Position numbers and translations under genes: made by a program. From Chloroflexi bacterium ADurb.Bin180 (GTDB taxonomy: Bacteria > Chloroflexota > Anaerolineae > UBA2200), in assembly GCA_002070215.1 (NCBI GenBank), contig MWCV01000005.1, positions 1 to 64,000 on the forward strand: DNA of 64,000 nt. The letters are read 5' to 3'. This document shows, piece after piece, positions 1-64,000 of this stretch. The notes under the pieces were generated by a model that was given only the letters and a program-made list of their open reading frames with translations, searched no databases and had not been told where the DNA came from. The stretch's first letter is position 1; every line of letters begins with the position of its first letter.

Positions 1-100
1 CCCCGCCGTGGCGGGTGAGTACTGCGTGGCGAATCGCGCGAAGGTGGTGCAGCGACTCGAACTCGTAATAGGATACGCCTCCAGACTGGCAACGGATCAC
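1..100 (-). CDS. pgeF: PgeF/YfiH (laccase-domain) protein, N-terminal fragment cut by window edge
   Basis: Reading the minus strand from a GTG at 100 gives 33 codons that run off the left edge. The visible product contains YYEFESL followed by IRHAVLTRHGG, which matches the N-terminal strand and His-bearing turn of the PgeF/YfiH/YlmD polyphenol-oxidase-fold family. Bacterial members edit peptidoglycan precursors, and relatives (human LACC1/FAMIN) act on purine nucleosides. The GTG overlaps the TGA of the adenosine deaminase gene (GTGA), so the two are probably translationally coupled. Only about an eighth of the expected 250-280 residues is visible and the metal ligands lie outside the window. 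Identity therefore rests on the N-terminal motif and the start geometry. Confidence 0.7.
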   Translation of the reverse strand, partial: MIRCQSGGVSYYEFESLHHLRAIRHAVLTRHGG

Positions 101-1128
101 GCGGCGGGCCACCTCTCCAGTATCGTCTGGCGCAGGTCATCGCGCTCTTCCGGGGAGACAAAGGCACTGGCCGCAGCATCGAGAGTCGTCTGCAGGAAGC
201 GGTCGAGCCCCCAGCCAAACTGCTGTGCCAGACTGGCGAACTCGCGGGTGAGATTGGTGTTGGACGTCGTACGGCCATCGGTATTGACCGTCACCGGCAG
301 GCCACTGCGCAGGTAGCGGTCAATGGGGTGATCGGCCAGGGACCTGACCGCTCTGGTTTGAACGTTGCTCGTGGGGCACATCTCGAGGGTGATGTGCCGG
401 ACGCGCACCGGTGCAAAGAGCGACGGGTCCTGCTGCAGGTTGACGCCATGGCCAATGCGCTGAGCTTCGAGGAGTTCGATGGCTTCGCGGACGCTTTCGG
501 CTCCGGCCGCCTCACCGGCGTGCACCGTGCGCGGCATGCCGACGCCCCGCGCCAAGCGGAACGCAGTCTGGTGAGGGAAACCGCCGTACCTGGCTTCGTC
601 AGCGGCCAGATCCAGACCAATGACCTTGCCCGGTGCCCAGTTGGCGATGGCGTACTGGGCTACCTCGTGACTGAGGTGCGATGGGTCATGGCGCAGACAG
701 CAGATGATCTGGCCTGTGCGCACGCCGTAATCCTCCCTGGCCGCCCGCAGGCCTGACGCCACGGCATCGATCACTTGCTGCATCGAAAGCCCGCCACGAA
801 TGCAGAGCTGGGGAGCGTAGCGAATCTCGGCATAGACCATTCTCTCCGCCGCCATGTCTTCCACTAGCTCGTAGGCGACGCGTTCAAGGGCCTCCGCCGT
901 TTGGAGCACCTGGAGGGCAAGGTCGACCCGGGTCAGATAGTCCGCCAGGTTATTGCAGATGGGCGGTGCGATGAGGGCCGAGTCCAGGTCGTCGGGAATG
1001 GCAATGCCCTGTCTGCGACCGAGGTCCCCCACGGTTGATGGCCGAACCGACGTATCCAAATGAACGTGCAGTTCCACCTTGGGCAGACGCCGCAGCGTTT
1101 CAAGAGGAATGGGATCAGTCAAGACCAT
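97..1128 (-). CDS. add: adenosine deaminase family protein
   Basis: This 343-residue protein has the length of a bacterial adenosine deaminase, which converts adenosine to inosine in the cytoplasm. The first metal site is KVELHVHLD near residues 18-26. HAGEAAG carries the catalytic Glu, RIGHGV carries a metal His, and VTVNTDGRTTSNTNLTREF contains the Asp ligand. The NTDxRTxSNTxL form occurs in a Gram-positive/clostridial branch rather than the classic NTDDP form, so a related aminohydrolase specificity is possible. The ATG at 1128 follows AGAGGAGAACC, a good ribosome site. The start overlaps the end of the radical SAM gene by 14 bp and the stop overlaps pgeF by 4 bp. With prs upstream, the context suggests purine salvage. 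Confidence 0.88.
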   Translation of the reverse strand: MVLTDPIPLETLRRLPKVELHVHLDTSVRPSTVGDLGRRQGIAIPDDLDSALIAPPICNNLADYLTRVDLALQVLQTAEALERVAYELVEDMAAERMVYAEIRYAPQLCIRGGLSMQQVIDAVASGLRAAREDYGVRTGQIICCLRHDPSHLSHEVAQYAIANWAPGKVIGLDLAADEARYGGFPHQTAFRLARGVGMPRTVHAGEAAGAESVREAIELLEAQRIGHGVNLQQDPSLFAPVRVRHITLEMCPTSNVQTRAVRSLADHPIDRYLRSGLPVTVNTDGRTTSNTNLTREFASLAQQFGWGLDRFLQTTLDAAASAFVSPEERDDLRQTILERWPAA

Positions 1129-2683
1129 GGTTCTCCTCTCTGGCTACTCTCATGGCCTGGTTGAGGCGGATGTGCGCCCACGGCAGACACTCGTCGGCCG
1201 AGAACGCCCGGGTGTAGTCCGCATCGGCCAGCCGGTGCGCCGCCATGGCACGCTTCCACTCGCCAAGCGAAGGCTCTCGCAGGTCGGCGAGCACCGCCCC
1301 AAGCTGCCTGTCTCCTCGCGCGAGGACCGCCTGCACCACTGACCAGGGGATGCCATCGGCCGACAGGCGAACGCCGCGCAATTGCAGCAACGCGCGCAGG
1401 CGTTTCAGGCGACGTCTCAGTGTGTCCTCAGTAGCCATGGCAGAGCGTTCGAATGGCGTGTGCGCCTTGGGAACGAAGGCAGCGACGCTTGCCGACAACC
1501 GCCCGCGATAGCTCGTGGCGACCGCATCTAGCGTCGCCGCAATCGCCTCGATGTCGTCTTCTTCCTCCGTCGGCAGGCCGATCATAAAGTAGAGCTTGAG
1601 CTCTGGGAAGCCATAGCGCGTAGCTGCTTCGGCAGCGTTCTGGATATCGGCCGCCGTGATGCCTTTGCGAATGTGGGTGCGCAGGCGTTCCGACCCGGCC
1701 TCTGGGGCCAGGGTCAAAGTCCTCGTTCGGCTGGCTGCCAGTGCCTCCAGCAGCGCAGTGGGCAGGGGATCGACTCGCAGCGACGAGACGGCTACCTGCA
1801 TCTCGAGCTCGGCCAGTCCGCGAAGGAGCTCATCGAGCCGGGAATAGTCCGAGACGGCGGCGCTAACCAGCCCGACCTTGCTGCGCTGTCCGCGAGCCTG
1901 TCTGGCCTGGTCGAGCAGCACCGCGGGGCTGCGCTCACGGCGCGGCCGATAGACACACCCGGCAAGACAAAAGCGGCAGCCATGACCGCAACCGCGGGCG
2001 ATCTCCATCAAATGCATATCACCGAACTCGGTGTGGTCCGTGTAGATGACGGTCTCCGTGAGGTTGGCGTCGAGGTTGGAGCAGACCTGGCGCTCAACGA
2101 ACCTGGAACGCCCGGGAACATAGATCCCAGGAATGGCAGCCAACGCGTCCAGCACCTGTTCGCGGCGCTCGGACAAGAGCAGTCGCAGTGCGTCCAGCAA
2201 GCGGTCCAGCACGGGCTCGACTTCGCCGATGACAAAGGCATCGCAGACGTCGGCCAGGGGCTCTGGATTGGCGGTGACGGCAGGACCGCCGGCCAACACC
2301 AGGGGATCACCATCGCCCCGCTCTCTGGCCAGCACAGGCAGGCCAGCGCGTCGGAGCAGGGTCGTCCAGTTGAGGTAGTCCAGTTCAAACGAGAAACTGA
2401 CCGCCAGGACCGAGAAATCGCCCAGCTCGTGCTGGCTCTCCAGCGAAAGCGGAGCATCGCCGGTCTCGACCGATCGCAGTCCGCAGAATACGCGCTCGCA
2501 GACCACGTCTGGCGCACGGTTGAAGGCAGCATAGAGGGTGTGCAGAGCCAGACTGGACATACCCACACGGTAGGTGTTGGGATAGACCAGGGCAATGGGC
2601 AGACGCCCGCCCCAGTCTCTGACAACAGAGCCCTGCTCTCCAGCGAGCACTCGTCTTGCAGCGGCAATGGCTGACCATTTCAT
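1115..2683 (-). CDS. B12-binding-type radical SAM protein (TIGR03960-like)
   Basis: The 522-residue product starts MKWSAIAAARRVLAGEQGSV. Its N-terminal half (VYPNTYRVGMSSLALHTLY, LAGGPAVTANPEPLADVCD) matches the Rossmann-like cobalamin-binding-type domain of the TIGR03960 family. The radical SAM core follows with ARGCGHGCRFC, the CxxxCxxC motif that binds the [4Fe-4S] cluster and SAM. LTLAPEAGSERLR and FMIGLPTEEEDD are further core strands. Family members often sit beside a DUF2344 protein and act in an unassigned modification; no DUF2344 gene is seen here. I chose the ATG at 2683 because a longer frame (to 2761) would run into prs, whose stop lies 4 bp upstream. Confidence 0.83.
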   Translation of the reverse strand: MKWSAIAAARRVLAGEQGSVVRDWGGRLPIALVYPNTYRVGMSSLALHTLYAAFNRAPDVVCERVFCGLRSVETGDAPLSLESQHELGDFSVLAVSFSFELDYLNWTTLLRRAGLPVLARERGDGDPLVLAGGPAVTANPEPLADVCDAFVIGEVEPVLDRLLDALRLLLSERREQVLDALAAIPGIYVPGRSRFVERQVCSNLDANLTETVIYTDHTEFGDMHLMEIARGCGHGCRFCLAGCVYRPRRERSPAVLLDQARQARGQRSKVGLVSAAVSDYSRLDELLRGLAELEMQVAVSSLRVDPLPTALLEALAASRTRTLTLAPEAGSERLRTHIRKGITAADIQNAAEAATRYGFPELKLYFMIGLPTEEEDDIEAIAATLDAVATSYRGRLSASVAAFVPKAHTPFERSAMATEDTLRRRLKRLRALLQLRGVRLSADGIPWSVVQAVLARGDRQLGAVLADLREPSLGEWKRAMAAHRLADADYTRAFSADECLPWAHIRLNQAMRVAREENHGLD

Positions 2684-2687
2684 CGCA

Positions 2688-3635
2688 CTAGTAGTCAAAG
2701 AGCGGCTGCATCGTCTCGCCTTCGTGGATTCGTCGCACCGCATCGGCAAAGAGCGGTGCAACGGAGAGGACCTGCATGGTCGGAAGCCGCTTCTCGGGAG
2801 GAATGGGCACGGTATTGGTCGTGACGATGGCCTTGACTTCGGGCAACGCCTTCAGGTTCTCTATCGCCGGGCCGCAGAAGATGCCGTGAGTGCACACGAG
2901 CGTACACTCTGTCACTCCGTGTTGTCGCAGTTGCTTGACCGCCTGCACCATGGATGTTCCCACGGCGATCTCGTCATCAACAAGAATGGCCCGGTGGCCT
3001 CTGATCTCGCCGATCACGCCATCGATCACCACGGTGGAATCATCGACTCGTTTCTTGCTCACCGCGGCGATGGGCAGTTTGAGCTGACGGGCCATCTCCG
3101 CTCCGCGCTTGGCGTGGCCTATGTCCGGAGTAACAATGGTAGTGTCGCTCAGGTCCTGGTGTCTGAAGTAGTGGACGAACACAGGCATCGAGCTGAGGTG
3201 GTCGGTTGGAACGCTAAAAAAGCCATGGACCTGAGGAGAGTGAAGGGTCATCGTCAGCACACGCTGCGCGCCGGCCGTTTGCAGCAGGTCGGCCACGAGT
3301 CGACCGGCGATGGAGATGCGCGGCTCATCCTTCTTGTCCGAACGGCTGTAAGAGTAGTAGGGGATGACCGCGGTGACTCGCCTGGCCGAGGCCAGGTGCG
3401 CTGCGTCGAGCATCATCAGCAGCTCCAGCACCTTGTCGCTGACTGGCGCCGGGTAGAAGGGCTGCACGATAAAGACATCCTTCTCGCGCACCGTTTCCTG
3501 AAGTTGGACGTACAGATTGTCGTTCATAAAGTGCTTGGTGACGGACGGGCTGAGCCGTACCCCGCGTAGGGCGCAGATCTCACGCGCCAGGTCAGGATGG
3601 GCGCTCCCGCTGAACACACACAGTTGATCTTTCAT
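2688..3635 (-). CDS. prs: ribose-phosphate pyrophosphokinase (variant PRPP loop)
   Basis: The 315-residue protein has standard Prs length and makes PRPP from ribose 5-phosphate and ATP for nucleotide, His and Trp synthesis. Visible motifs are GSAHPDLA at the N-terminus, VIPYYSYSRSDKK in the ATP-binding region, TLHSPQVHGFF with the conserved His, TPDIGHAKRG, SKKR for the catalytic loop, and ILVDDEIAVGTSM as PRPP loop. The usual loop is VDDMIDTxGT, so the third acidic residue is Ala here, and TLHS replaces the usual DLHA. The ATG at 3635 follows TTGGAGGACGG, a strong ribosome site. It is 34 bp after a membrane protein gene and 4 bp before the radical SAM gene. Confidence 0.88.
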   Translation of the reverse strand: MKDQLCVFSGSAHPDLAREICALRGVRLSPSVTKHFMNDNLYVQLQETVREKDVFIVQPFYPAPVSDKVLELLMMLDAAHLASARRVTAVIPYYSYSRSDKKDEPRISIAGRLVADLLQTAGAQRVLTMTLHSPQVHGFFSVPTDHLSSMPVFVHYFRHQDLSDTTIVTPDIGHAKRGAEMARQLKLPIAAVSKKRVDDSTVVIDGVIGEIRGHRAILVDDEIAVGTSMVQAVKQLRQHGVTECTLVCTHGIFCGPAIENLKALPEVKAIVTTNTVPIPPEKRLPTMQVLSVAPLFADAVRRIHEGETMQPLFDY

Positions 3636-3669
3636 CCGTCCTCCAATCTGACCCCCGTGCGGTCGACCA

Positions 3670-5154
3670 CTATCCGGTGGGCCGAAGCATCGGCACAATG
3701 AACTCGAACAGACACAGCCAATCCAGAACCAGGAACATCAAGTAGACCACACCGGCCGCGGCCCAGCGCCAGTGTTGCCGCGAACGCGACCAGAGCAGCA
3801 CGAGGAGGGACGCCAGGCCCAGAGTGGCAACCGTCCACTCGGCCGGATCGCCCAATACCACGCTGCCCACGCCAACCAGCCCGGCGGCGAGCATCAGGAG
3901 CGACGCCACAACGGTGCCCACGCGCCGCCGCGAGAGCTCGGCCAATCCGGCCGCTGCGACAGCGGCCAGTGCAGGCAAGGCAGGGTAAAGGTATCGGCCC
4001 TGGTGCTGCACGAACTTCAAGTTGTATCCCAGGTAGGTAGCCACTGAGGCGCCCAGCAGCAAGAGCAGCAGGAGGAGCACCCCCATACGGTCCCAGGCCA
4101 GCGCCCTGCGCTGCAACCAGAGGCGAGCGCCGGCCAGGACGCCACCCATCACGATGAGCGCCGTGAACAATGCCAGGGCGCGATAGAGCCGCACGTCGAT
4201 CAGCACGCCCATCCAGCCGAACTGACCCCAGAATGAATGGAAGGTGGTCAGAACGAAACGCTGCAAGAACGCCAGGGGGCCAATCTGGGCCAGCAAGTCG
4301 ACCGTGCGCAGTTGCCCGGTGACGATGCTATCGTGGCGCGCCCAGCCTAGCGGATCGCCCCAGCCGTACACGGCGATGTTGCGGGCAAAGAACGGCAGCG
4401 CGATCAACAGGGCGAGCAACACCGCAGGCACCCCAAAGCGCAGCAGGTTCTGAAAGCGCTCTTGAACCCGCCCGGATGACCCGTGAAGGAAAGGCGCGGC
4501 AAGGGTCAACAGGCCTGCCTGGAGGTACACGGTCGTCTTGGTGAGCAACACCAGACCCAGCAGCGCACCGGAAATGAGCACGCTCCTGCGACCTGGGCCG
4601 CTCCGTACCACTTGCAGCGCTTGCCACAGCACCAGGAGCAAGAGCAGCTCGGCCAGACCATCGTTGTTCACCGCCGCCGTCATGGCCAGGCGCATGGGCA
4701 GCACCGCCACGAGCCCGCAGCTAATCAGTGGCAGGCTGCGCGAGCGGGGAAAAACCTGGCGCAGAACCTGGAACAAGACCACCAGGTAAGCCGCGCCAAG
4801 CGCGACGGAGAAGAGACGGAGCCACAGCAGCTGCTGCCCGCCGGCCCAGTAGACTACCGCTGCCAGAACGTAGTAGAGCGGCGGCTGATGCGACTCGTAG
4901 CGCAGGGGTGAGATCGAAAGCGAGGGAGCGAAACGGCTGGACTTGAGCTGCTCCAGGTACTCATGAGGGTAGTCGCCGGCCTGGAGCACGGGCAGGCGGT
5001 GGTTTTCGGCCAAGTAGGTCACATAGTTGTAATGAGCCGGCTCATCCGGTGCCTGCCAGTTGGGGGTCCAGCGCGCGTAGAGCCAACCCAGCACGAGGTA
5101 ACAGCCAACAATGGCCCCCAGAAACCAACGCTGCGACTTGCGGTAGTTGGTCAT
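3670..5154 (-). CDS. polytopic GT-C / DUF2142-like membrane protein
   Basis: The 494-residue protein is very hydrophobic, with about ten to twelve predicted membrane segments beginning with WFLGAIVGCYLVLGWLYA. A first outside loop carries APDEPAHYNYVTYLAE and, about 45 residues later, ESHQPPLYYVLAA. The PDEPAH and QPPLYY motifs are typical of DUF2142 and related GT-C (ArnT/PMT-like) lipid-linked sugar transferases. I infer glycosyl transfer from a lipid-phosphate sugar on the outer face of the membrane. The neighbouring GT2 of the polyprenyl-phosphate glucose type could make that donor. The ATG at 5154 follows GAGGACGGCC and avoids overlap with the GT2. The acceptor is not known. Confidence 0.75.
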   Translation of the reverse strand: MTNYRKSQRWFLGAIVGCYLVLGWLYARWTPNWQAPDEPAHYNYVTYLAENHRLPVLQAGDYPHEYLEQLKSSRFAPSLSISPLRYESHQPPLYYVLAAVVYWAGGQQLLWLRLFSVALGAAYLVVLFQVLRQVFPRSRSLPLISCGLVAVLPMRLAMTAAVNNDGLAELLLLLVLWQALQVVRSGPGRRSVLISGALLGLVLLTKTTVYLQAGLLTLAAPFLHGSSGRVQERFQNLLRFGVPAVLLALLIALPFFARNIAVYGWGDPLGWARHDSIVTGQLRTVDLLAQIGPLAFLQRFVLTTFHSFWGQFGWMGVLIDVRLYRALALFTALIVMGGVLAGARLWLQRRALAWDRMGVLLLLLLLLGASVATYLGYNLKFVQHQGRYLYPALPALAAVAAAGLAELSRRRVGTVVASLLMLAAGLVGVGSVVLGDPAEWTVATLGLASLLVLLWSRSRQHWRWAAAGVVYLMFLVLDWLCLFEFIVPMLRPTG

Positions 5155-5174
5155 GGCCGTCCTCGTTGCCGCTG

Positions 5175-5996
5175 TCACTTCTGCGGATAGCGCCCGCGGA
5201 GGTCGTTCCAGCGGACGAGGAGCACGTCGCGCAGGTTTCGCCACGAGTCCTTGAGTGGATTGACCTTGCTTTCGCTGCCATAGTACCAGGCCACGGGGGC
5301 CTCAGCGATGCGATAGCCCCATTTCCGCGCCAGGAACAGAACCTCGACGTCAAACCCGGTGAGCAGGGCGCCCCTGACTGTGCCGGCCTGATCGCCGTAC
5401 AGGCGCATCCTGCTGAACAAGTCGCGCGCCGCCTCACGCCGAAAGCACTTGAAGCCGCACTGCGTGTCGTGGATGCCCGGCAGCGCAACGATGCGTACGA
5501 TCAGGTTGAACACGCGGCCCATCACGTGGCGGTGCCAGGGCTCTCCGATGCGTCGAGCCCCCGCGCCCTCACGAGAGGCGATGGCCACATCGGCGCCAGC
5601 TTCGAGCAGAGCCAGCAGCTGGTCGAGTTCGGTGATCGGCGTAGCGCCATCGGCGTCAGTGAAGAGGACATAACGTCCCTCTGCGGCCAGCATTCCGGTT
5701 CGCACGGCATAGGCTTTGCCACGGTGTTCATTCTTGATCAGTCGGATAGAGGGGTCCTGGCGCATGGCCTGCTCGACCAGAGCGGCTGTGTCGTCAGAGC
5801 TCCCGTCGTCGACCACTACCACCTCGGCCGAATAGGGACGCGAACGCAGAAACTCCCCTACGCGACGCAGCGTGTCGGGGAGCCGCTTCTGCTCGTTGTA
5901 GCAGGGCAGCACAATGCTCAGGTACAGGTCACCTTGCGGAGTAGCGATGGTGGATTCTCCTGGATGCTGTGGGGCTACAGCGACGACGCTGTGCAT
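5175..5996 (-). CDS. family 2 glycosyltransferase, polyprenyl-phosphate glucosyltransferase type
   Basis: This 273-residue GT2 begins its catalytic domain near residue 25 with LSIVLPCYNEQKRLPDTLRR. VVVDDGSSDDT binds the nucleotide-sugar, LFTDADGATPI supplies the DxD-like metal site and DTQCGFKCFRREAARDLF follows. This set matches dolichyl/polyprenyl-phosphate beta-glucosyltransferases (DPG synthase subgroup), which charge a lipid phosphate at the cytoplasmic face. Its gene is 20 bp upstream of the GT-C-like membrane protein, a common donor-maker/user pair. No clear ribosome site precedes the ATG at 5996, so a slightly later start is possible. Confidence 0.85.
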   Translation of the reverse strand: MHSVVAVAPQHPGESTIATPQGDLYLSIVLPCYNEQKRLPDTLRRVGEFLRSRPYSAEVVVVDDGSSDDTAALVEQAMRQDPSIRLIKNEHRGKAYAVRTGMLAAEGRYVLFTDADGATPITELDQLLALLEAGADVAIASREGAGARRIGEPWHRHVMGRVFNLIVRIVALPGIHDTQCGFKCFRREAARDLFSRMRLYGDQAGTVRGALLTGFDVEVLFLARKWGYRIAEAPVAWYYGSESKVNPLKDSWRNLRDVLLVRWNDLRGRYPQK

Positions 5997-6038
5997 CCCC
6001 CAAAAAGGTTAAGCCTGATGATACTCCGAGGGGCGCAG

Positions 6039-6992
6039 CTAGTCAATCGGCTGGAGAAGGCCTTCGATGCGGTCGATGGCTGACTTCCTGGAAGCCTGGA
6101 TCAGGCGTCGCTGCCGGATGAGCCTCGGCCAATTGAGCAGGCCGGCCAGTTGTCCTCTCAGGCGGGCTCTTGCCGCCGCTCCGCGCCAGGCTTTGAGGGC
6201 CTCAGACGAGATCTTGAGCTGAGCCGCGAGGATTGCCGAGCCATGCTTGCGCAGCAGCTCCCCCGGCAGGTCCTTGAGCAGGACAAAGATGGTATTGCGG
6301 CCGGTGTAGTAGCTGGCCAGCACACCCCCTCCGCTAGCACCGAGATGGTGGTAAGCCACGGCGCCGGGCACATAGCGCGCGGACCAGCCAGCCAATTGGT
6401 GACGCCAGCCCAGGTCCACGTCCTCGCAGTACATAAAAAAGCCTTCGTCCAGCAGGCCGACCTGGTCGAGCATCGTACGACGGTAGACTGCCGCACCGCC
6501 GCAGGCCGCAAAGACCTCGGCGGGGGCGTCGAACTGCCCTTCATCCTTCTGCCAGACGCCACGATTGACGGGGATGCCGTCCACACGAAAGGCGTCGCCG
6601 GCCGAATGAAAGTGGTCGCGCCGGTCGTAGAGCATGATCTTGGTGGCGAAGGATCCGCTGGCAGGGAAGGCCTGCGCCTCCTCCAGGATGGCCTGCGACC
6701 AGGTCGGCTCCAGCACGACATCCTGATTCACCACGGCGACCAGACTGCCTGATGCGACCCTGATGCCCTCATTCGTGGCGCCGGTGTAGCCACGGTTGGC
6801 CTTCATACGGACCAGTCGTACCGCGGGGTAATCGCGCTCAACGAGGTCGGGGGTGCCGTCGGTGGAGGCGCTGTCGGCCACGATGACCTCCAGGAGGGGC
6901 TGCGCCTGCTGATAGAGCGTGTCAAGGCATTCCGGCACCAGCGACACGCCATTCCAGGTCGGAATGACCACCGAGAGGGACTCAATCCCCAC
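6039..6992 (-). CDS. family 2 glycosyltransferase, rhamnosyltransferase-like
   Basis: The GTG at 6992 gives 317 residues beginning VGIESLSVVIPTWNG. VIVADSASTDGTPDLV and VVNQDVVLEP form the nucleotide-sugar and metal-binding parts, and GFFMYCEDVDLGWR is the acceptor-side ED motif seen in WbbL/RfbF-type rhamnosyltransferases. The GTG lies inside the 3' end of rmlD (11 bp overlap) and follows GGAGGACTATTTCC, an unusual case where the ribosome site is within the upstream coding region. Coupling to rmlD, which makes dTDP-L-rhamnose, supports rhamnose as donor, but the substrate is inference. The frame stays open further upstream, but that extension is antisense-like filler over rmlD. Confidence 0.85.
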   Translation of the reverse strand: MGIESLSVVIPTWNGVSLVPECLDTLYQQAQPLLEVIVADSASTDGTPDLVERDYPAVRLVRMKANRGYTGATNEGIRVASGSLVAVVNQDVVLEPTWSQAILEEAQAFPASGSFATKIMLYDRRDHFHSAGDAFRVDGIPVNRGVWQKDEGQFDAPAEVFAACGGAAVYRRTMLDQVGLLDEGFFMYCEDVDLGWRHQLAGWSARYVPGAVAYHHLGASGGGVLASYYTGRNTIFVLLKDLPGELLRKHGSAILAAQLKISSEALKAWRGAAARARLRGQLAGLLNWPRLIRQRRLIQASRKSAIDRIEGLLQPID

Positions 6993-7812
6993 GGAAATAG
7001 TCCTCCAGTGCGTCCCTCCACGGCCGAAAAACGATGCCCAGTTGAGTGGCCCCGTTAAAGTTGCGCAGCTCTGACCGGGCCGGCACTTTGGCGGCGCGGG
7101 CAAAGCCCTGCGTCGGCTGCACGCGGTTGGGGTCCAGGCCCGCCAGCTCGAGGATGGCTCTGGCCCACTCGAAGCGTGAGCAAACCCCGCTATTGGTGAA
7201 ATGGTAGATGCCAAACAGCCCGCTCGGAATGAGCCGGGCGATAGCTTCAGCCAGGTCCGGCGCGTAGGTAGGCGAACCCACCTCATCGGTGACGAACTGC
7301 AGTCGTTCCCGCTCGTCTGCCAGGCGCAGCACGCTCTTGACAAAGTTCTTGCCCTGCCGGCTGTAAAGCCAAGCGGTGCGCACAATGTAGCAACGCTGGA
7401 GGAGCGTGCTGGCAATCTGCTCGCCGGCGAGCTTGGACCTGGCGTAGGTGCTCTGTGGATTGGGCGGGTCCCACTCCCAGTACGGCTCGTTCTTGCATCC
7501 ATCAAAGACATAGTCGGTGCTGACGTGGACCATAGCCGCTCCGCACTCCTGGCAGGCGACGGCGACGTTCTGGGTGCCAAGTGCATTGACGCGGTACGCC
7601 GAGACAGGGTCGGACTCGCACGCATCAACATTGGTGAAAGCCGCCGCGTGAACGACGACCTCCGGTCGAAAGCTGGTGATGGCCTCACGAGTCTGGCGGT
7701 GATTGCCGATGTCGTACTGTGGCAGGTCCAGCAGCAGCAGCTCGTGGCCGGTCAGCCGCCCTTGAAGGGCGAGGCCAAGCTGCCCCGCGCTCCCGGTGAT
7801 AGCGACCTTCAT
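6982..7812 (-). CDS. rmlD: dTDP-4-dehydrorhamnose reductase
   Basis: The 276-residue protein is an extended short-chain dehydrogenase. It has the N-terminal NAD(P) site ITGSAGQLG, the STDYVFDG segment and the YARSKLAGE catalytic Tyr-Lys pair spaced as in RmlD. RmlD reduces dTDP-4-keto-L-rhamnose to dTDP-L-rhamnose, the last step of rhamnose donor synthesis. No rmlA, rmlB or rmlC is in this window. Its start directly abuts the stop of the upstream phosphodiesterase-fold gene at 7813, and its end overlaps the GT2 gene. Length and motif order are normal. Confidence 0.92.
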   Translation of the reverse strand: MKVAITGSAGQLGLALQGRLTGHELLLLDLPQYDIGNHRQTREAITSFRPEVVVHAAAFTNVDACESDPVSAYRVNALGTQNVAVACQECGAAMVHVSTDYVFDGCKNEPYWEWDPPNPQSTYARSKLAGEQIASTLLQRCYIVRTAWLYSRQGKNFVKSVLRLADERERLQFVTDEVGSPTYAPDLAEAIARLIPSGLFGIYHFTNSGVCSRFEWARAILELAGLDPNRVQPTQGFARAAKVPARSELRNFNGATQLGIVFRPWRDALEDYFRGD

Positions 7813-9564
7813 CTAAGCCTCCTGAAGCGAGTTTGACGACGAGCGACCTCGCGGTTGCCTGCGCCGCGCCAGGCACTTGCTGACCGCCCAGTGCAACAGA
7901 ACAGCCGGGAGCGGCAGCAACACCCCGACGAAGGCAAACCACATTGCTTGCACCAGCAGAGAGTAGTGCAGGAACGCCGCAGTCAGGTTCGGAATGTACC
8001 AGGTGAAGCGTTCTCCGTTCCAGACAAAACACAAGGCGACTCCGCCGGCGATCAGAACTAGGGTGATCAGTGCCAGCGCCAGCACCTGTTTCGCTACCTG
8101 GAAGAGGTCCTTCTCGCGCCGCAGGCCCCAGATGATGAGCAGCGCACCAACGCCGAGCGCCACTGCTGCATTGGCCAAAGTCGGAGCCAGTTGCGCGGCC
8201 AGCTCGCCGGGGGCAGTCTGACTAAAGCTGTAGCTTCCACCCGGCCACAGGTAGAGCAGATGGTAGAGCTCTACGCTGACCACAGCGCAGAGCACCAGCC
8301 ACAGGACACGCAGACTGCGCTTGAGCCAGAAGACGAGTGCCGGAACGCCAAGAACCGCCAGAAGAATCGGCAGACGCGCCTGCCGCTCTGCGTTGAGCCG
8401 GGCGGCACGGCCGCGCACGATCTCAAGGTCCGCCTGCTGCACCGACAGACCGGCCAGCTCGGCCGCACTGGTCAGATTGCCCACGAGCAGCGAACTCTGC
8501 GCAGTGAGCAGGTCGCCTTGGGCGCTCTTACTGATGGCGCCTCGGCCGATGCTGGCGAGGTAGGTGTTGCCAATTCGCAGCCGCTGAGCGGCCAGAGCGA
8601 GCATTTTGGTTGCTGCATCATGGTCAGTCATGCGCAGCATCGTGGTGGAAATCTGGCCCAGGGCCTGGGCAGGAATGGGCGCGCCCAGGATTGCCGAGAT
8701 CAGGGGCGCCACATCCATCGCACCGGTGGCACGGTACGCTCCGGGCGTCACCCCTCGGCCTACCATCACGAAGGGGGCCAGGCGAGGGGGCACTTCGGCC
8801 CCGCCGAAGGTGCCGCGCTCCAGCATGCCGTGGCTGGACAGCACAAGCAAGACGCTTTTGCCCAGATCCATCGTCGAAGCGATTCGGGACAGGTATCCGT
8901 CGCAGCGCAGGGCGGCGGCCGCATACTGTTCGCTCGTCGGGCCAAACTGGGCTCCGACCGACTCGAGCTGACTGAACTGAATCAGGAGGAGATTAGGCTG
9001 GAACTCGCGGAGAAAGACACAGGCCTTTTCCGCAACCTCCCCGTCGCCGTCGTCGGCGGTAGACTCTACATAAGCATGCACATAGAGGTCGGAAGGCGGG
9101 ATGAGCCTTCCCCACGCGCTCAGACCCACTACGCCGGTAGTCAGCGAATCGCGGCTGGCGGCCGCAAAGATGGTATCGAGCCTGATTGGTTGGATCAACC
9201 CGGTAGGACGGTCAACCAGCGGCGCATCGTTGGTCTCGGGCCCTGAACCGGTCACAATGGTCGTCCAGGCGGTTTGGGTCGTCGAGGGCGGAGGGTACAC
9301 GAGCAGCGCTGCTGCACCTGAGCGGCGTAGCGAGCTCAGTGTGGGCATCTGCTGGGAGGTATCGTAGCGCAGGCCGTCGATCACCACCAGCACCACTTGA
9401 GCCGCCAAGGGGTTGGTGGCCTCCCGGGTAGGAGGTGGAGAGCCCTTGACTGGAGAGCGGTAGGCGTACATGGAGAGGACCAGTGTATCAGCCAGGCGGT
9501 TGGCACCAACGGCGGCCAACAGCAATGCCACGATCATCAGCACCAGGAGGGCGGTCTTGCTCAT
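7813..9564 (-). CDS. membrane-anchored alkaline-phosphatase/NPP-fold protein with degraded metal sites
   Basis: The 583-residue protein starts MSKTALLVLMIVALLLAAVG, a signal anchor. The fold is that of the nucleotide pyrophosphatase/phosphodiesterase superfamily: VVLVVIDGLRYD supplies the first Asp and PSTTQTAWTTIVTG the nucleophile Thr region. The later metal motifs are altered. The usual DSxGHxxGP reads ESVGAQFGP, SDHGM reads SSHGM, and GxHGG reads GTFGG. The sugar-phosphate metal sites therefore look largely lost. The last 200 residues hold about five membrane helices. A GTG at 9591 overlapping the upstream stop (TAGTG) is an alternative start. It may bind rather than cleave a phospho-substrate; function is unknown. 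Confidence 0.72.
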   Translation of the reverse strand: MSKTALLVLMIVALLLAAVGANRLADTLVLSMYAYRSPVKGSPPPTREATNPLAAQVVLVVIDGLRYDTSQQMPTLSSLRRSGAAALLVYPPPSTTQTAWTTIVTGSGPETNDAPLVDRPTGLIQPIRLDTIFAAASRDSLTTGVVGLSAWGRLIPPSDLYVHAYVESTADDGDGEVAEKACVFLREFQPNLLLIQFSQLESVGAQFGPTSEQYAAAALRCDGYLSRIASTMDLGKSVLLVLSSHGMLERGTFGGAEVPPRLAPFVMVGRGVTPGAYRATGAMDVAPLISAILGAPIPAQALGQISTTMLRMTDHDAATKMLALAAQRLRIGNTYLASIGRGAISKSAQGDLLTAQSSLLVGNLTSAAELAGLSVQQADLEIVRGRAARLNAERQARLPILLAVLGVPALVFWLKRSLRVLWLVLCAVVSVELYHLLYLWPGGSYSFSQTAPGELAAQLAPTLANAAVALGVGALLIIWGLRREKDLFQVAKQVLALALITLVLIAGGVALCFVWNGERFTWYIPNLTAAFLHYSLLVQAMWFAFVGVLLPLPAVLLHWAVSKCLARRRQPRGRSSSNSLQEA

Positions 9565-9590
9565 TTCGAGCCCGGAGTGAAACCCAGCCA

Positions 9591-10508
9591 CTAGACGCGA
9601 AGGTTGAGCGCGGAAGGCAGGATGCGGAAGGTCGCAGGAGCTTCACCAACAACCTCGCCTTCGGCCTGGATGAACATTCGTTGTCTGGACTCGACCGAGA
9701 TCTCGGCAGCCTGAAAGTGCTGCACCTTGGGATGTGACAGGTGAGTACCCTTGTAGACCCGAGACACGTTGGCCAGAAACTCGAGGTTGTTCAGATCCTT
9801 CAGAATCACCACGTCAAAGATGCCATCGTCTGGCACGGCGGGGGGACAAATCCACATCCCACCACCAAAGTACTGGCCATTGCAAACCACCACCGAGTTG
9901 TAGGTGCCGCTCTGGCTCTGGCCGTCAAACTTGAGCACTACATCCTTGTTTCGATAGGCAAACAGCGTGAACACCAGGCTCGACAGGTAAGGGATCGTTC
10001 CGCCGATGGCCTTGCTGCTGCGGTTCACGCGGTCACACACCTCGCCATCAAAGCCCAGCCCGGCAACGTTGACAAAGTACCGCCGATGGGGATTGCCAGC
10101 CCGCTGACAGTGGAGCTCACCGATGTCCAGGCGTCGAACGTGGCCCCCGGCCACCCCCCGAGCGGCCTGGACAGGATCTCTTGGCACGCCCAGGATGCGG
10201 ACTAGGTCACAGCCCGTTCCGCCAGTCACAATGCTGAGCGACACCGCTGGGTCGATCGTGCCATCGACGACCAGGCCGTTGAGTACCTCATGGACGGTGC
10301 CGTCGCCCCCCACAGCGACAAAGTGCCGAAAGCCCTGGTCAAGGGCACGACGCGCGATCTCAGCGGCATGCCAGGGACGTTCGGTCAACTCGGCGCTGAA
10401 CTCGAGCCCGGATTCGCGAAGAACCTGCTGGAGCTCGGGCCACAGGCGTCTCACTCGCCCCCCGGAGCCGACCGGGTTGACGATGACTTTGGACTCTTGG
10501 CCAGCCAT
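9591..10508 (-). CDS. diacylglycerol kinase-family lipid kinase
   Basis: The 305-residue product starts MAGQESKVIVNPVGSGGRVR. IVNPxxGxG is the family N-terminal motif, and FVAVGGDGTVHEVLNG is the GGDGT nucleotide-binding motif of the DAGK/YegS/sphingosine-kinase catalytic domain. TGGTGCDLVRILG matches the usual TGxxND region with Cys in place of Asn. DIGELHCQR and FVNVAGLGFDG lead into the beta-rich C-terminal domain. It probably phosphorylates diacylglycerol or another membrane lipid at the cytoplasmic face. The frame is open 150 codons further upstream, but that part overlaps the papain-fold gene and shows no family signal, so ATG 10508 is chosen. Confidence 0.87.
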   Translation of the reverse strand: MAGQESKVIVNPVGSGGRVRRLWPELQQVLRESGLEFSAELTERPWHAAEIARRALDQGFRHFVAVGGDGTVHEVLNGLVVDGTIDPAVSLSIVTGGTGCDLVRILGVPRDPVQAARGVAGGHVRRLDIGELHCQRAGNPHRRYFVNVAGLGFDGEVCDRVNRSSKAIGGTIPYLSSLVFTLFAYRNKDVVLKFDGQSQSGTYNSVVVCNGQYFGGGMWICPPAVPDDGIFDVVILKDLNNLEFLANVSRVYKGTHLSHPKVQHFQAAEISVESRQRMFIQAEGEVVGEAPATFRILPSALNLRV

Positions 10509-10533
10509 GATCGGTTCCCTTCTGCCTGGCAGT

Positions 10534-13500
10534 CTAGCGGAGCTCGCCGCCTTGAGCGAGCGATGCCGCCTCGATTGAACAATGCACGACAAACGAGTAG
10601 GTGCCTGCCGCGGGTCCATCAACGGCCAGGAAGTAGGTTCCCGCAGGCAGTCGTTCCACTCTGGTGGCAAGCCCTCTGCCGGCCATCCCCAGGCATTGCG
10701 CCGGGTCTCCGTGTTGGAAGAGGAAGAGCCGCAGATCCGCGTCAGCGCCCAGGCTAAGATCCAGAGTAGTAGAGCTGGCTTCGAGGGTGAGGCGATACAG
10801 GACCTCGGGCCCAACCATGCCTGAGGCGCAGGTCCCGTAGCTGGAAAAGACGGATGGTTGCCCGACAGTCGAGCCAGAATAGCGCGTGCCGCAGGCAATC
10901 GGGGTTGCGCTGAGTGCCGGCGTTGCGGTAGCAGTCGGGCTGGCTGTGGGGGTCCGCGTTGCGGTAGCCGTGGCTGACGGCATCGGCCCACGGTACCCGC
11001 CCTGCAAAAGCGGCAGATAGAGCCTCTTCAGGCCAACGGGCAGAGTGGCCGTCGGGGTCTGCGTTGCCGTGCGGGTCGGGCTCAACGTGGGGGTAGCAGT
11101 GGCGGTCGCCGAAGCAACAGTGGTTAGAGTAGGCGTCGGCGAAGGAGTGTTCGTATGAACTGACGTCGGCGTCTCAGTAGCCAATGTCGCTGTCGCCGTC
11201 GCGGTAGGCGTGGCAGTGAGCGTTGGCGCCGTGGTCTGGGTTGCAGTGGCCGTCGGCGTCGCGGTAGACGTCGCTGTCGGTGACGATGTCTCCGTCGCTA
11301 CCAGGGTCTGCGTTGCCGTTGGCGTGGCGCTCTGAGTGGAGGTAGGGGTCGGCGTAGCGGTGCTCGTCGCCGTCGCACTCGGTGTGGGCGAAAGCGTGGG
11401 CGTTACTGTGGGCGGTGCGAGCGAAACGCACTGGAGCGTGAGCGTGAACGCGCCGCTTTCGAGGCCGTCGACCACCAGGTAGTAGGCTCCCGGGGCCAGT
11501 TCCGCAGCGATGTCGGCCCCGATGGACAGGCAGTTCTCAAGATTCGTCTCAGGCAGCAGGAACAGGGCCAGGTCAGCGGTGGTACTCAGGCGCGCGGTGA
11601 CGCTGACCGGCTGTTGCACCTCCAGGCGGTAAGCCACTTCCGGTCCGGTGAAGCCGTCACCGCACACGCCATAGGACGCCACCCGGTTCTGATAGCCAGC
11701 GGTATTGGCCGAGACACTATCGCCACAGGCGATGGGCAGTGGATTGTCAAAGCTCCCTGGCCTGGATTGGCCAGTGATCGAGACAGTCCCGTTCTGTACT
11801 CCGCCCAGAATGGAGCTGCCGCCGTAAGTGACCTCGGTCTTGAAGGGCAACTGAATGCCGAAAGTGAGTGGCGTTGACCCACCAGCCGTGCCCCACAGGG
11901 CCTTGAAACGGATCGTCGCCAGGGTGAATGTGCCGCTCGGGCGTGGTTCCTCGGGGTCATAGATGCCCGCCGCGAAATGAATCCGGCTGGGGCTGGTATC
12001 CGTATAGACGCGGTTACGCAGAACCTGACTGAGCAGGCCGCTGGACTGGATTCGATTGGTGGGGTTACCCAGCGAGTCCACCACCTGCAGAAAAGTCGGG
12101 TCGAAGTAGACGTGAACTTCGGCGCCGTCGACCAGGTCCGGTCCCGCCGCAATCTGAATGTTCACGGTAAAGATGTCGCCTCTGGCCACCGTGGGGGTCA
12201 GGGGGTTAAGGGTGACGTAGGCCAGGTCAGCCAGTTGGTCCGTCGTGCGCAGCCGGATTCCCACGTCGGCATTGGCCGCTCCAGCGTCATCCCACAACCA
12301 GGGGGCGCCCGACGGGTTGATGAAGGTCCGCTGGAGTTCGGGTGCGCCGTGGCTGTCCACGGCGATGGGATAGTTGTAGGCATAGTTAGTCAGCTTGACG
12401 ACGACAAAGACGTCGTTTGCCTCCTGGAGAGAAAGAGCCGGATGGATGGCGACGGAGTGATAGCCGGCCTCATTGAAGGCCAGGTTCTCACGGGAGTAGA
12501 GCAGGCCGCTCGGCGCAATGCCGTCAAAGCTGTCGTAGATGTACAGGTCGACATCCGTGGTCGTATCGGTGGTCCAGAACTCGATGTTCGTAGCCCAGCT
12601 GCTCGAAGTAGGTGTGAACCGGACCAAGCCCCAGGCCGTGGTGGTGCCATAACCCCAGGATTCGTTCCAGCCGGCCTCATCGTAATAGAGCAGACCGCCC
12701 TGGTCATCGTGTGGCTGCCACGATTGCACATAGGACGAGTACATGCCGATGCTGGCCGAGCCGTAGGCGATGGTGAAGTAGCCACCCTCAGTGCCATAGC
12801 CGCAGGGTCCGCCCCAGTAGCTGCCCCAGCTATTGCGGACAATCCACCCACCGGTGCCGCCCTCATGAACCAGGGCATCATCCCATCCCACGATGACCAC
12901 GTTGCTGTTCGGTGCCTCCGACCCGGGATGATAGAGAGTGTAAGAGCCGTCGTATGACGCAAACTCGGCATCCCAGGCGTCGCCATTGCCGGTATAGAGA
13001 GTGGTGGCGATTGGCCCATAGTTCTGCAGGTACAGCTTGAGCAGGTTGGTATCCGGAACGGTATTGCCGTTCAGCAGGCTCCAGTCAAGCAGAGTCTGCC
13101 GTGCCGGACAGGCGGTGTTGCAGGCGGTGTCCATATCCGTGTAGGGGTCGCAGCTTTCATCAACAGTGCCCCTCTGAGTGAACAGGTTGGCGGCCATGAT
13201 CGGGTCGCCGCCCAGACAGCTACCAGACCCCATATAGTTGCCATTGACGGCTTCCCAATTGCATTCCTTGACGTTGTTTTCGGACAGGTCGTGAGGCCCA
13301 GCGCCGTCGATCAAGAGTCGTGACTCAAAGCTGGCCACAGAGGCAAAGGCGTAGGAGGAGGCGCAAGCCTGCTGATCCCTGATCAGCGGCACCTTCCCGT
13401 ATTCGCGCCAATCCCAGCGGCTCTGCAGGGCATTCGCCTGGCCAGAAGGCATCTTGCCACTGGGTCTCAGATAGCTCAGGTCGAGCGAGGGTGGACGGAA

Positions 13501-13695
13501 TCCCTTTCTGGGAGAGGTAGCGGCGCTGACTGAAGCCACTGTAGGCGCTACCTGTATCGCAAGTTCCGCGGGGCCCGCATCGTCGGGCAACTGCACTGTC
13601 TCAGGAGACCGGGCCGTTACAGGGAAGAGCACAACAACGACCAGTAGAATACAAGAAAGCAAAGCCAGGGTCAGCGCACGTGTGTGATGTGACAC
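10534..13695 (-). CDS. exported papain-fold (C1A) protein lacking catalytic Cys and His, with PPC repeats
   Basis: The GTG at 13695 follows AGAAAGGACTTGGC. The 1,053-residue product has a signal peptide (ALTLALLSCILLVVVVLF) and a papain fold at about 90-330. The active-site motif reads DQQACASSYAFAS, where papains have QGxCGSCWAFS, so Cys25 is Ser. The His motif reads NSNVVIVGWDD instead of xxHAVxxVGY, so His159 is Ser. The Asn motif VRNSWGSYWG is intact. A cohesin-like beta domain follows at about 500-640, then two PPC-like domains (each with PIACG and LAPGAYYLVVDG or LPAGTYFLAVDG). These are separated by Thr/Pro-rich linkers and a LKRLYLPLL motif. It is probably a surface binding protein rather than a protease. 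Confidence 0.82.
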   Translation of the reverse strand: MSHHTRALTLALLSCILLVVVVLFPVTARSPETVQLPDDAGPAELAIQVAPTVASVSAATSPRKGFRPPSLDLSYLRPSGKMPSGQANALQSRWDWREYGKVPLIRDQQACASSYAFASVASFESRLLIDGAGPHDLSENNVKECNWEAVNGNYMGSGSCLGGDPIMAANLFTQRGTVDESCDPYTDMDTACNTACPARQTLLDWSLLNGNTVPDTNLLKLYLQNYGPIATTLYTGNGDAWDAEFASYDGSYTLYHPGSEAPNSNVVIVGWDDALVHEGGTGGWIVRNSWGSYWGGPCGYGTEGGYFTIAYGSASIGMYSSYVQSWQPHDDQGGLLYYDEAGWNESWGYGTTTAWGLVRFTPTSSSWATNIEFWTTDTTTDVDLYIYDSFDGIAPSGLLYSRENLAFNEAGYHSVAIHPALSLQEANDVFVVVKLTNYAYNYPIAVDSHGAPELQRTFINPSGAPWLWDDAGAANADVGIRLRTTDQLADLAYVTLNPLTPTVARGDIFTVNIQIAAGPDLVDGAEVHVYFDPTFLQVVDSLGNPTNRIQSSGLLSQVLRNRVYTDTSPSRIHFAAGIYDPEEPRPSGTFTLATIRFKALWGTAGGSTPLTFGIQLPFKTEVTYGGSSILGGVQNGTVSITGQSRPGSFDNPLPIACGDSVSANTAGYQNRVASYGVCGDGFTGPEVAYRLEVQQPVSVTARLSTTADLALFLLPETNLENCLSIGADIAAELAPGAYYLVVDGLESGAFTLTLQCVSLAPPTVTPTLSPTPSATATSTATPTPTSTQSATPTATQTLVATETSSPTATSTATPTATATQTTAPTLTATPTATATATLATETPTSVHTNTPSPTPTLTTVASATATATPTLSPTRTATQTPTATLPVGLKRLYLPLLQGGYRGPMPSATATATRTPTASPTATATPALSATPIACGTRYSGSTVGQPSVFSSYGTCASGMVGPEVLYRLTLEASSTTLDLSLGADADLRLFLFQHGDPAQCLGMAGRGLATRVERLPAGTYFLAVDGPAAGTYSFVVHCSIEAASLAQGGELR
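11040..11410 (-). repeat. low-complexity Thr/Pro/Ala-coding linker
   Basis: This stretch encodes about 120 residues made almost only of Thr, Pro, Ala and Ser in irregular TPTxTAT units, joining the first PPC domain to the LKRLYLPLL motif. On the plus strand it reads as GT/GC-rich near-repeats. A second, shorter linker of the same type lies at about 10895-10985. Such linkers are usual in exported Chloroflexota proteins and may be glycosylated; replication slippage probably varies their length. Confidence 0.8.
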
Positions 13696-14147
13696 GCCAA
13701 GTCCTTTCTACAAGAGCAAGCGCTTTGAGGCCGCAAGCCAACGAATCGCACGCGGCTGAGCCGTCTCGGGCTACTTGCTCAGTATCAAGATATTCTATCC
13801 CCGAGGGCCAGAGACGTCAAGTTGGCGCGGGGTGAACGCTCACACGTATCTGACGCGTCACCCTCTTATGGCTTACGCACAGCAAGACGCTACGGTCGTC
13901 AGACTAAGGTCACGCGCTTCCGCACGGCGGCAAGATTCGAGGTATTACCGCATAGTGGCGCCTTGGCGGTGCTGACGGGACCGTGCTGAATCGGGGAGGA
14001 GGAACCTCGGGACCTCTCGAGTTGTCTGTCTCGCCGCGCGTCGGGCGCAGCCAGTCTGGCGTGGAATGTCGGTGGCGAACGGCTCCTCTCGAGGAACGTG
14101 ACCACGGCGGCGGACTGATAGGCCAATGACCTGGCCGCGGCGCTGGC
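13696..14147. other. 452-bp intergenic region
   Basis: This gap lies between two minus-strand genes. Apart from the promoter near 13785-13820 and the leader of the papain-fold gene, I see no gene, tRNA or strong terminator. Short frames crossing it have no recognisable family signal and an Arg-rich, shadow-like composition. Confidence 0.6.
13785..13820 (-). promoter_or_regulatory. sigma70-type promoter of the papain-fold gene
   Basis: On the minus strand TTGACG (13820-13815) and TAGAAT (13797-13792) are separated by 17 bp. The predicted start point is 13785. This leaves an untranslated leader of about 90 bases before the GTG at 13695, longer than most leaders here. Confidence 0.6.
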
Positions 14148-17100
14148 CTACTCGTCGGCCAGGGTCATCAATGTGAGTGCGACCAAACGGCCCGTTGCCT
14201 GCAGCTTGGCTTCGTCGATCAGGTCGGGAGTGTCCTGGGGAGTGTTGGCATAGTCTGCTTTTTCCCACGACAACGCGACCGTAGGTATACCCCGACTGTG
14301 GAAGCTGGCATCGTCGCCGTGCGCCTGGTACTTGAGCATATTGAGGCGGCCTTCAACCTGCCGTGCGGCGTTTTCCAGGCTCGCCAGCAGAATGGCATCC
14401 GCCGAGTCATCGCCGGCGACGTCCAGGTAGTACCCTCTGCCCTGACCCACGCCGTCGAGATGGAGCACGGCTCTGATCTGCTCGGGCTTGACGGCACCTG
14501 ACTGGAGCCAGTGCCGGGAGCCGAGCTGACCCTGCTCGCCGGCGTTCCAGGCCGCAAAAACCACGCTGCGCCTGGGTCGATAGCCCGAGTCGTGCCACAG
14601 CCGGGTGATCTCCAGCAGAACTGCTACTCCGCTGGCGTCGTGATTGGCTGACAGGTACGGCGGTCCGCCCGGAGGGCTCCCAACGCCGTCCAGTTGCGCT
14701 CCGATGACGATGAACTCGTTGGCAACCGAGGGATCGGAGCCGGGCAGCAGGCCGACTACGTTCGCTGTCTGAGTGTTGGCCAGGGTGTCCAACGAGAGGT
14801 CCAAAGTCACCGAGATGGGGAGCGCATAGGCCGCAGATGGCTGGCCGGCCTGAGCTGTTGGCTGGCCGGCTGCCTTGAGCAGAGCCTGCGCTGCTTGTTC
14901 GGTGAGTTGCAGAACAGGGATGGCCCCTGGGTCTGGCTGCTGAGTCACGGCAGAACGGGTGGCCATATCCGAAGCACTCAGCCTGGTCTTGACCAACAAC
15001 GCCACTGCGCCCTGGCTCCTGGCCTGTCGGGCAAGCTGTTGCAAATCGGTACCGGCATCGACAAGGAGCACTCGTCCGCCAAACGACACGCCTGAAGGGA
15101 TGCTCGGCGCGTAGACCAGACCTGCGGACGCGGTACCGCCGCCGGCTGCACCGCCAATCACCTCGCCAAAGTCCACCAGGTGAGCCAGGGTCACCGCTTG
15201 ATTGGACCCGGCGACCTCGCCCGGCGCGGAGTAGCTGAGAGTCGGCGCAGCGGCCAGACGGCTGACATTCACGGTGAACGGCTGAGCCAGGCTCGAGGCC
15301 TCGCCGAGCGGCGTGAGGCTTGCCGCGGCAAAGGCGGCGGCCACATAGTCCACTGCCGCCCGGTTGCCCTGAGTGGCCGTCTCGCGGCCCGACCAGTCGG
15401 CCTGCGCCAGCTTTGTCACGTGGTTCTTGCTGAACGCCCCATCGAACGACCGGGCGATGGCGACCAGCCCGGGAGGAATATGGCCCTCGAGCACGGCTTG
15501 TCGCCACTGCTGGTCAAAGGCAGCGTAGCTGATGTGGAGGGTGCTCGAAAAGCAGCGAGACCAGTCAGACTCGCTGGCCTGACAGCGCAGCCACGCCAGG
15601 AAAGCCTCGCGGCCAAAGCGCCGGCGCAGATAGTCAATACTGTCCCAGCCGATGTTGTAGACCAGCTCGGACTCGTTCGTCCAGTCCGACCAGTTGGCCA
15701 AACTCGCCAGACCAACTGGTCTGCCACTCCGCACCGTGTCATAGACCATCTGGCGCCAGCGGCGCAGGCGGGTGTATTTCCACCGGGGGAAAGCCAGTGC
15801 GGCCTCCAACTGGCTGGTGCCCTCGTGCACGCCGGCGTGGTCCACGCCCATCTGGAAGAGCAGCAGGTGGGTCAGCTCGTGAGCGATGATGGGTCCCGGT
15901 TCGGCGGTGGCCAGGTTGGTGAGCTTGATCGATTCGCCGGGCTCGTTCCAGCCGCGGGCCTGGCCCATGCTCAGGTAGATGCTGCTGCGGAATACTGCCG
16001 GATCGTCATAGAGCTTGAGCTGAACGGGCAGCGGCGGCTCGATGCCGAGGTCGGTTGCCACCGAGTCATAGCTCTTCTCCGCCAGAACGAGCAGAGACTG
16101 CGCCTCCTGGTCGGACACAGAGGCCCGGTGTTTGAGCACAAAATGGCCGCTGGCAGTCGCGGTGAAATCGAGGTCCGAATAGAGCCACACGCCCTGGCGG
16201 TTGACGAAGCGGGCGATCCAGATCACAGAAGTGGGCTGAGCTCCGTCGGCGGCGAGTTGATAGCGCATCTGGAGCCGGGCGCGCGCAATGTCGCCGTCGA
16301 GCGAGAGAAGCTGCCCCTCCAGCGAGAATGCGGCGACGGGGTGCTGCCGCAGGTCGGCGAACCAGTGACGCTCCTCTTGCAGCAGCGTGACGTCGGTGCT
16401 GTTGACCGTGGCCAGGAAGGCAGACTCGTCCAGCGCCATCACGGCCGAGGTCCGCGTAGCGAGGGTCAGAGAGATACCCTGCTGAGCCTCCAGCCACGGC
16501 TGAAGCACAGTCTGGTGCCAGCCGCCCAGGTCGGCATTGGCGCGGGTGAGGAGCCCGTTGCTTGCGAGATACTGCAGCATCGCCCAGGCCTGAGCATCCC
16601 AGACGCCCTGTCTGCTCGAGGGAACGGCCGCTGCAAGAGGCATCTCGCCCGATGGCCACAAGGCGCTATCTCGCTCTGCCTGAAGGAGGACAGGAACATA
16701 GCGGTCCGGCAACTGCTCGAGCGCGAGGGCATCGCTGGACCAACGGGCCGCCTGCGCAATGGATAGCCAGCTGGCCTGCTCCGGAGACCACCCCGTCCGT
16801 GTGAGAGCCAGGTTGAGTAGCGTCGCCGTGAGAGCGGAGGTCTGCCCCAGCACCAACCGCTCTCCGTCGACCCAGGCGTAACGGTCCGCCGGCAGGGAGG
16901 GGGGGCGCTCTAGAGCGCGAAGCACAGCCGCATTGCCGTAGAGGCTGATCTTCAGCGGTTCAGGCAGGACCGGCCCGAGTTCCTGCTGCACTCGCTGGCG
17001 AAGCGAATCGGCCACGGCAGCCAGCGCATCGGCATTGGTGACCCCCAGTGATGTTACCACCACGGTGCCGGTGGAGGCTGTGGCGAAAGCCGGGCCTGCC

Positions 17101-19028
17101 ACTTTCCACCCACCGGATTCTCTTGCCCAGCGGGCCGTGAACTGGGCCGAGGACAGTGCGTCCGAGTCCGGCCAGCGATACTGCAGGGTGATGGTCGAGG
17201 TAGCGACGTCGCCAACGACAAGTGGCGCCTCGCTGCGCAGGGTCAGAGACACGGCCTGGTTCGCGCGCAGGTTGGCGAACCACCCGGCAATCTGGGAGCG
17301 CCACTGCGTGCTGCCGGCGGCAACCAGAGAGAGGAAGGCCTGTTCATCGCTCTTATCCAAAGCGGACTGGAGAGCTGCTCCGAGATCCTCCAAATCCTCG
17401 CCGTCGGAGGCCAGAGTCGTGAGTACCAGGCCGGCCAGGCGTCCAGCGTCACTCAGTCGCGCCGGGTCGATGAGCGCCGCGTTGTCGGACGGCACGTGAT
17501 AGGGGAGAGGAGGTGGCGACTGAAAGTCCCAGATGTAGAGTGTTGCCGGCACCCGGACTGCCGCGAATGGCACATGATCGCTGCCTCCGCCCGAGGTCTC
17601 CATGGTTTGGATGCCCAGGTGAGCCGCACTCAGCAGGGACTGGTCGGCTACCAGACCGTGAGGTTCGATGAGCAGCGTTGGTTTTCCCGCACCGACCATA
17701 TCCAGTTGCAGCATGCCAACCGTGGAGGTAAGCGGCAAGCGCGGATGTTCTACATAATACTTGCTTCCGTTGAGCCCGATCTCTTCCGCATCCCAGGCAG
17801 CGAAGAGCACGGTGCGCCTGGGCACATAGCCCTGCTCCTGCCAGACACGGGCCAGCTCCAACAGGACAGCCACACCAGACGCATCGTCATTCGCGCCGCC
17901 CCACAGGGTGCCATCCGGATCAGCGCCAAGATGATCATAGTGCGCGCCGACGATTACCGTCTGGTAGAGCCCATCGGGATCAGAGCCCGGGAGGACCGCC
18001 AAGACATTGCGGCCCACCGCCTGCGAATCGTACTCCAGGGGAAGCTGAAGGCGCATGCGCCAGGGCAGCGCGCGCGGCAGGTGCTCCAGCGGCAGGTCGG
18101 CCAGGGCGAGGCCACTGTTCTGGAGCAGAGCGCCCATGACCGCGTCGCCCACGACCAGCGTCGGTATGCCGGCGGGCAGGATGGCCTCTTCGCGTGCCGT
18201 GCGGCGCATCCATAGGTCATAGTCCGGCCGATAGACCAGCAGCGCACGGGCACCGTGCTCGAGGGCCTGACGTTGGAGATTGTCAATGGGAGCCTGCGAA
18301 CGGCAGAGAACGATGCTTCCCTCGGCTTCAAGCAGCCGGTACTCCGCTGCGCTTCCGTCGCCCATCCACAGCACGGGCGCTTCGGCCTGACCTCCGTCGG
18401 CATAGCCGCCAGGCCAGGGCGCATAGTCAAAGCGCAGCTTGAAGGCCCTGACGAGCTCGCCACCCGCACCCAGGAGGTCCAGCACCGGTTCACCAGTCAG
18501 CTCGGCGTACGGTACGGGGAATTCCTGAAAGTAGGTGCCACCGTCCCCGGCAGGAAGAAGCCCATACCGCGCCAAGCCGCTGGCAATCCATTCTGCCGCC
18601 AGTTTCGCACCGGGTGAGCCAGTCGCACGGCCAGCGTACCGTGCTCCGGCCAGCTCGGCGATGTCCGCCCAGGCCCGGTCGGCGCGAAACTCGTTCGCGA
18701 GGGATTCCCAATCTGCTGCTTTGACCAGCGGCCCGGCGGTGCGCTCGAGAGGGGTGAGCACCAGTGGACTGGCCGTCGCCGAAGGAGCAGGTGTTGCCAC
18801 GGCCAGGGGTGGGCGGGCAGTCGGTTGGGTGACGGGCGGTGCCACCGGTCCGGCGACTTGCTGGAGCCTAGACCACCACACCAATAGCCCGGAAGCCCAC
18901 AGCACAAGCGCGAGCGCAGCGACGACGAGCCAACGAGGACCGGGCAGTCGAGAGCGCGTGCTGGAAGACCGTCCGTCCATCGACTGGTCGGTTCCGGGCC
19001 CGTGTTCAGTCTCGCGTGTCGCCATCAT
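14148..19028 (-). CDS. giant exported M28 - MA - MA - M28 metallopeptidase-fold protein
   Basis: The 1,626-residue product has a cytoplasmic tail, one membrane anchor near 33-52 (WLVVAALALVLWASGLLVWW) and a Pro-rich linker. A PA-type insert (about 220-300) leads into an intact M28 domain (about 335-545): GAHYDHLG, GGANDDASG, AWDAEEIG, LQLDMVG and GGSDHVPF. A first MA-like region (about 650-780) lacks HExxH. A second (about 980-1150) has IIAHELTHLLLF and a downstream HEG. The C-terminal M28 domain (about 1240-1626, with its own PA-like part) is degraded: GAQLDGVG, SANHDASG, AWNAGEQG, GDDASFHS. ATG 19028 overlaps the previous stop (ATGA) and follows GAGAGGTGA. It is probably an extracytoplasmic aminopeptidase with regulatory dead copies. 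Confidence 0.82.
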   Translation of the reverse strand: MMATRETEHGPGTDQSMDGRSSSTRSRLPGPRWLVVAALALVLWASGLLVWWSRLQQVAGPVAPPVTQPTARPPLAVATPAPSATASPLVLTPLERTAGPLVKAADWESLANEFRADRAWADIAELAGARYAGRATGSPGAKLAAEWIASGLARYGLLPAGDGGTYFQEFPVPYAELTGEPVLDLLGAGGELVRAFKLRFDYAPWPGGYADGGQAEAPVLWMGDGSAAEYRLLEAEGSIVLCRSQAPIDNLQRQALEHGARALLVYRPDYDLWMRRTAREEAILPAGIPTLVVGDAVMGALLQNSGLALADLPLEHLPRALPWRMRLQLPLEYDSQAVGRNVLAVLPGSDPDGLYQTVIVGAHYDHLGADPDGTLWGGANDDASGVAVLLELARVWQEQGYVPRRTVLFAAWDAEEIGLNGSKYYVEHPRLPLTSTVGMLQLDMVGAGKPTLLIEPHGLVADQSLLSAAHLGIQTMETSGGGSDHVPFAAVRVPATLYIWDFQSPPPLPYHVPSDNAALIDPARLSDAGRLAGLVLTTLASDGEDLEDLGAALQSALDKSDEQAFLSLVAAGSTQWRSQIAGWFANLRANQAVSLTLRSEAPLVVGDVATSTITLQYRWPDSDALSSAQFTARWARESGGWKVAGPAFATASTGTVVVTSLGVTNADALAAVADSLRQRVQQELGPVLPEPLKISLYGNAAVLRALERPPSLPADRYAWVDGERLVLGQTSALTATLLNLALTRTGWSPEQASWLSIAQAARWSSDALALEQLPDRYVPVLLQAERDSALWPSGEMPLAAAVPSSRQGVWDAQAWAMLQYLASNGLLTRANADLGGWHQTVLQPWLEAQQGISLTLATRTSAVMALDESAFLATVNSTDVTLLQEERHWFADLRQHPVAAFSLEGQLLSLDGDIARARLQMRYQLAADGAQPTSVIWIARFVNRQGVWLYSDLDFTATASGHFVLKHRASVSDQEAQSLLVLAEKSYDSVATDLGIEPPLPVQLKLYDDPAVFRSSIYLSMGQARGWNEPGESIKLTNLATAEPGPIIAHELTHLLLFQMGVDHAGVHEGTSQLEAALAFPRWKYTRLRRWRQMVYDTVRSGRPVGLASLANWSDWTNESELVYNIGWDSIDYLRRRFGREAFLAWLRCQASESDWSRCFSSTLHISYAAFDQQWRQAVLEGHIPPGLVAIARSFDGAFSKNHVTKLAQADWSGRETATQGNRAAVDYVAAAFAAASLTPLGEASSLAQPFTVNVSRLAAAPTLSYSAPGEVAGSNQAVTLAHLVDFGEVIGGAAGGGTASAGLVYAPSIPSGVSFGGRVLLVDAGTDLQQLARQARSQGAVALLVKTRLSASDMATRSAVTQQPDPGAIPVLQLTEQAAQALLKAAGQPTAQAGQPSAAYALPISVTLDLSLDTLANTQTANVVGLLPGSDPSVANEFIVIGAQLDGVGSPPGGPPYLSANHDASGVAVLLEITRLWHDSGYRPRRSVVFAAWNAGEQGQLGSRHWLQSGAVKPEQIRAVLHLDGVGQGRGYYLDVAGDDSADAILLASLENAARQVEGRLNMLKYQAHGDDASFHSRGIPTVALSWEKADYANTPQDTPDLIDEAKLQATGRLVALTLMTLADE

Positions 19029-20209
19029 TGCTGGTCACCTCTCGCTCGGTGACTCCTCCAGCAGGCCAAGCCGGAGAAACTGGTATCGGGGAACAGGGTA
19101 ACCGGCTTGCCGCCGACGGGAAGGGTTACCAGGGACAGGTCGTTACGACTCGGACCAGGGACGCTGAACGCGATCCACTTGCCATCGGGGCTCACCGCGG
19201 GGAACATGGCATGATTGATGCCCTTCTCCAAGGGCTTCCACTTCAGAGCAGAGTCGGCTTCGGCGCGACGGACATAGAGCACACCGGGCAACTGGCTCGA
19301 GCTCTGGCTTACCAGAGCCAGCCATTGGCCAGATGTGCCCTCCTCTGGCAGCCAAGCCAAGTACGTCAGCGCCGCCTGCCAGTCGCCCTGTGGGCCGTCA
19401 ACCGAGTACTCCTCGCTTCCATCCGTGGCACTCAGCACATGCACGCGTCGGTCGATCATGCCGTACGCCGCAATATGCTGACCATCAGGAGACCAGCAGG
19501 CCACCGTTGTCTGTTCGTCGCGGGTGACAATGGAGTTATCCGCCAGATCGAGGAGGCGTGCGGTAGGCCACCACCGCCCGGCGGAGCGGGTCTGAAAGAG
19601 CAGCGCTTTGCCGTTTGGCGACCAGGATAGATTTGTGTCGTCGCCGGGACCCGCTGCGACGCGTGTTGGCGCGTGCCCATCCAGAGTGGCGATGTACAGC
19701 CCTGTCTCGTCGGCCGTGAACTTGCCATCGGCATTGCTGTCCTCCACTGCGGCAAAAGCGATGCGATCACCGCTCGGTGACCATGCCGGCGCAACCGTGA
19801 GCACGCGAGCGATGGCTCCGCTCACCGTAATCGCCTCGCGCCGGCCCTCGGGAAGGACACAGACCGCGCCTAGCATGCCCACCTCATCGGCACCTCGCTC
19901 AGGGTCAGTGACGCGCAGGAAAGCCACGGCAGCAGATGTGTTGCCCTCGCTCGCTCCAGTCTGACAGGCGGGTAAGACATCCCCGGCCACCGAGCCCGGC
20001 AGGGGGCGGTCATTCTCGCCGAGCGGCCCGCAGGTGTAGAGGCGATAGGTGCCATCCCGGTTCGACACATAGACCAGGCCGTAGCCGCTCGTTGCCGGAG
20101 CAACCGCCACCGTGCGGCTGTAGCGCCAGAGTCGGTAGGTGGCGAAACCCAGGGAGACTGCCGCCACAAGGACTCCTGCCCAGAGTATGCGTTGAATCCG
20201 CTCGCTCAT
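19025..20209 (-). CDS. membrane-anchored TolB-like beta-propeller protein
   Basis: The 394-residue protein has an N-terminal anchor (ILWAGVLVAAVSLGFATY). It then has repeated PD40/TolB-type blades: APAWSPSGDRIAFAA, LSWSPNGKALLFQT, ACWSPDGQHIAAYG and PAVSPDGKWIAFSV, about 60-70 residues apart. GLVYVSNRDGTYRLY is a further blade. An EDSNADGKFTADETG loop may bind calcium. Such propellers bind proteins or peptides and often precede peptidase domains (as in DPP/S9 enzymes). Here the gene lies between the permease-M28 fusion (31 bp downstream of its stop) and the giant peptidase (ATGA overlap). I infer an extracytoplasmic partner or sensor for those proteins. Confidence 0.8.
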   Translation of the reverse strand: MSERIQRILWAGVLVAAVSLGFATYRLWRYSRTVAVAPATSGYGLVYVSNRDGTYRLYTCGPLGENDRPLPGSVAGDVLPACQTGASEGNTSAAVAFLRVTDPERGADEVGMLGAVCVLPEGRREAITVSGAIARVLTVAPAWSPSGDRIAFAAVEDSNADGKFTADETGLYIATLDGHAPTRVAAGPGDDTNLSWSPNGKALLFQTRSAGRWWPTARLLDLADNSIVTRDEQTTVACWSPDGQHIAAYGMIDRRVHVLSATDGSEEYSVDGPQGDWQAALTYLAWLPEEGTSGQWLALVSQSSSQLPGVLYVRRAEADSALKWKPLEKGINHAMFPAVSPDGKWIAFSVPGPSRNDLSLVTLPVGGKPVTLFPDTSFSGLACWRSHRARGDQQ

Positions 20210-20240
20210 TCCAGACCCTCTCCTGAACGCGTCAGCGCAC

Positions 20241-22700
20241 TCAATACTGGTACTCGCGGCTGAGGGTGATCAGCATCAAATTGAGCGTATGGCCGGCCTG
20301 GCCCAACAGCGTGGGATCCAGAGCCTCTACGACGTCGTCAACGGCCGGCATCCGTGCTCCCCCCGATTCAAGCTTGATCGCCGGCGTTCCAAAGGCCAGC
20401 TCATAGGGATGCCAGAGCATCCTTGTCGTGCCAGCCTGGGCCCCAGCAGACTCGGCAGAGCGCTGGAAGAGATCGACCAGACTGGCGTCGCCTTCGGCCA
20501 GAAGCGTTCCGCTGCCGCCACCCAGGCTGCCCAGGTTCACTACTGCCGCTGTCTCCAGGATGGAGTAGCGGGCATACTCGTCGAGATAGACCTGAGCCCC
20601 GGAGTACTGCCACTCGGCTCCGGCCCAGGCGGCGAACATCATCGTCCGACGCGGCTGGAAACCCTGAGCACGCCAGAGGCGCAGGATCTCCAGCACGGTG
20701 CCTGCCGGCGCAAGGCCAGCACTGGCCCGCTGCAGTAGATGACCATCAGCAGTACGACCTTGCCCGTCCAGGCTCATCGACACGATGACCACCTGCTTGT
20801 TGAGCTGCGCATCGGTGCCGCGCAAGATGCCGACCACCGAGGCAGCTTGAACGACCACCGGCTCGGACAAAGTGATCTTGATGCTGGCCGTGAGCCCCAG
20901 GTCAGTCAATTCCCAGCGGCGCGGTGAGTCGCACAGCGCCTGAGCCCTGGCTGCCAGGGCCTCGAAACTGAGCCCGCCAGAAGACAGGAGAGCATTGGCA
21001 GCGTCCCTCCGCAGGCGGACGACCGGCAACGTCGGCCGAACCGAGTAGTCGCCGTCCGACGAGGCATACTGCAGGCGGGAGTCAATGTCATCGTCCACCA
21101 GAATTACTGCCACAGCCCCGCGCAAGAGCGATTCCACCACCATGTCCTTGGGGACGGATGAAGCCTCAAAGGACACCACTCTGTGGCGAAGGTCGAGACC
21201 GCGAAAATCAGCGGAAGTGAGAGACCGGCCGCATACTGTCAACCAGGCGAGCTGGCCGGACACGTCTCCCGCTCCACCGTGTCCGGTGATATCCAGCCCA
21301 AAATCGTCGCGATAGGTCAAGGTGCGCAGTGTCTTGCCGTCCGCACTGTGGACCTCGAAAGAGGGCTCGCCGAGGGGTTGCACCAGAGTGGTGGTAAAAG
21401 GCAAAACATAATCGAGGCCGGTCCTTAGCGGTTCAAGACCGTACTCGGCAAACTGCGCAGCGACGTATTCTGCGGCAGACCTGGCTCCCGCTGAGCCAGG
21501 GGCACGACCCTGCAATTCAGGCGCAGCCAGAGCATCGGCCACTACCAGGGCACCCGCGGTGTCAAAGCGCCGAGCCAGTCCGGCATAGGAGGGAGCGGGT
21601 CCCACGTGAGTAACGATATAGGCCGTCGCCAGGGTGACGGCCAGGATCACCAGCGCCATGCGCTTGCTGAGCAGGAACGAAGTCTTGACCCCGCGTTGCC
21701 GGATGAGCCGGCTGAGGCCCTCGCCGAGCAGGTTGAAACCAAGCACGGCCAGGAAAAACGCGGCCGCCGGGTAAAAGACCATCCAGATCTTGCTGCGCGC
21801 AAACTGCCGGGCCCCGGCCATCATCGCGCCCCACTCGGGCACGTCGGGGATGTTGGCCACAGCGGTATCGCCGACCTGGACCCAGGTGCCGCCGCCAACA
21901 AAGATGCCGATGAAGCCGAGCTCTCCCAGAATCATCAGCACGGCACCCATTTCGAGCACTGCGATGACCACGAGCGAGGGGAGCACGTTGGGCAAGATGT
22001 GGCGAACCGCGATCTCGAGATCGCTCAGGCCAATGACCCGCGCACCCTCGATGAAAGGCTTGCGCCTCACCAACATAAACTCGCTGCGAATGTACTGGGC
22101 AATCTCACCCCAACCGACCAGGCACAGCCCCGCGATGAACACGCCGATTCCTCGCTCGACCCCAAGGGCGAGGATCAGGATCATTCCGGCCAGGAGGCCA
22201 GGGAGGGCCGTGGTCCATTCCACCAGACCCATCACCAGCCGGTCGAGCAGGCCTCCCTCGTTCCAGCCGGCCAGCATGCCCAGCGATGCACCGAGAATGA
22301 TACGAGCCATGGCAATGAACAGGCAGGCGACAAGGGTGTTTCTGGTGCCGTACAGCAGCATGCTGAGGATGTCGCGTCCCCATTCGTCCGTGCCAAGGGG
22401 CAGGCCCGGCATTGGAGGAAACGGAGGGACGATGAATTGCCCATCGATGATCATCGAGCTGCGCTGCCCGGCGAGGTAAGGATCCTCCGGTGCCAACAGC
22501 GGCCCGAAGAGAACCAGCACAAAGAGCAGCAAGACGATGATGCCGCCGACGGCCAGCGGGGTGTTGATCTCGAGTCTGGGACGGCGCGGCCTAGCCCTGA
22601 CGGGCGGCGGCTCGGCAGGGGCCTTCAACTGAGGCGAGTCGGACTCGAGCCAGGTCAGGTCGGGTTCAGCTCCGAGCAAGCGCTTGAGCCGGTCTAGCAT
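20241..22700 (-). CDS. DppC-like ABC permease fused to a degraded extracytoplasmic M28 domain
   Basis: The 819-residue product is one open frame. Residues 1-345 are a complete DppC/OppC permease: N-terminal helix at 50-70, LGTDEWGRDILSMLLYGTR, the EAA loop FIEGARVIGLSDLEIAVRHI for the ATPase contact, and the closing WGAMMAGA and FNLLGEGL. A seventh helix (about 348-366) leads to a 450-residue outside part with PA-like and M28-like folds. The M28 landmarks LAAPELQGRAPGS, PRRTMMFAAWAGAEWQYSG and the final strands are visible. The metal motifs are lost: SMSLDGQG replaces GAHYD, RASAGLAPAG replaces GANDDASG and LWHPYELAF replaces SDHVPF. ATG 22700 follows AGGGGTGAGCC. Confidence 0.85.
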   Translation of the reverse strand: MLDRLKRLLGAEPDLTWLESDSPQLKAPAEPPPVRARPRRPRLEINTPLAVGGIIVLLLFVLVLFGPLLAPEDPYLAGQRSSMIIDGQFIVPPFPPMPGLPLGTDEWGRDILSMLLYGTRNTLVACLFIAMARIILGASLGMLAGWNEGGLLDRLVMGLVEWTTALPGLLAGMILILALGVERGIGVFIAGLCLVGWGEIAQYIRSEFMLVRRKPFIEGARVIGLSDLEIAVRHILPNVLPSLVVIAVLEMGAVLMILGELGFIGIFVGGGTWVQVGDTAVANIPDVPEWGAMMAGARQFARSKIWMVFYPAAAFFLAVLGFNLLGEGLSRLIRQRGVKTSFLLSKRMALVILAVTLATAYIVTHVGPAPSYAGLARRFDTAGALVVADALAAPELQGRAPGSAGARSAAEYVAAQFAEYGLEPLRTGLDYVLPFTTTLVQPLGEPSFEVHSADGKTLRTLTYRDDFGLDITGHGGAGDVSGQLAWLTVCGRSLTSADFRGLDLRHRVVSFEASSVPKDMVVESLLRGAVAVILVDDDIDSRLQYASSDGDYSVRPTLPVVRLRRDAANALLSSGGLSFEALAARAQALCDSPRRWELTDLGLTASIKITLSEPVVVQAASVVGILRGTDAQLNKQVVIVSMSLDGQGRTADGHLLQRASAGLAPAGTVLEILRLWRAQGFQPRRTMMFAAWAGAEWQYSGAQVYLDEYARYSILETAAVVNLGSLGGGSGTLLAEGDASLVDLFQRSAESAGAQAGTTRMLWHPYELAFGTPAIKLESGGARMPAVDDVVEALDPTLLGQAGHTLNLMLITLSREYQY

Positions 22701-22796
22701 GGCTCACCCCTGACGTGCTGGCAGAAGGCGGGCACGATACGCGAGCCGCGCCCGTGGCACCACAGTTCAGGTCGTCGCCGGGTCAAGAGGCCGCGG

Positions 22797-23711
22797 TCAC
22801 TCATGGACGACCACCCTCAGGCGAGGATCAACAACGCGGTTCACCACCCCGAGCAGCAGGTTGACGCCCATGAAGGTGAGCCCCAGTGCCAGGGCTGAGG
22901 TCACAACCAGCGTTGTTTGCTGGGAGCGCACCGCCGTCAGCAGGCTCGCCCCCAGGCCAGGCCAGCCAAAGAACAGCTCGACCACCGGCAGACTGCCCAG
23001 CGAAAAGCGCAACGACACGCCCAATGAAGTGAGTATCGGCACAGCGGCATTGGGCAGGATATGTTCGGTCCACACCGACCGACCGGGCAAGCCTTTGGCG
23101 CGCGCCGTTCGCACGTAATCCTGCCTGGCGGCATCGGTCAGAGTAAGGTAGGTAATGCGCGCAATCTGCGCCAGAGGCCGCGCCGCCAGCACCAGCGCAG
23201 GCAAGACCAGGTGGGTATCCCAGCCAAAGCCCCCCACGGGCACCAGCCTGGTGCCGGTACGCTGATAGACGGTGATTTCCACCACCTGGAGCACCAGCGC
23301 CGTGAAGAAGGACGGCAGTGAGATGCCCAGCAGTGTACTGGTGAGCAGCGCCAGAGAGAGGGGTGATCCTTCCCATACGGCTCCCAGCATACCGGTGACC
23401 ACACCCACCATGGAGGCCACGACCAACGATACCAACAGCAGTCCCATACTTTTTGCGTAAGTATCAGCCACAACAGAGCTTACCGGAATCGGGACTCGCC
23501 GGCGTCCGACCACGCGGTAGGTGTCGCCAAGATTGCCTCTGAGGATGCGCCCGAGGTAGGAGAACGTATCGCTCGCCGCGTCAACGAGCAGGCGGGGCAG
23601 GCTCCGCCCCGGGCTATGACGCATGAGGCGGAGGCCCAGCGAGCAGAAGAAAACAATCGCCAGGCAGATCAGCAGTATGGAGAGAAGGCGGCGCAAGACG
23701 ATTTGGGTCAT
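22797..23711 (-). CDS. DppB/OppB-like ABC transporter permease
   Basis: The 304-residue protein starts MTQIVLRRLLSILLICLAIV and has about six membrane helices. The EAA loop YVRTARAKGLPGRSVWTEHI and the strand ILPNAAVPILTSLG are typical of oligopeptide permeases. GNLGDTYR and LPSFFTALVLQV match the family core. It would pair with the fused DppC-like permease 96 bp downstream; no ATPase or binding protein gene is in the window. ATG 23711 has no ribosome site. A GTG at 23741 in frame is possible, but the -10 box ends only 2 bp before it. The predicted leader peptide instead ends in an ATGA overlap with ATG 23711. Confidence 0.85.
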   Translation of the reverse strand: MTQIVLRRLLSILLICLAIVFFCSLGLRLMRHSPGRSLPRLLVDAASDTFSYLGRILRGNLGDTYRVVGRRRVPIPVSSVVADTYAKSMGLLLVSLVVASMVGVVTGMLGAVWEGSPLSLALLTSTLLGISLPSFFTALVLQVVEITVYQRTGTRLVPVGGFGWDTHLVLPALVLAARPLAQIARITYLTLTDAARQDYVRTARAKGLPGRSVWTEHILPNAAVPILTSLGVSLRFSLGSLPVVELFFGWPGLGASLLTAVRSQQTTLVVTSALALGLTFMGVNLLLGVVNRVVDPRLRVVVHE

Positions 23712-23737
23712 AGGCAGTCGGATTCGCGCAGTAGCAT
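23708..23737 (-). CDS. possible leaderless nine-codon leader peptide coupled to dppB
   Basis: From ATG 23737, nine codons (MLLRESDCL) end in a TGA that overlaps the dppB ATG as ATGA. The ATG falls exactly on +1 predicted from the TATAAT at 23749-23744. The dppB start itself has no Shine-Dalgarno sequence, so coupling from this short frame would explain its translation. Length is too short for composition to support it, and a regulatory role is inference. Confidence 0.35.
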   Translation of the reverse strand: MLLRESDCL

Positions 23738-23743
23738 CCACTT

Positions 23744-23749
23744 ATTATA
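23744..23749 (-). promoter_or_regulatory. -10 box of the dppB operon promoter
   Basis: A perfect TATAAT lies on the minus strand. The predicted start point is 23737. The -35 region is weak: ATGAAC or a nearby hexamer with non-ideal spacing. An activator or an unusual -35 may be needed. Confidence 0.5.
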
Positions 23750-23796
23750 CCCGGCGCGACAGCAGACGGTTCATTGTGCGGCCCGGTTCTCGGACA

Positions 23797-25008
23797 TCAG
23801 CCCGCACGGCCCTGCCCGAATTCCGGTCCCCCGAGCAACCCGATGAGCGCCGTCACCAGAGCATCGACGTCCGACGTGTCGTTGTAAGCCTGCACGGACA
23901 CGCGGACGTACTGCCGCCCGTTACACTCGGTGATCGGCACTTCAATCCGAAAGCGCTCGTACAGGGCTGTCTGCAGGCGTGCGGCATCGCAGAAAGGCAG
24001 AGGAACGGCTGCCATCTGGGCGAACCATTCCGGCGAGTCGGGACACAACTGCTCAAGGCCGGATAGCCCGGCGATGCGGCGCCGCGCCCGGCGGAGCAGC
24101 TCGTGGCAGCTTCGGCGCACCGCGGGCCAGTCGTTCTCGGCCTGAAACTGAATCGCCGCTGGAACCGACAGGTAAGCAGAGACGTCGCGGGTGCCCTGCC
24201 ACTCCTGTTCCGCCACCAGCCCGGCAGGGGCGACAGTGCCGTCGCAGCCCTGTTCCTCGCGATTCCAGCCCCAGCTCACCACCAGTGGCTGCAACTCGGT
24301 CTGCCTGTCGCGGCGCGCATAGAGAAACGCCGAGCCTTTGGGCGCGCACAGCCACTTGTGGCAGTTGCCCGAGTAATAGTCGGCCCCCAGCGCCGTGAGG
24401 TCCAGCTCAATCTGGCCCGGCGCGTGAGCCCCGTCAATCACCGTGGTGATACGGCGCTCTCTGGCCCGGCGCACCAGCTCGGCCACGGGCAGGATCAGCG
24501 CCGTTGGCGAGGTGATGTGGCTGAGAAACAGCACTCGCGTGCGGGGGGAAACGCCGGCCCAGATGGCCTCAATGACCTGGTCTCGGTTCTCCAGCGGTAG
24601 CGGGAGCGGTTTCCTGACGTAGCGTGCCCCACGCTGATGGCATACGTAGCGCCAGGTGCGATCCAGTGCCCCGTACTCGTGGTCGGTGGTCAGCACTTGG
24701 TCGCCGGGGTCAAGCGGCAAGGAACGGGCAACGATGTTGAGTCCGGTGGTGGCATTGGGCACAAAGAGCAGCTCGTCCGCAGCGCAGCCCAGGTACTGGC
24801 CCAGGCTCTCGCGGGCCTCGAGCATCAGCGAGCCAAATCGGCGGCCGAGGAACTCGACGGGCTGGGTTTCCAGCTCGCGCTGCCAGGCCTGGTAGCGCTC
24901 GAACACCGGGCGTGGGCAGGCGCCAAACGAGCCGTGATTGAGGAATACGACGTCCGGCCGAAGCAGGAACTGAGCGCGAAGATGCGAGGAGCCTGATGAG
25001 GTAGCCAT
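23797..25008 (-). CDS. class V aminotransferase, isopenicillin-N-epimerase-like
   Basis: This 403-residue PLP enzyme begins its fold with FLNHGSFGACPRPVFE. It contains FVPNATTGLNIVARSL, VIDGAHAPGQIELDL (the Asp and His/Gln contacts to PLP) and YYSGNCHKWLCAPKG, where Lys forms the Schiff base. The order and length match isopenicillin-N-epimerase-like and cysteine-desulfurase-like class V aminotransferases; the substrate cannot be told. ATG 25008 follows AAGGAGAGTACA. It has its own promoter and stands alone between the hcp terminator and the dpp operon. Confidence 0.85.
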   Translation of the reverse strand: MATSSGSSHLRAQFLLRPDVVFLNHGSFGACPRPVFERYQAWQRELETQPVEFLGRRFGSLMLEARESLGQYLGCAADELLFVPNATTGLNIVARSLPLDPGDQVLTTDHEYGALDRTWRYVCHQRGARYVRKPLPLPLENRDQVIEAIWAGVSPRTRVLFLSHITSPTALILPVAELVRRARERRITTVIDGAHAPGQIELDLTALGADYYSGNCHKWLCAPKGSAFLYARRDRQTELQPLVVSWGWNREEQGCDGTVAPAGLVAEQEWQGTRDVSAYLSVPAAIQFQAENDWPAVRRSCHELLRRARRRIAGLSGLEQLCPDSPEWFAQMAAVPLPFCDAARLQTALYERFRIEVPITECNGRQYVRVSVQAYNDTSDVDALVTALIGLLGGPEFGQGRAG

Positions 25009-25035
25009 TGTACTCTCCTTGAGATTGACGCGGCG

Positions 25036-25064
25036 AGTATAGCAGCGTAGTGGCGCGTGGTCAA
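25036..25064 (-). promoter_or_regulatory. sigma70-type promoter of the class V aminotransferase gene
   Basis: On the minus strand TTGACC (25064-25059) and TATACT (25041-25036) are 17 bp apart. The predicted start is 25029, giving a 20-base leader that contains the ribosome site. Confidence 0.68.
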
Positions 25065-25107
25065 CCGATTCCTGGCTGAGCGCACGCCCGCAACTGCAGG
25101 CAACAGA

Positions 25108-25141
25108 AAACCGCGGAGAGACTCACGTCTGTCCGCGGTTT
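25108..25141 (-). terminator. rho-independent terminator after hcp
   Basis: AAACCGCGGA (25108-25117) pairs with TCCGCGGTTT (25132-25141). An inner AGAC/GTCT stem closes a four-base loop. On the minus strand the stem is followed by a T-rich run (TTTTCTGTTG, sharing the stem end). It lies 24 bp past the hcp stop. Confidence 0.82.
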
Positions 25142-25164
25142 CGGGGTTACAGAGTGCGAGCGAG

Positions 25165-26814
25165 CTACTTGCCGGCGGCGATGGCGGCCACATCGGCCTC
25201 AACGGTAGTAGTGGGCTTGAGGTCAAAGTTCTTGACCAGCACCTGGAGCACGTTGGGCGAGACAAAAGCCGGCAGGGTCGGGCCAAGACGGATGTTCTTG
25301 ACCCCTAGGCTGAGCAGGGCCAGCAGTACGATGACCGCCTTCTGCTCGTACCAGCCGATATCGTAAGAGATCGGCAGCTCGTTGGGGTGGCTCACGCCAA
25401 AGGCCTCAGCCAGCTTGAGAGCAACGACCACCAGCGAGTAAGAATCGTTGCACTGGCCGGCATCGAGAACGCGCGGGATACCGCCGATGTCACCGAGGTT
25501 CAGTTTGTTGTAGCGGTACTTGGCGCAGCCAGCGGTGAGAATGATCGTATCCGCTGGCAGAGCCTTGGCCACGTCGGTAAAGTACTGGCGCTCCTTGTGC
25601 CGTCCGTCGCAGCCGGCCATCACCACGAACCTCTTGAGCGCGCCGCTCTTGACCGCGGCAATTACCTTGTCGGCCACACTGAGCACAGTGTCGTGCGCAA
25701 ATCCAATCGGAATCGTGCCTTTCTCCAGCTCAAGCGGGCTGCCCGAGGCGAGAGCACTAGCGATCACGGGGCCAAAGTCCTTCTGTCCGCCAACCGGGCG
25801 GTCGGCAATGTGCGGAATGCCTGGGTAGCCAGCCGGACCGGTGGTGAAGAGGCGCCCTTTGTAGCTGTCACGCGGTTTGATCAAGCAGTTGGTGGTGAGA
25901 AGAATCGCTCCGCCGAACTTTTCAAACTCGTCCTGCTGGTGCCACCACGAACCGCCGTAGTTGCCGACCAGGTGGGCGTATTTCTTGAAGGCGGGATAGG
26001 CGTTCGCGGGGAGCATCTCGCCGTGCGTGTAGACGTTCACGCCCTTGCCCTTGGTCTGCTCGAGCAGCTCCTTCAGGTCGTGCAGGTCGTGGCCGCTGAT
26101 GAGGATGGCCGGGCCGGGGCGAACGCCGATGTTGACCTGTGTGGGCTCCGGAGTGCCGTAGGTGTCAGTGTTGGCCTTGTCCAGCAGGGCCATAGCAGTG
26201 ACGCCCATCTTGCCCGCCTTGAGCACCAGCGCGGTCATCTCGTCACCGGTCGCCTTGTCGTTGGTCGTCTCCAAGAGTGCCTCCTGGAGAAAGTGCAGCA
26301 GGCTGTCATCGCGGTGATCGAGCATGTACGCGTGGTGGGTGTAGGCAGCGAGGCCCTTGAGGCCGTAGATCAGCAGCTCACGCAGCGAACGAATGTCCTC
26401 GTTCAACTTGGGATCGGAGCGTACGCCCACGGTAGCACCCTTGGCTACCAGCTCCTCGACAGTCCACTTGGAGGGCTTCCAGGTGGCCATCTCTGGCACT
26501 GGTCCTGCGACGCCGGCCTTGGCTTTGAGCTGATCACGCAGCGTGACCGCATGCTTGACCAGGGCCACGAACCGTTCGGGGTCAAAGTTGGCGTTGGTAA
26601 TGGTCGTAAAGAGCCCCTCGGCAACAAAGAGGTCGGCCTCGGACGTATCGGCACCCTTTTTGCGGGCGGCCACGCCGTAGAAGGACAGCCCCTTGAGCGT
26701 CCAGATGAGCAGGTCCTGTAGCGCGGCAACCTCTGGCTCTTTGCCACACACGCCTCGAACGGTGCAGCCAGTATTCTTGGCTGTCTCCTGACACTGATAG
26801 CAGAACATTTCCAT
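25165..26814 (-). CDS. hcp: hybrid-cluster protein (hydroxylamine / NO reductase)
   Basis: The 549-residue protein has the N-terminal cluster motif [15 protein letters not shown] with Cys at 5, 8, 17 and 23 (Cx2Cx8Cx5C). This is the spacing of class I Hcp from strict anaerobes, which carry a [4Fe-4S] cluster. Later hybrid-cluster ligands are in [34 protein letters not shown] and [11 protein letters not shown], as in the family. Hcp reduces NO or hydroxylamine in the cytoplasm and protects from nitrosative stress. ATG 26814 follows AAGGAGAGGAG. It is the last gene of a regulator-controlled cluster with ferredoxin, a likely electron donor. Confidence 0.95.
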
Positions 26815-26870
26815 AGTCGAACTCCTCTCCTTGGTACTCGATATTCGCTAGCGGGCTGAACGCCGCTGAC

Positions 26871-27647
26871 TTACCTGAGATGCTCGGGTGCCGTTGCTGG
26901 CAGCGCACCGATAACCACCACATTGCCGCTGGACAGGGGATCAAACGCCGAGCCGGCCAGATCTCCATATACCCTGGTCTGGGCAAAACCGGCCTGCTGT
27001 AGCGCTGATTCGAGCTCGTCTCGCAACTGCGGGCGCAGCAGGGAATGGGAGACGCGCTGGCTCCAGGGTCCCGAGCCTTCGCGTCGCAACGTCAGCATGT
27101 TGAAACCTATCAGGCCGCCCGGCTCCCAGTCATAGAACCGAAGGAAAAGCCACTCGTGATCTCCCTCGCGGTGGGTCTGGGGCTCCATCCATCTTTCTTT
27201 TCGTGTAACAACGCGGTCAAAGTTGCGGTTCTGGATGATGAGCACTCCGCCCGGCCGCAAGCAGGCCGCCATGTCGGCCAAGGCTTCCGTCAGGCTTTCC
27301 GGAGTGAGCAAGTGGGGGAGCGAATTGCCCAGACAGAGCAGGGCATCAAAGCCACCGCCCACCACCGACTGAGTGTGACCGAAGGCAGCCACTGCAAAGC
27401 GCAGGTGTGGATGGCCAGCGGCATTCGTCCGGGCCACGTCAATCATCGCGGCGCTGGCATCGGTGCCCACCACCTCGAAGCCGAGCCCCGCCAGCGCGAT
27501 GGCGTGCTGGCCAGTGCCACAGGCCGAGTCAAGCACCCGGTGAGCCCGGTGCTGAGCCAACTGAGCCTGGAGAAAAGGCAGCTCCAGGGCCAGCCTGGAT
27601 GGCCAGTTGACAAAGCGGTCATAGTCGTTGCTCAGCTCGTCGTACAT
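26871..27647 (-). CDS. class I SAM-dependent methyltransferase
   Basis: The 258-residue protein starts MYDELSNDYDRFVNWPSRL. RVLDSACGTGQHAIALAGLG is SAM motif I, VVGTDASAAMIDVAR gives the acidic residue for the ribose, and DALLCLGNSLPHLL and CLRPGGVLIIQNRNFD are motifs II-III. C-terminal strands (FLRFYDWEPGG, GFAQTRVYGD) fit small-molecule methyltransferases of the DUF1698/glycine-methyltransferase-like group. The substrate is unknown. ATG 27647 follows GTGGAGTACCACG; an ATG at 27662, directly after the ferredoxin stop, is also possible. Its place between ferredoxin and hcp is unusual. Confidence 0.82.
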   Translation of the reverse strand: MYDELSNDYDRFVNWPSRLALELPFLQAQLAQHRAHRVLDSACGTGQHAIALAGLGFEVVGTDASAAMIDVARTNAAGHPHLRFAVAAFGHTQSVVGGGFDALLCLGNSLPHLLTPESLTEALADMAACLRPGGVLIIQNRNFDRVVTRKERWMEPQTHREGDHEWLFLRFYDWEPGGLIGFNMLTLRREGSGPWSQRVSHSLLRPQLRDELESALQQAGFAQTRVYGDLAGSAFDPLSSGNVVVIGALPATAPEHLR

Positions 27648-27663
27648 CGTGGTACTCCACATA

Positions 27664-27879
27664 TCATCCATCCTGCGAGTCGATGATGATGAACTCGCAG
27701 CGGATGGCATGGGTCGGACAGGCTGCTTCACACTCGGTGCAGTAAGTACAATCCGCTGGCCGCACAAAGGCCGGCCCTGTGGGGGTCATCTCGACTGCAT
27801 GGCCGGGGCACAAGGAGGCGCACTGGCCACACAACGTGCACAGACTCATGTCGATGATGGGTAGAGCTGGACTTGACAT
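27664..27879 (-). CDS. 2[4Fe-4S] ferredoxin-like protein
   Basis: The 71-residue protein has two cluster-binding motifs, CTLCGQCASLCP and CTYCTECEAACP, with normal CxxCxxCxxxCP spacing. It is likely a low-potential electron carrier. In anaerobes a ferredoxin-like gene (frdX) often accompanies hcp under HcpR control, and the same set is seen here. ATG 27879 follows AAGGTGCGTGGTAGAT, a rather distant ribosome site. An in-frame TTG at 27903 is less likely. The C-terminal tail EFIIIDSQDG is short and acidic. Confidence 0.88.
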   Translation of the reverse strand: MSSPALPIIDMSLCTLCGQCASLCPGHAVEMTPTGPAFVRPADCTYCTECEAACPTHAIRCEFIIIDSQDG

Positions 27880-27924
27880 ATCTACCACGCACCTTGAACG
27901 CAAGTGGTATCGAACGCTGAGGTC

Positions 27925-27967
27925 AGTGTAGCAGGCAACTGCGGCGATGTCTACGACTTTAGTCGTA
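27925..27967 (-). promoter_or_regulatory. class II Crp/Fnr-type promoter and operator before ferredoxin
   Basis: TACGACTTTAGTCGTA (27952-27967) is a perfect 6-4-6 inverted repeat, the spacing of Fnr-family sites. On the minus strand a TACACT -10 box lies at 27930-27925 with predicted start 27918. The repeat centre (27959.5) is therefore at -41.5, the classic class II activator position. No good -35 box is present, as expected for activator-dependent promoters. The upstream gene encodes a Crp/Fnr regulator. Confidence 0.68.
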
Positions 27968-28633
27968 CTACTGGGTTGACTCGAGCTCCAACCCCGACCG
28001 GTCGAGCAGCACGATGCGCTCGCGGTTGAGATCGATCAAGCCCGCGTCAGCCAGCCCGCGCAGTGAGCGGCCGACCATGTCGCGCACGGTTCCCAGTTGC
28101 GCTGCGATGTCGTCCAGGGTCCAGCGTCGGGGAACCTGGCCGCTCTCGGCATGGTCTAGAAGGAAGCGGGCCAGTCGGCCGCGGACGCTGCGCAGGGCGA
28201 TGGTCTCGACCAGGTTGGTCAGATGGTCCAGCTTGTCCGCCAGGTCGCCCAGCAATGCCAGGCCGAGGTCGGGGAAGCGCTTGATTAGCTCGCGCAGGTC
28301 ATTGCTGCTGATTCTGAGCAGGCGGGAGGGCACAGTCGCCTGAACGCTGGCGTGGTTGGTGCCGCGAGCGCGCAACGCCGGCACGAGATTGAACGGCTGC
28401 CCGGCGACGATTCTCGTCAGAATCTGCTGGCGTCCTGACGGTGCATCGCGAAAAACGCGGGCGGCGCCTTCGAGCACAAAGTAGGCCGCTTCACAGGGCT
28501 CGCCGCCCACCAGCAACACTTCGCCTGCAGCGCAGGAGCGCACCGACATCGCCCTGGCCATGGCATCGCGGACGTGCTCGGGCAGGCTGGCCAACAGGGG
28601 AATACTCTGAAACAGGCGCGCATCACAGGGCAT
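27968..28633 (-). CDS. Crp/Fnr-family regulator, HcpR/DNR-like by context
   Basis: The 221-residue protein has an N-terminal cyclic-nucleotide-type beta-roll (GEVLLVGGEPCEAAYFVLEG, ARVFRDAPSGRQQILTRI). A long dimer helix (DLGLALLGDLADKLDHL) follows, then a winged helix-turn-helix (WTLDDIAAQLGTVRDMVGRSL) with the R-D-x-x-x-R recognition pattern. No Fnr-like N-terminal Cys cluster is visible, so an HcpR/DNR-type haem or effector sensor is more likely. It lies just upstream of ferredoxin, methyltransferase and hcp, the usual HcpR setting. The promoter places +1 one base before ATG 28633, so this ATG is chosen over the one at 28642, which overlaps the -10 box. Confidence 0.87.
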   Translation of the reverse strand: MPCDARLFQSIPLLASLPEHVRDAMARAMSVRSCAAGEVLLVGGEPCEAAYFVLEGAARVFRDAPSGRQQILTRIVAGQPFNLVPALRARGTNHASVQATVPSRLLRISSNDLRELIKRFPDLGLALLGDLADKLDHLTNLVETIALRSVRGRLARFLLDHAESGQVPRRWTLDDIAAQLGTVRDMVGRSLRGLADAGLIDLNRERIVLLDRSGLELESTQ

Positions 28634-28640
28634 GGTGCAC

Positions 28641-28668
28641 ATTCTAGCTGCAGCGGGATGTCTGTCAA
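28641..28668 (-). promoter_or_regulatory. promoter of the Crp/Fnr gene, nearly leaderless
   Basis: On the minus strand a perfect TTGACA (28668-28663) and TAGAAT (28646-28641) are 16 bp apart. The predicted start is 28634, one base before ATG 28633, so the mRNA would have practically no leader. Confidence 0.68.
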
Positions 28669-28686
28669 GGGTCTGGCGCCAGCATA

Positions 28687-28718
28687 GCTTTGACCAAAGC
28701 AGCCGCCTGGTGTAAACT
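28687..28718 (+). promoter_or_regulatory. promoter of the lipoprotein gene with overlapping palindrome
   Basis: TTGACC (28690-28695) and TAAACT (28713-28718) are 17 bp apart, with predicted start near 28725. The -35 box is inside a perfect inverted repeat, GCTTTG-AC-CAAAGC (28687-28700). The repeat could be a repressor site for this gene or for the divergent Crp/Fnr gene. Confidence 0.58.
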
Positions 28719-28748
28719 GATCAAGAAACCGCCCGATGAGAGGTGACC

Positions 28749-29939
28749 TTGAGAGTGCGTATTGGCCAATTGATGGCTGTGTTCTGCTTGCTCCTGGCAG
28801 CGACCGCCTGCCGCTCACGGCCGTTGCTGTTTGCTGTGAAGGTGAGCCCATCCACCATCTCACCCAACGCTGATGGTGTGGAGGACGTGACGCGCATCAG
28901 CTATTCAGTGGGCCAGGTGGCGCGCGTGTCCATCTACCTGATCGATTCGGCAGGCCAGCACCACGCCATACGCAGCGACGCGGACCGGCCCGTCGGCGAC
29001 TACGAGTCGCTCTTTGGCGGCGTGGTGAACAACCGGCTCCTGCCGGACGGCCGCTACACCTGCGTCGTGGAAGCAGTCTCGAGCGACGGGCAGAGGGCCC
29101 GCGTCGAGGCTCCACTGACGCTGCAGGGCGGAGAGCCGAACCTGATCCAGGTGCAGAACCTCAATATCTACCCGACAACCTTCACCCCCAACCGCGACGG
29201 CATCGCCGACCGGGTGACGATCGCCTACTACCTGACGAAAGAGGCCACCAGCGTTCAGGTCTATCTGGTGAGCGCCGATGGCAGCAAGTACCCCATCCCG
29301 GAAGACAAGATCCGACCGATGGGTGCGGCGGGCAATCACGAGCACGACTATGAAGGCGGAGTCGACCTTGGTGCCACTCCGCCGCCCGACGGCACCTATC
29401 GTGTAGTGGTAGAGGCTCAGGACGCAGTCGGCAACGTGGACATGGCCGAGGGCACACTGACCATCAAGGATGGCGGGGTGCCACGAGTGGAGATCGTCAA
29501 CCGCGCGGCGCAGTGGTCCACGCGCGTGTTGCCCCTGGGCGAGACGCTCACCTTTACCTGTACCGTTCGCAACATTGGCAACGTCGCCGTCCGCACCAAG
29601 GGTCCTCCTCCTGGTATGCTCTACACGACGGAAGAGAACTATAACGCCAAGCAGGCCTACGAGGAGCCGGGCATCTTCCGCCTGGGGATGGACTATGAGG
29701 GCAATAGCTCGGGACGCACCTATCCCTTCCGCTGGCAACTCGGTTCAGACGAGGAGCTGACCGTCATCGACGGCCAGAAGTATCTGCTCCCCGGCCAGAC
29801 GGTCCAGGTAGTCGGCCATCTGAAAGTGATCGACAAGCCGGTCAAAGTGGCACCGTACTACTGGCTCGGCTTGATACACGAACAGGTCTGGATCGTCGAG
29901 GACAGGGTCGAGCCAATTCCGGTAACCATCGGCTTCTAG
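28749..29939 (+). CDS. lipoprotein with FlgD-type Ig-like repeats
   Basis: The product of about 396 residues starts at a TTG preceded by GAGAGGTGACC; GTG codons at 28743 and 28755 are alternatives. The N-terminus has a signal sequence with a lipobox-like LLLAATAC, so export and lipid anchoring are likely. Two similar modules follow: SPNADGVEDVTRISYSV and TPNRDGIADRVTIAYYLT, each leading to a LPDGRYT or PPDGTYR turn. These are typical of FlgD-type Ig-like domains. The C-terminal third has strands such as ETLTFTCTVRNIGN and looks like another beta-sandwich. The stop directly abuts the next glycosyltransferase, suggesting a cell-envelope role. Confidence 0.75.
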   Translation: MRVRIGQLMAVFCLLLAATACRSRPLLFAVKVSPSTISPNADGVEDVTRISYSVGQVARVSIYLIDSAGQHHAIRSDADRPVGDYESLFGGVVNNRLLPDGRYTCVVEAVSSDGQRARVEAPLTLQGGEPNLIQVQNLNIYPTTFTPNRDGIADRVTIAYYLTKEATSVQVYLVSADGSKYPIPEDKIRPMGAAGNHEHDYEGGVDLGATPPPDGTYRVVVEAQDAVGNVDMAEGTLTIKDGGVPRVEIVNRAAQWSTRVLPLGETLTFTCTVRNIGNVAVRTKGPPPGMLYTTEENYNAKQAYEEPGIFRLGMDYEGNSSGRTYPFRWQLGSDEELTVIDGQKYLLPGQTVQVVGHLKVIDKPVKVAPYYWLGLIHEQVWIVEDRVEPIPVTIGF

Positions 29940-30872
29940 ATGGACCTCTCGGTCGTTGTCGTCAGTTGGAACGTCAAGAACCTGTTGGAGGCGTGCCTTC
30001 GTTCGGTAGAGTCGACGCTGGCGGCGGGGAGCCTGACCTGGCAGCTCTGCGTTGTTGACAACGCCAGCCACGACGACAGTCCGCAGATGGTGCGGGGGAG
30101 GTTCCCGCAGGTCACGCTGATTGCCAACACCGACAACCTCGGCTACGCGGGTGCCTGCAATCAGGGCCTGGCCTGGGCCGAAGGTGACAACTGCCTGGTG
30201 CTGAACCCGGACACGGAGGTCAAACCAGGAGCGCTGGCGGCCCTGGTCGAGTTCCTTCGGAGTACCCCCACCGCCGGAATGGCAGGACCCCGGCTGATCT
30301 ATCCTGACGGTTCGTTCCAGCATTCGGCCTTTGCCTTTCCCGGACTGGTCCAGGTCGCGCTGGATCTCTTTCCCGCTCCCGGGCGGCTGTACGAGTCGCG
30401 TTGCAATGGCCGCTATCCACGCTCATGGTACGCCGCGGGCAGACCCTTTCGCGTGGGCCACCCGCTGGGCGCCTGCATTATGGTGCGCAAAGCGGCACTC
30501 GATGGTGTCGGCAGGATGGACACTGGCTTTTTCATGTACTGTGAAGAGGTAGACTGGGCCAGGCGCTTTCAGGGTGCTGGATGGCAGGTCTACTGCGTGC
30601 CGGCGGCGGAGGTCGTGCACCACGCCGGGCGGAGCACCGAACAGGTCCGTCCGGAGATGTTTGCCGCGCTATGGCGAAGCAGACTGCGCTACTACGACAA
30701 GCATTATGGGCCGGTCTACACTGGCGTGGTGCGCCTGCTGCTGCGGGCCGGTCTGCGTTATCAGCGGAGCCGCCCCCGCAGAGAGGCTGCTCGGGGCCAA
30801 CTGAGCCAGGAGGCGCTGGCCCAGCGTGAGGAGATGTACCGGCGGGCGGAGCAGATGCTCCACGAAAGCTGA
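29940..30872 (+). CDS. family 2 glycosyltransferase, WbbL-like
   Basis: The 310-residue GT2 begins MDLSVVVVSWNVKNLLEACL. VVDNASHDDSPQMV and CLVLNPDTEVKPGAL are the nucleotide-sugar and DxD-like motifs. GACIMVRKAALDGVG and FFMYCEEVDWARRFQ are acceptor-side motifs found in WbbL/rhamnosyltransferase-type enzymes. Its ATG follows the lipoprotein stop with no spacer, and the ribosome site lies in the lipoprotein coding end. The C-terminal 60 residues are Arg-rich and may contact the membrane. Donor and acceptor are unknown. Confidence 0.87.
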   Translation: MDLSVVVVSWNVKNLLEACLRSVESTLAAGSLTWQLCVVDNASHDDSPQMVRGRFPQVTLIANTDNLGYAGACNQGLAWAEGDNCLVLNPDTEVKPGALAALVEFLRSTPTAGMAGPRLIYPDGSFQHSAFAFPGLVQVALDLFPAPGRLYESRCNGRYPRSWYAAGRPFRVGHPLGACIMVRKAALDGVGRMDTGFFMYCEEVDWARRFQGAGWQVYCVPAAEVVHHAGRSTEQVRPEMFAALWRSRLRYYDKHYGPVYTGVVRLLLRAGLRYQRSRPRREAARGQLSQEALAQREEMYRRAEQMLHES

Positions 30873-30886
30873 GCGGGGTCGAGTGC

Positions 30887-31627
30887 ATGCTGGCGGCGGT
30901 CGTACTGACGCGCAATGAGGAACACAACATCGCAGACTGCCTGGGCAGCCTGACCTGGGCCGATCAGTTGCTGGTCCTCGATTCGAACAGCACCGACGGC
31001 ACGGTCGAGCTGGCCCAACGGGCTGGTGCTAACGTACAGCAGCGGGCCTTTGTCAACTATGCCGACCAGCGCAACGCCGCCCTCGACCTGGTACAGGCGG
31101 ACTGGGTGTTCTTTGTCGATGCCGACGAGCGGGCCACTCCCGAGCTGGCCAGCGAAGTGAGGACCGCTATCGAGTCCTCAAGCATCGTTGGCTGGTGGGT
31201 GCCTCGCCGCAACCTGATCTGGGGCAAGTGGATCCAGCACGCCGGCTGGTATCCCGACTATCAACTGCGGCTGCTCAAGCGAGGGTCGGCCAGATACGAT
31301 GTGGCCCGGCCGGTCCACGAAGTGGTGCTCCTCGATGGCCCGGAGGGCTGGCTCAAGAACCCCCTGATTCACCACAACTACCAGACCGTGGGGCAGTTCC
31401 TGCGCAAGCAAGACGCCTACGCCACGTTCGAGGCCCATATCCTGCGGGAAAAGGCGGTTCACCCCCGCCCCCATAGTCTGATCCTTCAGCCGCTGCGCGA
31501 GTTCTGGCGGCGCTACGTGACGCTGCAAGGCTACAAGGACGGCGGCCACGGTCTGGCCCTGTGCTGCCTGATGGCTTACTATACTCACCTGGCCTACCGC
31601 CGCGCGAGATCTATCCCCGATGTCTGA
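30887..31627 (+). CDS. family 2 glycosyltransferase, WaaE/KdtX-like
   Basis: This 246-residue GT2 begins MLAAVVLTRNEEHNIADCLG. LVLDSNSTDGTVELAQ and WVFFVDADERATPEL are the canonical nucleotide-sugar and metal motifs. HEVVLLDGPEGWLKNPLIHH, in its spacing from GWYPDYQLRLLKRG, matches the WaaE/KdtX-like beta-glycosyltransferase branch. It lies 14 bp after another GT2 and overlaps the helicase gene by 8 bp. It is probably cytoplasmic, acting on an envelope polysaccharide or lipid. Confidence 0.87.
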   Translation: MLAAVVLTRNEEHNIADCLGSLTWADQLLVLDSNSTDGTVELAQRAGANVQQRAFVNYADQRNAALDLVQADWVFFVDADERATPELASEVRTAIESSSIVGWWVPRRNLIWGKWIQHAGWYPDYQLRLLKRGSARYDVARPVHEVVLLDGPEGWLKNPLIHHNYQTVGQFLRKQDAYATFEAHILREKAVHPRPHSLILQPLREFWRRYVTLQGYKDGGHGLALCCLMAYYTHLAYRRARSIPDV

Positions 31628-33728
31628 GCTGGAGCTCACGCCCGAACAAAAGGCCATCGTCCTGGCACCGGTCGGCCAGCCACGCTCCCTCTTCCTCCAC
31701 GGCCCGGCAGGCTGCGGCAAAACCACCACGGCCGTCGCGCGTCTCAGGTACCTGCTCGACATCGGAGTTCCGGGCAGCCAGATTGTGGTCTGGGTACCCC
31801 AGCGCTCACTCGGAAGGCCCTATGTCTCGGCCGTGCGCAGTGTCACGGCACCCAACGGCACGCCGGTCGACGTTCTGGGTCTAGACGGCCTGGCCCGCCG
31901 CTTGCTGGATCTGTACTGGCCGCTGGTGGCCGAGTCGGCCGGATTTGACCCCACACATCCTCCCGTGTACCTGACGCTGGAGACAGCTCAGTACTATCTC
32001 GACCAGGTGATTGAACCACTGCTGCAAGGCGGGGCCTTTGGCGATGTCGTGCTGCCGCGGAACAGGCTGCTCAGCCAGATCATTGACAACCTGAACAAGG
32101 CGGCCCTGGTCGGATTCCCGCATACCGAAATTGCCCCGCGACTGATCGCCTCCTGGGCAGGGCCCAGCAGCAGACAGCGAGTGTTCGACGCGGTGCAGAC
32201 GGCAGCAAATGACTTCCGTGACCTGTGCCACTCCAAGAACCTGCTGGACTTTTCACTGCAGGTCGAGACCCTGATCCGCTTTGTGCTCACCAGGGAGGAA
32301 TGTCGCGCACCACTGCGGCACTCCTACCGGCATATCATCGCCGACAACCTGGAAGAAGACATCCCAGTAGCCCACGACCTGCTGCGCGACTGGGTAGCAG
32401 GGGCGGACAGCGCGCTGCTGGTGTACGATCACGATGCGGGCTTTCGCAGCTATCTGGGCGCCGATCCGACCGGGGCGCTCAAGCTGGCCGAGCTCTGTGA
32501 TCAGCAAGTGCGGCGCGATTCTTCCTACGTATCCTCGGCCGGCGTTCTCGACCTGGCAGCGGGCCTCGTGACGGCGGCACCGGACGCCGCTGCGCCAGCC
32601 GAGCGAGGAAAAGGCAAGTGGGAGGATGCGCTGGCCGTGGACCAGTGGCGGTTCCACACCGAGATGCTGGTCTATGTCGCGGACGAGGTCGAGCGGCTGC
32701 TGACGGAACCCCACACTCCGCCAGAGCAGGTGGCGATTGTAGCGCCCTTTGTCGACGACGCACTGCGCTTTGTTCTGGTGAGGGAGCTCGAGCGGCGTCG
32801 CGTACCGGTACGCACCCACCGGCCGTCACGGGCGCTGCGGGAGGAGCCAGCGGTACAGTGCGTGCTAACCCTGGCCCAATTGGCCCATCCGCACTGGCAA
32901 CTTTGTCCACTGCCGCACGAGGTGGCTCTGGCTCTCACCCTGGCCATTGAGGACCTGGACCTGGCCAGAGCCACGCTGCTGGTCAAGATGCTCTATGGCC
33001 AGAAGGATGACCAGCCGCAGTTGCGCGAGTTCGGCCAGCTCAAAACCGAGGCCCAGGAACGGATCACCTTTGTGCTGGGCGAGAGGTACAGCGGGCTGAG
33101 AACCTGGCTGAAAGAGTATGCGCTGGTGCCTGGTCAACCGCTGGACGTGTTCCTTTCCCTGCTCTTTGACGAGGTGCTGTCGCGGCCCGGGTACGGTTTT
33201 CACGGTGCACTCGATGCTGCGGCGGCCACAGCCAATCTGATTGAGTCGGTGCGCAAGTTCCGCCGGGCCGTAGACGCGGCCGATCACGATGAGCTAGCAC
33301 AGCGGTACATCGCTATGGTGCGCCGCGGGGTTGTGGCGGCGCAGTACCTGAACTCGCCCTCGGCTTCGGACAAGGCAGTCTTTGTGGGTCCTGCTCACAC
33401 CTTCCTGGCCGAGAACCGCCCTGTGGCCTACCAGTTCTGGCTGTACGTCAACAGTCCTGCCTGGGGCAGGCGCATCTACCAGCCGCTGACGCACCCCTAT
33501 GTGCTGACCAGACACTGGCCGGCCGACCGGCTGTGGACAGACGATGAGGAGCAGCAGACCAGTGACGATGCCCTGTCACGCATCCTGCTGGGACTGCTGA
33601 GGCGGTGCCGCGAGAGGGTTTATGCTCTCTCCTGCGACCTCAATCCGCGCGGCAGGGAAGAGCACGGGCCGCTGGCCGACCGCCTGCAACGTTTGTTGCG
33701 GTTAAGCCGCCAGAGCGCGGAGCAGTAG
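31620..33728 (+). CDS. AddB/UvrD-like SF1 helicase-fold ATPase without nuclease domain
   Basis: The 702-residue protein has a Walker A motif LFLHGPAGCGKTTT near residue 25. The UvrD-type order then follows: IVVWVPQRSLGRPYV as motif Ia and HIIADNLEEDIPVAHDLL in the motif II place. The usual DExQD is DNLEE, so the catalytic Glu of Walker B is Asn. The C-terminal part has RVYALSCDLNPRGREEHGPL, like a weak motif VI, but no TxHxAKGLEW motif V. It resembles the helicase half of AddB, which is a structural, recombination-hotspot-reading partner. The next gene starts 1 bp after its stop, so the two products probably form a complex. Confidence 0.75.
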   Translation: MSELELTPEQKAIVLAPVGQPRSLFLHGPAGCGKTTTAVARLRYLLDIGVPGSQIVVWVPQRSLGRPYVSAVRSVTAPNGTPVDVLGLDGLARRLLDLYWPLVAESAGFDPTHPPVYLTLETAQYYLDQVIEPLLQGGAFGDVVLPRNRLLSQIIDNLNKAALVGFPHTEIAPRLIASWAGPSSRQRVFDAVQTAANDFRDLCHSKNLLDFSLQVETLIRFVLTREECRAPLRHSYRHIIADNLEEDIPVAHDLLRDWVAGADSALLVYDHDAGFRSYLGADPTGALKLAELCDQQVRRDSSYVSSAGVLDLAAGLVTAAPDAAAPAERGKGKWEDALAVDQWRFHTEMLVYVADEVERLLTEPHTPPEQVAIVAPFVDDALRFVLVRELERRRVPVRTHRPSRALREEPAVQCVLTLAQLAHPHWQLCPLPHEVALALTLAIEDLDLARATLLVKMLYGQKDDQPQLREFGQLKTEAQERITFVLGERYSGLRTWLKEYALVPGQPLDVFLSLLFDEVLSRPGYGFHGALDAAAATANLIESVRKFRRAVDAADHDELAQRYIAMVRRGVVAAQYLNSPSASDKAVFVGPAHTFLAENRPVAYQFWLYVNSPAWGRRIYQPLTHPYVLTRHWPADRLWTDDEEQQTSDDALSRILLGLLRRCRERVYALSCDLNPRGREEHGPLADRLQRLLRLSRQSAEQ

Positions 33729-33729
33729 C

Positions 33730-36036
33730 GTGTTCAAGCCCAGAGAGTCGCAAAAACGCATTCTTGCCTACTCGGGCGGGCGGATGGGCGTTGCCGCCGT
33801 ACCGGGCAGCGGCAAGACCGCCGTGCTGTCGGCACTGGCCGCCAGACTGGTGGCCACCGGCCTGGACAGCGACCAGGAAGTGCTCATCGTCACCCTGGTG
33901 AACTCGGCCGTGGATAACTTTAGCGCACGCATTCGCCAGATGCTTCGAACGGACTATCACCTACTGCCCGGGATGGGTTACCGCGTGCGCACGCTGCACA
34001 GTCTGGCGCTTGACCTCGTGCGCGAGCGTCCCGGGCTGGTGGGGCTGGCCGATGACTTTGCCGTTGCCAACGAGGCCGAATGCACCCGGCTGCTCAACGA
34101 GGTTGTCCAATCGTCCCTGCGCACGCACGGCGAGCTGTTTGGCTTCTATGCCAAAGCAGAGTATGCGAGCTCCGCTCTGGGACGCCGCAAGTGGCAGGAA
34201 GACAAGGCGGCGGCAGTGGCCAAAGCCTTCATTCGCCAGGCCAAAGACCGCCAGTGGACCCCCGAGCTCCTGCAGAGCTGGTTGGCCGAACGTTCGGAGC
34301 CGCTGCCCCTGGCCCGCTTCTGCTTCGACGTGTTCGCCGACTATCAGCGCAGCCTGGCCTACCGCGGCAAGGTCGACTTTGACGACCTGGTCAGTTATGC
34401 CTTTACCCTTCTGCGCCTCGACGAGCAGTACCTCGCGCGCTGCCGCCGCCGTTGGCCCTTTGTGCTGGAGGACGAAGCCCAGGACTCGAGCCGCCTGCAG
34501 CAGGACCTGCTGGAGCTGCTCACCGGTCCCGGCGGTAACTGGGTGCGCGTCGGGGACTCGAATCAGGCCGTGTACAACACCTTTACCACGGCCGATCCGC
34601 ACCTGCTGAACGAGTACCTCGAGCGAGATGACGTAGAAGCGGTGGAGATGGCCGAGTCGGGTCGCTCCGGCCGGCCCATTCAGACACTGGCCAATCACCT
34701 GGTCGACTGGGCCCTGACTGGTGCGCCGATACAGGCGGCAGCCAGGGCATTCCGCCATCAGGTCATCGACCCGACCCCGCCTGGCGATCCACAGGCCAAT
34801 CCGCCAGACAAAGACTGTCACGTCACCTTTCGCGGCAAGGCTCTGACGCCCGAAAATGAAGTGGAGGTGGTAGTCGACTCGCTCGCCAAATGGATACCAG
34901 AGAATCCTCAGGGCACGGTAGCGGTGCTTTGCCCGGACAACAAGCGGGGAGAGGCGTATGTCCTCGAGCTCAGCCGCAGGGGTCTCAACTGCGTCGAGCT
35001 GCTGAATCGAACCAGCCCGGCTCGCCAGACGGCCGATGCACTCAAGGGAGTGCTGGGCTGTATTGCCGACCCGGACAGTCCCGCCAAACTCAGCCAGGCC
35101 TTCCGGGCCTGGCGCTGGCGGGAGATCAACAACGTCGAGCGCAAGGCACTCATTCAAGCCATCGCCGAACGGCTCCTGAGCTGCGCCAGGGTGGAGGATT
35201 ACCTGTATCCCCGGGCGGGCGTTGACTGGTTTCCTGCAGGAGGCGTCGACCAGGAGACGCTGCTCCTGAGCGATTTCCGCGACCGCGTTCGCCGTTGGCA
35301 GGCCGCGGTCGGCCTGCCCATTGACCAGCTCATCCTCACCATCGTGCCTGATCTCTTCCGCGAACAGGTAGACATCGTCAGAGCCTACCGCTTTGCCGTG
35401 GCCCTGCACGACATCAGCGATGCCAACCCCGGCTGGACGCTGAAGCAACTCGTGGCCGAGATCGACCAGATTGCCAGCAACGAACGGCAACTGGCAGGGA
35501 CTCTCGGCGAGGACTCGACGCTGGACCCGGAGAAGCATCGCGGTGAGGTGGTCGTGGCCACGATGCACAAGGCCAAGGGTCTGGAGTGGGACCGGGTCTA
35601 TCTCACCGCGCTGAACAACTATGACTTTCCCTCGGGCGGGGAGCTGGATAGTTTCAAGAGCGAGTACTGGTTTGTACGCGACGGCCTCAACCTGCAGGCT
35701 GAGGCCCTGGGCCAGCTCGATTCGCTGCGACCCGACGGTCCCGACTACAGAGAGGGCGTTGCGTCAGCCGAGGCGCGCGATGACTATGTGCGCGAGAGGC
35801 TGCGCCTGCTCTACGTGGGCATCACCAGAGCCAAACGTGACCTGATCGCTACCTGGAACACCGGCCGCAAGCGCACTCAGACCCCCGCGGTGGCTTTCAC
35901 CGAGCTGCGCACCTTCTGGGAGCAGACTCAACCGCAGGCGCCAGGTGGCGGAATCCTCGAAGAGCCAAACGGCCAGCTCGAGCTGGGCCAAGGTGGCGGC
36001 CAGCCTGGCGTGAAAGGAGGCGATGGTGCTTCCTGA
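33730..36036 (+). CDS. UvrD/AddA-like SF1 DNA helicase
   Basis: The 768-residue product starts at GTG 33730. It has Walker A AAVPGSGKTAVL (about 23-34), RVRTLHSLALDLVRE, motif II FVLEDEAQDSSRLQQ, motif III WVRVGDSNQAVYNTFTTADP, motif V VVATMHKAKGLEWDRVYL and motif VI RLLYVGITRAKRDLI. This is an intact 3'-5' SF1A helicase. Motif III has FTTA where PcrA/UvrD have FRGA. There is no C-terminal nuclease, unlike AddA. Genes for a second helicase-like subunit and a free Fe-S nuclease flank it with 1 bp gap and 14 bp overlap. I infer a DNA end-resection complex. Confidence 0.87.
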   Translation: MFKPRESQKRILAYSGGRMGVAAVPGSGKTAVLSALAARLVATGLDSDQEVLIVTLVNSAVDNFSARIRQMLRTDYHLLPGMGYRVRTLHSLALDLVRERPGLVGLADDFAVANEAECTRLLNEVVQSSLRTHGELFGFYAKAEYASSALGRRKWQEDKAAAVAKAFIRQAKDRQWTPELLQSWLAERSEPLPLARFCFDVFADYQRSLAYRGKVDFDDLVSYAFTLLRLDEQYLARCRRRWPFVLEDEAQDSSRLQQDLLELLTGPGGNWVRVGDSNQAVYNTFTTADPHLLNEYLERDDVEAVEMAESGRSGRPIQTLANHLVDWALTGAPIQAAARAFRHQVIDPTPPGDPQANPPDKDCHVTFRGKALTPENEVEVVVDSLAKWIPENPQGTVAVLCPDNKRGEAYVLELSRRGLNCVELLNRTSPARQTADALKGVLGCIADPDSPAKLSQAFRAWRWREINNVERKALIQAIAERLLSCARVEDYLYPRAGVDWFPAGGVDQETLLLSDFRDRVRRWQAAVGLPIDQLILTIVPDLFREQVDIVRAYRFAVALHDISDANPGWTLKQLVAEIDQIASNERQLAGTLGEDSTLDPEKHRGEVVVATMHKAKGLEWDRVYLTALNNYDFPSGGELDSFKSEYWFVRDGLNLQAEALGQLDSLRPDGPDYREGVASAEARDDYVRERLRLLYVGITRAKRDLIATWNTGRKRTQTPAVAFTELRTFWEQTQPQAPGGGILEEPNGQLELGQGGGQPGVKGGDGAS

Positions 36037-36886
36037 GGATCTGGTTTTCAGCCAGAGCAGCCTGCAGGACTATGAGGATTGCCCGCGCCGCTTTGAACTG
36101 CGCTACCTGCGGCACTGTCGCTGGCCAGGGCCAAACAGCAAAGACGCACTGCTGTGGGAACAGGTTACGGAGCGCGGCTTTGCCTTCCACAGACTGTTGA
36201 GCCAGCTCCATTCCGGGATCTCGCTCGACATTCTGGAGCGGGTCGCCGCGGCCGACTCGGATCTCCTGCGGTGGTGGCAAGCTTATGCCCATCAACCTCC
36301 GACCGATGTGCCCGGGGAGGTAAGGCTGTGCGAAGCCACGCTGCTTGCCAGGATCGACTCACACCAGGTCGAGGCACGGTTTGATCTGTTGGCCGGCAGT
36401 CCTCAGAGCCGCTGGCTCATTCTTGACTGGAAGACAAACGCGCACCGCTCAGATCAGGCGTGGCTTGCCAGACGTCTGCAGACGCGAGTCTATCCGTGGG
36501 TGCTGGTCTCAGCCGGGGTGCAGCTCAACGGCGGGGTGCCTATCCGACCGGAGCAGGTCGAGATGTGCTACTGGTTCGCCGAGTTTCCCGCCCAGCCAGA
36601 GCGGCTGCCATACAGCACTGAACAGTATGAGGCCGATGGCAAGATGCTGAGCGCGATGATCGCCGAGATAGCGCAGCGGGTGGACCAGACCGACTCGGCT
36701 CAGGGAGCGTCAGCAGCTGCGTTCCCCCGTACAGAGAACCTGGCCCAGTGTCGTTTCTGCGTTTATCGTTCTCTGTGCTGGGACAGCATCCAGGCGGGAA
36801 AGCTGGCAGAGGCCAAGGACACGGAATCAGAAGAACTCACTTCCGTCGAGCTCGACATGGATGCGCTGACTCCCATCCCGTTCTAG
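36023..36886 (+). CDS. stand-alone RecB-family PD-(D/E)XK nuclease with Fe-S Cys set
   Basis: The 287-residue protein begins with the typical SQSSLQDYEDCPRRFELRYL. ARFDLLAG and WLILDWKTN are the D...DxK nuclease core, and QTRVYPWVL supplies the QxxxY motif. The first Cys (CPRRF) and the C-terminal CRFCVYRSLC (Cx2Cx5C) form the four-Cys set that binds a [4Fe-4S] cluster in AddB and Cas4. It matches the PF12705-like nuclease domain normally fused to AddB. The gene overlaps the helicase by 14 bp and recJ follows after 22 bp. No cas genes are near, so it is not a Cas4. Confidence 0.85.
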   Translation: MVLPEDLVFSQSSLQDYEDCPRRFELRYLRHCRWPGPNSKDALLWEQVTERGFAFHRLLSQLHSGISLDILERVAAADSDLLRWWQAYAHQPPTDVPGEVRLCEATLLARIDSHQVEARFDLLAGSPQSRWLILDWKTNAHRSDQAWLARRLQTRVYPWVLVSAGVQLNGGVPIRPEQVEMCYWFAEFPAQPERLPYSTEQYEADGKMLSAMIAEIAQRVDQTDSAQGASAAAFPRTENLAQCRFCVYRSLCWDSIQAGKLAEAKDTESEELTSVELDMDALTPIPF

Positions 36887-36908
36887 CCTGCCCGCAGAGG
36901 TTGTCATA

Positions 36909-39188
36909 ATGAAATGGGTTGAACCTCAGCCGGTTGAAGCGCCGCCCGAGGTCCTCGCAGCGGTCGACGGTCAGGCACTGCTCGCCCGGGCGCTGGTCAG
37001 GCGCGGAGTGACGACCGCCAGTCAGGCCAACGCTTTTCTCGACCCCGCGCAGTACACGATGACCACACCATTCGAGCTGCCCGATATGCAGCCCGCTGTC
37101 GAGCGTCTGAAGCAGGCGGTGGAGGCGCACGAACGAATCCTGGTCTGGGGCGATTTTGACACCGATGGCCTCACCGCAACGGCCATTCTGGTTCACGCCT
37201 TGCGCCACGCCGAGGCGCTGGTGGACTGGCATATCCCGGACCGCCGCGAGTCGCACGGCGTGCACTGGTCGACGCTGCAACCCTATCTCGGACTGGGCAC
37301 GCGGGTGCTCCTCACCTGCGATACGGGGGTATCCGCGCACGAAGCGCTGAGCCTCGCCAGACAGGCACGCCTGGACGTTGTGGTGACGGACCATCACGCT
37401 CTGCCCCCCACGCTTCCACCGGCCCTGGCGATTGTCAACCCGAAGCGGCTCGAGCCGGACCACCCGCTGTCGGCCCTGTCCGGGGCGGGAGTGGCACTGG
37501 AATTGATCCAGGCCCTGGGCGTGGCAGGCCTTGGCCTGGACCTGGCCGCCTTGGGCATGATCGCCGACGTTACCCCTCATCACGGCGACGTTCGCCCGCT
37601 GCTGCAGCTCGGCCTGGCCGAGCTACGCCAGACGACGCGCGTCGGCCTTGCCGCGCTGATGGAGGCGGCGGGTGTCGTCCGGGAGCGAATGGATGAGGAT
37701 ACCGTCAGCTTTCAGCTTGCTCCGCGGCTCAACGCACTGGGGCGCCTGAGCAACGCGTCGCCGGCGGTAGAGCTGATGCTGACCGATGACCTGACTCGAG
37801 CTCGAGTCATTGCCGCCGAGATGGAAGCTCTGAACACCAAACGGCAGTTCCTCAGCCAGCAGCTCATCGCCGCAGCTCGCGCTCAGGCACAACGCCAGTA
37901 CAAGGGCGCACTGCCGCCGGTGCTGGTGCTGTCTCATGCGCGCTGGCCCGGAGGAGTCCTGGGCATTGCGGCCGGTCACCTGGCGCACAGCTACGGCCGG
38001 CCGGTGGTGCTGATCGCTACGCCAGAGGGCGAACCTGCCCGGGGTTCCGCCCGCTCGGTGGAGGGCGTTGATATCTACCTGGCTCTGGGACAGAGCAGCG
38101 AGTTGCTCCAGTCGTTCGGCGGTCACCCGATGGCCGCTGGATTCGCGATGCCTCCGGAGCGAGTGGGGGAGTTGCGCAGCGCGCTAGCCAGGGCAGTGGA
38201 ATCCCAGGTGGGCGAGACCTGGCCCGAACGCGAGCTCACCATCGACGAGTACGTCCCTCTCTCGGCCCTCAGCACCGAGACCCTGCGTCAGGCGCGCCGG
38301 TTGGCTCCCTTCGGACCAGGTAACCCCAGGCTCATTTTCGCCGCCCGAGACCTGCAGGTGGCAGAGTCACGCGCTCTGGGGCGCACGGGAGAACACCGAC
38401 TGGTGCGCATCCGCGATGGCCAGGGCGCCATCCACGAAGCAGTCTGGTGGCAGAGCGCCGACCTGCCGGTCCCTGAGGGCTCATTTGACCTTGCCTACGG
38501 GCTGACCACGAGCCGACTGTCAGAGGACGAGCTGCAGTTGACCTGGATCGATGCGCGAGAGCAAGTCGCGGTTCCTGTGCCGGAGGTCAGAGAGGTTCGG
38601 CCCGTTCTGGTTGCCGACTACCGGACCATGGCTGAACCGGAATCGATCCTGCGAGCGGTGTGGGAAACGGGTGAGATGCAGCTCTGGGCCGAAGCGGCAG
38701 TTGTCACCGGCTTTGACGCCAGACCGCGGGCAGCCTTGGCGGAGAGCACTTCACTGGTGGTATGGACGGCCCCGCCCAGCCCCTCTGTCTGGCGAGAAGC
38801 GCTGCAGCGAGCGCACCCGGAGCGGGTCTTTCTTTTCGCCTGCGATCCTGACCTAGACACGGCAGAACGCTTCCTGACGCGACTGGCCTCGTTGGTCAAG
38901 TACGCCATCACCTCACACAAAGGTGCGGTGAGCTGGGACGCACTTGGAGGAGCGATGGCCCATGACCGGCGGGCACTGCAGGCCGGATTGCAGTGGCTGC
39001 AGGCCAAGGGGCAGCTCACCATCCTGGCCGACGAACCGGCTCAGGTGAGCCTGGCGGCCGGCGGTCCGCCAGACCCGCGGGGTGAAGCCGCGGCATTGCT
39101 TCGACTGAGAGATGCACTCAGGGAGTGCAGTGCCTACCGCCGCTACTTTCGCTCGGCCGATGCGATGCGGCTCGTCAGGGGCGGGTAG
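36909..39188 (+). CDS. recJ: RecJ-type single-strand-specific exonuclease
   Basis: The 759-residue protein has the DHH phosphoesterase motifs: VWGDFDTDGLTATAIL (about 80-95; usual GDYDxDG), LLTCDTGVSAHE, VVTDHHALP (about 157-165) and IVNPKR. A DHHA1 part follows with RWPGGVLGIAAGHLAHSYGRP and SFGGHPMAAGFAM, and then an OB-like domain (RLAPFGPGNPRLIFAARDLQ). RecJ degrades single-stranded DNA 5'-3' in recombination and repair. The last 200 residues form a RecJ_C-like domain present in Gram-positive forms. Its place 22 bp after the nuclease gene links it to the helicase-nuclease set. Confidence 0.9.
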   Translation: MKWVEPQPVEAPPEVLAAVDGQALLARALVRRGVTTASQANAFLDPAQYTMTTPFELPDMQPAVERLKQAVEAHERILVWGDFDTDGLTATAILVHALRHAEALVDWHIPDRRESHGVHWSTLQPYLGLGTRVLLTCDTGVSAHEALSLARQARLDVVVTDHHALPPTLPPALAIVNPKRLEPDHPLSALSGAGVALELIQALGVAGLGLDLAALGMIADVTPHHGDVRPLLQLGLAELRQTTRVGLAALMEAAGVVRERMDEDTVSFQLAPRLNALGRLSNASPAVELMLTDDLTRARVIAAEMEALNTKRQFLSQQLIAAARAQAQRQYKGALPPVLVLSHARWPGGVLGIAAGHLAHSYGRPVVLIATPEGEPARGSARSVEGVDIYLALGQSSELLQSFGGHPMAAGFAMPPERVGELRSALARAVESQVGETWPERELTIDEYVPLSALSTETLRQARRLAPFGPGNPRLIFAARDLQVAESRALGRTGEHRLVRIRDGQGAIHEAVWWQSADLPVPEGSFDLAYGLTTSRLSEDELQLTWIDAREQVAVPVPEVREVRPVLVADYRTMAEPESILRAVWETGEMQLWAEAAVVTGFDARPRAALAESTSLVVWTAPPSPSVWREALQRAHPERVFLFACDPDLDTAERFLTRLASLVKYAITSHKGAVSWDALGGAMAHDRRALQAGLQWLQAKGQLTILADEPAQVSLAAGGPPDPRGEAAALLRLRDALRECSAYRRYFRSADAMRLVRGG

Positions 39189-39208
39189 CAGAGCAGCAGG
39201 GAAGCGGG

Positions 39209-39214
39209 TATAAT
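39209..39214 (+). promoter_or_regulatory. -10 box upstream of the SDH-protease gene
   Basis: TATAAT lies 29 bp before ATG 39244, with predicted start near 39221. The -35 hexamer at 17 bp spacing (TAGCAG) is poor, so the promoter is only moderately supported. A clear ribosome site, CGGAGGTTGCG, follows. Confidence 0.45.
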
Positions 39215-39243
39215 GAGTTGTCAACGATACCTCGGAGGTTGCG

Positions 39244-40125
39244 ATGAACCTGAGTGACCTGTTGAACGTCATCTGGCTTCTGTTTCTCGTGTCGACCTTC
39301 CTGCCCATGATCACCAAGCGCACGGTGGAGGCCAGGCGCAGGATGGTCATCGATGCCCTGGAGCGCAAGCGCGGTTCCAGGCTGATCACCCTCATACACC
39401 GTCAGGAGACAATGAGCCTCCTCGGCATACCGATTAGCCGGTATATCGACATTGAAGACTCGGAGCAGGTGCTGCGCGCGATTCGATTGACTGACCCGGA
39501 CGTGCCGATTGATGTGGTGCTGCATACGCCAGGCGGGCTTGTCCTGGCCGCGGAGCAAATCGCCTGTGCACTGAACCGCCACAAATCCAAGGTGACGGTC
39601 TTTGTACCGCACTATGCGATGTCCGGCGGCACGCTGGTGGCTATGGCCGCAGACGAGATCGTGATGGATCCGAACGGTGTGCTCGGACCGGTGGACCCAC
39701 AACTCCAGATGCCTCAGGGAGGAGGATACGTCCCGGCGGTATCTCTGCTGGCAGCCCTGGAAACAGAGAATCCTAACCGAGATGACCAGACCTTGATTAT
39801 GGCGGACGTGGCCAAGAAGGCTATCTCTCAGGTGAACCGTACCGTGTACTCGCTGCTGAGAGGGAACGAGATGGAAGAGTCGAGAGCCCAGGAGCTGGCC
39901 AAACAGCTCAGTGAGGGTTGCTGGACCCACGACTATCCCATTTCTGCTGGCGAGGCCAGGGAGCTGGGCCTTCCTGTCTCGGAGGACATGCCCAAGGAGA
40001 TCTACGCCCTGATGGACCTATATCCGCAGTCGGGTCAGCGACGTCCCTCGGTGGAGTTCATTCCGACGCCTTACCGGCCCACGCCAGGCAAGCCCTCCGG
40101 CAACAGCCCAAGGGGACAGGCATGA
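39244..40125 (+). CDS. membrane-anchored SDH-type (ClpP-fold) serine protease
   Basis: The 293-residue protein has one N-terminal membrane helix (VIWLLFLVSTFLPMI) and then a ClpP/crotonase-fold domain of the SDH proteinase family (PF01972). Motifs are VVLHTPGGLVLAAEQIA for the oxyanion turn, VPHYAMSGGTLVAMAADEIV with the nucleophile Ser in MSGG, and NGVLGPVDPQL. Family members are related to SppA and NfeD-linked proteases and act at the membrane, probably on membrane proteins. The C-terminal tail after about 265 is Pro-rich and unordered. Its TGA overlaps the ATG of the DUF166 gene (ATGA). Confidence 0.85.
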   Translation: MNLSDLLNVIWLLFLVSTFLPMITKRTVEARRRMVIDALERKRGSRLITLIHRQETMSLLGIPISRYIDIEDSEQVLRAIRLTDPDVPIDVVLHTPGGLVLAAEQIACALNRHKSKVTVFVPHYAMSGGTLVAMAADEIVMDPNGVLGPVDPQLQMPQGGGYVPAVSLLAALETENPNRDDQTLIMADVAKKAISQVNRTVYSLLRGNEMEESRAQELAKQLSEGCWTHDYPISAGEARELGLPVSEDMPKEIYALMDLYPQSGQRRPSVEFIPTPYRPTPGKPSGNSPRGQA

Positions 40126-40889
40126 GGCTGTTGGTCATTACCCAGGGGGAGTACGGCCAGCGGATGGTGAACAACATCCGGGACAACTTGCCGAGCGGCT
40201 GGGAGGTCGAGGAATGGAGGGCACCAGGCAGTCTGCCTCTGGTCATAGACTATCCGGAGGATCTCCTGCCCGGCAAGTTGCCGGCATCCGACCTGGTGCT
40301 ATCACTGGGCGAGAATCCGGGGATAGCCGAGCTCTTGCCTGAAGTCGTGAGGATGACCGGCGCCAGGGCAGTGATTGCTCCAGTCGACCGCAACGAGTGG
40401 ATGCCCAGAGGATTGGCGAGGCAACTCGAGTCGTGGCTCAAAGAGCAGCAGGTGCCGGTGTTCTTTCCCAAGCCGCTGTGTTCGCTGGCTGAGGATCACT
40501 ACAATGTGGGGCGTCACCGAGTGGTGTACTACAACGAGCTGGTGAGCGAGTTCGCCCGCTACTTTGGCCGCCCACGTTTCCAGGTGCAGCTCGACGCGGC
40601 CAACAAGACCATCACGGGGGTGGTCGTCGAGCGAGATGCGACTTGCGGCTGCGCTAGGTATGTCGCGCAGGGACTGGTCGGGGTAGCAGTTGACTCAGCC
40701 GAGTTTGAGGCGGGCATGTTGCACCATCACTATCCGTGCCTGGCTGCGATGGGCATCGATGACGATTTTGCCGACACCATCATGCATGTTTCGGGACACA
40801 TCATGCAGGACGAAATCAAGCAGCAGATTGCCCCCTTCGTGACGGTGATGTATTTCACCCCGCACGGCAAGGTGGACGAAGACGACTAG
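40122..40889 (+). CDS. DUF166 (thymidylate-synthase-like) protein
   Basis: The 255-residue product begins MRLLVITQGEYGQRMVNNIR, which with VLSLGENPGIAELLPE and VIAPVDRNEWMP matches the DUF166 family (PF02593) of methanogens and some bacteria. The family has no proven function. Visible possible metal sites are ATCGCARYVA (CxC) and MLHHHYPCLAAMG (HHHxxC). The extreme C-terminus is acidic. ATG 40122 follows AAGGGGACAGGC and overlaps the previous stop, so the product is made together with the membrane protease. A strong terminator follows. Confidence 0.8.
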   Translation: MRLLVITQGEYGQRMVNNIRDNLPSGWEVEEWRAPGSLPLVIDYPEDLLPGKLPASDLVLSLGENPGIAELLPEVVRMTGARAVIAPVDRNEWMPRGLARQLESWLKEQQVPVFFPKPLCSLAEDHYNVGRHRVVYYNELVSEFARYFGRPRFQVQLDAANKTITGVVVERDATCGCARYVAQGLVGVAVDSAEFEAGMLHHHYPCLAAMGIDDDFADTIMHVSGHIMQDEIKQQIAPFVTVMYFTPHGKVDEDD

Positions 40890-40897
40890 CCACAGTA

Positions 40898-40921
40898 GGA
40901 CAGGCGCACTCACGCCTGTCC
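40898..40921. terminator. hairpin after the DUF166 gene
   Basis: GGACAGGCG (40898-40906) and CGCCTGTCC (40913-40921) form a perfect 9-bp stem with a six-base loop. No T-run follows, so it may be an RNA-end stabiliser next to the main terminator. Confidence 0.55.
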
Positions 40922-40940
40922 TCGCACAGCAACAGATAAC

Positions 40941-40975
40941 GAAGGCTGAGCCGGTGGCTCAGCCTTCTTTGTCTG
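40941..40975. terminator. strong rho-independent terminator between convergent genes
   Basis: GAAGGCTGAGCC (40941-40952) and GGCTCAGCCTTC (40956-40967) form a perfect 12-bp stem with a GGT loop, followed by TTTGTCTGTT on the plus strand. The minus strand reads GTTATCTGTT after the stem, so it may also serve the cytochrome gene. Confidence 0.85.
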
Positions 40976-40985
40976 TTGGTGAGGA

Positions 40986-41693
40986 CTATTCGAAGGAGAT
41001 GCCCTGGGCGGTGTCGGCGCTCACGCTCTGGCCTTCCTTGAGCAGGCCAGCCTTGGAGAGGAGGTAGGCGACGATGTCGTAGGTGCTCTTCTCGGGGACG
41101 CGACCGGGGTTTCCGGGCGGCATGGCCGTCCTCAGATACTGGAAGAGGCCCAACGCGGTTCGGTAGCGCTTGACCACGCTGGCCTGCAACCCCGCGCGGT
41201 GACAACTGGCACAATAGGCGTCAAAGGCCTTTTGTCCCGAGACGACCTGGGATTCTCCGGCAGGGGCGGGAGCATCGCCAAAGGTCACGCTGGCCGCGTT
41301 GGCTTCGGTGATCTCGACATCCGTCTTGATCAGCCCGGCCTGGCTCAACAAGTAGGCCGTGATGGCATACCGCCGGGGGACAGAAACGGCGTCAGGATTG
41401 CCGGGCGGCATTCTCGCGCGGAGATAGTCGTATAGCTTGTCCGCCGAGCGATAGCCAGAGATAGCCAGGGTAGTAAAGCCGCCACTGTGGCATCCCGAGC
41501 AGTATTGCTTCCAGCTTTCCTCTCCCAGAGACAACTGCGCCGGCTGCGGCACCGCAGTGGGCGGTGGCACGGGCGTGGCCGTGGGTGAGACGGGAACTGA
41601 AGTAGCCGTGGGTGCCGGCGCCGGTTGCCCGCAGGCGACAACGGCGACAGCCAGAGCCAAGAGAGCAAGAAGGTAGCGAACTCCTCTGGTCAT
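40986..41693 (-). CDS. dihaem c-type cytochrome lipoprotein with internal duplication
   Basis: The 235-residue product starts MTRGVRYLLALLALAVAVVA with a lipobox VVAC, followed by a Pro/Thr-rich linker. Two similar haem modules follow. The first has YCSGCH and later RMPPGNPDAV; the second has YCASCH and later AMPPGNPGRV, each ending in AYLLS(Q/K)AGL. CxxCH binds haem c, and the Met of MPPGNP is the likely axial ligand. It is probably an outer-face electron carrier. ATG 41693 follows GAAGGAGGATTTG. The longer open frame upstream runs into infA and is not used. Confidence 0.88.
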   Translation of the reverse strand: MTRGVRYLLALLALAVAVVACGQPAPAPTATSVPVSPTATPVPPPTAVPQPAQLSLGEESWKQYCSGCHSGGFTTLAISGYRSADKLYDYLRARMPPGNPDAVSVPRRYAITAYLLSQAGLIKTDVEITEANAASVTFGDAPAPAGESQVVSGQKAFDAYCASCHRAGLQASVVKRYRTALGLFQYLRTAMPPGNPGRVPEKSTYDIVAYLLSKAGLLKEGQSVSADTAQGISFE

Positions 41694-41754
41694 CAAATCC
41701 TCCTTCTGACATCGCAAGTGCTGAAACAGCGCAATGCCTGACGATGCAGCAACC

Positions 41755-41994
41755 CTATTCGGTGCGCTGCTTGTAGCGGTACACGATGCGGCCCTTGCCA
41801 AGGTCGTAAGGCGAGAGTTCCACGCGGACGCGGTCCCCGAGAAGTACCTTGATATAATAGCGCCGCATCTTGCCCGACAGATAGGCCAGAACCTTCTGGC
41901 CCGTGTCCAGGTCGACGCGGAACATGGCGTTCGGCAGGGCTTCAACGACACTGCCTGTCACCTCGAGCCGTTGCCGCTTATCCTGTTCGGTCAA
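41755..41994 (-). CDS. infA: translation initiation factor IF-1
   Basis: The 79-residue protein is a single S1/OB-fold domain: [36 protein letters not shown] and [21 protein letters not shown], the IF-1 signature. IF-1 sits in the ribosomal A site during initiation. The start is a TTG at 41994, supported by AGAAGGAGGT eight bases upstream. The C-terminal YKQRTE is as in other long IF-1 forms. Unusually, no ribosomal protein genes adjoin it. Confidence 0.95.
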
Positions 41995-42037
41995 GAGCTG
42001 TTACCTCCTTCTGGAGTGTGCTTACTCCGATTGATCC

Positions 42038-42066
42038 ATTCTAACGTTCAGGTGGTCCGCTGTCAA
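42038..42066 (-). promoter_or_regulatory. sigma70-type promoter of infA
   Basis: On the minus strand TTGACA (42066-42061) and TAGAAT (42043-42038) are 17 bp apart, close to consensus. The predicted start is 42031, leaving a 36-base leader with a small GGAGT/ACTCC hairpin before the ribosome site. Confidence 0.75.
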
Positions 42067-42104
42067 ATCACAGCCGCAAGGGTGCTGGCCGTCATGCCGG
42101 GTGC

Positions 42105-42132
42105 TTGACACCAATCCGAAAGCGAGTATGAT
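42105..42132 (+). promoter_or_regulatory. promoter of the DeoR-pyruvate dehydrogenase operon
   Basis: TTGACA (42105-42110) and TATGAT (42127-42132) are 16 bp apart. The predicted start is near 42139, just ahead of a perfect inverted repeat. Confidence 0.7.
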
Positions 42133-42147
42133 CACCTACGTAAGCAT

Positions 42148-42170
42148 AACGAAAGAGAATCACTTTCGTT
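42148..42170 (+). promoter_or_regulatory. candidate DeoR operator
   Basis: AACGAAAG (42148-42155) and CTTTCGTT (42163-42170) are perfect 8-bp arms around a seven-base spacer. The repeat lies about 9-31 bases after the predicted start point and 18 bp before the DeoR-family gene. This is a typical autorepression position. Confidence 0.6.
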
Positions 42171-42187
42171 GCGAGGGGGGTGCGGAC

Positions 42188-42967
42188 ATGGCAGAGCCTG
42201 GTGAGAGAAGGAAACTGGCAATCCTGGAGGACCTGGCCACGTCGCGTGTCGTGAGCGTGTCCGGGCTCAGCCGCAAGTTCGGAATCTCGACGGTATCGAT
42301 CAGGAACGACCTCGAGAACCTGGAGGCCAGGGGACTCTTGAGGCGCATCCGCGGCGGAGCAGTGAGCGTTCCTCAGACCATCCTCGAATGGTCGTTCACC
42401 GAAAAGATGGCCATGCACCGCGAAGAGAAGGAACGCATTGGCCGCGCCGCCGCCGCGCTGATTCAGAATGGCGACGTGGTGATTATGGACTCGGGCACGA
42501 CGGTAGTACAGGTGGCTAGGCACATCTCTCAGGGCATCTTGATCTCGGGGCAGTTGACCGTCATCACCAGTTCGCTGCCCATCGCCAGAGAGCTGGGCTC
42601 CTGGAAGGGCGTTCATCTGATCCTTCTGGGCGGCGTTTACCTGCCGGAGCAGGAAGTGGTGGTTGGCCCTCAGGCTCTGGCCAACCTGGCGCAACTGCAC
42701 GCCGACAAGATGTTCCTCGGCGCAGGGGGCATCAGCCTGGAGGGTGGACCGACCACCGCCACCGTCCTTGACGCGGAGGTTGACCGGGCCTGTGTCGGCG
42801 CAGCAGATGCGGTGATCGCAGTCGTCGATTCCAGCAAGATCGGACGCAGAGGCCTGGCCAGCGTCGTTCCGATCACCGAACTCGACGTGTTGATCACTGA
42901 CACCGGAGCCCCAGACGAGTTCGTGGCCAGGGCCAGGGAACTGGGACTTGACGTAAGACTCGTCTAG
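42188..42967 (+). CDS. DeoR-family transcriptional regulator
   Basis: The 259-residue product has an N-terminal DeoR helix-turn-helix (RKLAILEDLATSRVVSV, LSRKFGISTVSIRNDLENLE, RIRGGAV). The sugar-phosphate-binding (DeoRC) domain follows: GDVVIMDSGTTVVQVARHI, LTVITSSLPIA and VVVGPQALANL, and DKMFLGAGGISLEGG. These are full-length family features, so it probably senses a phosphorylated metabolite. ATG 42188 follows GAGGGGGGTGCGGAC. It precedes the 2-oxoacid dehydrogenase genes by 28 bp and likely controls them and itself. Confidence 0.9.
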   Translation: MAEPGERRKLAILEDLATSRVVSVSGLSRKFGISTVSIRNDLENLEARGLLRRIRGGAVSVPQTILEWSFTEKMAMHREEKERIGRAAAALIQNGDVVIMDSGTTVVQVARHISQGILISGQLTVITSSLPIARELGSWKGVHLILLGGVYLPEQEVVVGPQALANLAQLHADKMFLGAGGISLEGGPTTATVLDAEVDRACVGAADAVIAVVDSSKIGRRGLASVVPITELDVLITDTGAPDEFVARARELGLDVRLV

Positions 42968-42995
42968 AGGACAGGGATCGAGGGAGAACACAAGC

Positions 42996-45071
42996 ATGGC
43001 GCAGAGCAAGTCACCGAAAACTGCCAAGTCACGCCTGGGCGGATTGAGCAAGCCGCGGTTGCTAGAGCTGCTGCGGCAGATGCTCGAGATCCGCTACTTT
43101 GAAGAGACCGTGTCCGATTTGCTCGGCAAGGACCTGATCAAGGGAGCATCGCACCTGTACGCGGGAGAGGAAGCAGTGGCCGTGGGTGCCATCTCCACGC
43201 TCCGCGACGATGACCTGATCACCAGCACGCACCGGGGACACGGTCACTGCCACGCCCGGGGCGACTCCCTGGCCAGGACGTCGGCCGAGAAGCAAGACCA
43301 CTTGAATCGAATGATGGCCGAGCTCTGTGGGCGGGCCACCGGTTACTGCAAGGGACGCGGCGGTTCAATGCACATCGCCGACGTCGAGAAGGGCAATCTG
43401 GGGGCAACAGGCATTGTCGGCGGCAACATCCCCGTGGCCACAGGAGCAGCTCTGGCCGTCAAGCTGCGGAAAGAGGAGCGTGTGGTGCTGTGCTTCTTTG
43501 GCGACGGCGCCTCGAACACGGGCAACTTTCACGAGGCGCTCAACCTCGCCTCCACCTGGTCGCTGCCAGTGGTCTATGTCGTGGAGAACAACCTCTACGG
43601 AATGTCCGTTCCGTTCACGAAAGCGTCCCGACTTCCCGACGTGGCGGCGCGAGTGTGCGCCTATGACATGCCGGGGCGAGTAGTCAACGGAATGGACGTC
43701 CTCGCAGTGAGAGAGGCAGTGAGCCAGGCGGTGCAGCGAGCCAGGGAAGGCGGCGGACCCTCTCTGGTCGAGTGCAAGACCTACCGCTGGTTTGGCCACT
43801 CGCGGTCTGACCCCTGCGCCTACCGCACCAGAGAAGAGGAGAAGCAGTGGAAAGCGCTGGACCCCATCGTTGCCTTCAAAGCACTGCTGGAGAAGGAAGG
43901 CATCGCCACGCGCGATGAGCTCCAGTCGGTCGAGAGCAGGGCCGCTGAGTCGCTCAAGACTGCCACCGATTTCGCACTCGCCTCTCCGTGGCCTTCTCCC
44001 GAAGGGCTATACGACGATGTCTATGTGATTCGGTCGCGGGAGCCAGGAGAGGTCGAGGCGGAGCGCGCGCTGCGTGAGCGCATCTACCGCGACCCGGCGA
44101 CCAGACAGATCCCGTACTGGCAAGCGCTCAACGAGGCACTCCGCGAAGAGATGGACCGCGATCCCGCGGTGTTCGTCATGGGCGAAGACGTTGGGCTGTA
44201 CGGCGGCGCCTATGGTGTCACACGGGGGTTGTTCGAGCGCTATGGGGCTGAACGCGTGCGCGACACACCGATTTCCGAGGCGACCATCGGTGGGGCCGCG
44301 GTTGGTGCGGCGATGGCCGGCACTCGACCGGTGGCCGAGATCATGTACGTGGACTTTACCCCGCTGGCGATGGACCAAATCGCCAACCAGGGCGCCAAGA
44401 ACCGCTACATGTTTGGCGGCAAGACCAGGGTGCCGATGGTCATTCGCACCGAAGGTGGCACGGGCCGCTCCATCGCTGCCCATCACTCGCAGAGCCTGGA
44501 GGCCTTGTGGCTGCACTTTCCGGGCATCTATGTCGTTATGCCCGCCACGCCCTACGACGCCAAGGGGCTGCTCAAGACCGCCATCCGCGACGACAACCCG
44601 GTCATGTTCATCGAGCACAAGTTGCTCTATAAGGAGAAGGGGCCGGTGCCCGAGGGAGAGTACACCATACCGCTGGGCGTGGCCGATGTGGCTCGCACCG
44701 GGAAGGACGTCACGGTGGTAGCCTATTCGAGGATGCGTTACCGCGCCCTCGAAGCGGCAGCGCTATTGTCCAGGGAAGGCATCGAAGTAGAGGTCATTGA
44801 TCCGCGTACACTCAAGCCGCTGGACCTTGAGACCATTGTGGCATCAGTGCGCAAGACGGGTAGGCTCGTTGGCGTTACCGAAGCGTACAAGACCGGCAGT
44901 TTCCTCAGCGAGTTGTTCACCCTGGTCAATGAGGTTGCTTTCGATTATCTGGATGCGCCGATGGTCAGGGTCGCCGGGGCGGACGTGCCCATCCCCATGA
45001 GCGAGCCACTGGAGACGGCGGCCATCCCTGGCACGGCGGATATCATCGCCGCCATTCGCAGGGTTCTCTAG
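42996..45071 (+). CDS. 2-oxoacid (pyruvate-type) dehydrogenase E1, alpha and beta fused
   Basis: The 691-residue protein joins both E1 subunits. Residues 1-340 are the alpha part with TSTHRGHGHCHARG, GRGGSMHIAD and the TPP motif FFGDGASNTGNFHEALN...ENN. Residues about 365-691 are the beta part (YWQALNEALREEMDRDPAVF, MGEDVGLYGGAYGVTRGL, PISEATIGGAAVGAAM, PVAEIMYVDF). E1 decarboxylates a 2-oxoacid and passes the acyl group to E2 lipoate. Pyruvate or acetoin are the likely substrates by motif; branched-chain acids are less likely. A short Lys-rich N-terminal tail may bind E2. The ribosome site is GAGGGAGAAC. Confidence 0.9.
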   Translation: MAQSKSPKTAKSRLGGLSKPRLLELLRQMLEIRYFEETVSDLLGKDLIKGASHLYAGEEAVAVGAISTLRDDDLITSTHRGHGHCHARGDSLARTSAEKQDHLNRMMAELCGRATGYCKGRGGSMHIADVEKGNLGATGIVGGNIPVATGAALAVKLRKEERVVLCFFGDGASNTGNFHEALNLASTWSLPVVYVVENNLYGMSVPFTKASRLPDVAARVCAYDMPGRVVNGMDVLAVREAVSQAVQRAREGGGPSLVECKTYRWFGHSRSDPCAYRTREEEKQWKALDPIVAFKALLEKEGIATRDELQSVESRAAESLKTATDFALASPWPSPEGLYDDVYVIRSREPGEVEAERALRERIYRDPATRQIPYWQALNEALREEMDRDPAVFVMGEDVGLYGGAYGVTRGLFERYGAERVRDTPISEATIGGAAVGAAMAGTRPVAEIMYVDFTPLAMDQIANQGAKNRYMFGGKTRVPMVIRTEGGTGRSIAAHHSQSLEALWLHFPGIYVVMPATPYDAKGLLKTAIRDDNPVMFIEHKLLYKEKGPVPEGEYTIPLGVADVARTGKDVTVVAYSRMRYRALEAAALLSREGIEVEVIDPRTLKPLDLETIVASVRKTGRLVGVTEAYKTGSFLSELFTLVNEVAFDYLDAPMVRVAGADVPIPMSEPLETAAIPGTADIIAAIRRVL

Positions 45072-45085
45072 GAAGGAGGCAGACT

Positions 45086-46411
45086 GTGCCAGTCGATGTG
45101 ATCCTGCCCATGCTCGGTGAAACGATGGACGAGGCGATCATCGTGCAGTGGCTGGTTCGGGTCGGCGAACCAGTCAAGAAGGGCGAGCCGTTGTTCCAGG
45201 TCGAGACGGACAAGGCGATTCTCGACGTCAACTCACCGGCCGATGGGATCCTGGCATCGGTCGAGTTCGGCGAGGGGAGCAAGGTACCCGTGCTGAGCGT
45301 CGTGGGCAGGGTTGCTCTCGTCGGGGAGGCGTTGGTGACGAGCAGAACGGAGACGCCTCAGCCTAGACACGCCAAGCCAGAGCCTCCAGCAGCAGCCGCA
45401 GCGAGCCAGGCGGTTCCGCGGAGAGCCATATCGCCGCGTGCGCGCAAGCTGGCCGCTGATGCCGGCGTGGACATTGCCGCAGTGGAGGGCACAGGGCCAG
45501 CCGGGCGAATCGTGGAGAAGGACGTCCAGAGGGCCATTGCTCAAATGAAGGCCGCGCCGCCACGAGTCGCCGCGACGCCCCTGGCTCGCAAGGCCGCGGC
45601 ACAGGCCGGCATCGAGCTGCAGCGCGTGCGCGGCACAGGGCCCGGCGGCCGGATCGTGCTGGCCGACCTGTCGCCGAAGCAAACCGCGGGCGATACCGCT
45701 CTGTCAGCAACCAGTCGACAGGGCAAGGTCACTTCCACCCCTGTCACCGGAGTGAGAAAGATCATCGCCGAACACATGGCTGCCAGCTCGGCCACCGCGG
45801 CGGCGGTGACCCTTGTGACCGAGGCTGACGCCACGGAGTTGGCGCACGTGCGCAATGCCGTCAGAGAGCGCTATGCCGCAGATGGGGTGACGTTCTCGTA
45901 CACCGACCTGCTGGTGTGGATTGTGGCCCGGGCGCTGCGCGACATGCCCTATATGAACGCCAGGCTGGTGGGCAACGAGATCGAGCAGCACGACTCGATC
46001 AACATCGGCGTGGCCGTGGACACGGAGCGGGGATTGCTCGTGCCGGTGATCCGTGGTGCCGGGAAGATGAATGTGGTGCAACTGGCAAAGGCTCTCCGGG
46101 AGCTAGTCCAGCGTGCGCGCAGCGGCAAAAGCTTGCCGGACGACCTGACCGGCGGCACCTTCACCATCACGAATCTGGGAATGTACGAGATCGATGCCTT
46201 CACGCCGCTCATCAATCTCCCCGAATGTGCTATACTGGGGATTGGCCGGCTCAACTCCAAACCGGTGGTGCGGGACGAGCAGATCAGCGTTCGCACTATG
46301 GTTACTTTCAGTCTGACCTTTGACCATCGCGTCATCGACGGTGCGCCCGCAGCGCGCTTTCTGCAGAGGATCAAGGTACTGGTCGAGCAGCCGACCCTCA
46401 TGCTGGTCTAG
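45086..46411 (+). CDS. dihydrolipoamide acyltransferase (E2) with two E3-binding domains
   Basis: The 441-residue E2 starts at GTG 45086, preceded by GGAAGGAGG. One lipoyl domain (residues 1-75) carries the lipoyl Lys in VETDKAILDV. Two peripheral-subunit-binding domains follow, ISPRARKLAADAGVD...GTGPAGRIVEKDV and TPLARKAAAQAGIE...GTGPGGRIVLADL, where one is usual. The catalytic domain ends with LTFDHRVIDGAPAARFLQ, giving the HxxxDG motif. It transfers the acyl group to CoA in the E1-E2-E3 complex. Confidence 0.92.
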   Translation: MPVDVILPMLGETMDEAIIVQWLVRVGEPVKKGEPLFQVETDKAILDVNSPADGILASVEFGEGSKVPVLSVVGRVALVGEALVTSRTETPQPRHAKPEPPAAAAASQAVPRRAISPRARKLAADAGVDIAAVEGTGPAGRIVEKDVQRAIAQMKAAPPRVAATPLARKAAAQAGIELQRVRGTGPGGRIVLADLSPKQTAGDTALSATSRQGKVTSTPVTGVRKIIAEHMAASSATAAAVTLVTEADATELAHVRNAVRERYAADGVTFSYTDLLVWIVARALRDMPYMNARLVGNEIEQHDSINIGVAVDTERGLLVPVIRGAGKMNVVQLAKALRELVQRARSGKSLPDDLTGGTFTITNLGMYEIDAFTPLINLPECAILGIGRLNSKPVVRDEQISVRTMVTFSLTFDHRVIDGAPAARFLQRIKVLVEQPTLMLV

Positions 46412-46433
46412 TTCCATTGCGAGGAGGAGATCC

Positions 46434-47822
46434 ATGTCCATACAGTGCGATGTCGCGGTGATCGGCGCCGGGCCAGGGGGCTATGTCGCTGCACTGCGGG
46501 CGGCCCAACTGGGAGCCAGGACAGTCGTCGTAGAGCGGGACCGCATCGGCGGCGTCTGCCTGAACTGGGGCTGCATCCCGACCAAGACCCTGCTGCGCAC
46601 GGCTGAGGTGCTGCAGTTGGCGCGAGAGGCCAAAGACTATGGCGTGATGGTCGCTGACGTGCGACTCGACTGGGCCGCAGCTCAGAAGCGCAAGGACGCC
46701 ATCGTCCGCCGCCTGACCGGCGGGGTAAGCGCACTGCTGCAAAAGGCGGGAGTCGCCGTGGTAGCTGGAGAGGCCAGGCTGGTGTCTCCGCGCGTGATCG
46801 AGGTGGCGGGACAGTCGGCCAGCGAGACGATCACTGCGGCCAAGGTCATCATTGCCACCGGTTCCAGGCCGGCGCCTTTGCCCATTCCCGGGCTGGACGG
46901 CCCGGACGTGCTGACGAGCGACGGAGCGTTGGCGCTCGATGCCCTGCCGGAGAGCCTGTTGATTATCGGCGCCGGCCCGATCGGCGTAGAGTTCGCCACA
47001 CTCTTCAACGCCTGCGGCGTCAAGACAACTCTGGTGGAGGCACTGCCGCGAGTGCTGCCTACCCTCGACGCGGACCTCAGCGCCGAGGTGGAGCGTGGCC
47101 TGAAGAAGGCCCGCGTTAAGGTCCTCACTGCCAGCAAGGTAACGCGGATCGATCGGGCGGGCAGCAGGCCGCAGGTGCACATAGAGGGGGCGGCCGGTGA
47201 GACCGCTGTTGAGGTCGAGCGCATACTGGTAGCCGTAGGCAGACGAGCGAACGTGGAAGCCCTTGGCCTGGCCGAGACCGGAGTGGAGGTCACCAAAGGC
47301 GGGATCAAGGTGGACGAGTTCCAGCGCTCAAACCAGCCGGACCTGTATGCCATTGGCGACGTGTGCGGCGGGATTCAGTTGGCCCACGTGGCCATGCATC
47401 AGGGCGTGATTGCGGCAGAGAACGCGCTGGGGGGCCACCGCGTTATGCACTACAATGCTGTACCGAGCTGCGTATTCAGTTGGCCGGAAGTGGCCACGGT
47501 AGGTCTCACTGAGGAGGCAGCGCGCAGCCAGGGGTACGACGTTCAGGTCGGCAGGTTTCCTTTCCGCGCCAATGGCAAGGCCCTTGCCCAGGGCGATCAC
47601 GATGGGCTGGTCAAGATCGTATCCGAATCCAAGTTCGGTCAGGTGCTGGGAGTGCACATCGTCGGGCCTCACGCCAGCGATTTGATCCAGGAAGGGACCC
47701 TCGCGCTGGGCCTTGAGGCTACGCTGGACGAGCTCGACAACACGATCCACCCCCATCCCACGTTGAGCGAGGCCATCGCCGAAGCCGCGCTCAGCGTGCG
47801 AGGAAAGGCACTGCATATCTGA
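46434..47822 (+). CDS. lpdA: dihydrolipoamide dehydrogenase (E3)
   Basis: The 462-residue flavoprotein has the FAD site VAVIGAGPGGYVAALRAAQL, the redox-active disulphide GGVCLNWGCIPTK, a second Rossmann motif LLIIGAGPIGVEFA and YAIGDVCGGIQLAH. The C-terminal HPHPTLSEAIAEAAL gives the catalytic His-Glu. It reoxidises E2 dihydrolipoate with NAD. ATG 46434 follows GAGGAGGAGATCC, while the open frame extends upstream into the E2 end. It is 22 bp after E2, and its TGA overlaps the trmFO ATG by one base. Confidence 0.95.
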   Translation: MSIQCDVAVIGAGPGGYVAALRAAQLGARTVVVERDRIGGVCLNWGCIPTKTLLRTAEVLQLAREAKDYGVMVADVRLDWAAAQKRKDAIVRRLTGGVSALLQKAGVAVVAGEARLVSPRVIEVAGQSASETITAAKVIIATGSRPAPLPIPGLDGPDVLTSDGALALDALPESLLIIGAGPIGVEFATLFNACGVKTTLVEALPRVLPTLDADLSAEVERGLKKARVKVLTASKVTRIDRAGSRPQVHIEGAAGETAVEVERILVAVGRRANVEALGLAETGVEVTKGGIKVDEFQRSNQPDLYAIGDVCGGIQLAHVAMHQGVIAAENALGGHRVMHYNAVPSCVFSWPEVATVGLTEEAARSQGYDVQVGRFPFRANGKALAQGDHDGLVKIVSESKFGQVLGVHIVGPHASDLIQEGTLALGLEATLDELDNTIHPHPTLSEAIAEAALSVRGKALHI

Positions 47823-49150
47823 TGGCCGAGATCAAGGTGGTAGGCGCGGGGCTCGCCGGAGCGGAAGCGGCCTGGCAGGCAGCTCAGCGCGGGGTGCAGG
47901 TGACTCTCTGTGAGATGCGCCCCGCTCAGATGACGCCGGCCCACCGTACCGCTGCGATGGCCGAGCTCGTGTGCAGCAACTCCCTGGGGTCCGACCTGGT
48001 TGACCGCGCCCCCGGGCTCCTCAAGGCCGAGCTGCGTTTCCTGCGCTCAGTCATCCTCTCTTGCGCCGACGAGACCGCAGTTCCCGCTGGAGGAGCGTTG
48101 GCCGTAGGCCGCGAGGCCTTTGCCGACCTGGTCACGCGGCGAATCGAGAGCCACCCACTCATCGAGGTGCGCCGCGAGCATCTCGAGCGCATTCCTGAAG
48201 AGGGGACGGTGGTCATCGCCACGGGCCCTCTGACCTCGCCGGCGTTGGCGGAACAGCTAGCGGCCTTTGCCGGAGCAGAGCATCTCTACTTCTACGACGC
48301 CATGGCGCCGATCGTTACCGTGGATTCGGTCGACATGAGCAGGGCCTTTCGGGCATCGCGCTACGACCGCGGCGAAGGCGACTATATCAACTGCCCGATG
48401 GATGAGGCCGAGTACGAGTGTCTTGTGGATGCCCTCCTGGAGGCAGAGACGATTCATCTGCACGATCTGGAGCACGAGAACCAGCACTTTTTCGAGGCCT
48501 GTCTGCCGGTGGAGGTTCTGGCACGGCGCGGGAGACAGGCCCTTGCTTTCGGGCCTCTCAAACCGATGGGCCTGATCGACCCACGCACGGGCAAGAGGCC
48601 CTATGCCGTGGTGCAGCTCAGGCAGGACAATCTGGCCGGCACGCTCTACAACCTGGTCGGCTTTCAGACGAACCTCAGGTGGCCAGAGCAGAAACGGGTC
48701 TTTAGCCTCATCCCGGGCCTGGAGAACGCCGTGTTCGTGCGCTTTGGCCAAATGCACCGCAACACCTTTCTCAACTCCCCGGCGCTGCTCGAGCCGACGA
48801 TGCAGAGCCGCACTCGGCCTGGCCTGTTCTTTGGCGGCCAGATCACCGGCACGGAGGGCTACATCGGGTCGACGGCCAGCGGCTATGTGGCGGGGCTCAA
48901 CGCAGCCAGGCTGGCTCTGGGTCAGCCCTTGCTTACGTTTCCCACCGAGACCATGATCGGCGCAATCTGCAACTATGTCGCGCGGGCCGACCCGACCAAC
49001 TTCCAACCGATGAAGGTCAACTTTGGGCTGCTGCCTGCTCTGCAGCATCCCAAGAGGCGCAAGCGGGAGAGATACCAGTCCTTCAGCCAGCGAGCCCTCG
49101 AGACGTTGCAGCAGTTCGCCGCCAGCGAGCCACTCTTGCCAGCACAGTGA
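47822..49150 (+). CDS. trmFO: folate-dependent tRNA (uracil-54-C5)-methyltransferase
   Basis: The 442-residue flavoprotein starts MAEIKVVGAGLAGAEAAWQA, with ELVCSNSLGSDLVDRAPGLL containing the conserved Cys (residue 51). Other family strands are FLRSVILSCADETAVPAGGAL, YFYDAMAPIVTVDSVD and GLFFGGQITGTEGYIGSTAS. TrmFO uses methylenetetrahydrofolate and FADH2 to make m5U54 in tRNA, chiefly in Gram-positive-type and related bacteria. It is placed at the end of the dehydrogenase operon with a TGATG junction, an odd partner for that complex. Confidence 0.95.
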   Translation: MAEIKVVGAGLAGAEAAWQAAQRGVQVTLCEMRPAQMTPAHRTAAMAELVCSNSLGSDLVDRAPGLLKAELRFLRSVILSCADETAVPAGGALAVGREAFADLVTRRIESHPLIEVRREHLERIPEEGTVVIATGPLTSPALAEQLAAFAGAEHLYFYDAMAPIVTVDSVDMSRAFRASRYDRGEGDYINCPMDEAEYECLVDALLEAETIHLHDLEHENQHFFEACLPVEVLARRGRQALAFGPLKPMGLIDPRTGKRPYAVVQLRQDNLAGTLYNLVGFQTNLRWPEQKRVFSLIPGLENAVFVRFGQMHRNTFLNSPALLEPTMQSRTRPGLFFGGQITGTEGYIGSTASGYVAGLNAARLALGQPLLTFPTETMIGAICNYVARADPTNFQPMKVNFGLLPALQHPKRRKRERYQSFSQRALETLQQFAASEPLLPAQ

Positions 49151-49174
49151 ACATCCTCCGAAGCACGGTCGGCT

Positions 49175-49203
49175 TTGGAGCTGCTAGCCGAACGGGCTAG
49201 AAT
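49175..49203 (+). promoter_or_regulatory. promoter before the isomerase-like gene
   Basis: TTGGAG (49175-49180) and TAGAAT (49198-49203) are 17 bp apart. The predicted start is near 49210, 14 bases before ATG 49224. A TCGGCT/AGCCGA inverted repeat (49169-49191) overlaps the -35 box. Confidence 0.55.
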
Positions 49204-49223
49204 AGACCCTTGGGCACAGAGAC

Positions 49224-50063
49224 ATGCTGGCATTATCAACTGGCACGCTGCACAACTATGGTCTGGACCGGGTTTTCGCTCTGGCGCGAGAGGCTGGTTT
49301 TCAAGACATCGAGGTCATCGTCGACGCGCGGTGGGACACCCGTCAGAGGGGGTACCTTGACTCACTTCGCCAACGGCACGGCCTGCCCATCGTCTCGTTA
49401 CACGCTCCCTTCCTGCCCGGCATCCAGGGCTGGAACAACGATCCAGTGGCGAGCCTCAAGAACACCGTACAACTGGCTGCTGACCTCCAGGTAGGGACCG
49501 TGGTCTGCCACGTGCCAATGCGTTGGCACTGGCTGAGCATCGATAGCAGCCTGCTCCGCCGAAGAGTAAGGGCACCGATCCTGTGGCCACGGTCGCACGG
49601 CGAACGAGCCAGGTCGCTGGCCGCAGTCCGGGAACTCGCCAGGCCGAACGTCGCTGTCTTGTTGGAGAACATGCCGGCATCCTTGTTCCTAGGTATTCGC
49701 TATGGTTTGTACGCACCGAACCGGCTCCAGGAGTTGGCCAAGCTCGGCGACCTCGTGCTGGACACAACGCACGTGGGAACGTGGGGCTGGGACCTCATGG
49801 AGGTGTACGAACAGCTCAAACCGCGGGTGCGACATGTCCATCTGTCGGACTATAACGGTCACGAGCACATCCCGCCCGGGAAGGGGAGCCTCCCACTGGC
49901 CGCTTTCCTCCGCGCGCTCGCTATCGACGGGTACGGCGGGAGCATAGTCGTGGAGAGCGGCCCGGAGCACTTTTCGCCCAATGACGAGAAGCAGATAGTT
50001 GCCGGCCTGAAGGCTTGCGTCGACTACTGCCAAACCCATTTTCGGAAGGAAGTTGTCGTATAG
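49224..50063 (+). CDS. sugar phosphate isomerase/epimerase-like TIM-barrel protein
   Basis: The 279-residue protein is of the xylose-isomerase-like/AP-endonuclease-2 superfamily. Strand ends show VSLHAPFLPG, VCHVPM, VLLENMP (Glu), LVLDTTHVGTWGWD (Asp, His), VRHVHLSDYNGHEH (His) and SIVVESGPE (Glu), which form the usual divalent-metal site. The length fits sugar isomerases or epimerases, but the substrate cannot be named. No good ribosome site precedes the ATG, and the leader is short. The M28 lipoprotein gene follows closely. Confidence 0.8.
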   Translation: MLALSTGTLHNYGLDRVFALAREAGFQDIEVIVDARWDTRQRGYLDSLRQRHGLPIVSLHAPFLPGIQGWNNDPVASLKNTVQLAADLQVGTVVCHVPMRWHWLSIDSSLLRRRVRAPILWPRSHGERARSLAAVRELARPNVAVLLENMPASLFLGIRYGLYAPNRLQELAKLGDLVLDTTHVGTWGWDLMEVYEQLKPRVRHVHLSDYNGHEHIPPGKGSLPLAAFLRALAIDGYGGSIVVESGPEHFSPNDEKQIVAGLKACVDYCQTHFRKEVVV

Positions 50064-50125
50064 CAATGAGCCATTTCAAGACACGCCTGGTGCCCATTAT
50101 TGTCAACGACTTCCGGCGCGTTGTT

Positions 50126-50980
50126 ATGCGAAGGGTGGCGGCGCTGATCGGTTTGACGGTTGCCTGTCTGGCGGTGAATTCATGCCGCCCCAGGCCGGAA
50201 CTGTTCGATGGGAAACGGGCCTATCGGCACGTGGTTGCGCAGTGTGACATCGGCCCGCGAATCGTAGGCACCGAGGGCGGACAGAAGGCTGCCGAGTACA
50301 TCACGCAGGAACTGGATAAGCTGGGCTGGACGGTGGAGCGTCAGGAATTCACCTTTCATGGTGTCATGGGTCAAAACGTGATTGCCAGTCGCGGCAGCGG
50401 TGACCTGTACCTGCTTGGCGCCCACTATGACACGAGGCCCATCGCTGATCGCGACCCGACCAACCCGACGCAGCCAGTGCCTGGCGCAAACGATGGTGCC
50501 AGCGGCGTGGCGGTGCTGCTCGAGCTGGCTCGGGTTCTCGATCAGTCCAAGGTCAACAAGCAGGTATGGCTGGCCTTCTTTGACGCTGAGGACTGCGGGA
50601 ACATCAATGGCTGGCCATTCTCGGTGGGCGCGGCGCACATGGCTGAGCACCTGAGTGTTCAGCCCAAGGCCGTCGTTGTGGTCGACATGGTGGGGGACGA
50701 AGATCAACGTTTCATGTGGGAGACCGCATCGAACGACGCCTTGAATCGTTCCCTGTGGGCCGTAGCAGCGGACCTGGGCTATCAACACCAGTTCATCCCT
50801 CGCCTCGGCTACTCCATCATTGATGATCATGTGCCGTTCCTGCAGCGAGGGTTTACAGCGATTGACATAATTGACTTCGATTATCCTTACTGGCACACTA
50901 CCCAGGATACGCCAGACAAGGTCAGTCCCGAGAGCCTGCAGAGGATCGGACGGGTCCTTCAGAAATGGCTTGAGCAGTAG
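50126..50980 (+). CDS. M28-family / glutaminyl-cyclase-like exported lipoprotein
   Basis: From ATG 50126 the 284-residue product has a lipoprotein signal (MRRVAALIGLTVACLAVNSC). An ATG at 50066 in frame would add 20 residues. The M28 metal set is complete: LLGAHYDTRP, PGANDGASGVAVLLE, FFDAEDCG, VVVDMVGD and IIDDHVPFLQRG. The FDAED/DDHxPF form and the WHTTQDTPD strand resemble glutaminyl cyclases as well as aminopeptidases, so either activity is possible outside the membrane. Unlike the M28 domains near 14-22 kb it appears fully active. Confidence 0.85.
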   Translation: MRRVAALIGLTVACLAVNSCRPRPELFDGKRAYRHVVAQCDIGPRIVGTEGGQKAAEYITQELDKLGWTVERQEFTFHGVMGQNVIASRGSGDLYLLGAHYDTRPIADRDPTNPTQPVPGANDGASGVAVLLELARVLDQSKVNKQVWLAFFDAEDCGNINGWPFSVGAAHMAEHLSVQPKAVVVVDMVGDEDQRFMWETASNDALNRSLWAVAADLGYQHQFIPRLGYSIIDDHVPFLQRGFTAIDIIDFDYPYWHTTQDTPDKVSPESLQRIGRVLQKWLEQ

Positions 50981-51020
50981 GCCCGGGCAACCATCGACAG
51001 CAGATGAGGAGACAGGTGCC

Positions 51021-52187
51021 GTGAGAGTTGCCAAGCGAGTTACCGATCTTCCGGCTTACGCCTTTGCCGTGGCCGGCAAGCAATTGGAGGAGATGCGCGC
51101 CCGCGGCGTGGACGTCATCGACCTGGGCATTGGGAGCCCTGATCTTCCGCCGCCTGCGCCCATCATCGAGGCGCTCTACCATTCTGCTCAAAGAGCAGAC
51201 TCGCACGGCTATGCGGGCTACTATGGCCTGCCAGCCTTGCGTCGTGCCGTCGCCGACTATTACCAGCGGCGCTTTGCGGTACAGGTTGATCCGAACAAAG
51301 AAGTCGCGATGTTGATTGGCTCCAAAGAGGGGCTCTTCAATGCCGCCCTGGCCTTTCTGGACCCGGGAAACGTGGTTCTGATCCCTGACCCGGGCTATCC
51401 CACCTATCACCTCGGCGCGCACATGGTCGGCGCTGTCCAGTACTCCTTGCCGCTGCGCGAGGAGCGAGGCTTCTTGCCCGACCTGGAGGCGATTCCTGCC
51501 GACGTTGCCGACGCGGCGCGGGTGCTCTGGCTCAACTATCCTAACAACCCGACCGGCGCCGTCGCTGACATGAGCTTTCTGGAGAATGCAGTGGCCTTTG
51601 CGCGGCATCATGACCTGCTGCTGTGCTACGACAACCCCTATTGCGACCTGACCTTCGATGGCTACAAAGCGCCCAGCATCCTCGAGATCCCCGGGGCCAA
51701 GGACGTGGTTCTCGAGTTCAATTCGCTGTCCAAGACCTACAACATGGCCGGCTGGAGAGTCGGTATGGCGGTGGGAGGGGCTGAGGCGGTGAACGCCCTG
51801 GCCCGGGTCAAGACCAACATCGACTCGGGCATCTTCCGCCCCATTCAGGACGCGGCAATACAGGCTCTGAACGGAGACCAGTCCTGGCTGCTGGAACGCA
51901 ACGCCATCTATCAGCGGCGCAGGGATGTGGTAATGAGCTGGCTGCCCGCCGCCGGGCTGGAGGCCAGGGTTCCGCGCGCCGCGATGTATGTGTGGGCGAG
52001 GGTGCCAGCCGGGCGCACCTCACGTGAATTCTCAGGGCAGGTGTTGGAGCAGACGGGAGTGTGGATCACCCCTGGTCCGACCTTTGGTGAGGCCGGCGAG
52101 GGCTATGTGCGCATTGCGCTGACGTTGCCCGAGGAGCGGCTGCGCGAAGCAGGGGACCGAATCCACTCGGCCAGCCTGCCACGGTAG
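51021..52187 (+). CDS. class I/II aminotransferase, LL-diaminopimelate/aspartate type
   Basis: The 388-residue PLP enzyme starts at GTG 51021 after GATGAGGAGACAGGTGCC. Fold motifs are DVIDLGIGSPDLPPP, GYAGYYGLPALRRAVADYY, VLIPDPGYPTYHLG, LWLNYPNNPTGAV (Asn and Asp area), LCYDNPYCDLTFDG (Asp, Tyr) and EFNSLSKTYNMAGWRVG with the Schiff-base Lys. The PDPGYPTY/NPYCDLTFDG pattern is close to DapL-type LL-diaminopimelate aminotransferases and related aspartate aminotransferases. DapL would feed lysine and peptidoglycan synthesis, but specificity is not provable here. hflX follows after 21 bp. Confidence 0.85.
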   Translation: MRVAKRVTDLPAYAFAVAGKQLEEMRARGVDVIDLGIGSPDLPPPAPIIEALYHSAQRADSHGYAGYYGLPALRRAVADYYQRRFAVQVDPNKEVAMLIGSKEGLFNAALAFLDPGNVVLIPDPGYPTYHLGAHMVGAVQYSLPLREERGFLPDLEAIPADVADAARVLWLNYPNNPTGAVADMSFLENAVAFARHHDLLLCYDNPYCDLTFDGYKAPSILEIPGAKDVVLEFNSLSKTYNMAGWRVGMAVGGAEAVNALARVKTNIDSGIFRPIQDAAIQALNGDQSWLLERNAIYQRRRDVVMSWLPAAGLEARVPRAAMYVWARVPAGRTSREFSGQVLEQTGVWITPGPTFGEAGEGYVRIALTLPEERLREAGDRIHSASLPR

Positions 52188-52208
52188 TACTGACTGGAGG
52201 AATGCCGT

Positions 52209-53513
52209 TTGCCCAGAGAATACCTCTCCACAGCCCCCAGACCAGAACGCGCCTACCTGGTAGGGGCGGAAATCAAAGGGACCAGCTCGGCCTGGAGTCT
52301 GGAGGACTCGGTCAGCGAGTTGAGCCGGCTGGCTGATACCGCGGGCCTGGAGGTAGTGGGCCAGACTCTGCAACGCCTGGCGACCATCAATCCGGGGACC
52401 TTCATCGGCAAGGGCAAGGTCGAGGAGCTCTCGCTACTGGCCCGGGAACTAGATGTAGACGTGTTTGTCTTTGACGATGAGCTCACGCCGGCTCAGCAGC
52501 GCAACCTCGAGCGCGAACTCAAGGAGAAGGTGCTGGACCGCACGGCGCTCATCCTGGACGTGTTCGCCGGCCACGCGCAGACTCGAGAAGGCGCACTCCA
52601 GGTGGAGCTGGCGCAGTATGAGTATCGACTGCCGCGGCTCACCAGGGCCTTCACCAATCTCGCCCAGCAGACTGGCGGCGGAGCCGCCAGAGGAGGCGCT
52701 GCTGGAGTGGGTCTTCGCGGGCCAGGCGAAACCAAGCTCGAGACGGACCGCCGGCTGGTGCGCCACCGCATCACACAGCTCAAGAAGGAACTGGAGCAAG
52801 TGCGCAGCCACAGGGAGCAGTACCGCCGGCACCGGCGTCAGCAGGGAACCCCTGTCGTGTCGATGGTAGGCTATACGAACGCAGGCAAGTCCACACTGCT
52901 GAACGCTCTGACCGGCGCTGGCGTCCTGGCGACAGACCGGTTGTTTGCCACCCTTGACCCGGTCACCAGGCGACTGACGCTTCCCGGCGGAAAAGAGGTG
53001 TTGATCACCGACACGGTTGGCTTCATCCAGAAGCTGCCCACGCAACTGGTGGCGGCCTTTCGGGCCACCCTTGAGGAGATCACCGAGGCCGACCTCATCC
53101 TGCACGTCATCGACATAACACACCCCAATGCAGCCCAGCAAATGCAGACCGTTGAGGCAGTGCTGACCGAGATTGGCGTCAGGGACAAGCCAGTTGTCCT
53201 CGCTCTGAACAAGGTTGACCTGCTCGCCGACCTGCGCCAGTCCAATGAATGGGCATCGGCTCGCGGCAACGCGGTGCCCATTTCGGCACTCTGTGCCAGG
53301 GGCCTCGACCAACTGCTGTTCCGCATCGAGTCGGCGCTGGCCGCGCAGATGGTGCCGGTACGTGCCACCATCCCCTATACTGCCAGCGAGCTGATCGCTC
53401 AGTTCCATCGGTTGGGCATCGTGGCTGAGGAACGCGCCAGAGCCAAGGGCGTGTTGCTCGAAGGTCGAATACCGCCGGGGCTGTTGAGTCGACTCGAACC
53501 CTATCTCGAGTAG
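52209..53513 (+). CDS. hflX: ribosome-associated GTPase HflX
   Basis: The 434-residue protein starts at TTG 52209 after TGGAGGAATGCCGT. The HflX N-terminal domain is seen in TINPGTFIGKGKVEEL, VFDDELTPAQQRNLE and RTALILDVFAGHAQTREGAL. A Gly-rich GGGAARGGAAGVGLRGPGE precedes the long coiled coil. The G domain has VSMVGYTNAGKSTLLNAL (G1), DTVGFIQKLP (G3) and LNKVDLL (G4). HflX rescues stalled or heat-damaged ribosomes. A C-terminal domain (about 350-434) is present. Confidence 0.95.
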   Translation: MPREYLSTAPRPERAYLVGAEIKGTSSAWSLEDSVSELSRLADTAGLEVVGQTLQRLATINPGTFIGKGKVEELSLLARELDVDVFVFDDELTPAQQRNLERELKEKVLDRTALILDVFAGHAQTREGALQVELAQYEYRLPRLTRAFTNLAQQTGGGAARGGAAGVGLRGPGETKLETDRRLVRHRITQLKKELEQVRSHREQYRRHRRQQGTPVVSMVGYTNAGKSTLLNALTGAGVLATDRLFATLDPVTRRLTLPGGKEVLITDTVGFIQKLPTQLVAAFRATLEEITEADLILHVIDITHPNAAQQMQTVEAVLTEIGVRDKPVVLALNKVDLLADLRQSNEWASARGNAVPISALCARGLDQLLFRIESALAAQMVPVRATIPYTASELIAQFHRLGIVAEERARAKGVLLEGRIPPGLLSRLEPYLE

Positions 53514-53553
53514 AGCCCTCGCAACCTGTGGACAGGAGGGTCGAAGCAGCGCC

Positions 53554-55284
53554 ATGAGAGAGATCAAGGGGTTGGCGGCGTCTGACGGCATTGCGGTTGG
53601 GCCATCCTTCGTGTATCCGTCCCAGGCGCAGGCCTACCGTGAGACTTGTACGCCCGAGGAACGAGCTGTTCAAGTCCAGCGACTCGGCCTGGCCTTCGCG
53701 AAGGCCCACGACGAGCTTGATGTGGTGTACCAGAAAGCTCGTGGCACCGCAGGGGAAGAGGCCGCGGCCATCTTCCTCGCTCACCAGGAGTTCCTTGAGG
53801 ACCCGGCGCTGCGCGACGAGGCAGAGAAGCTCATTCAGGATTCCAGTTTCACTGCAGAGGCCGCGACCAGGACGGCCTTTGAGCTGTACGCGCAGCAGCT
53901 TGAAGCTCTGGAGGACTCCTACTATCGAGAGCGCGCCGTCGACCTCAGAGATGTCTCACGGCGAGTCGTGCGCATCCTCACCGGGGCGCAAGATGTGGCT
54001 GCTCTGGCCAATCTGAACGAACCGGTGATTGTCGTGGCCCACGACCTGACGCCCTCGGACACCGCGCAGATGGACAAGTCAAAGGTGCTGGGCTTTTGCA
54101 CCGCATCAGGCGGCCTCACCTCACACACGGCGATCCTCGCCCGGATTCTCGGCATTCCGGCGGTCGTGGGCCTGGGCGAGTCGCTGCTCGAGGTTACGGA
54201 CGGGCAGACGCTAATCGTGGATGGCAGAGGCGGCCGGGTGATAACAGACCCGGATGCAGGGACCAGAGCCGAGTTCCTGCGAAAGAAGCACCAGTGGCTG
54301 GGCGAACAGACGAGGCTCAAGTCGGCCGCATCGCGCCAGGCCACAACCAAGGACGGCCACCCGGTGCAGGTAGTGGCCAACATCGCCGATGCGACCTCGG
54401 CGCAGGTCGCGCTGGATTGCGGAGCAGAGGGCGTAGGACTGTACCGGACAGAGTACCTGTACCTGAACCGCCAGAGCATCCCCACGGAGGCTGAGCAATA
54501 CCGTGACTACCGGGCGGTAGCTGATGTGATGGGCTCACGGCCTCTGCTGATCCGAACCCTCGACATCGGCGGAGACAAGCAACTGCCGTACGTCGACTTT
54601 GGCCACGAGCAGAACCCCTTTCTCGGATGGCGTGCCATTCGGCTCTGCCTCGATAGGCCAGAGCTGTTTGAGCCGCAGCTTCGCGCCATTCTGCGCGCTA
54701 GCGCAGACCGCAACGTGCAGATCATGTTCCCGATGGTGGCGACTCTGTGTGAACTACGGCGAGCCAGGCGGGCCGTCGAGCGGGTGAAGCAGCAATTGCG
54801 CGATGAGAACATCCCCTTTGACCCGCAGACGCCGATCGGCATCATGGTGGAGATTCCATCGGCCGCTATGGCCGCCGACCTGATCGCCCCCGAGGTGGAT
54901 TTCTTTAGCATCGGCAGCAACGATCTCATCCAGTACACTCTGGCCTGCGATAGAGGCAATGAGCGCGTCGCGCATCTGTATGACCCGCTGAACCCCGCCG
55001 TGCTGCGATTGATCCAGCGGGTGATCGAGGCAGGTCACCAGGCAGGGAAATGGGTCGGCATGTGCGGCGAGATGGCAGGCGATCCAGAGGCCATTTCGGT
55101 GCTGCTCGGACTGGGCCTGGACGAGTTCAGCATGAACCCGTCTGCTATCCCCGTGGCCAAAGAGCTGCTTCGTGCGCTCACCGTTCGGCAGGCGAGGGAA
55201 ATCGCAGCGAGAGTCCTCGGTATGAGCACGTCTGACGAGATTCGGGCGTACCTTGCCACACTCGGACTCCCGGCCCGTGGCTAG
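53554..55284 (+). CDS. ptsI: phosphoenolpyruvate-protein phosphotransferase (PTS enzyme I)
   Basis: The 576-residue protein begins REIKGLAASDGIAVGPSFVY and has the helical HPr-binding region. The active His is in ASGGLTSHTAILARILGIP (about residue 190). The PEP-binding barrel follows with GVGLYRTEYLYL, RTLDIGGDKQLPY, NPFLGWRAIRL, IMVEIPSAA, FFSIGSNDLIQYTLACDR and WVGMCGEMAGDP. EI moves phosphate from PEP to HPr-type proteins. No HPr, EIIA or sugar-specific PTS gene lies in the window, so the chain may serve regulation or a dihydroxyacetone kinase. The start follows GGACAGGAGGG at some distance. Confidence 0.93.
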   Translation: MREIKGLAASDGIAVGPSFVYPSQAQAYRETCTPEERAVQVQRLGLAFAKAHDELDVVYQKARGTAGEEAAAIFLAHQEFLEDPALRDEAEKLIQDSSFTAEAATRTAFELYAQQLEALEDSYYRERAVDLRDVSRRVVRILTGAQDVAALANLNEPVIVVAHDLTPSDTAQMDKSKVLGFCTASGGLTSHTAILARILGIPAVVGLGESLLEVTDGQTLIVDGRGGRVITDPDAGTRAEFLRKKHQWLGEQTRLKSAASRQATTKDGHPVQVVANIADATSAQVALDCGAEGVGLYRTEYLYLNRQSIPTEAEQYRDYRAVADVMGSRPLLIRTLDIGGDKQLPYVDFGHEQNPFLGWRAIRLCLDRPELFEPQLRAILRASADRNVQIMFPMVATLCELRRARRAVERVKQQLRDENIPFDPQTPIGIMVEIPSAAMAADLIAPEVDFFSIGSNDLIQYTLACDRGNERVAHLYDPLNPAVLRLIQRVIEAGHQAGKWVGMCGEMAGDPEAISVLLGLGLDEFSMNPSAIPVAKELLRALTVRQAREIAARVLGMSTSDEIRAYLATLGLPARG

Positions 55285-55744
55285 CCCAGCCAAGTCGATT
55301 GGCATAATCCTTCGCCTCAGAGGGCTACAGCCTACCTGATAGCGACATAATCGCCTCGCGCCTTAATCCGCATGCCTGTCTTGCCGCGGGCTGTGCAGCG
55401 GCCTCTCTACACTGCTTCGTTTCGCCTCCGGAGCCCGGCACCGTGCCGCGCACGCGGTCCAGGATCGCAGGCAAACAGCCCATGGTCGGGACCGTCCCTC
55501 TGCTTCCGGCGGCTTGTCAAACGGGATATGAAGTTCGCACTATGCTTCTTATGTAGTATTACGCCGCATTTAGCGACTTGGCCAGGCGTTCACTCTGACG
55601 CGATGTACACGGTTACGAAGCAAGATCGTGGCAGACCGTGCGCGATCAGCTTGGCAAGTTGGTGCCGATCGACCGTGCACACCGCCAGCCAGGTCGCCGT
55701 TCCGCTGGTTTGCCAAGGCCCCGGACCTGACGTAGAATCAGCAA
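55285..55744. other. 460-bp intergenic region
   Basis: This is the longest gap on the right half, with lower GC around 55530-55620. I see no clear gene, tRNA or terminator. A short plus-strand frame at 55372-55752 has random composition and overlaps the promoter and the next gene. The right end holds the S41 gene promoter. Confidence 0.6.
55710..55738 (+). promoter_or_regulatory. leaderless promoter of the first S41 protease gene
   Basis: TTGCCA (55710-55715) and TAGAAT (55733-55738) are 17 bp apart. The predicted start point is 55745, exactly the A of the ATG, so the mRNA should be leaderless. No ribosome site lies upstream. Confidence 0.65.
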
Positions 55745-57043
55745 ATGCGTGACCGCTCAGAACACCCATCATTGACCGTCAAGTCCGGATCAATCTCCCA
55801 CGTGAGGCTTTCATCACTTCACCAGTGGCTGCTGTTCGGCCTCGTTCTCGCAACCGTGACGGCGGTCGCCGGCCTGGCAGGATTCCTGATCGGCCGTGGC
55901 CAGCTCTCGCTTATGGCGCGCGGGCTCCCTGGAACGCCTCCAGCACAAGCCCAGCGATTCTTGCCTTTCTGGGAGGCCTGGCTCAAGATAGAACGGCTGT
56001 TCTACTCACAGCAGCCGCTTGATCCCACGGCCATGACCTACGGAGCCATCTCGGGAATGCTCGATTCGCTGCATGATCCTTATGCCGGATTCTCTACCCC
56101 GCCCGAGCACCAGATGGAGAATGAGGGCTTTGCCGGTGAGTTCGGTGGGATCGGTGCCTGGCTGGCGCGGGATGAACGCGGCACCTATGTTGCTTCGCTT
56201 CAGCCTGGCTCTAGCGCTGAGAGCGCCGGGCTGGAAACTGGAGACCGGGTACTGACCGTCGCAGACAAAGAGATCGGAATGGCCGAGCTGCCGAGCACTG
56301 CCCTTCTGATCCGCGGGCCGGTGCCGTCCACAGTGCACCTGGTGGTGGAGCGCGGTGGCGCCGAGCTGTCCTTTGACATACCGCGTCTGGTCGTCGAGCG
56401 TGCGAGCGTCCAGTGGTCGATGGCCTCTGCGGCAGTGGGCTACGTGCGCATTCTGGATTTCACCGGGCGCACCGCCCACGAGTTCGCCACAGCACTGGCA
56501 GAACTGGCTGCGGCTGACGCGAGGGCCATGTTGCTTGACCTGCGGGGCAACGGAGGTGGACTGGCCTCAGCAGCGCCAGGCGTGCTGGCGCAGTTGGTGA
56601 CTGGAGGCATTGCCTACCGCGAGGTGAGATCCAGTGGTGAGGAAACGCGCGTCGCAATTCCTTTCGCTGCGACCCCGCCAGCACCACTGCCTCTGGCGGT
56701 GTTGGTTGACGCTGGCACGGCGAGCGCCGCCGAGATTATCGCCGCGGCGATCCAAGACTATGAACGGGGTCCCCTGATTGGCACGAGGACCTATGGTAAG
56801 GGCTCGGTGCAGGGCCTGTTCACGCTGAAAGACGGCTCGAGCATTCGCATCACGACGGCCAGGTGGCTTACCCCTCACGGGCGCCCGATCGAAGGCGTGG
56901 GCCTCCAGCCCGAGCTGATCGCCCAGAACGACCAAGAGGCGTTGTCCCTGGCCAAGGAATACCTAGCCAACCAGGCCGGGATCGTCGTCGAGTCGCTGCG
57001 TCTGCCCCTACTGGGCGACAGCGACGGAAAGGTGCTGGTCTAG
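55745..57043 (+). CDS. S41 (C-terminal processing) serine protease, membrane-anchored
   Basis: The 432-residue protein has a membrane anchor (about 26-46, WLLFGLVLATVTAVAGLAGF). A helical part (FWEAWLKIERLFYSQQPLDP) leads to a PDZ domain (about 120-205, GEFGGIGAWL, LQPGSSAESAGLETGDRVL). The S41 core has LLDLRGNGGG, GTASAAEIIAAAIQDYERG and [11 protein letters not shown]. The Ser of TASAAE, the Asp of IQDYE and the Lys of YGKG form the usual CtpA set. It cleaves envelope proteins from their C-termini outside the membrane. A second S41 gene follows after 6 bp. Confidence 0.88.
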   Translation: MRDRSEHPSLTVKSGSISHVRLSSLHQWLLFGLVLATVTAVAGLAGFLIGRGQLSLMARGLPGTPPAQAQRFLPFWEAWLKIERLFYSQQPLDPTAMTYGAISGMLDSLHDPYAGFSTPPEHQMENEGFAGEFGGIGAWLARDERGTYVASLQPGSSAESAGLETGDRVLTVADKEIGMAELPSTALLIRGPVPSTVHLVVERGGAELSFDIPRLVVERASVQWSMASAAVGYVRILDFTGRTAHEFATALAELAAADARAMLLDLRGNGGGLASAAPGVLAQLVTGGIAYREVRSSGEETRVAIPFAATPPAPLPLAVLVDAGTASAAEIIAAAIQDYERGPLIGTRTYGKGSVQGLFTLKDGSSIRITTARWLTPHGRPIEGVGLQPELIAQNDQEALSLAKEYLANQAGIVVESLRLPLLGDSDGKVLV

Positions 57044-57049
57044 AATACT

Positions 57050-58252
57050 ATGTCAAGCTGCCGCAGATACGCCCTAATTGCGCTGCTGCTCTGTCTTGTG
57101 GGGACCGCGGTATTCGTCGCCGGGTTTGGCCTGGGGCGATACGTTTTCCCATCCAGCGACTCTCGAGCCTGGCAAGTGGCGAGCGAGCAGCGACAGCAGT
57201 TCTCCCCTTTCTGGGAGGCCTGGCGCATCATCGAGGACGAGTACTATACTGAGCAACCCCTGGACTATCAGGCGATGACCTATGGCGCGGCGCGGGGAAT
57301 GGTCGCGTCCCTTGGCGATCCTCATACCGCCTTCCTCACTCCTGAGGAAGCGGACATGTTCAGTCAGGACCTGACCGGGACCTTTGGTGGCATTGGCGTC
57401 ACCATCACGCCAACAGACGACGGCTTTGTTCAAGTCGTCAAGCTCATTCCCGGTGGTCCGGCCGAGAAAACGGTCCTGCAGCCCGGTGATGTGGTTCTCG
57501 CAGTCGACGGTACCTCCATTCACGGGATGAGCCAGAACGAGGCCATCGCGCTCATTCGGGGTGAGGTGGGCACTCAGGTCACGCTCCGAGTACGGCACGA
57601 AGGCCAGGAGATGGACCTGACACTCACCCGGGCGATCATTGCCATCCCAGTGACCGAGCGCAAGATGCTAGACAACAACATCGCCTACCTGTACGTTGGC
57701 GAGTTCAACGCACGCGCCGCCGACCTGGTCAAGACCGACCTGACGGATCTGCTGAAGCATGAACCTCGGGGGCTGATCCTGGATCTCCGCGGCGATCCAG
57801 GGGGTTACCTGCACATCGTGGAGCAGGTGGCCGACGAGTTCCTGCCCGAAGGCGTTCTGGTGATCGAGCGCAGCTCTACCGGGGCTGAGAGTAGGCGGAA
57901 CACCACCGCGAGTGGATTGGCCGAGAGCATCCCCCTGGTGGTACTGGTTGACGGTGGCAGCGCCAGCGCATCAGAAATCCTGGCCGGGGCGGTGCAAGAC
58001 AGAGGCCGCGGGGTGCTGATCGGAGAACAGACCTACGGCAAGGGCTCAGTGCAGGTGACTGAGCGGCTCAGTGACCGCTCGGCCGTCGCCGTGACCATTC
58101 GTCGCTGGTTCACCCCGGCAGACCGAGCCATCGACGGCAAAGGGCTCACACCGGACATTGTTGTCGAATACACCGAAGAGGACGCAAAGGCCGGTCGTGA
58201 TCCGCAACTGGACCGCGCCATCAAGTACCTGATGGAGAATACGGCGCAGTGA
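57050..58252 (+). CDS. second S41 C-terminal processing protease, tandem paralogue
   Basis: The 400-residue protein begins with a signal anchor ([20 protein letters not shown]) and repeats the architecture of its neighbour: [23 protein letters not shown] ([30 protein letters not shown]), [32 protein letters not shown] and [11 protein letters not shown]. Catalytic Ser and Lys are present. It is closer to consensus CtpA than the first copy. Sequence drift between the two suggests an old duplication with different substrates. Its TGA overlaps the smpB GTG (GTGA). Confidence 0.9.
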
Positions 58253-58704
58253 CAGAGCAGCGCGTGCTGGCGTCGAATCGCAAGGCCTATCACGACTACT
58301 TTCTCGACGATGCCCAGGAAGCTGGCATCGTGCTTACGGGCACAGAGATCAAGTCCATCCGTGAGGGCAAGATGAACTTGCGTGATAGCTATGTACAGAT
58401 CCGCAGCGGACAGGCTTTCCTCGTGAACGCCCACATATCCCCCTACTCTCAGGGCAACAGGGCCAATCCGGACCCGAGGAGAGACCGCAAGCTGCTGCTC
58501 CACAAGCGCGAAATCCGCCGCCTCCAGGCTGCCGTGCAGGAGAAGGGCCTGACCATTGTGCCCCTCAAGGTGTACCTCAAGAACAACCGGGCCAAGGTGG
58601 AGATCGCCCTGGCCAGGGGCAAGAAACTTTATGACAAGCGCGAAGCCATAGCGAAGCGGGATTCGGACAGGCAGCTCAAGGCCGAGATCAAGAATCGCCG
58701 CTAG
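58249..58704 (+). CDS. smpB: SsrA-binding protein SmpB
   Basis: The 151-residue protein has family length and starts at GTG 58249. [39 protein letters not shown] and [17 protein letters not shown] form the OB-type core, and [19 protein letters not shown] with a basic tail reaches the decoding centre. SmpB delivers tmRNA to stalled ribosomes. Its RNA partner lies 50 bp downstream, with its own promoter. Confidence 0.95.
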
Positions 58705-58715
58705 TTCTGCTGCAT

Positions 58716-58744
58716 TTGACTGATGCGCCCGCCCGGAGTACAAT
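58716..58744 (+). promoter_or_regulatory. promoter of tmRNA
   Basis: TTGACT (58716-58721) and TACAAT (58739-58744) are 17 bp apart, giving a start near 58751, four bases before the mature 5' end. The tmRNA can therefore be made apart from smpB. Confidence 0.72.
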
Positions 58745-58754
58745 AGCCACGTAC

Positions 58755-59165
58755 GGGGATGACAGGTCTCGACGGGGAGGGCTGGCTCCGGACTGCAAGC
58801 TGAGGTGCCTCCACCTCGTAAAACAGGGGCAAAGATCAAGTGCCAATACAGCACGAACACCGGCGTATGCTTACGCCATGGCCGCCTAAGGCGACCATAG
58901 CCTAGCAAAAAGCCCTGGCCGCTTAGCGCGGCCACGTCCACTCCGGGCTCTCCTGGGCGGTCCGGAACTGGGCGTCATCAAAGCCGAGGTGCGGTCGCTC
59001 CCACGCCGATAAGGGCGACTCAAGGCCCCTCGAGAGAGGGGATCGGCTGGCCCCCTTCAACTCTGTCGGTTGAGGTGATCCGGGGCAAGATCAATTAGCC
59101 GACTAGGCTTGTAGGATGTCCAGAGTCGATCTCTTCGGACGCGGGTTCGATTCCCGCCATCTCCA
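58755..59165 (+). ncRNA. ssrA: transfer-messenger RNA
   Basis: The 5' end GGGGATG pairs with CATCTCC near the 3' end to form a tRNA-like acceptor stem. GACAGGTCTCGACGGGG is the typical 5' tRNA-like part and GGGTTCGATTCCCGCC the T arm. The tag frame starts with a GCC resume codon at 58842 and encodes ANTARTPAYAYAMAA before TAA at 58887. The region after it has several pseudoknot-type pairings. The genome reads ACCT after the stem, so the final CCA is not encoded and must be added. Length of about 411 nt is at the long end of normal. Confidence 0.95.
58842..58889 (+). other. proteolysis tag frame of tmRNA
   Basis: The frame GCC AAT ACA ... GCC GCC TAA encodes ANTARTPAYAYAMAA. The AN start and the small hydrophobic AMAA end fit the tag rule (usual end ALAA or similar). 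Confidence 0.85.
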
Positions 59166-59175
59166 CCTAGCACCG

Positions 59176-59230
59176 AGAGAGCCGCGAGCACCGCCCTAAC
59201 CGGCGCCAGCCCCCGGCTCTCTTGCATTGT
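59176..59230 (+). terminator. possible terminator after tmRNA
   Basis: AGAGAGCCG (59176-59184) pairs with CGGCTCTCT (59214-59222) around a 29-base GC-rich loop, followed by TGCATTGTT. The large loop and weak T-run make it only a candidate. Confidence 0.4.
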
Positions 59231-59257
59231 TGGCCTCTCGCCGTTGATGGCTATAAT
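59230..59257 (+). promoter_or_regulatory. promoter of mtnP
   Basis: TTGGCC (59230-59235) and a perfect TATAAT (59252-59257) are 16 bp apart. The predicted start near 59264 leaves a 33-base leader with AGGAGAAG as ribosome site. Confidence 0.65.
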
Positions 59258-59296
59258 GGCAGTGGCTGCAAACCTGCTGTTCCAGGAGAAGCGAGT

Positions 59297-60163
59297 ATGC
59301 AAAAAGCACTGTTGGGCATTATCGGCGGCAGCGGCGTCTACGATATGGAAGGCCTGACGGCAGTAACGGAAGAGCGCGTTAGCACACCCTATGGCGACCC
59401 GAGCGATGCGATCACCGTCGGCACTCTCTCTGGCACGCGGATAGCGTTTCTGCCCAGACACGGCCGCGGTCATCGCATCATGCCGGCGGAGGTCAACTCT
59501 CGGGCCAATATCTATGCGCTCAAGTCCCTGGGCGTTGAGTACATCGTGTCCATCAGCGCCTGCGGCAGCATGCGCGAGGATTTCGCCCCACGCAGCATAG
59601 TGATCCCGGACCAGATCTTTGACCGCACCAAGTGCCGTCCGAACAGCTTCTTTGGCAACGGTCTGGTGGTCCACATCAGTTTTGATGAACCCTACTGCCC
59701 TACCCTCAGCGACCTCGTCTTCAAGGCGGTCAAGAAGACAGGAGCAACGGTGCACAAGGGCGGCACCTTTTTGGTCATCGACGGTCCGCAGTTCTCCACC
59801 AAAGCGGAATCCAGGATCTACCGGCAGTGGGGCGTTGACATCATTGGCATGACGGCGATCCCGGAGGCCAAGCTGGCGCGAGAGGCAGAGATCTGCTACG
59901 CGGCCATGGCCCACGTCACCGACTATGACGTCTGGCACGAAACCGAGGAGCCAGTGACCGTGGCCATGTTGATCGAGAACCTTCAGGCCAACGCTGCAGT
60001 CACCAAGCGAGCGGTGCAGTACCTCGCTCCAATGGTCCAGGCGCTGCACGAACGCTCCTGCAAGTGCGCCAGTGCCCTGTCCACAGCGCTCATCACCGAC
60101 CGTGCTTCCATCCCAGCGGCGCTCAAGCAAGACCTCGCCTTGCTTCTCGGCAAGTACCTCTAG
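59297..60163 (+). CDS. mtnP: S-methyl-5'-thioadenosine phosphorylase
   Basis: The 288-residue protein has ALLGIIGGSGVYDMEGL at the start, RHGRGHRIMPAEVNSRANIY for phosphate, VSISACGSMREDFAPRS, and FLVIDGPQFSTKAESRIYRQW followed by IGMTAIPEAKLAREAEICYA. This is the MTAP signature; the NP-1 family releases adenine and methylthioribose-1-phosphate from methylthioadenosine. A hypoxanthine-type purine nucleoside phosphorylase specificity is the main alternative. ATG 59297 follows CAGGAGAAGCGAGT. Confidence 0.9.
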   Translation: MQKALLGIIGGSGVYDMEGLTAVTEERVSTPYGDPSDAITVGTLSGTRIAFLPRHGRGHRIMPAEVNSRANIYALKSLGVEYIVSISACGSMREDFAPRSIVIPDQIFDRTKCRPNSFFGNGLVVHISFDEPYCPTLSDLVFKAVKKTGATVHKGGTFLVIDGPQFSTKAESRIYRQWGVDIIGMTAIPEAKLAREAEICYAAMAHVTDYDVWHETEEPVTVAMLIENLQANAAVTKRAVQYLAPMVQALHERSCKCASALSTALITDRASIPAALKQDLALLLGKYL

Positions 60164-60177
60164 TTCGGTCGCACAAC

Positions 60178-60216
60178 GCGGGGGTGCCCAACGGTGGCGC
60201 CCCCGCTTCCTTCTTC
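60178..60216 (+). terminator. rho-independent terminator after mtnP
   Basis: GCGGGGGTGCC (60178-60188) pairs with GGCGCCCCCGC (60196-60206), with one G-T pair and a seven-base loop, followed by TTCCTTCTTC. It lies between convergent mtnP and uvrA. Confidence 0.75.
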
Positions 60217-60330
60217 TCCCCTGCCCGCGAGAGGACCGCCGCAGCCCGCCGCAGCGAGCCTGCCTTCGTATAGCAAAGGCCCCTTCAGGGCGTTTTCTTC
60301 AGTGGTGGGGGTCCGGTTCGGGTGATGGGA

Positions 60331-63210
60331 CTACACGAAGTGGCCCTGCCTCAGAACGCGCTTCAAGTACTGCCCCGTGTACGAGCTCTTTACCCGCGCT
60401 ACCTCTTCAGGCGTACCTTCGGCTATCAGCCTACCGCCCTCGTCGCCACCCTCCGGGCCCAGGTCCAGAATCCAGTCGGCAGTCTTGATGACGTCCAGAT
60501 TGTGCTCAATGATCAGTACGGTGTTGCCAGCATCGACCAGGCGATTCAGTACCTGCAGCAGGCGATCAATATCCGCAAAGTGCAGACCGGTCGTCGGCTC
60601 ATCAAGGATGTAGAGCGTGCGGCCGGTAGCCCTGCGCGAGAGCTCGCGCGAAAGCTTGACTCGCTGGGCTTCGCCGCCGGACAGAGTGGTCGCCGGCTGC
60701 CCCAGCCGGATGTAGCCCAGGCCGACTTCGGAGAGGGTCTCTAGTTTGCGGCGAATGCCGGGAATGTTCTCGAAAAAGCGCAGACCCTCATCAACCGTCA
60801 TGTCCAGCACGTCGGCGATGCTCGCGCCCTTGAACTTGATTTCTAGCGCCTCACGGTTGAACCGCCGACCGTGACAGACTTCACAGGGCACATAGACATC
60901 GGGAAGGAACTGCATCGCAATCCGAATGATGCCATCGCCCTGGCAGGCCTCGCACCGCCCGCCCTTGACGTTGAACGAGAATCGCCCCGGCTGGTAGCCT
61001 CGCATCTTGGCCTCCGGCAAAGAGGCGAACAACTCGCGAATGGGAGTGAACATGTTGGTGTACGTGGCCGGATTGGAACGCGGCGTCCGTCCAATGGGCG
61101 ACTGATCGATGTCAATGACCTTGTCCAGGAGCTCAATACCACGGATGCTCTCGTGCGCCCCGGCTCGCTCCTTGGCTCGATAGATGCGCTGCGCCAGCGC
61201 CCTGTACAGCACCTCGATGACCAGGCTCGATTTCCCCGAGCCAGAGACACCGGTCACGCAGACGAACTTGCCCAGCGGGATGCGCACGCTCACCGACTTG
61301 AGGTTGTTCTCGGTGGCTCCAATGACCTCGAGGAACTTGCCGTTGCCCTGGCGTCTCTTCGCAGGAACGGGAACGCGGCGTTCGCCGCGAAGATACATAC
61401 CGGTCAGCGACGACGGCGCCGCGATTATGTCATCCAGAGCGCCGGCAGCCACGACGGAGCCGCCGTGCTCACCGGCCCCTGGCCCCAGGTCCACGATATA
61501 GTCCGCCGAGCGGATGGTTTCCTCGTCGTGCTCGACTACAATCAGCGTATTGCCCAGGTCGCGCATCCCGAGCAGAGTGTCGATCAGGCGCCTGTTGTCA
61601 CGCTGATGCAAGCCCACGCTCGGTTCGTCGAGGATGTATAGCACTCCCATGAGTTGAGACCCAATCTGGGTAGCAAGGCGGATTCGCTGGGCCTCCCCTC
61701 CCGAGAGGGTTGCCGCCATTCGGTCGAGTGTGAGATAGTCCAGGCCCACGTTGATCATAAAACCAAGTCGGTCATTGATCTCCTTGAGGACCTGCCGCGC
61801 GATGGTCGCCTCTCGCTTGGAGAACGTCAGCGGCAACGTCCGCAGCCAGTCCCTGGCCGCTGACACCGATAGGGCCGTGACGCCGACGATCGACTGGCCC
61901 CCCACTGTCACTGCCAGACTCTCCGGCTTGAGCCGCTTGCCACCGCAAGTGGGACAGGGGCGCGTGGTCATGTACGACTCGATCTGGGCGCGGATATAGT
62001 CCGAGTTGCTTTCCCTGTACCGCCTCTGCAGGTTCGGAATGACGCCCTCGTACGTGGTTTCATAATCCCGCGAGTGCCCAAAGCGATTGTGGTAGTGCAA
62101 GCGAATGACATCGCCCTCAGAACCATAGAGCAGGGCTTTCAGTTGCTGCGGCGTGAGTTGCTCAACCGGGGTATCCATGGTGAACCCGTAGTGGGCGGCC
62201 AGCCCTTCAAAGAGCTGCCCAAAGTAGCTGTCATCCTCTGCGTTCCGTGAGAGATTGAACGGGCTGGGTTCAATGGCGCCCTCAGCGAGCGACAGTGACC
62301 TGTCCGGGATGACGAGGTCCGGATCGATCTCGAGCAGGCTGCCCAGGCCGGTGCACGACGGGCAGGCCCCGTGGGGGCTGTTGAAGGAGAATGTCCGCGG
62401 CTCGATCTCCGGCAGACTGATGCCACAATGCGCGCAGGCGAGGTGCTCAGAGAACAACAGCTCCTCGCCCTTCTCCGGCACAACCCGCACCAGCCCGTCA
62501 CCAAGCTTGAGCGCGGTCTCCACCGAGTCGGCCAGCCGCAGACGGTCAGTGCCCGTCTCGGGGTCACCGGTGTCTTCCACCACCACTCGGTCAACCACCG
62601 CTTCGATGGTGTGCATCTTGTAGCGTTCCAGGACAATGTCGTCAGTGACCTCTCGGACCTGGCCGTCCACCCGGGCACGCACCAGACCCGCCTTGCGGAT
62701 GTCCTCGAACACGCGAGTGTGCTCGCCCTTGCGCGCCTCGATCAACGGCGCCAGGATCATCACTCGGCTGCCCTGTGGGATCGCCATCACCGCGTCAACG
62801 ATCTGCTGCACGGTCTGCTTGGCCACTACCCGGCCGCAGCGCGGGCAGTGAGGAATGCCTACTCTGGCGAACAGCAGGCGCAGGTAGTCATAGACCTCGG
62901 TAATCGTGCCGACGGTGGAGCGAGGGTTGTGTCCCGCTCCCCGCTGATCGATGCTGATGGCGGGGGACAGTCCCTCGATAGAATCCACATCGGGTTTGTC
63001 CATCTGTCCCAGGAACTGCCTGGCATAGGCCGACAGCGATTCGACGTATCGCCTCTGCCCTTCTGCATAGATGGTGTCGAACGCGAGCGAGGATTTGCCA
63101 GAGCCGCTGATGCCGGTAATCACGATCAGCCTGTCCCTGGGCAGTTCCACGTCGATGTTCTTGAGATTGTGCTCCCGAGCACCACGTATGATGATCTTGT
63201 CCTGAGGCAT
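60331..63210 (-). CDS. uvrA: excinuclease ABC subunit A
   Basis: The 959-residue protein has two ABC ATPase halves. The first has [20 protein letters not shown] (Walker A near 33-41) and [20 protein letters not shown]. The second has [16 protein letters not shown] and [19 protein letters not shown] with [18 protein letters not shown]. Zinc-module Cys pairs are CAHC...CPSC and CEAC...CEVC. UvrA finds bulky DNA damage and loads UvrB. ATG 63210 follows TTGGAGGGTGGGCGAG; a start at 63255 has no support. uvrB is not in the window. Confidence 0.97.
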
Positions 63211-63255
63211 TCTCGCCCACCCTCCAAGAGCCGCGCGCGCGTCGCTCGCCACCAC

Positions 63256-63284
63256 AGACTAGCACATATGTGCTACTTCGTCAA
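63256..63284 (-). promoter_or_regulatory. uvrA promoter with palindromic operator
   Basis: On the minus strand TTGACG (63284-63279) and TAGTCT (63261-63256) are 17 bp apart, with predicted start 63249. A perfect 16-bp palindrome TAGCACATATGTGCTA (63260-63275) fills the spacer and the first bases of the -10 box. That is a typical repressor position, possibly a LexA-type SOS site. Confidence 0.58.
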
Positions 63285-63353
63285 GGTCGCGGTGATTGGT
63301 GATTATAGCTGCGACTGCCACGGAAGAGCAACCTGCGCCATGGTAGAATCCCC

Positions 63354-63382
63354 TTGGCAGCGCCCAAGCCCTGTGCTATAAT
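63354..63382 (+). promoter_or_regulatory. sigma70-type promoter of the YqeB-like gene
   Basis: TTGGCA (63354-63359) and a perfect TATAAT (63377-63382) are 17 bp apart. The predicted start is near 63389, 17 bases before the ATG. Confidence 0.75.
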
Positions 63383-63405
63383 TGAAAGCCGGAAGGAGAC
63401 GCCGT

Positions 63406-64000
63406 ATGAAGGACTGCTCATTACCCACCAGGTTGGTCGTCTGGGTGCAAGGTGGTGGTGATCTCGGCACAGGAGTGGCCCACCGGCTGCACCGGGCGGG
63501 TCTTGCGGTTGTGGTCACCGAGACGAGTCCACCGCTGGTCATCAGGCGGGCGGTGGCCTTTGCCAATGCCGTCTTTGAAGGCCGATGGGAGGTCGAGGGT
63601 GTCACGGCTGTGCTGGTAACCACCGCAGCCGAAGCGCGACGGGCGCTGGCGAACGGCGACGTCCCGGTGTTGGTTGACCCTGCTGGCGAGACGGCCCTTG
63701 CTCTTGCTCCGCGGGCGGTGGTTGACGCACGCATGCTCAAGACCAGCGCCGGGCCGGGGTGGCGAGGTCAGATGATCGCCATCGGACTGGGGCCAGGCTT
63801 TGCCGCTGGAGTTGATGTGGATGCCGTTGTCGAAACCCAGAGGGGTCACTACCTCGGTCGGGTAATTCTGTCCGGATCGGCTGCTCCTAACTCGGGCGTG
63901 CCAGGCGCCGTGGGTGGCGTCGGCCAGGAGCGCGTTCTTCGTTCGCCCGCTGACGGACGACTGTGCTGTTCAGTGCAGATTGGCGACAGGGTGGAAGCAG
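63406..64000 (+). CDS. yqeB: YqeB-family molybdenum-hydroxylase accessory protein, N-terminal part cut by window edge
   Basis: From ATG 63406, after GGAAGGAGACGCCGT, the frame stays open for 198 codons to the right edge. The product has a Rossmann motif VVWVQGGGDLGTGVAHRL, then VVTETSPPLVIRRAVAFANA, VLVDPAGETALALAPRAVVDA and IGLGPGFAAGVDVDAVVETQ. This pattern is that of the selenium-dependent molybdenum hydroxylase system protein YqeB (EF2563 family), which acts with YqeC and XdhC-type proteins to mature selenium-containing molybdoenzymes. Those partners would lie to the right. A general XdhC-like role is the alternative. Confidence 0.82.
   Translation, partial: MKDCSLPTRLVVWVQGGGDLGTGVAHRLHRAGLAVVVTETSPPLVIRRAVAFANAVFEGRWEVEGVTAVLVTTAAEARRALANGDVPVLVDPAGETALALAPRAVVDARMLKTSAGPGWRGQMIAIGLGPGFAAGVDVDAVVETQRGHYLGRVILSGSAAPNSGVPGAVGGVGQERVLRSPADGRLCCSVQIGDRVEA

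Follow-up and report, generated by a model that had tools for sequence, protein, structure and literature searches.

A DppC-type permease joined to a degenerate M28 peptidase domain in Chloroflexota: a candidate ABC importer with a tethered receptor

In type I ABC importers, substrate delivery and activation of the ATPase both depend on a Venus-flytrap receptor, either a protein of its own or a domain joined to the importer; OpuF, OpuA and GlnPQ are importers with a fused substrate-binding domain. An M28-type fold serves as a receptor or partner without catalysis in nicastrin, which screens substrates for gamma-secretase, and in the transferrin receptor. The M28 relatives transferrin receptor and GCPII are dimers. 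In EgtUBC, the receptor is tethered C-terminally past the last transmembrane helix and faces outward (PMC9732360). The Dpp translocator of Escherichia coli is inactive without the binding protein DppA, which is touched by a scoop of DppB located between TM1 and helix 3, and a scoop-less DppB keeps about a quarter of the ATPase activity (PMC12136057). Fused receptors in ABC importers and dead M28 receptors in animals are known separately; among open-licence papers, we found no report of their combination in a DppC-M28 fusion.

Such a fusion is encoded in the window, the whole stretch of 64,000 nucleotides analysed here. It shares with DppBC and OppBC (E. coli DppABCDF, 8z1v series) the BPD_transp_1 permease pair and the EAA coupling loops, but its DppC has a seventh helix and an ectodomain, the partner DppB is without the scoop, no gene for a substrate-binding protein (SBP) or an ATPase lies alongside, and the parts often form one single chain. 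Like the receptor of EgtUBC-type importers, the fused domain follows the last transmembrane helix and, by sequence and model, would lie outside. However, the receptors of EgtUBC, OpuF, OpuA and GlnPQ are Venus-flytrap SBPs, whereas here an M28 fold sits on a Dpp permease. The animal pseudo-M28 proteins have a membrane-anchored, non-catalytic M28-type fold in common with the fusion, but neither the transferrin receptor nor nicastrin is part of a transporter and the fused domain is nearer to the bacterial enzymes PaAP and Aneurinibacillus AMP (2ek8). With these it shares the fold and the PA insert (TM-score by target length 0.61-0.67); both are secreted, active and have the full metal set, in contrast to the window fusion.

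The fusion protein and its relatives

The original prediction had read one uninterrupted frame joining a DppC-type permease, an extra helix and an M28-like domain, and Pfam, hydropathy, AlphaFold2 and Foldseek agreed with this order. The strand, which it had not given, is minus (Table 1). The frame starts with ATG and has AGGGGTG upstream. BPD_transp_1 was matched at residues 138-336 (9.5e-16), and E. coli DppC was the closest solved structure to the permease part; OppC_N (2.1e-4) and PA (0.14) stayed below the Pfam cut-offs. The EAA loop was intact as predicted, and in 73 fusions G224 and P237 were invariant and E218, A220, H234 and N238 were conserved in at least 90%. The protein does not end at six transmembrane helices and continues with the seventh helix and a domain of 449 amino acids. 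A KR-rich cytoplasmic stretch (RLIRQRGVKTSFLLSKR) precedes this helix and, following the positive-inside rule, would place the M28-like domain outside the cell. The proposed topology, a seventh helix followed by an outward-facing domain, is supported by both model and sequence.

Table 1. Features of the fusion gene and its neighbours in the window
Feature	Position	Strand	Basis
Partner DppB-type permease, 314 aa	22797..23741	-	Pfam, sequence comparison
Fusion ORF, 819 aa: DppC-type permease, TM7 and predicted pseudo-M28	20241..22700	-	ORF, Pfam, model
DppC-type permease domain, residues 45-340	21681..22568	-	Pfam BPD_transp_1; DppC PDB match 8z1v 1.2e-28
EAA coupling loop, residues 218-238 (EGARVIGL...HILPN)	21987..22049	-	sequence
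Extra (seventh) transmembrane helix, residues 346-365	21606..21665	-	hydropathy and AlphaFold2
Predicted extracytoplasmic M28-like (pseudo-aminopeptidase) domain with PA-like insert, residues 371-819	20244..21590	-	Pfam M28, Foldseek
Degenerate GAHYD motif (SMSLDG)	20763..20780	-	alignment
Degenerate GANDDASG motif (RASAGLAPAG)	20700..20729	-	alignment
Companion TolB/PD40-type beta-propeller with N-terminal TM	19025..20209	-	Pfam, locus comparison
Companion membrane-anchored peptidase M28-MA-M28, 1626 aa	14148..19028	-	Pfam

A profile search with Peptidase_M28 (PF04389), which the original prediction had proposed, gave a match at residues 666-757 (3e-5) with 24.3 bits against a curated cut-off of 21.3. 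The protein was modelled with AlphaFold2 from a deep alignment of 73 sequences (pLDDT 88.3, pTM 0.84); this model was used instead of one from nine sequences, in which the permease was poorly modelled (pLDDT 64). The best PDB matches of the C-terminal part in Foldseek were the M28 aminopeptidases PaAP and 2ek8, followed by the transferrin receptor and GCPII. A chance resemblance to M28 was ruled out by Pfam, the 73-row model and Foldseek.

The closest relatives of the genome encode the same fusion of 819-821 aa with 58-70% identity. When 84,980 species genomes were scanned, 79 loci were kept, all from Chloroflexota, mostly from Anaerolineae but also from Thermoflexia, Caldilineae, Ardenticatenia and Chloroflexia. 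A phylum search gave matches in at least 6 of 400 genomes at an E-value of 1e-20, a lower bound as eight candidates were scored per genome. In total, 87 distinct fusions were extracted, with all 79 named loci in this phylum. Among the carriers are a genus mate, the cultured isolate Thermanaerothrix daxensis, whose fusion is a single chain (L111, 1175 aa), and a MAG with a closed chromosome. Conservation in several genera, which the original prediction had named as support, was found and extends across families and classes. An assembly join or frameshift, raised as a possible artefact, was ruled out by single frames in independent assemblies, including the isolate and the closed chromosome. Nor are the two parts always separate genes in homologues, since independent genomes carry the same fusion. 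The family is much larger than the original prediction had foreseen, consists mostly of single chains and has one member with an intact-looking active site.

Single chains of the order DppB-DppC-TM-M28 made up 50 of the 87 fusions, most of them 1160-1370 aa long; of the others, some have DppB encoded by its own gene, like the window fusion, and the rest are cut off at a contig end. Five single chains of type II (1440-1466 aa overall) had an N-terminal LolD/MacB-like ATPase domain that is largely degenerate: none of the five has kept LSGGQ, and three have also lost Walker A. These ATPase-headed fusions (L035, L036, L041, L042 and L045) are all-in-one NBD-DppB-DppC-M28 polypeptides. Pfam identified HlyD-type and MacB/FtsX-type genes upstream of L036, and neighbours of matching size were present at L041, L042 and L045.

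Several loci deviated from the common pattern. At L159 (1862-10109, plus strand) in genome G069, one DppB is followed by three DppC-M28 fusion genes in tandem. At L098 (3275-5806, plus strand), the fusion is broken at the M28 part into two ORFs of 488 and 340 aa, possibly by a frameshift in the metagenome assembly. The fusion L163 is divergent and its M28-like tail was recognisable by eye, and L162, initially matched as a fusion, was not used because the called long ORF carries the M28 part only.

The former active site and its history

The six catalytic and metal positions of M28 enzymes, H-D-E-E-D-H, read S-A-A-E-G-none in the window fusion. By sequence and model, its M28 domain is without the residues for binding two zinc ions and for catalysis. 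The claim that the metal motifs are gone was borne out for the window, but some metal positions survive in sister genera, where they read HDGED-. In 17 of 22 type I fusions the catalytic Glu was replaced by Gly. All six positions were kept in one of the 87 fusions, L161 (HDEEDH; 7166-9670, also in G069), and L102, truncated after HDEE, is compatible with an intact site.

The conservation of the pocket was scored in clades that were defined by the permease tree and not by the M28 motif. In clade II-a, the former catalytic positions now read Q-D-E-G-R, each in 27-34 of 34 rows (74th-100th percentile), and in clade II-b they read Y-D-G-E-S in 8 of 8. In both clades, the old active site has become fixed with other residues. 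In the five-member family of the window, the pocket positions were not specially conserved (36th-69th percentile).

In the permease tree, from which the long-branch fusion L051 was left out, 81 fusion permeases were separated from 27 ordinary or other DppC proteins by one branch with an SH-aLRT of 90. The M28 tree, with a narrow outgroup of only the domains of the neighbouring 1626-aa protein, placed 85 fused domains in one clade with a support of 97. Both trees fit one main fusion lineage. Since the fusions with an intact or compatible site, L161 and L102, branch near the base of the M28 tree, the simplest history would be that an active M28 enzyme was fused once and that catalysis was lost afterwards. 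Alternatively, given the narrow outgroup, this pair could be a second, separate fusion event.

Between the window and G001, dN/dS was 0.07 for the permease and 0.24 for the M28 half, and between the sister pair G002 and G005 it was 0.06 and 0.10, all approximate figures as dS was above 1. Both halves are under purifying selection, which is weaker on the M28 half. This half evolves faster in the window's own family than in the sister genera.

DppB partners, ATPases and neighbouring genes

In the DppB of the window, the gap from TM1 to GNLG is 31 aa and a PGDP/GLDxP scoop motif is absent; about 10 codons into the ORF, a further ATG occurs in frame. The GLDxP motif was present in 19 of 20 ordinary DppB proteins of related genomes, but in none of the 72 fusion partners (Fisher 9e-19). 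Likewise, the gap from TM1 to GDLG was 25-39 aa in the 46 measurable fusion partners and 44-59 aa in ordinary DppB. The DppB partners of the fusions are therefore without the scoop segment for SBP docking. This is not proof of lost docking, since the scoop-less E. coli DppB is partly active.

Two loci had a scoop-less DppB and no M28 domain. At L056 (8798-11041, plus strand, G032), DppC is joined to a PQQ/BamB-type beta-propeller, a different ectodomain in the same position, and L060 (6681-8691, plus strand, G013) encodes a DppB-DppC pair without a fused ectodomain. Because of these loci, the loss of the scoop may predate the fusion or be independent of it.

An SBP gene was not found among the neighbours of the window cluster. 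An SBP_bac_5-like gene was present in 3 of 85 fusion loci, some of which have short flanks; the fusion at L122 directly adjoins an SBP gene. The ATPase-coupling loops were intact in fusions and DppB partners, with the EAA loop detected by regular expression in 72/72 DppB and 78/82 DppC proteins and the remaining four being near-matches. No DppD/F ATPase gene adjoins the window fusion. Oligo_HPY ATPases were kept in all 18 fusion genomes searched, and the window's genome (G000) has exactly two, the sole DppD/DppF pair found, beside an SBP on contig C2. Since the scoop is lost, SBP genes are rare and the coupling loops are intact, we infer that the fusion complex is driven by ATP and imports without the ordinary binding protein.

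The window cluster has the order DppB, fusion, PD40 propeller and M28-MA-M28 peptidase; the first two intergenic gaps measure 96 and 31 bp, and the last two genes overlap by 4 bp. In the 1626-aa peptidase, two M28 domains flank a Peptidase_MA-like domain (HELTH). The first M28 site is intact (HDEEDH) in the window and in 8/8 genomes examined; the second is degraded, reading QHGEDN in the window and varying in relatives. Of 26 type I loci, 11 had a catalytic-type M28 gene downstream (a twelfth match, another fusion copy, was set aside); none of the 37 type II fusions had a companion M28 peptidase next to it. For type I, the M28 peptidase neighbours suggest peptide scavenging.

Possible functions of the fusion

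The reading we favour, and to which we give an even chance, is an ATP-driven Dpp-type importer in which the tethered pseudo-peptidase replaces the binding protein. By sequence and model, the DppC chain runs on via the seventh helix into the extracytoplasmic M28 and PA domain that is without a usable metal site. Peptides, or a ligand derived from them, may be captured by this domain in the cleft of the old active site, next to the opening of the DppB/DppC pore. The domain would so take over the role of the soluble DppA, for which DppB has no docking segment. Surface peptidases encoded next door would supply short peptides, and an ATPase from another locus the energy, the simplest candidate being the DppD/DppF pair on contig C2. 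In the window's family, ligand binding may be lost or changed, because the pocket is unconserved and the M28 half evolves faster. No M28 fold is known to open and close like a Venus-flytrap SBP.

The M28-MA-M28 peptidase allows another arrangement, which we consider unlikely: the dead M28 domain could pair with the active peptidase over the channel as a scaffold, so that products are channelled in and no substrate is held. This would fit the conservation of the companion beside type I fusions, its intact first site and the dimeric TfR1 and GCPII among the fold matches. However, the type II fusions have no such companion, and the conserved old active-site positions in II-a and II-b are expected of a pocket, not of a pure dimer surface. 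It is also rather improbable that the ectodomain, acting as a lid or sensor, controls the permease or signals the presence of peptides but delivers no substrate itself. Inactive M28-like ectodomains do act as non-catalytic partners in eukaryotes, as in nicastrin, and the five type II proteins with a degenerate ATPase domain, several beside HlyD and MacB/FtsX genes, are consistent with such a role. Against it, no conserved signalling partner was seen beside the fusions and the coupling loops are intact.

The HlyD-type and MacB/FtsX-type genes that precede some single-chain fusions could also point to complexes that move something outward and need no SBP. An exporter is nevertheless very unlikely, as the permease, a Dpp-type BPD_transp_1 protein, has the type I importer fold, its EAA loops are intact and the HlyD/FtsX association is confined to one small clade. 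About equally unlikely is the idea that a once-active fused peptidase is drifting toward loss. The many different ways in which active-site positions were lost, the one full-site fusion and the relaxed pocket in the window's genus would agree with a relic, but 87 distinct open fusion frames over several classes, a dN/dS of the M28 half well under 1 and the replaced pocket residues fixed in II-a and II-b argue against it.

If the importer with a tethered pseudo-peptidase is correct, a fold other than the Venus-flytrap can do the job of the importer receptor, and there would be a hint at how peptides are taken up in little-cultured Chloroflexota. The fusions could represent a class of ABC importers, mostly one-chain, with the SBP replaced by a fused pseudo-peptidase and with other ectodomains, such as the PQQ-type propeller, fused in other lineages; we put this a little below an even chance. 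For structural work, the single-chain fusions are a natural joined TMD pair, and the retained intact-site form provides a before-and-after series for the evolution of an enzyme into a receptor.

The window cluster also adjoins a gene for a papain-family (C1) peptidase with lectin-like, cohesin-like and PPC matches (10534-13695, minus strand). A papain-family peptidase gene is adjacent in the genus mate too (L027), and it may be part of the peptide-scavenging region as well.
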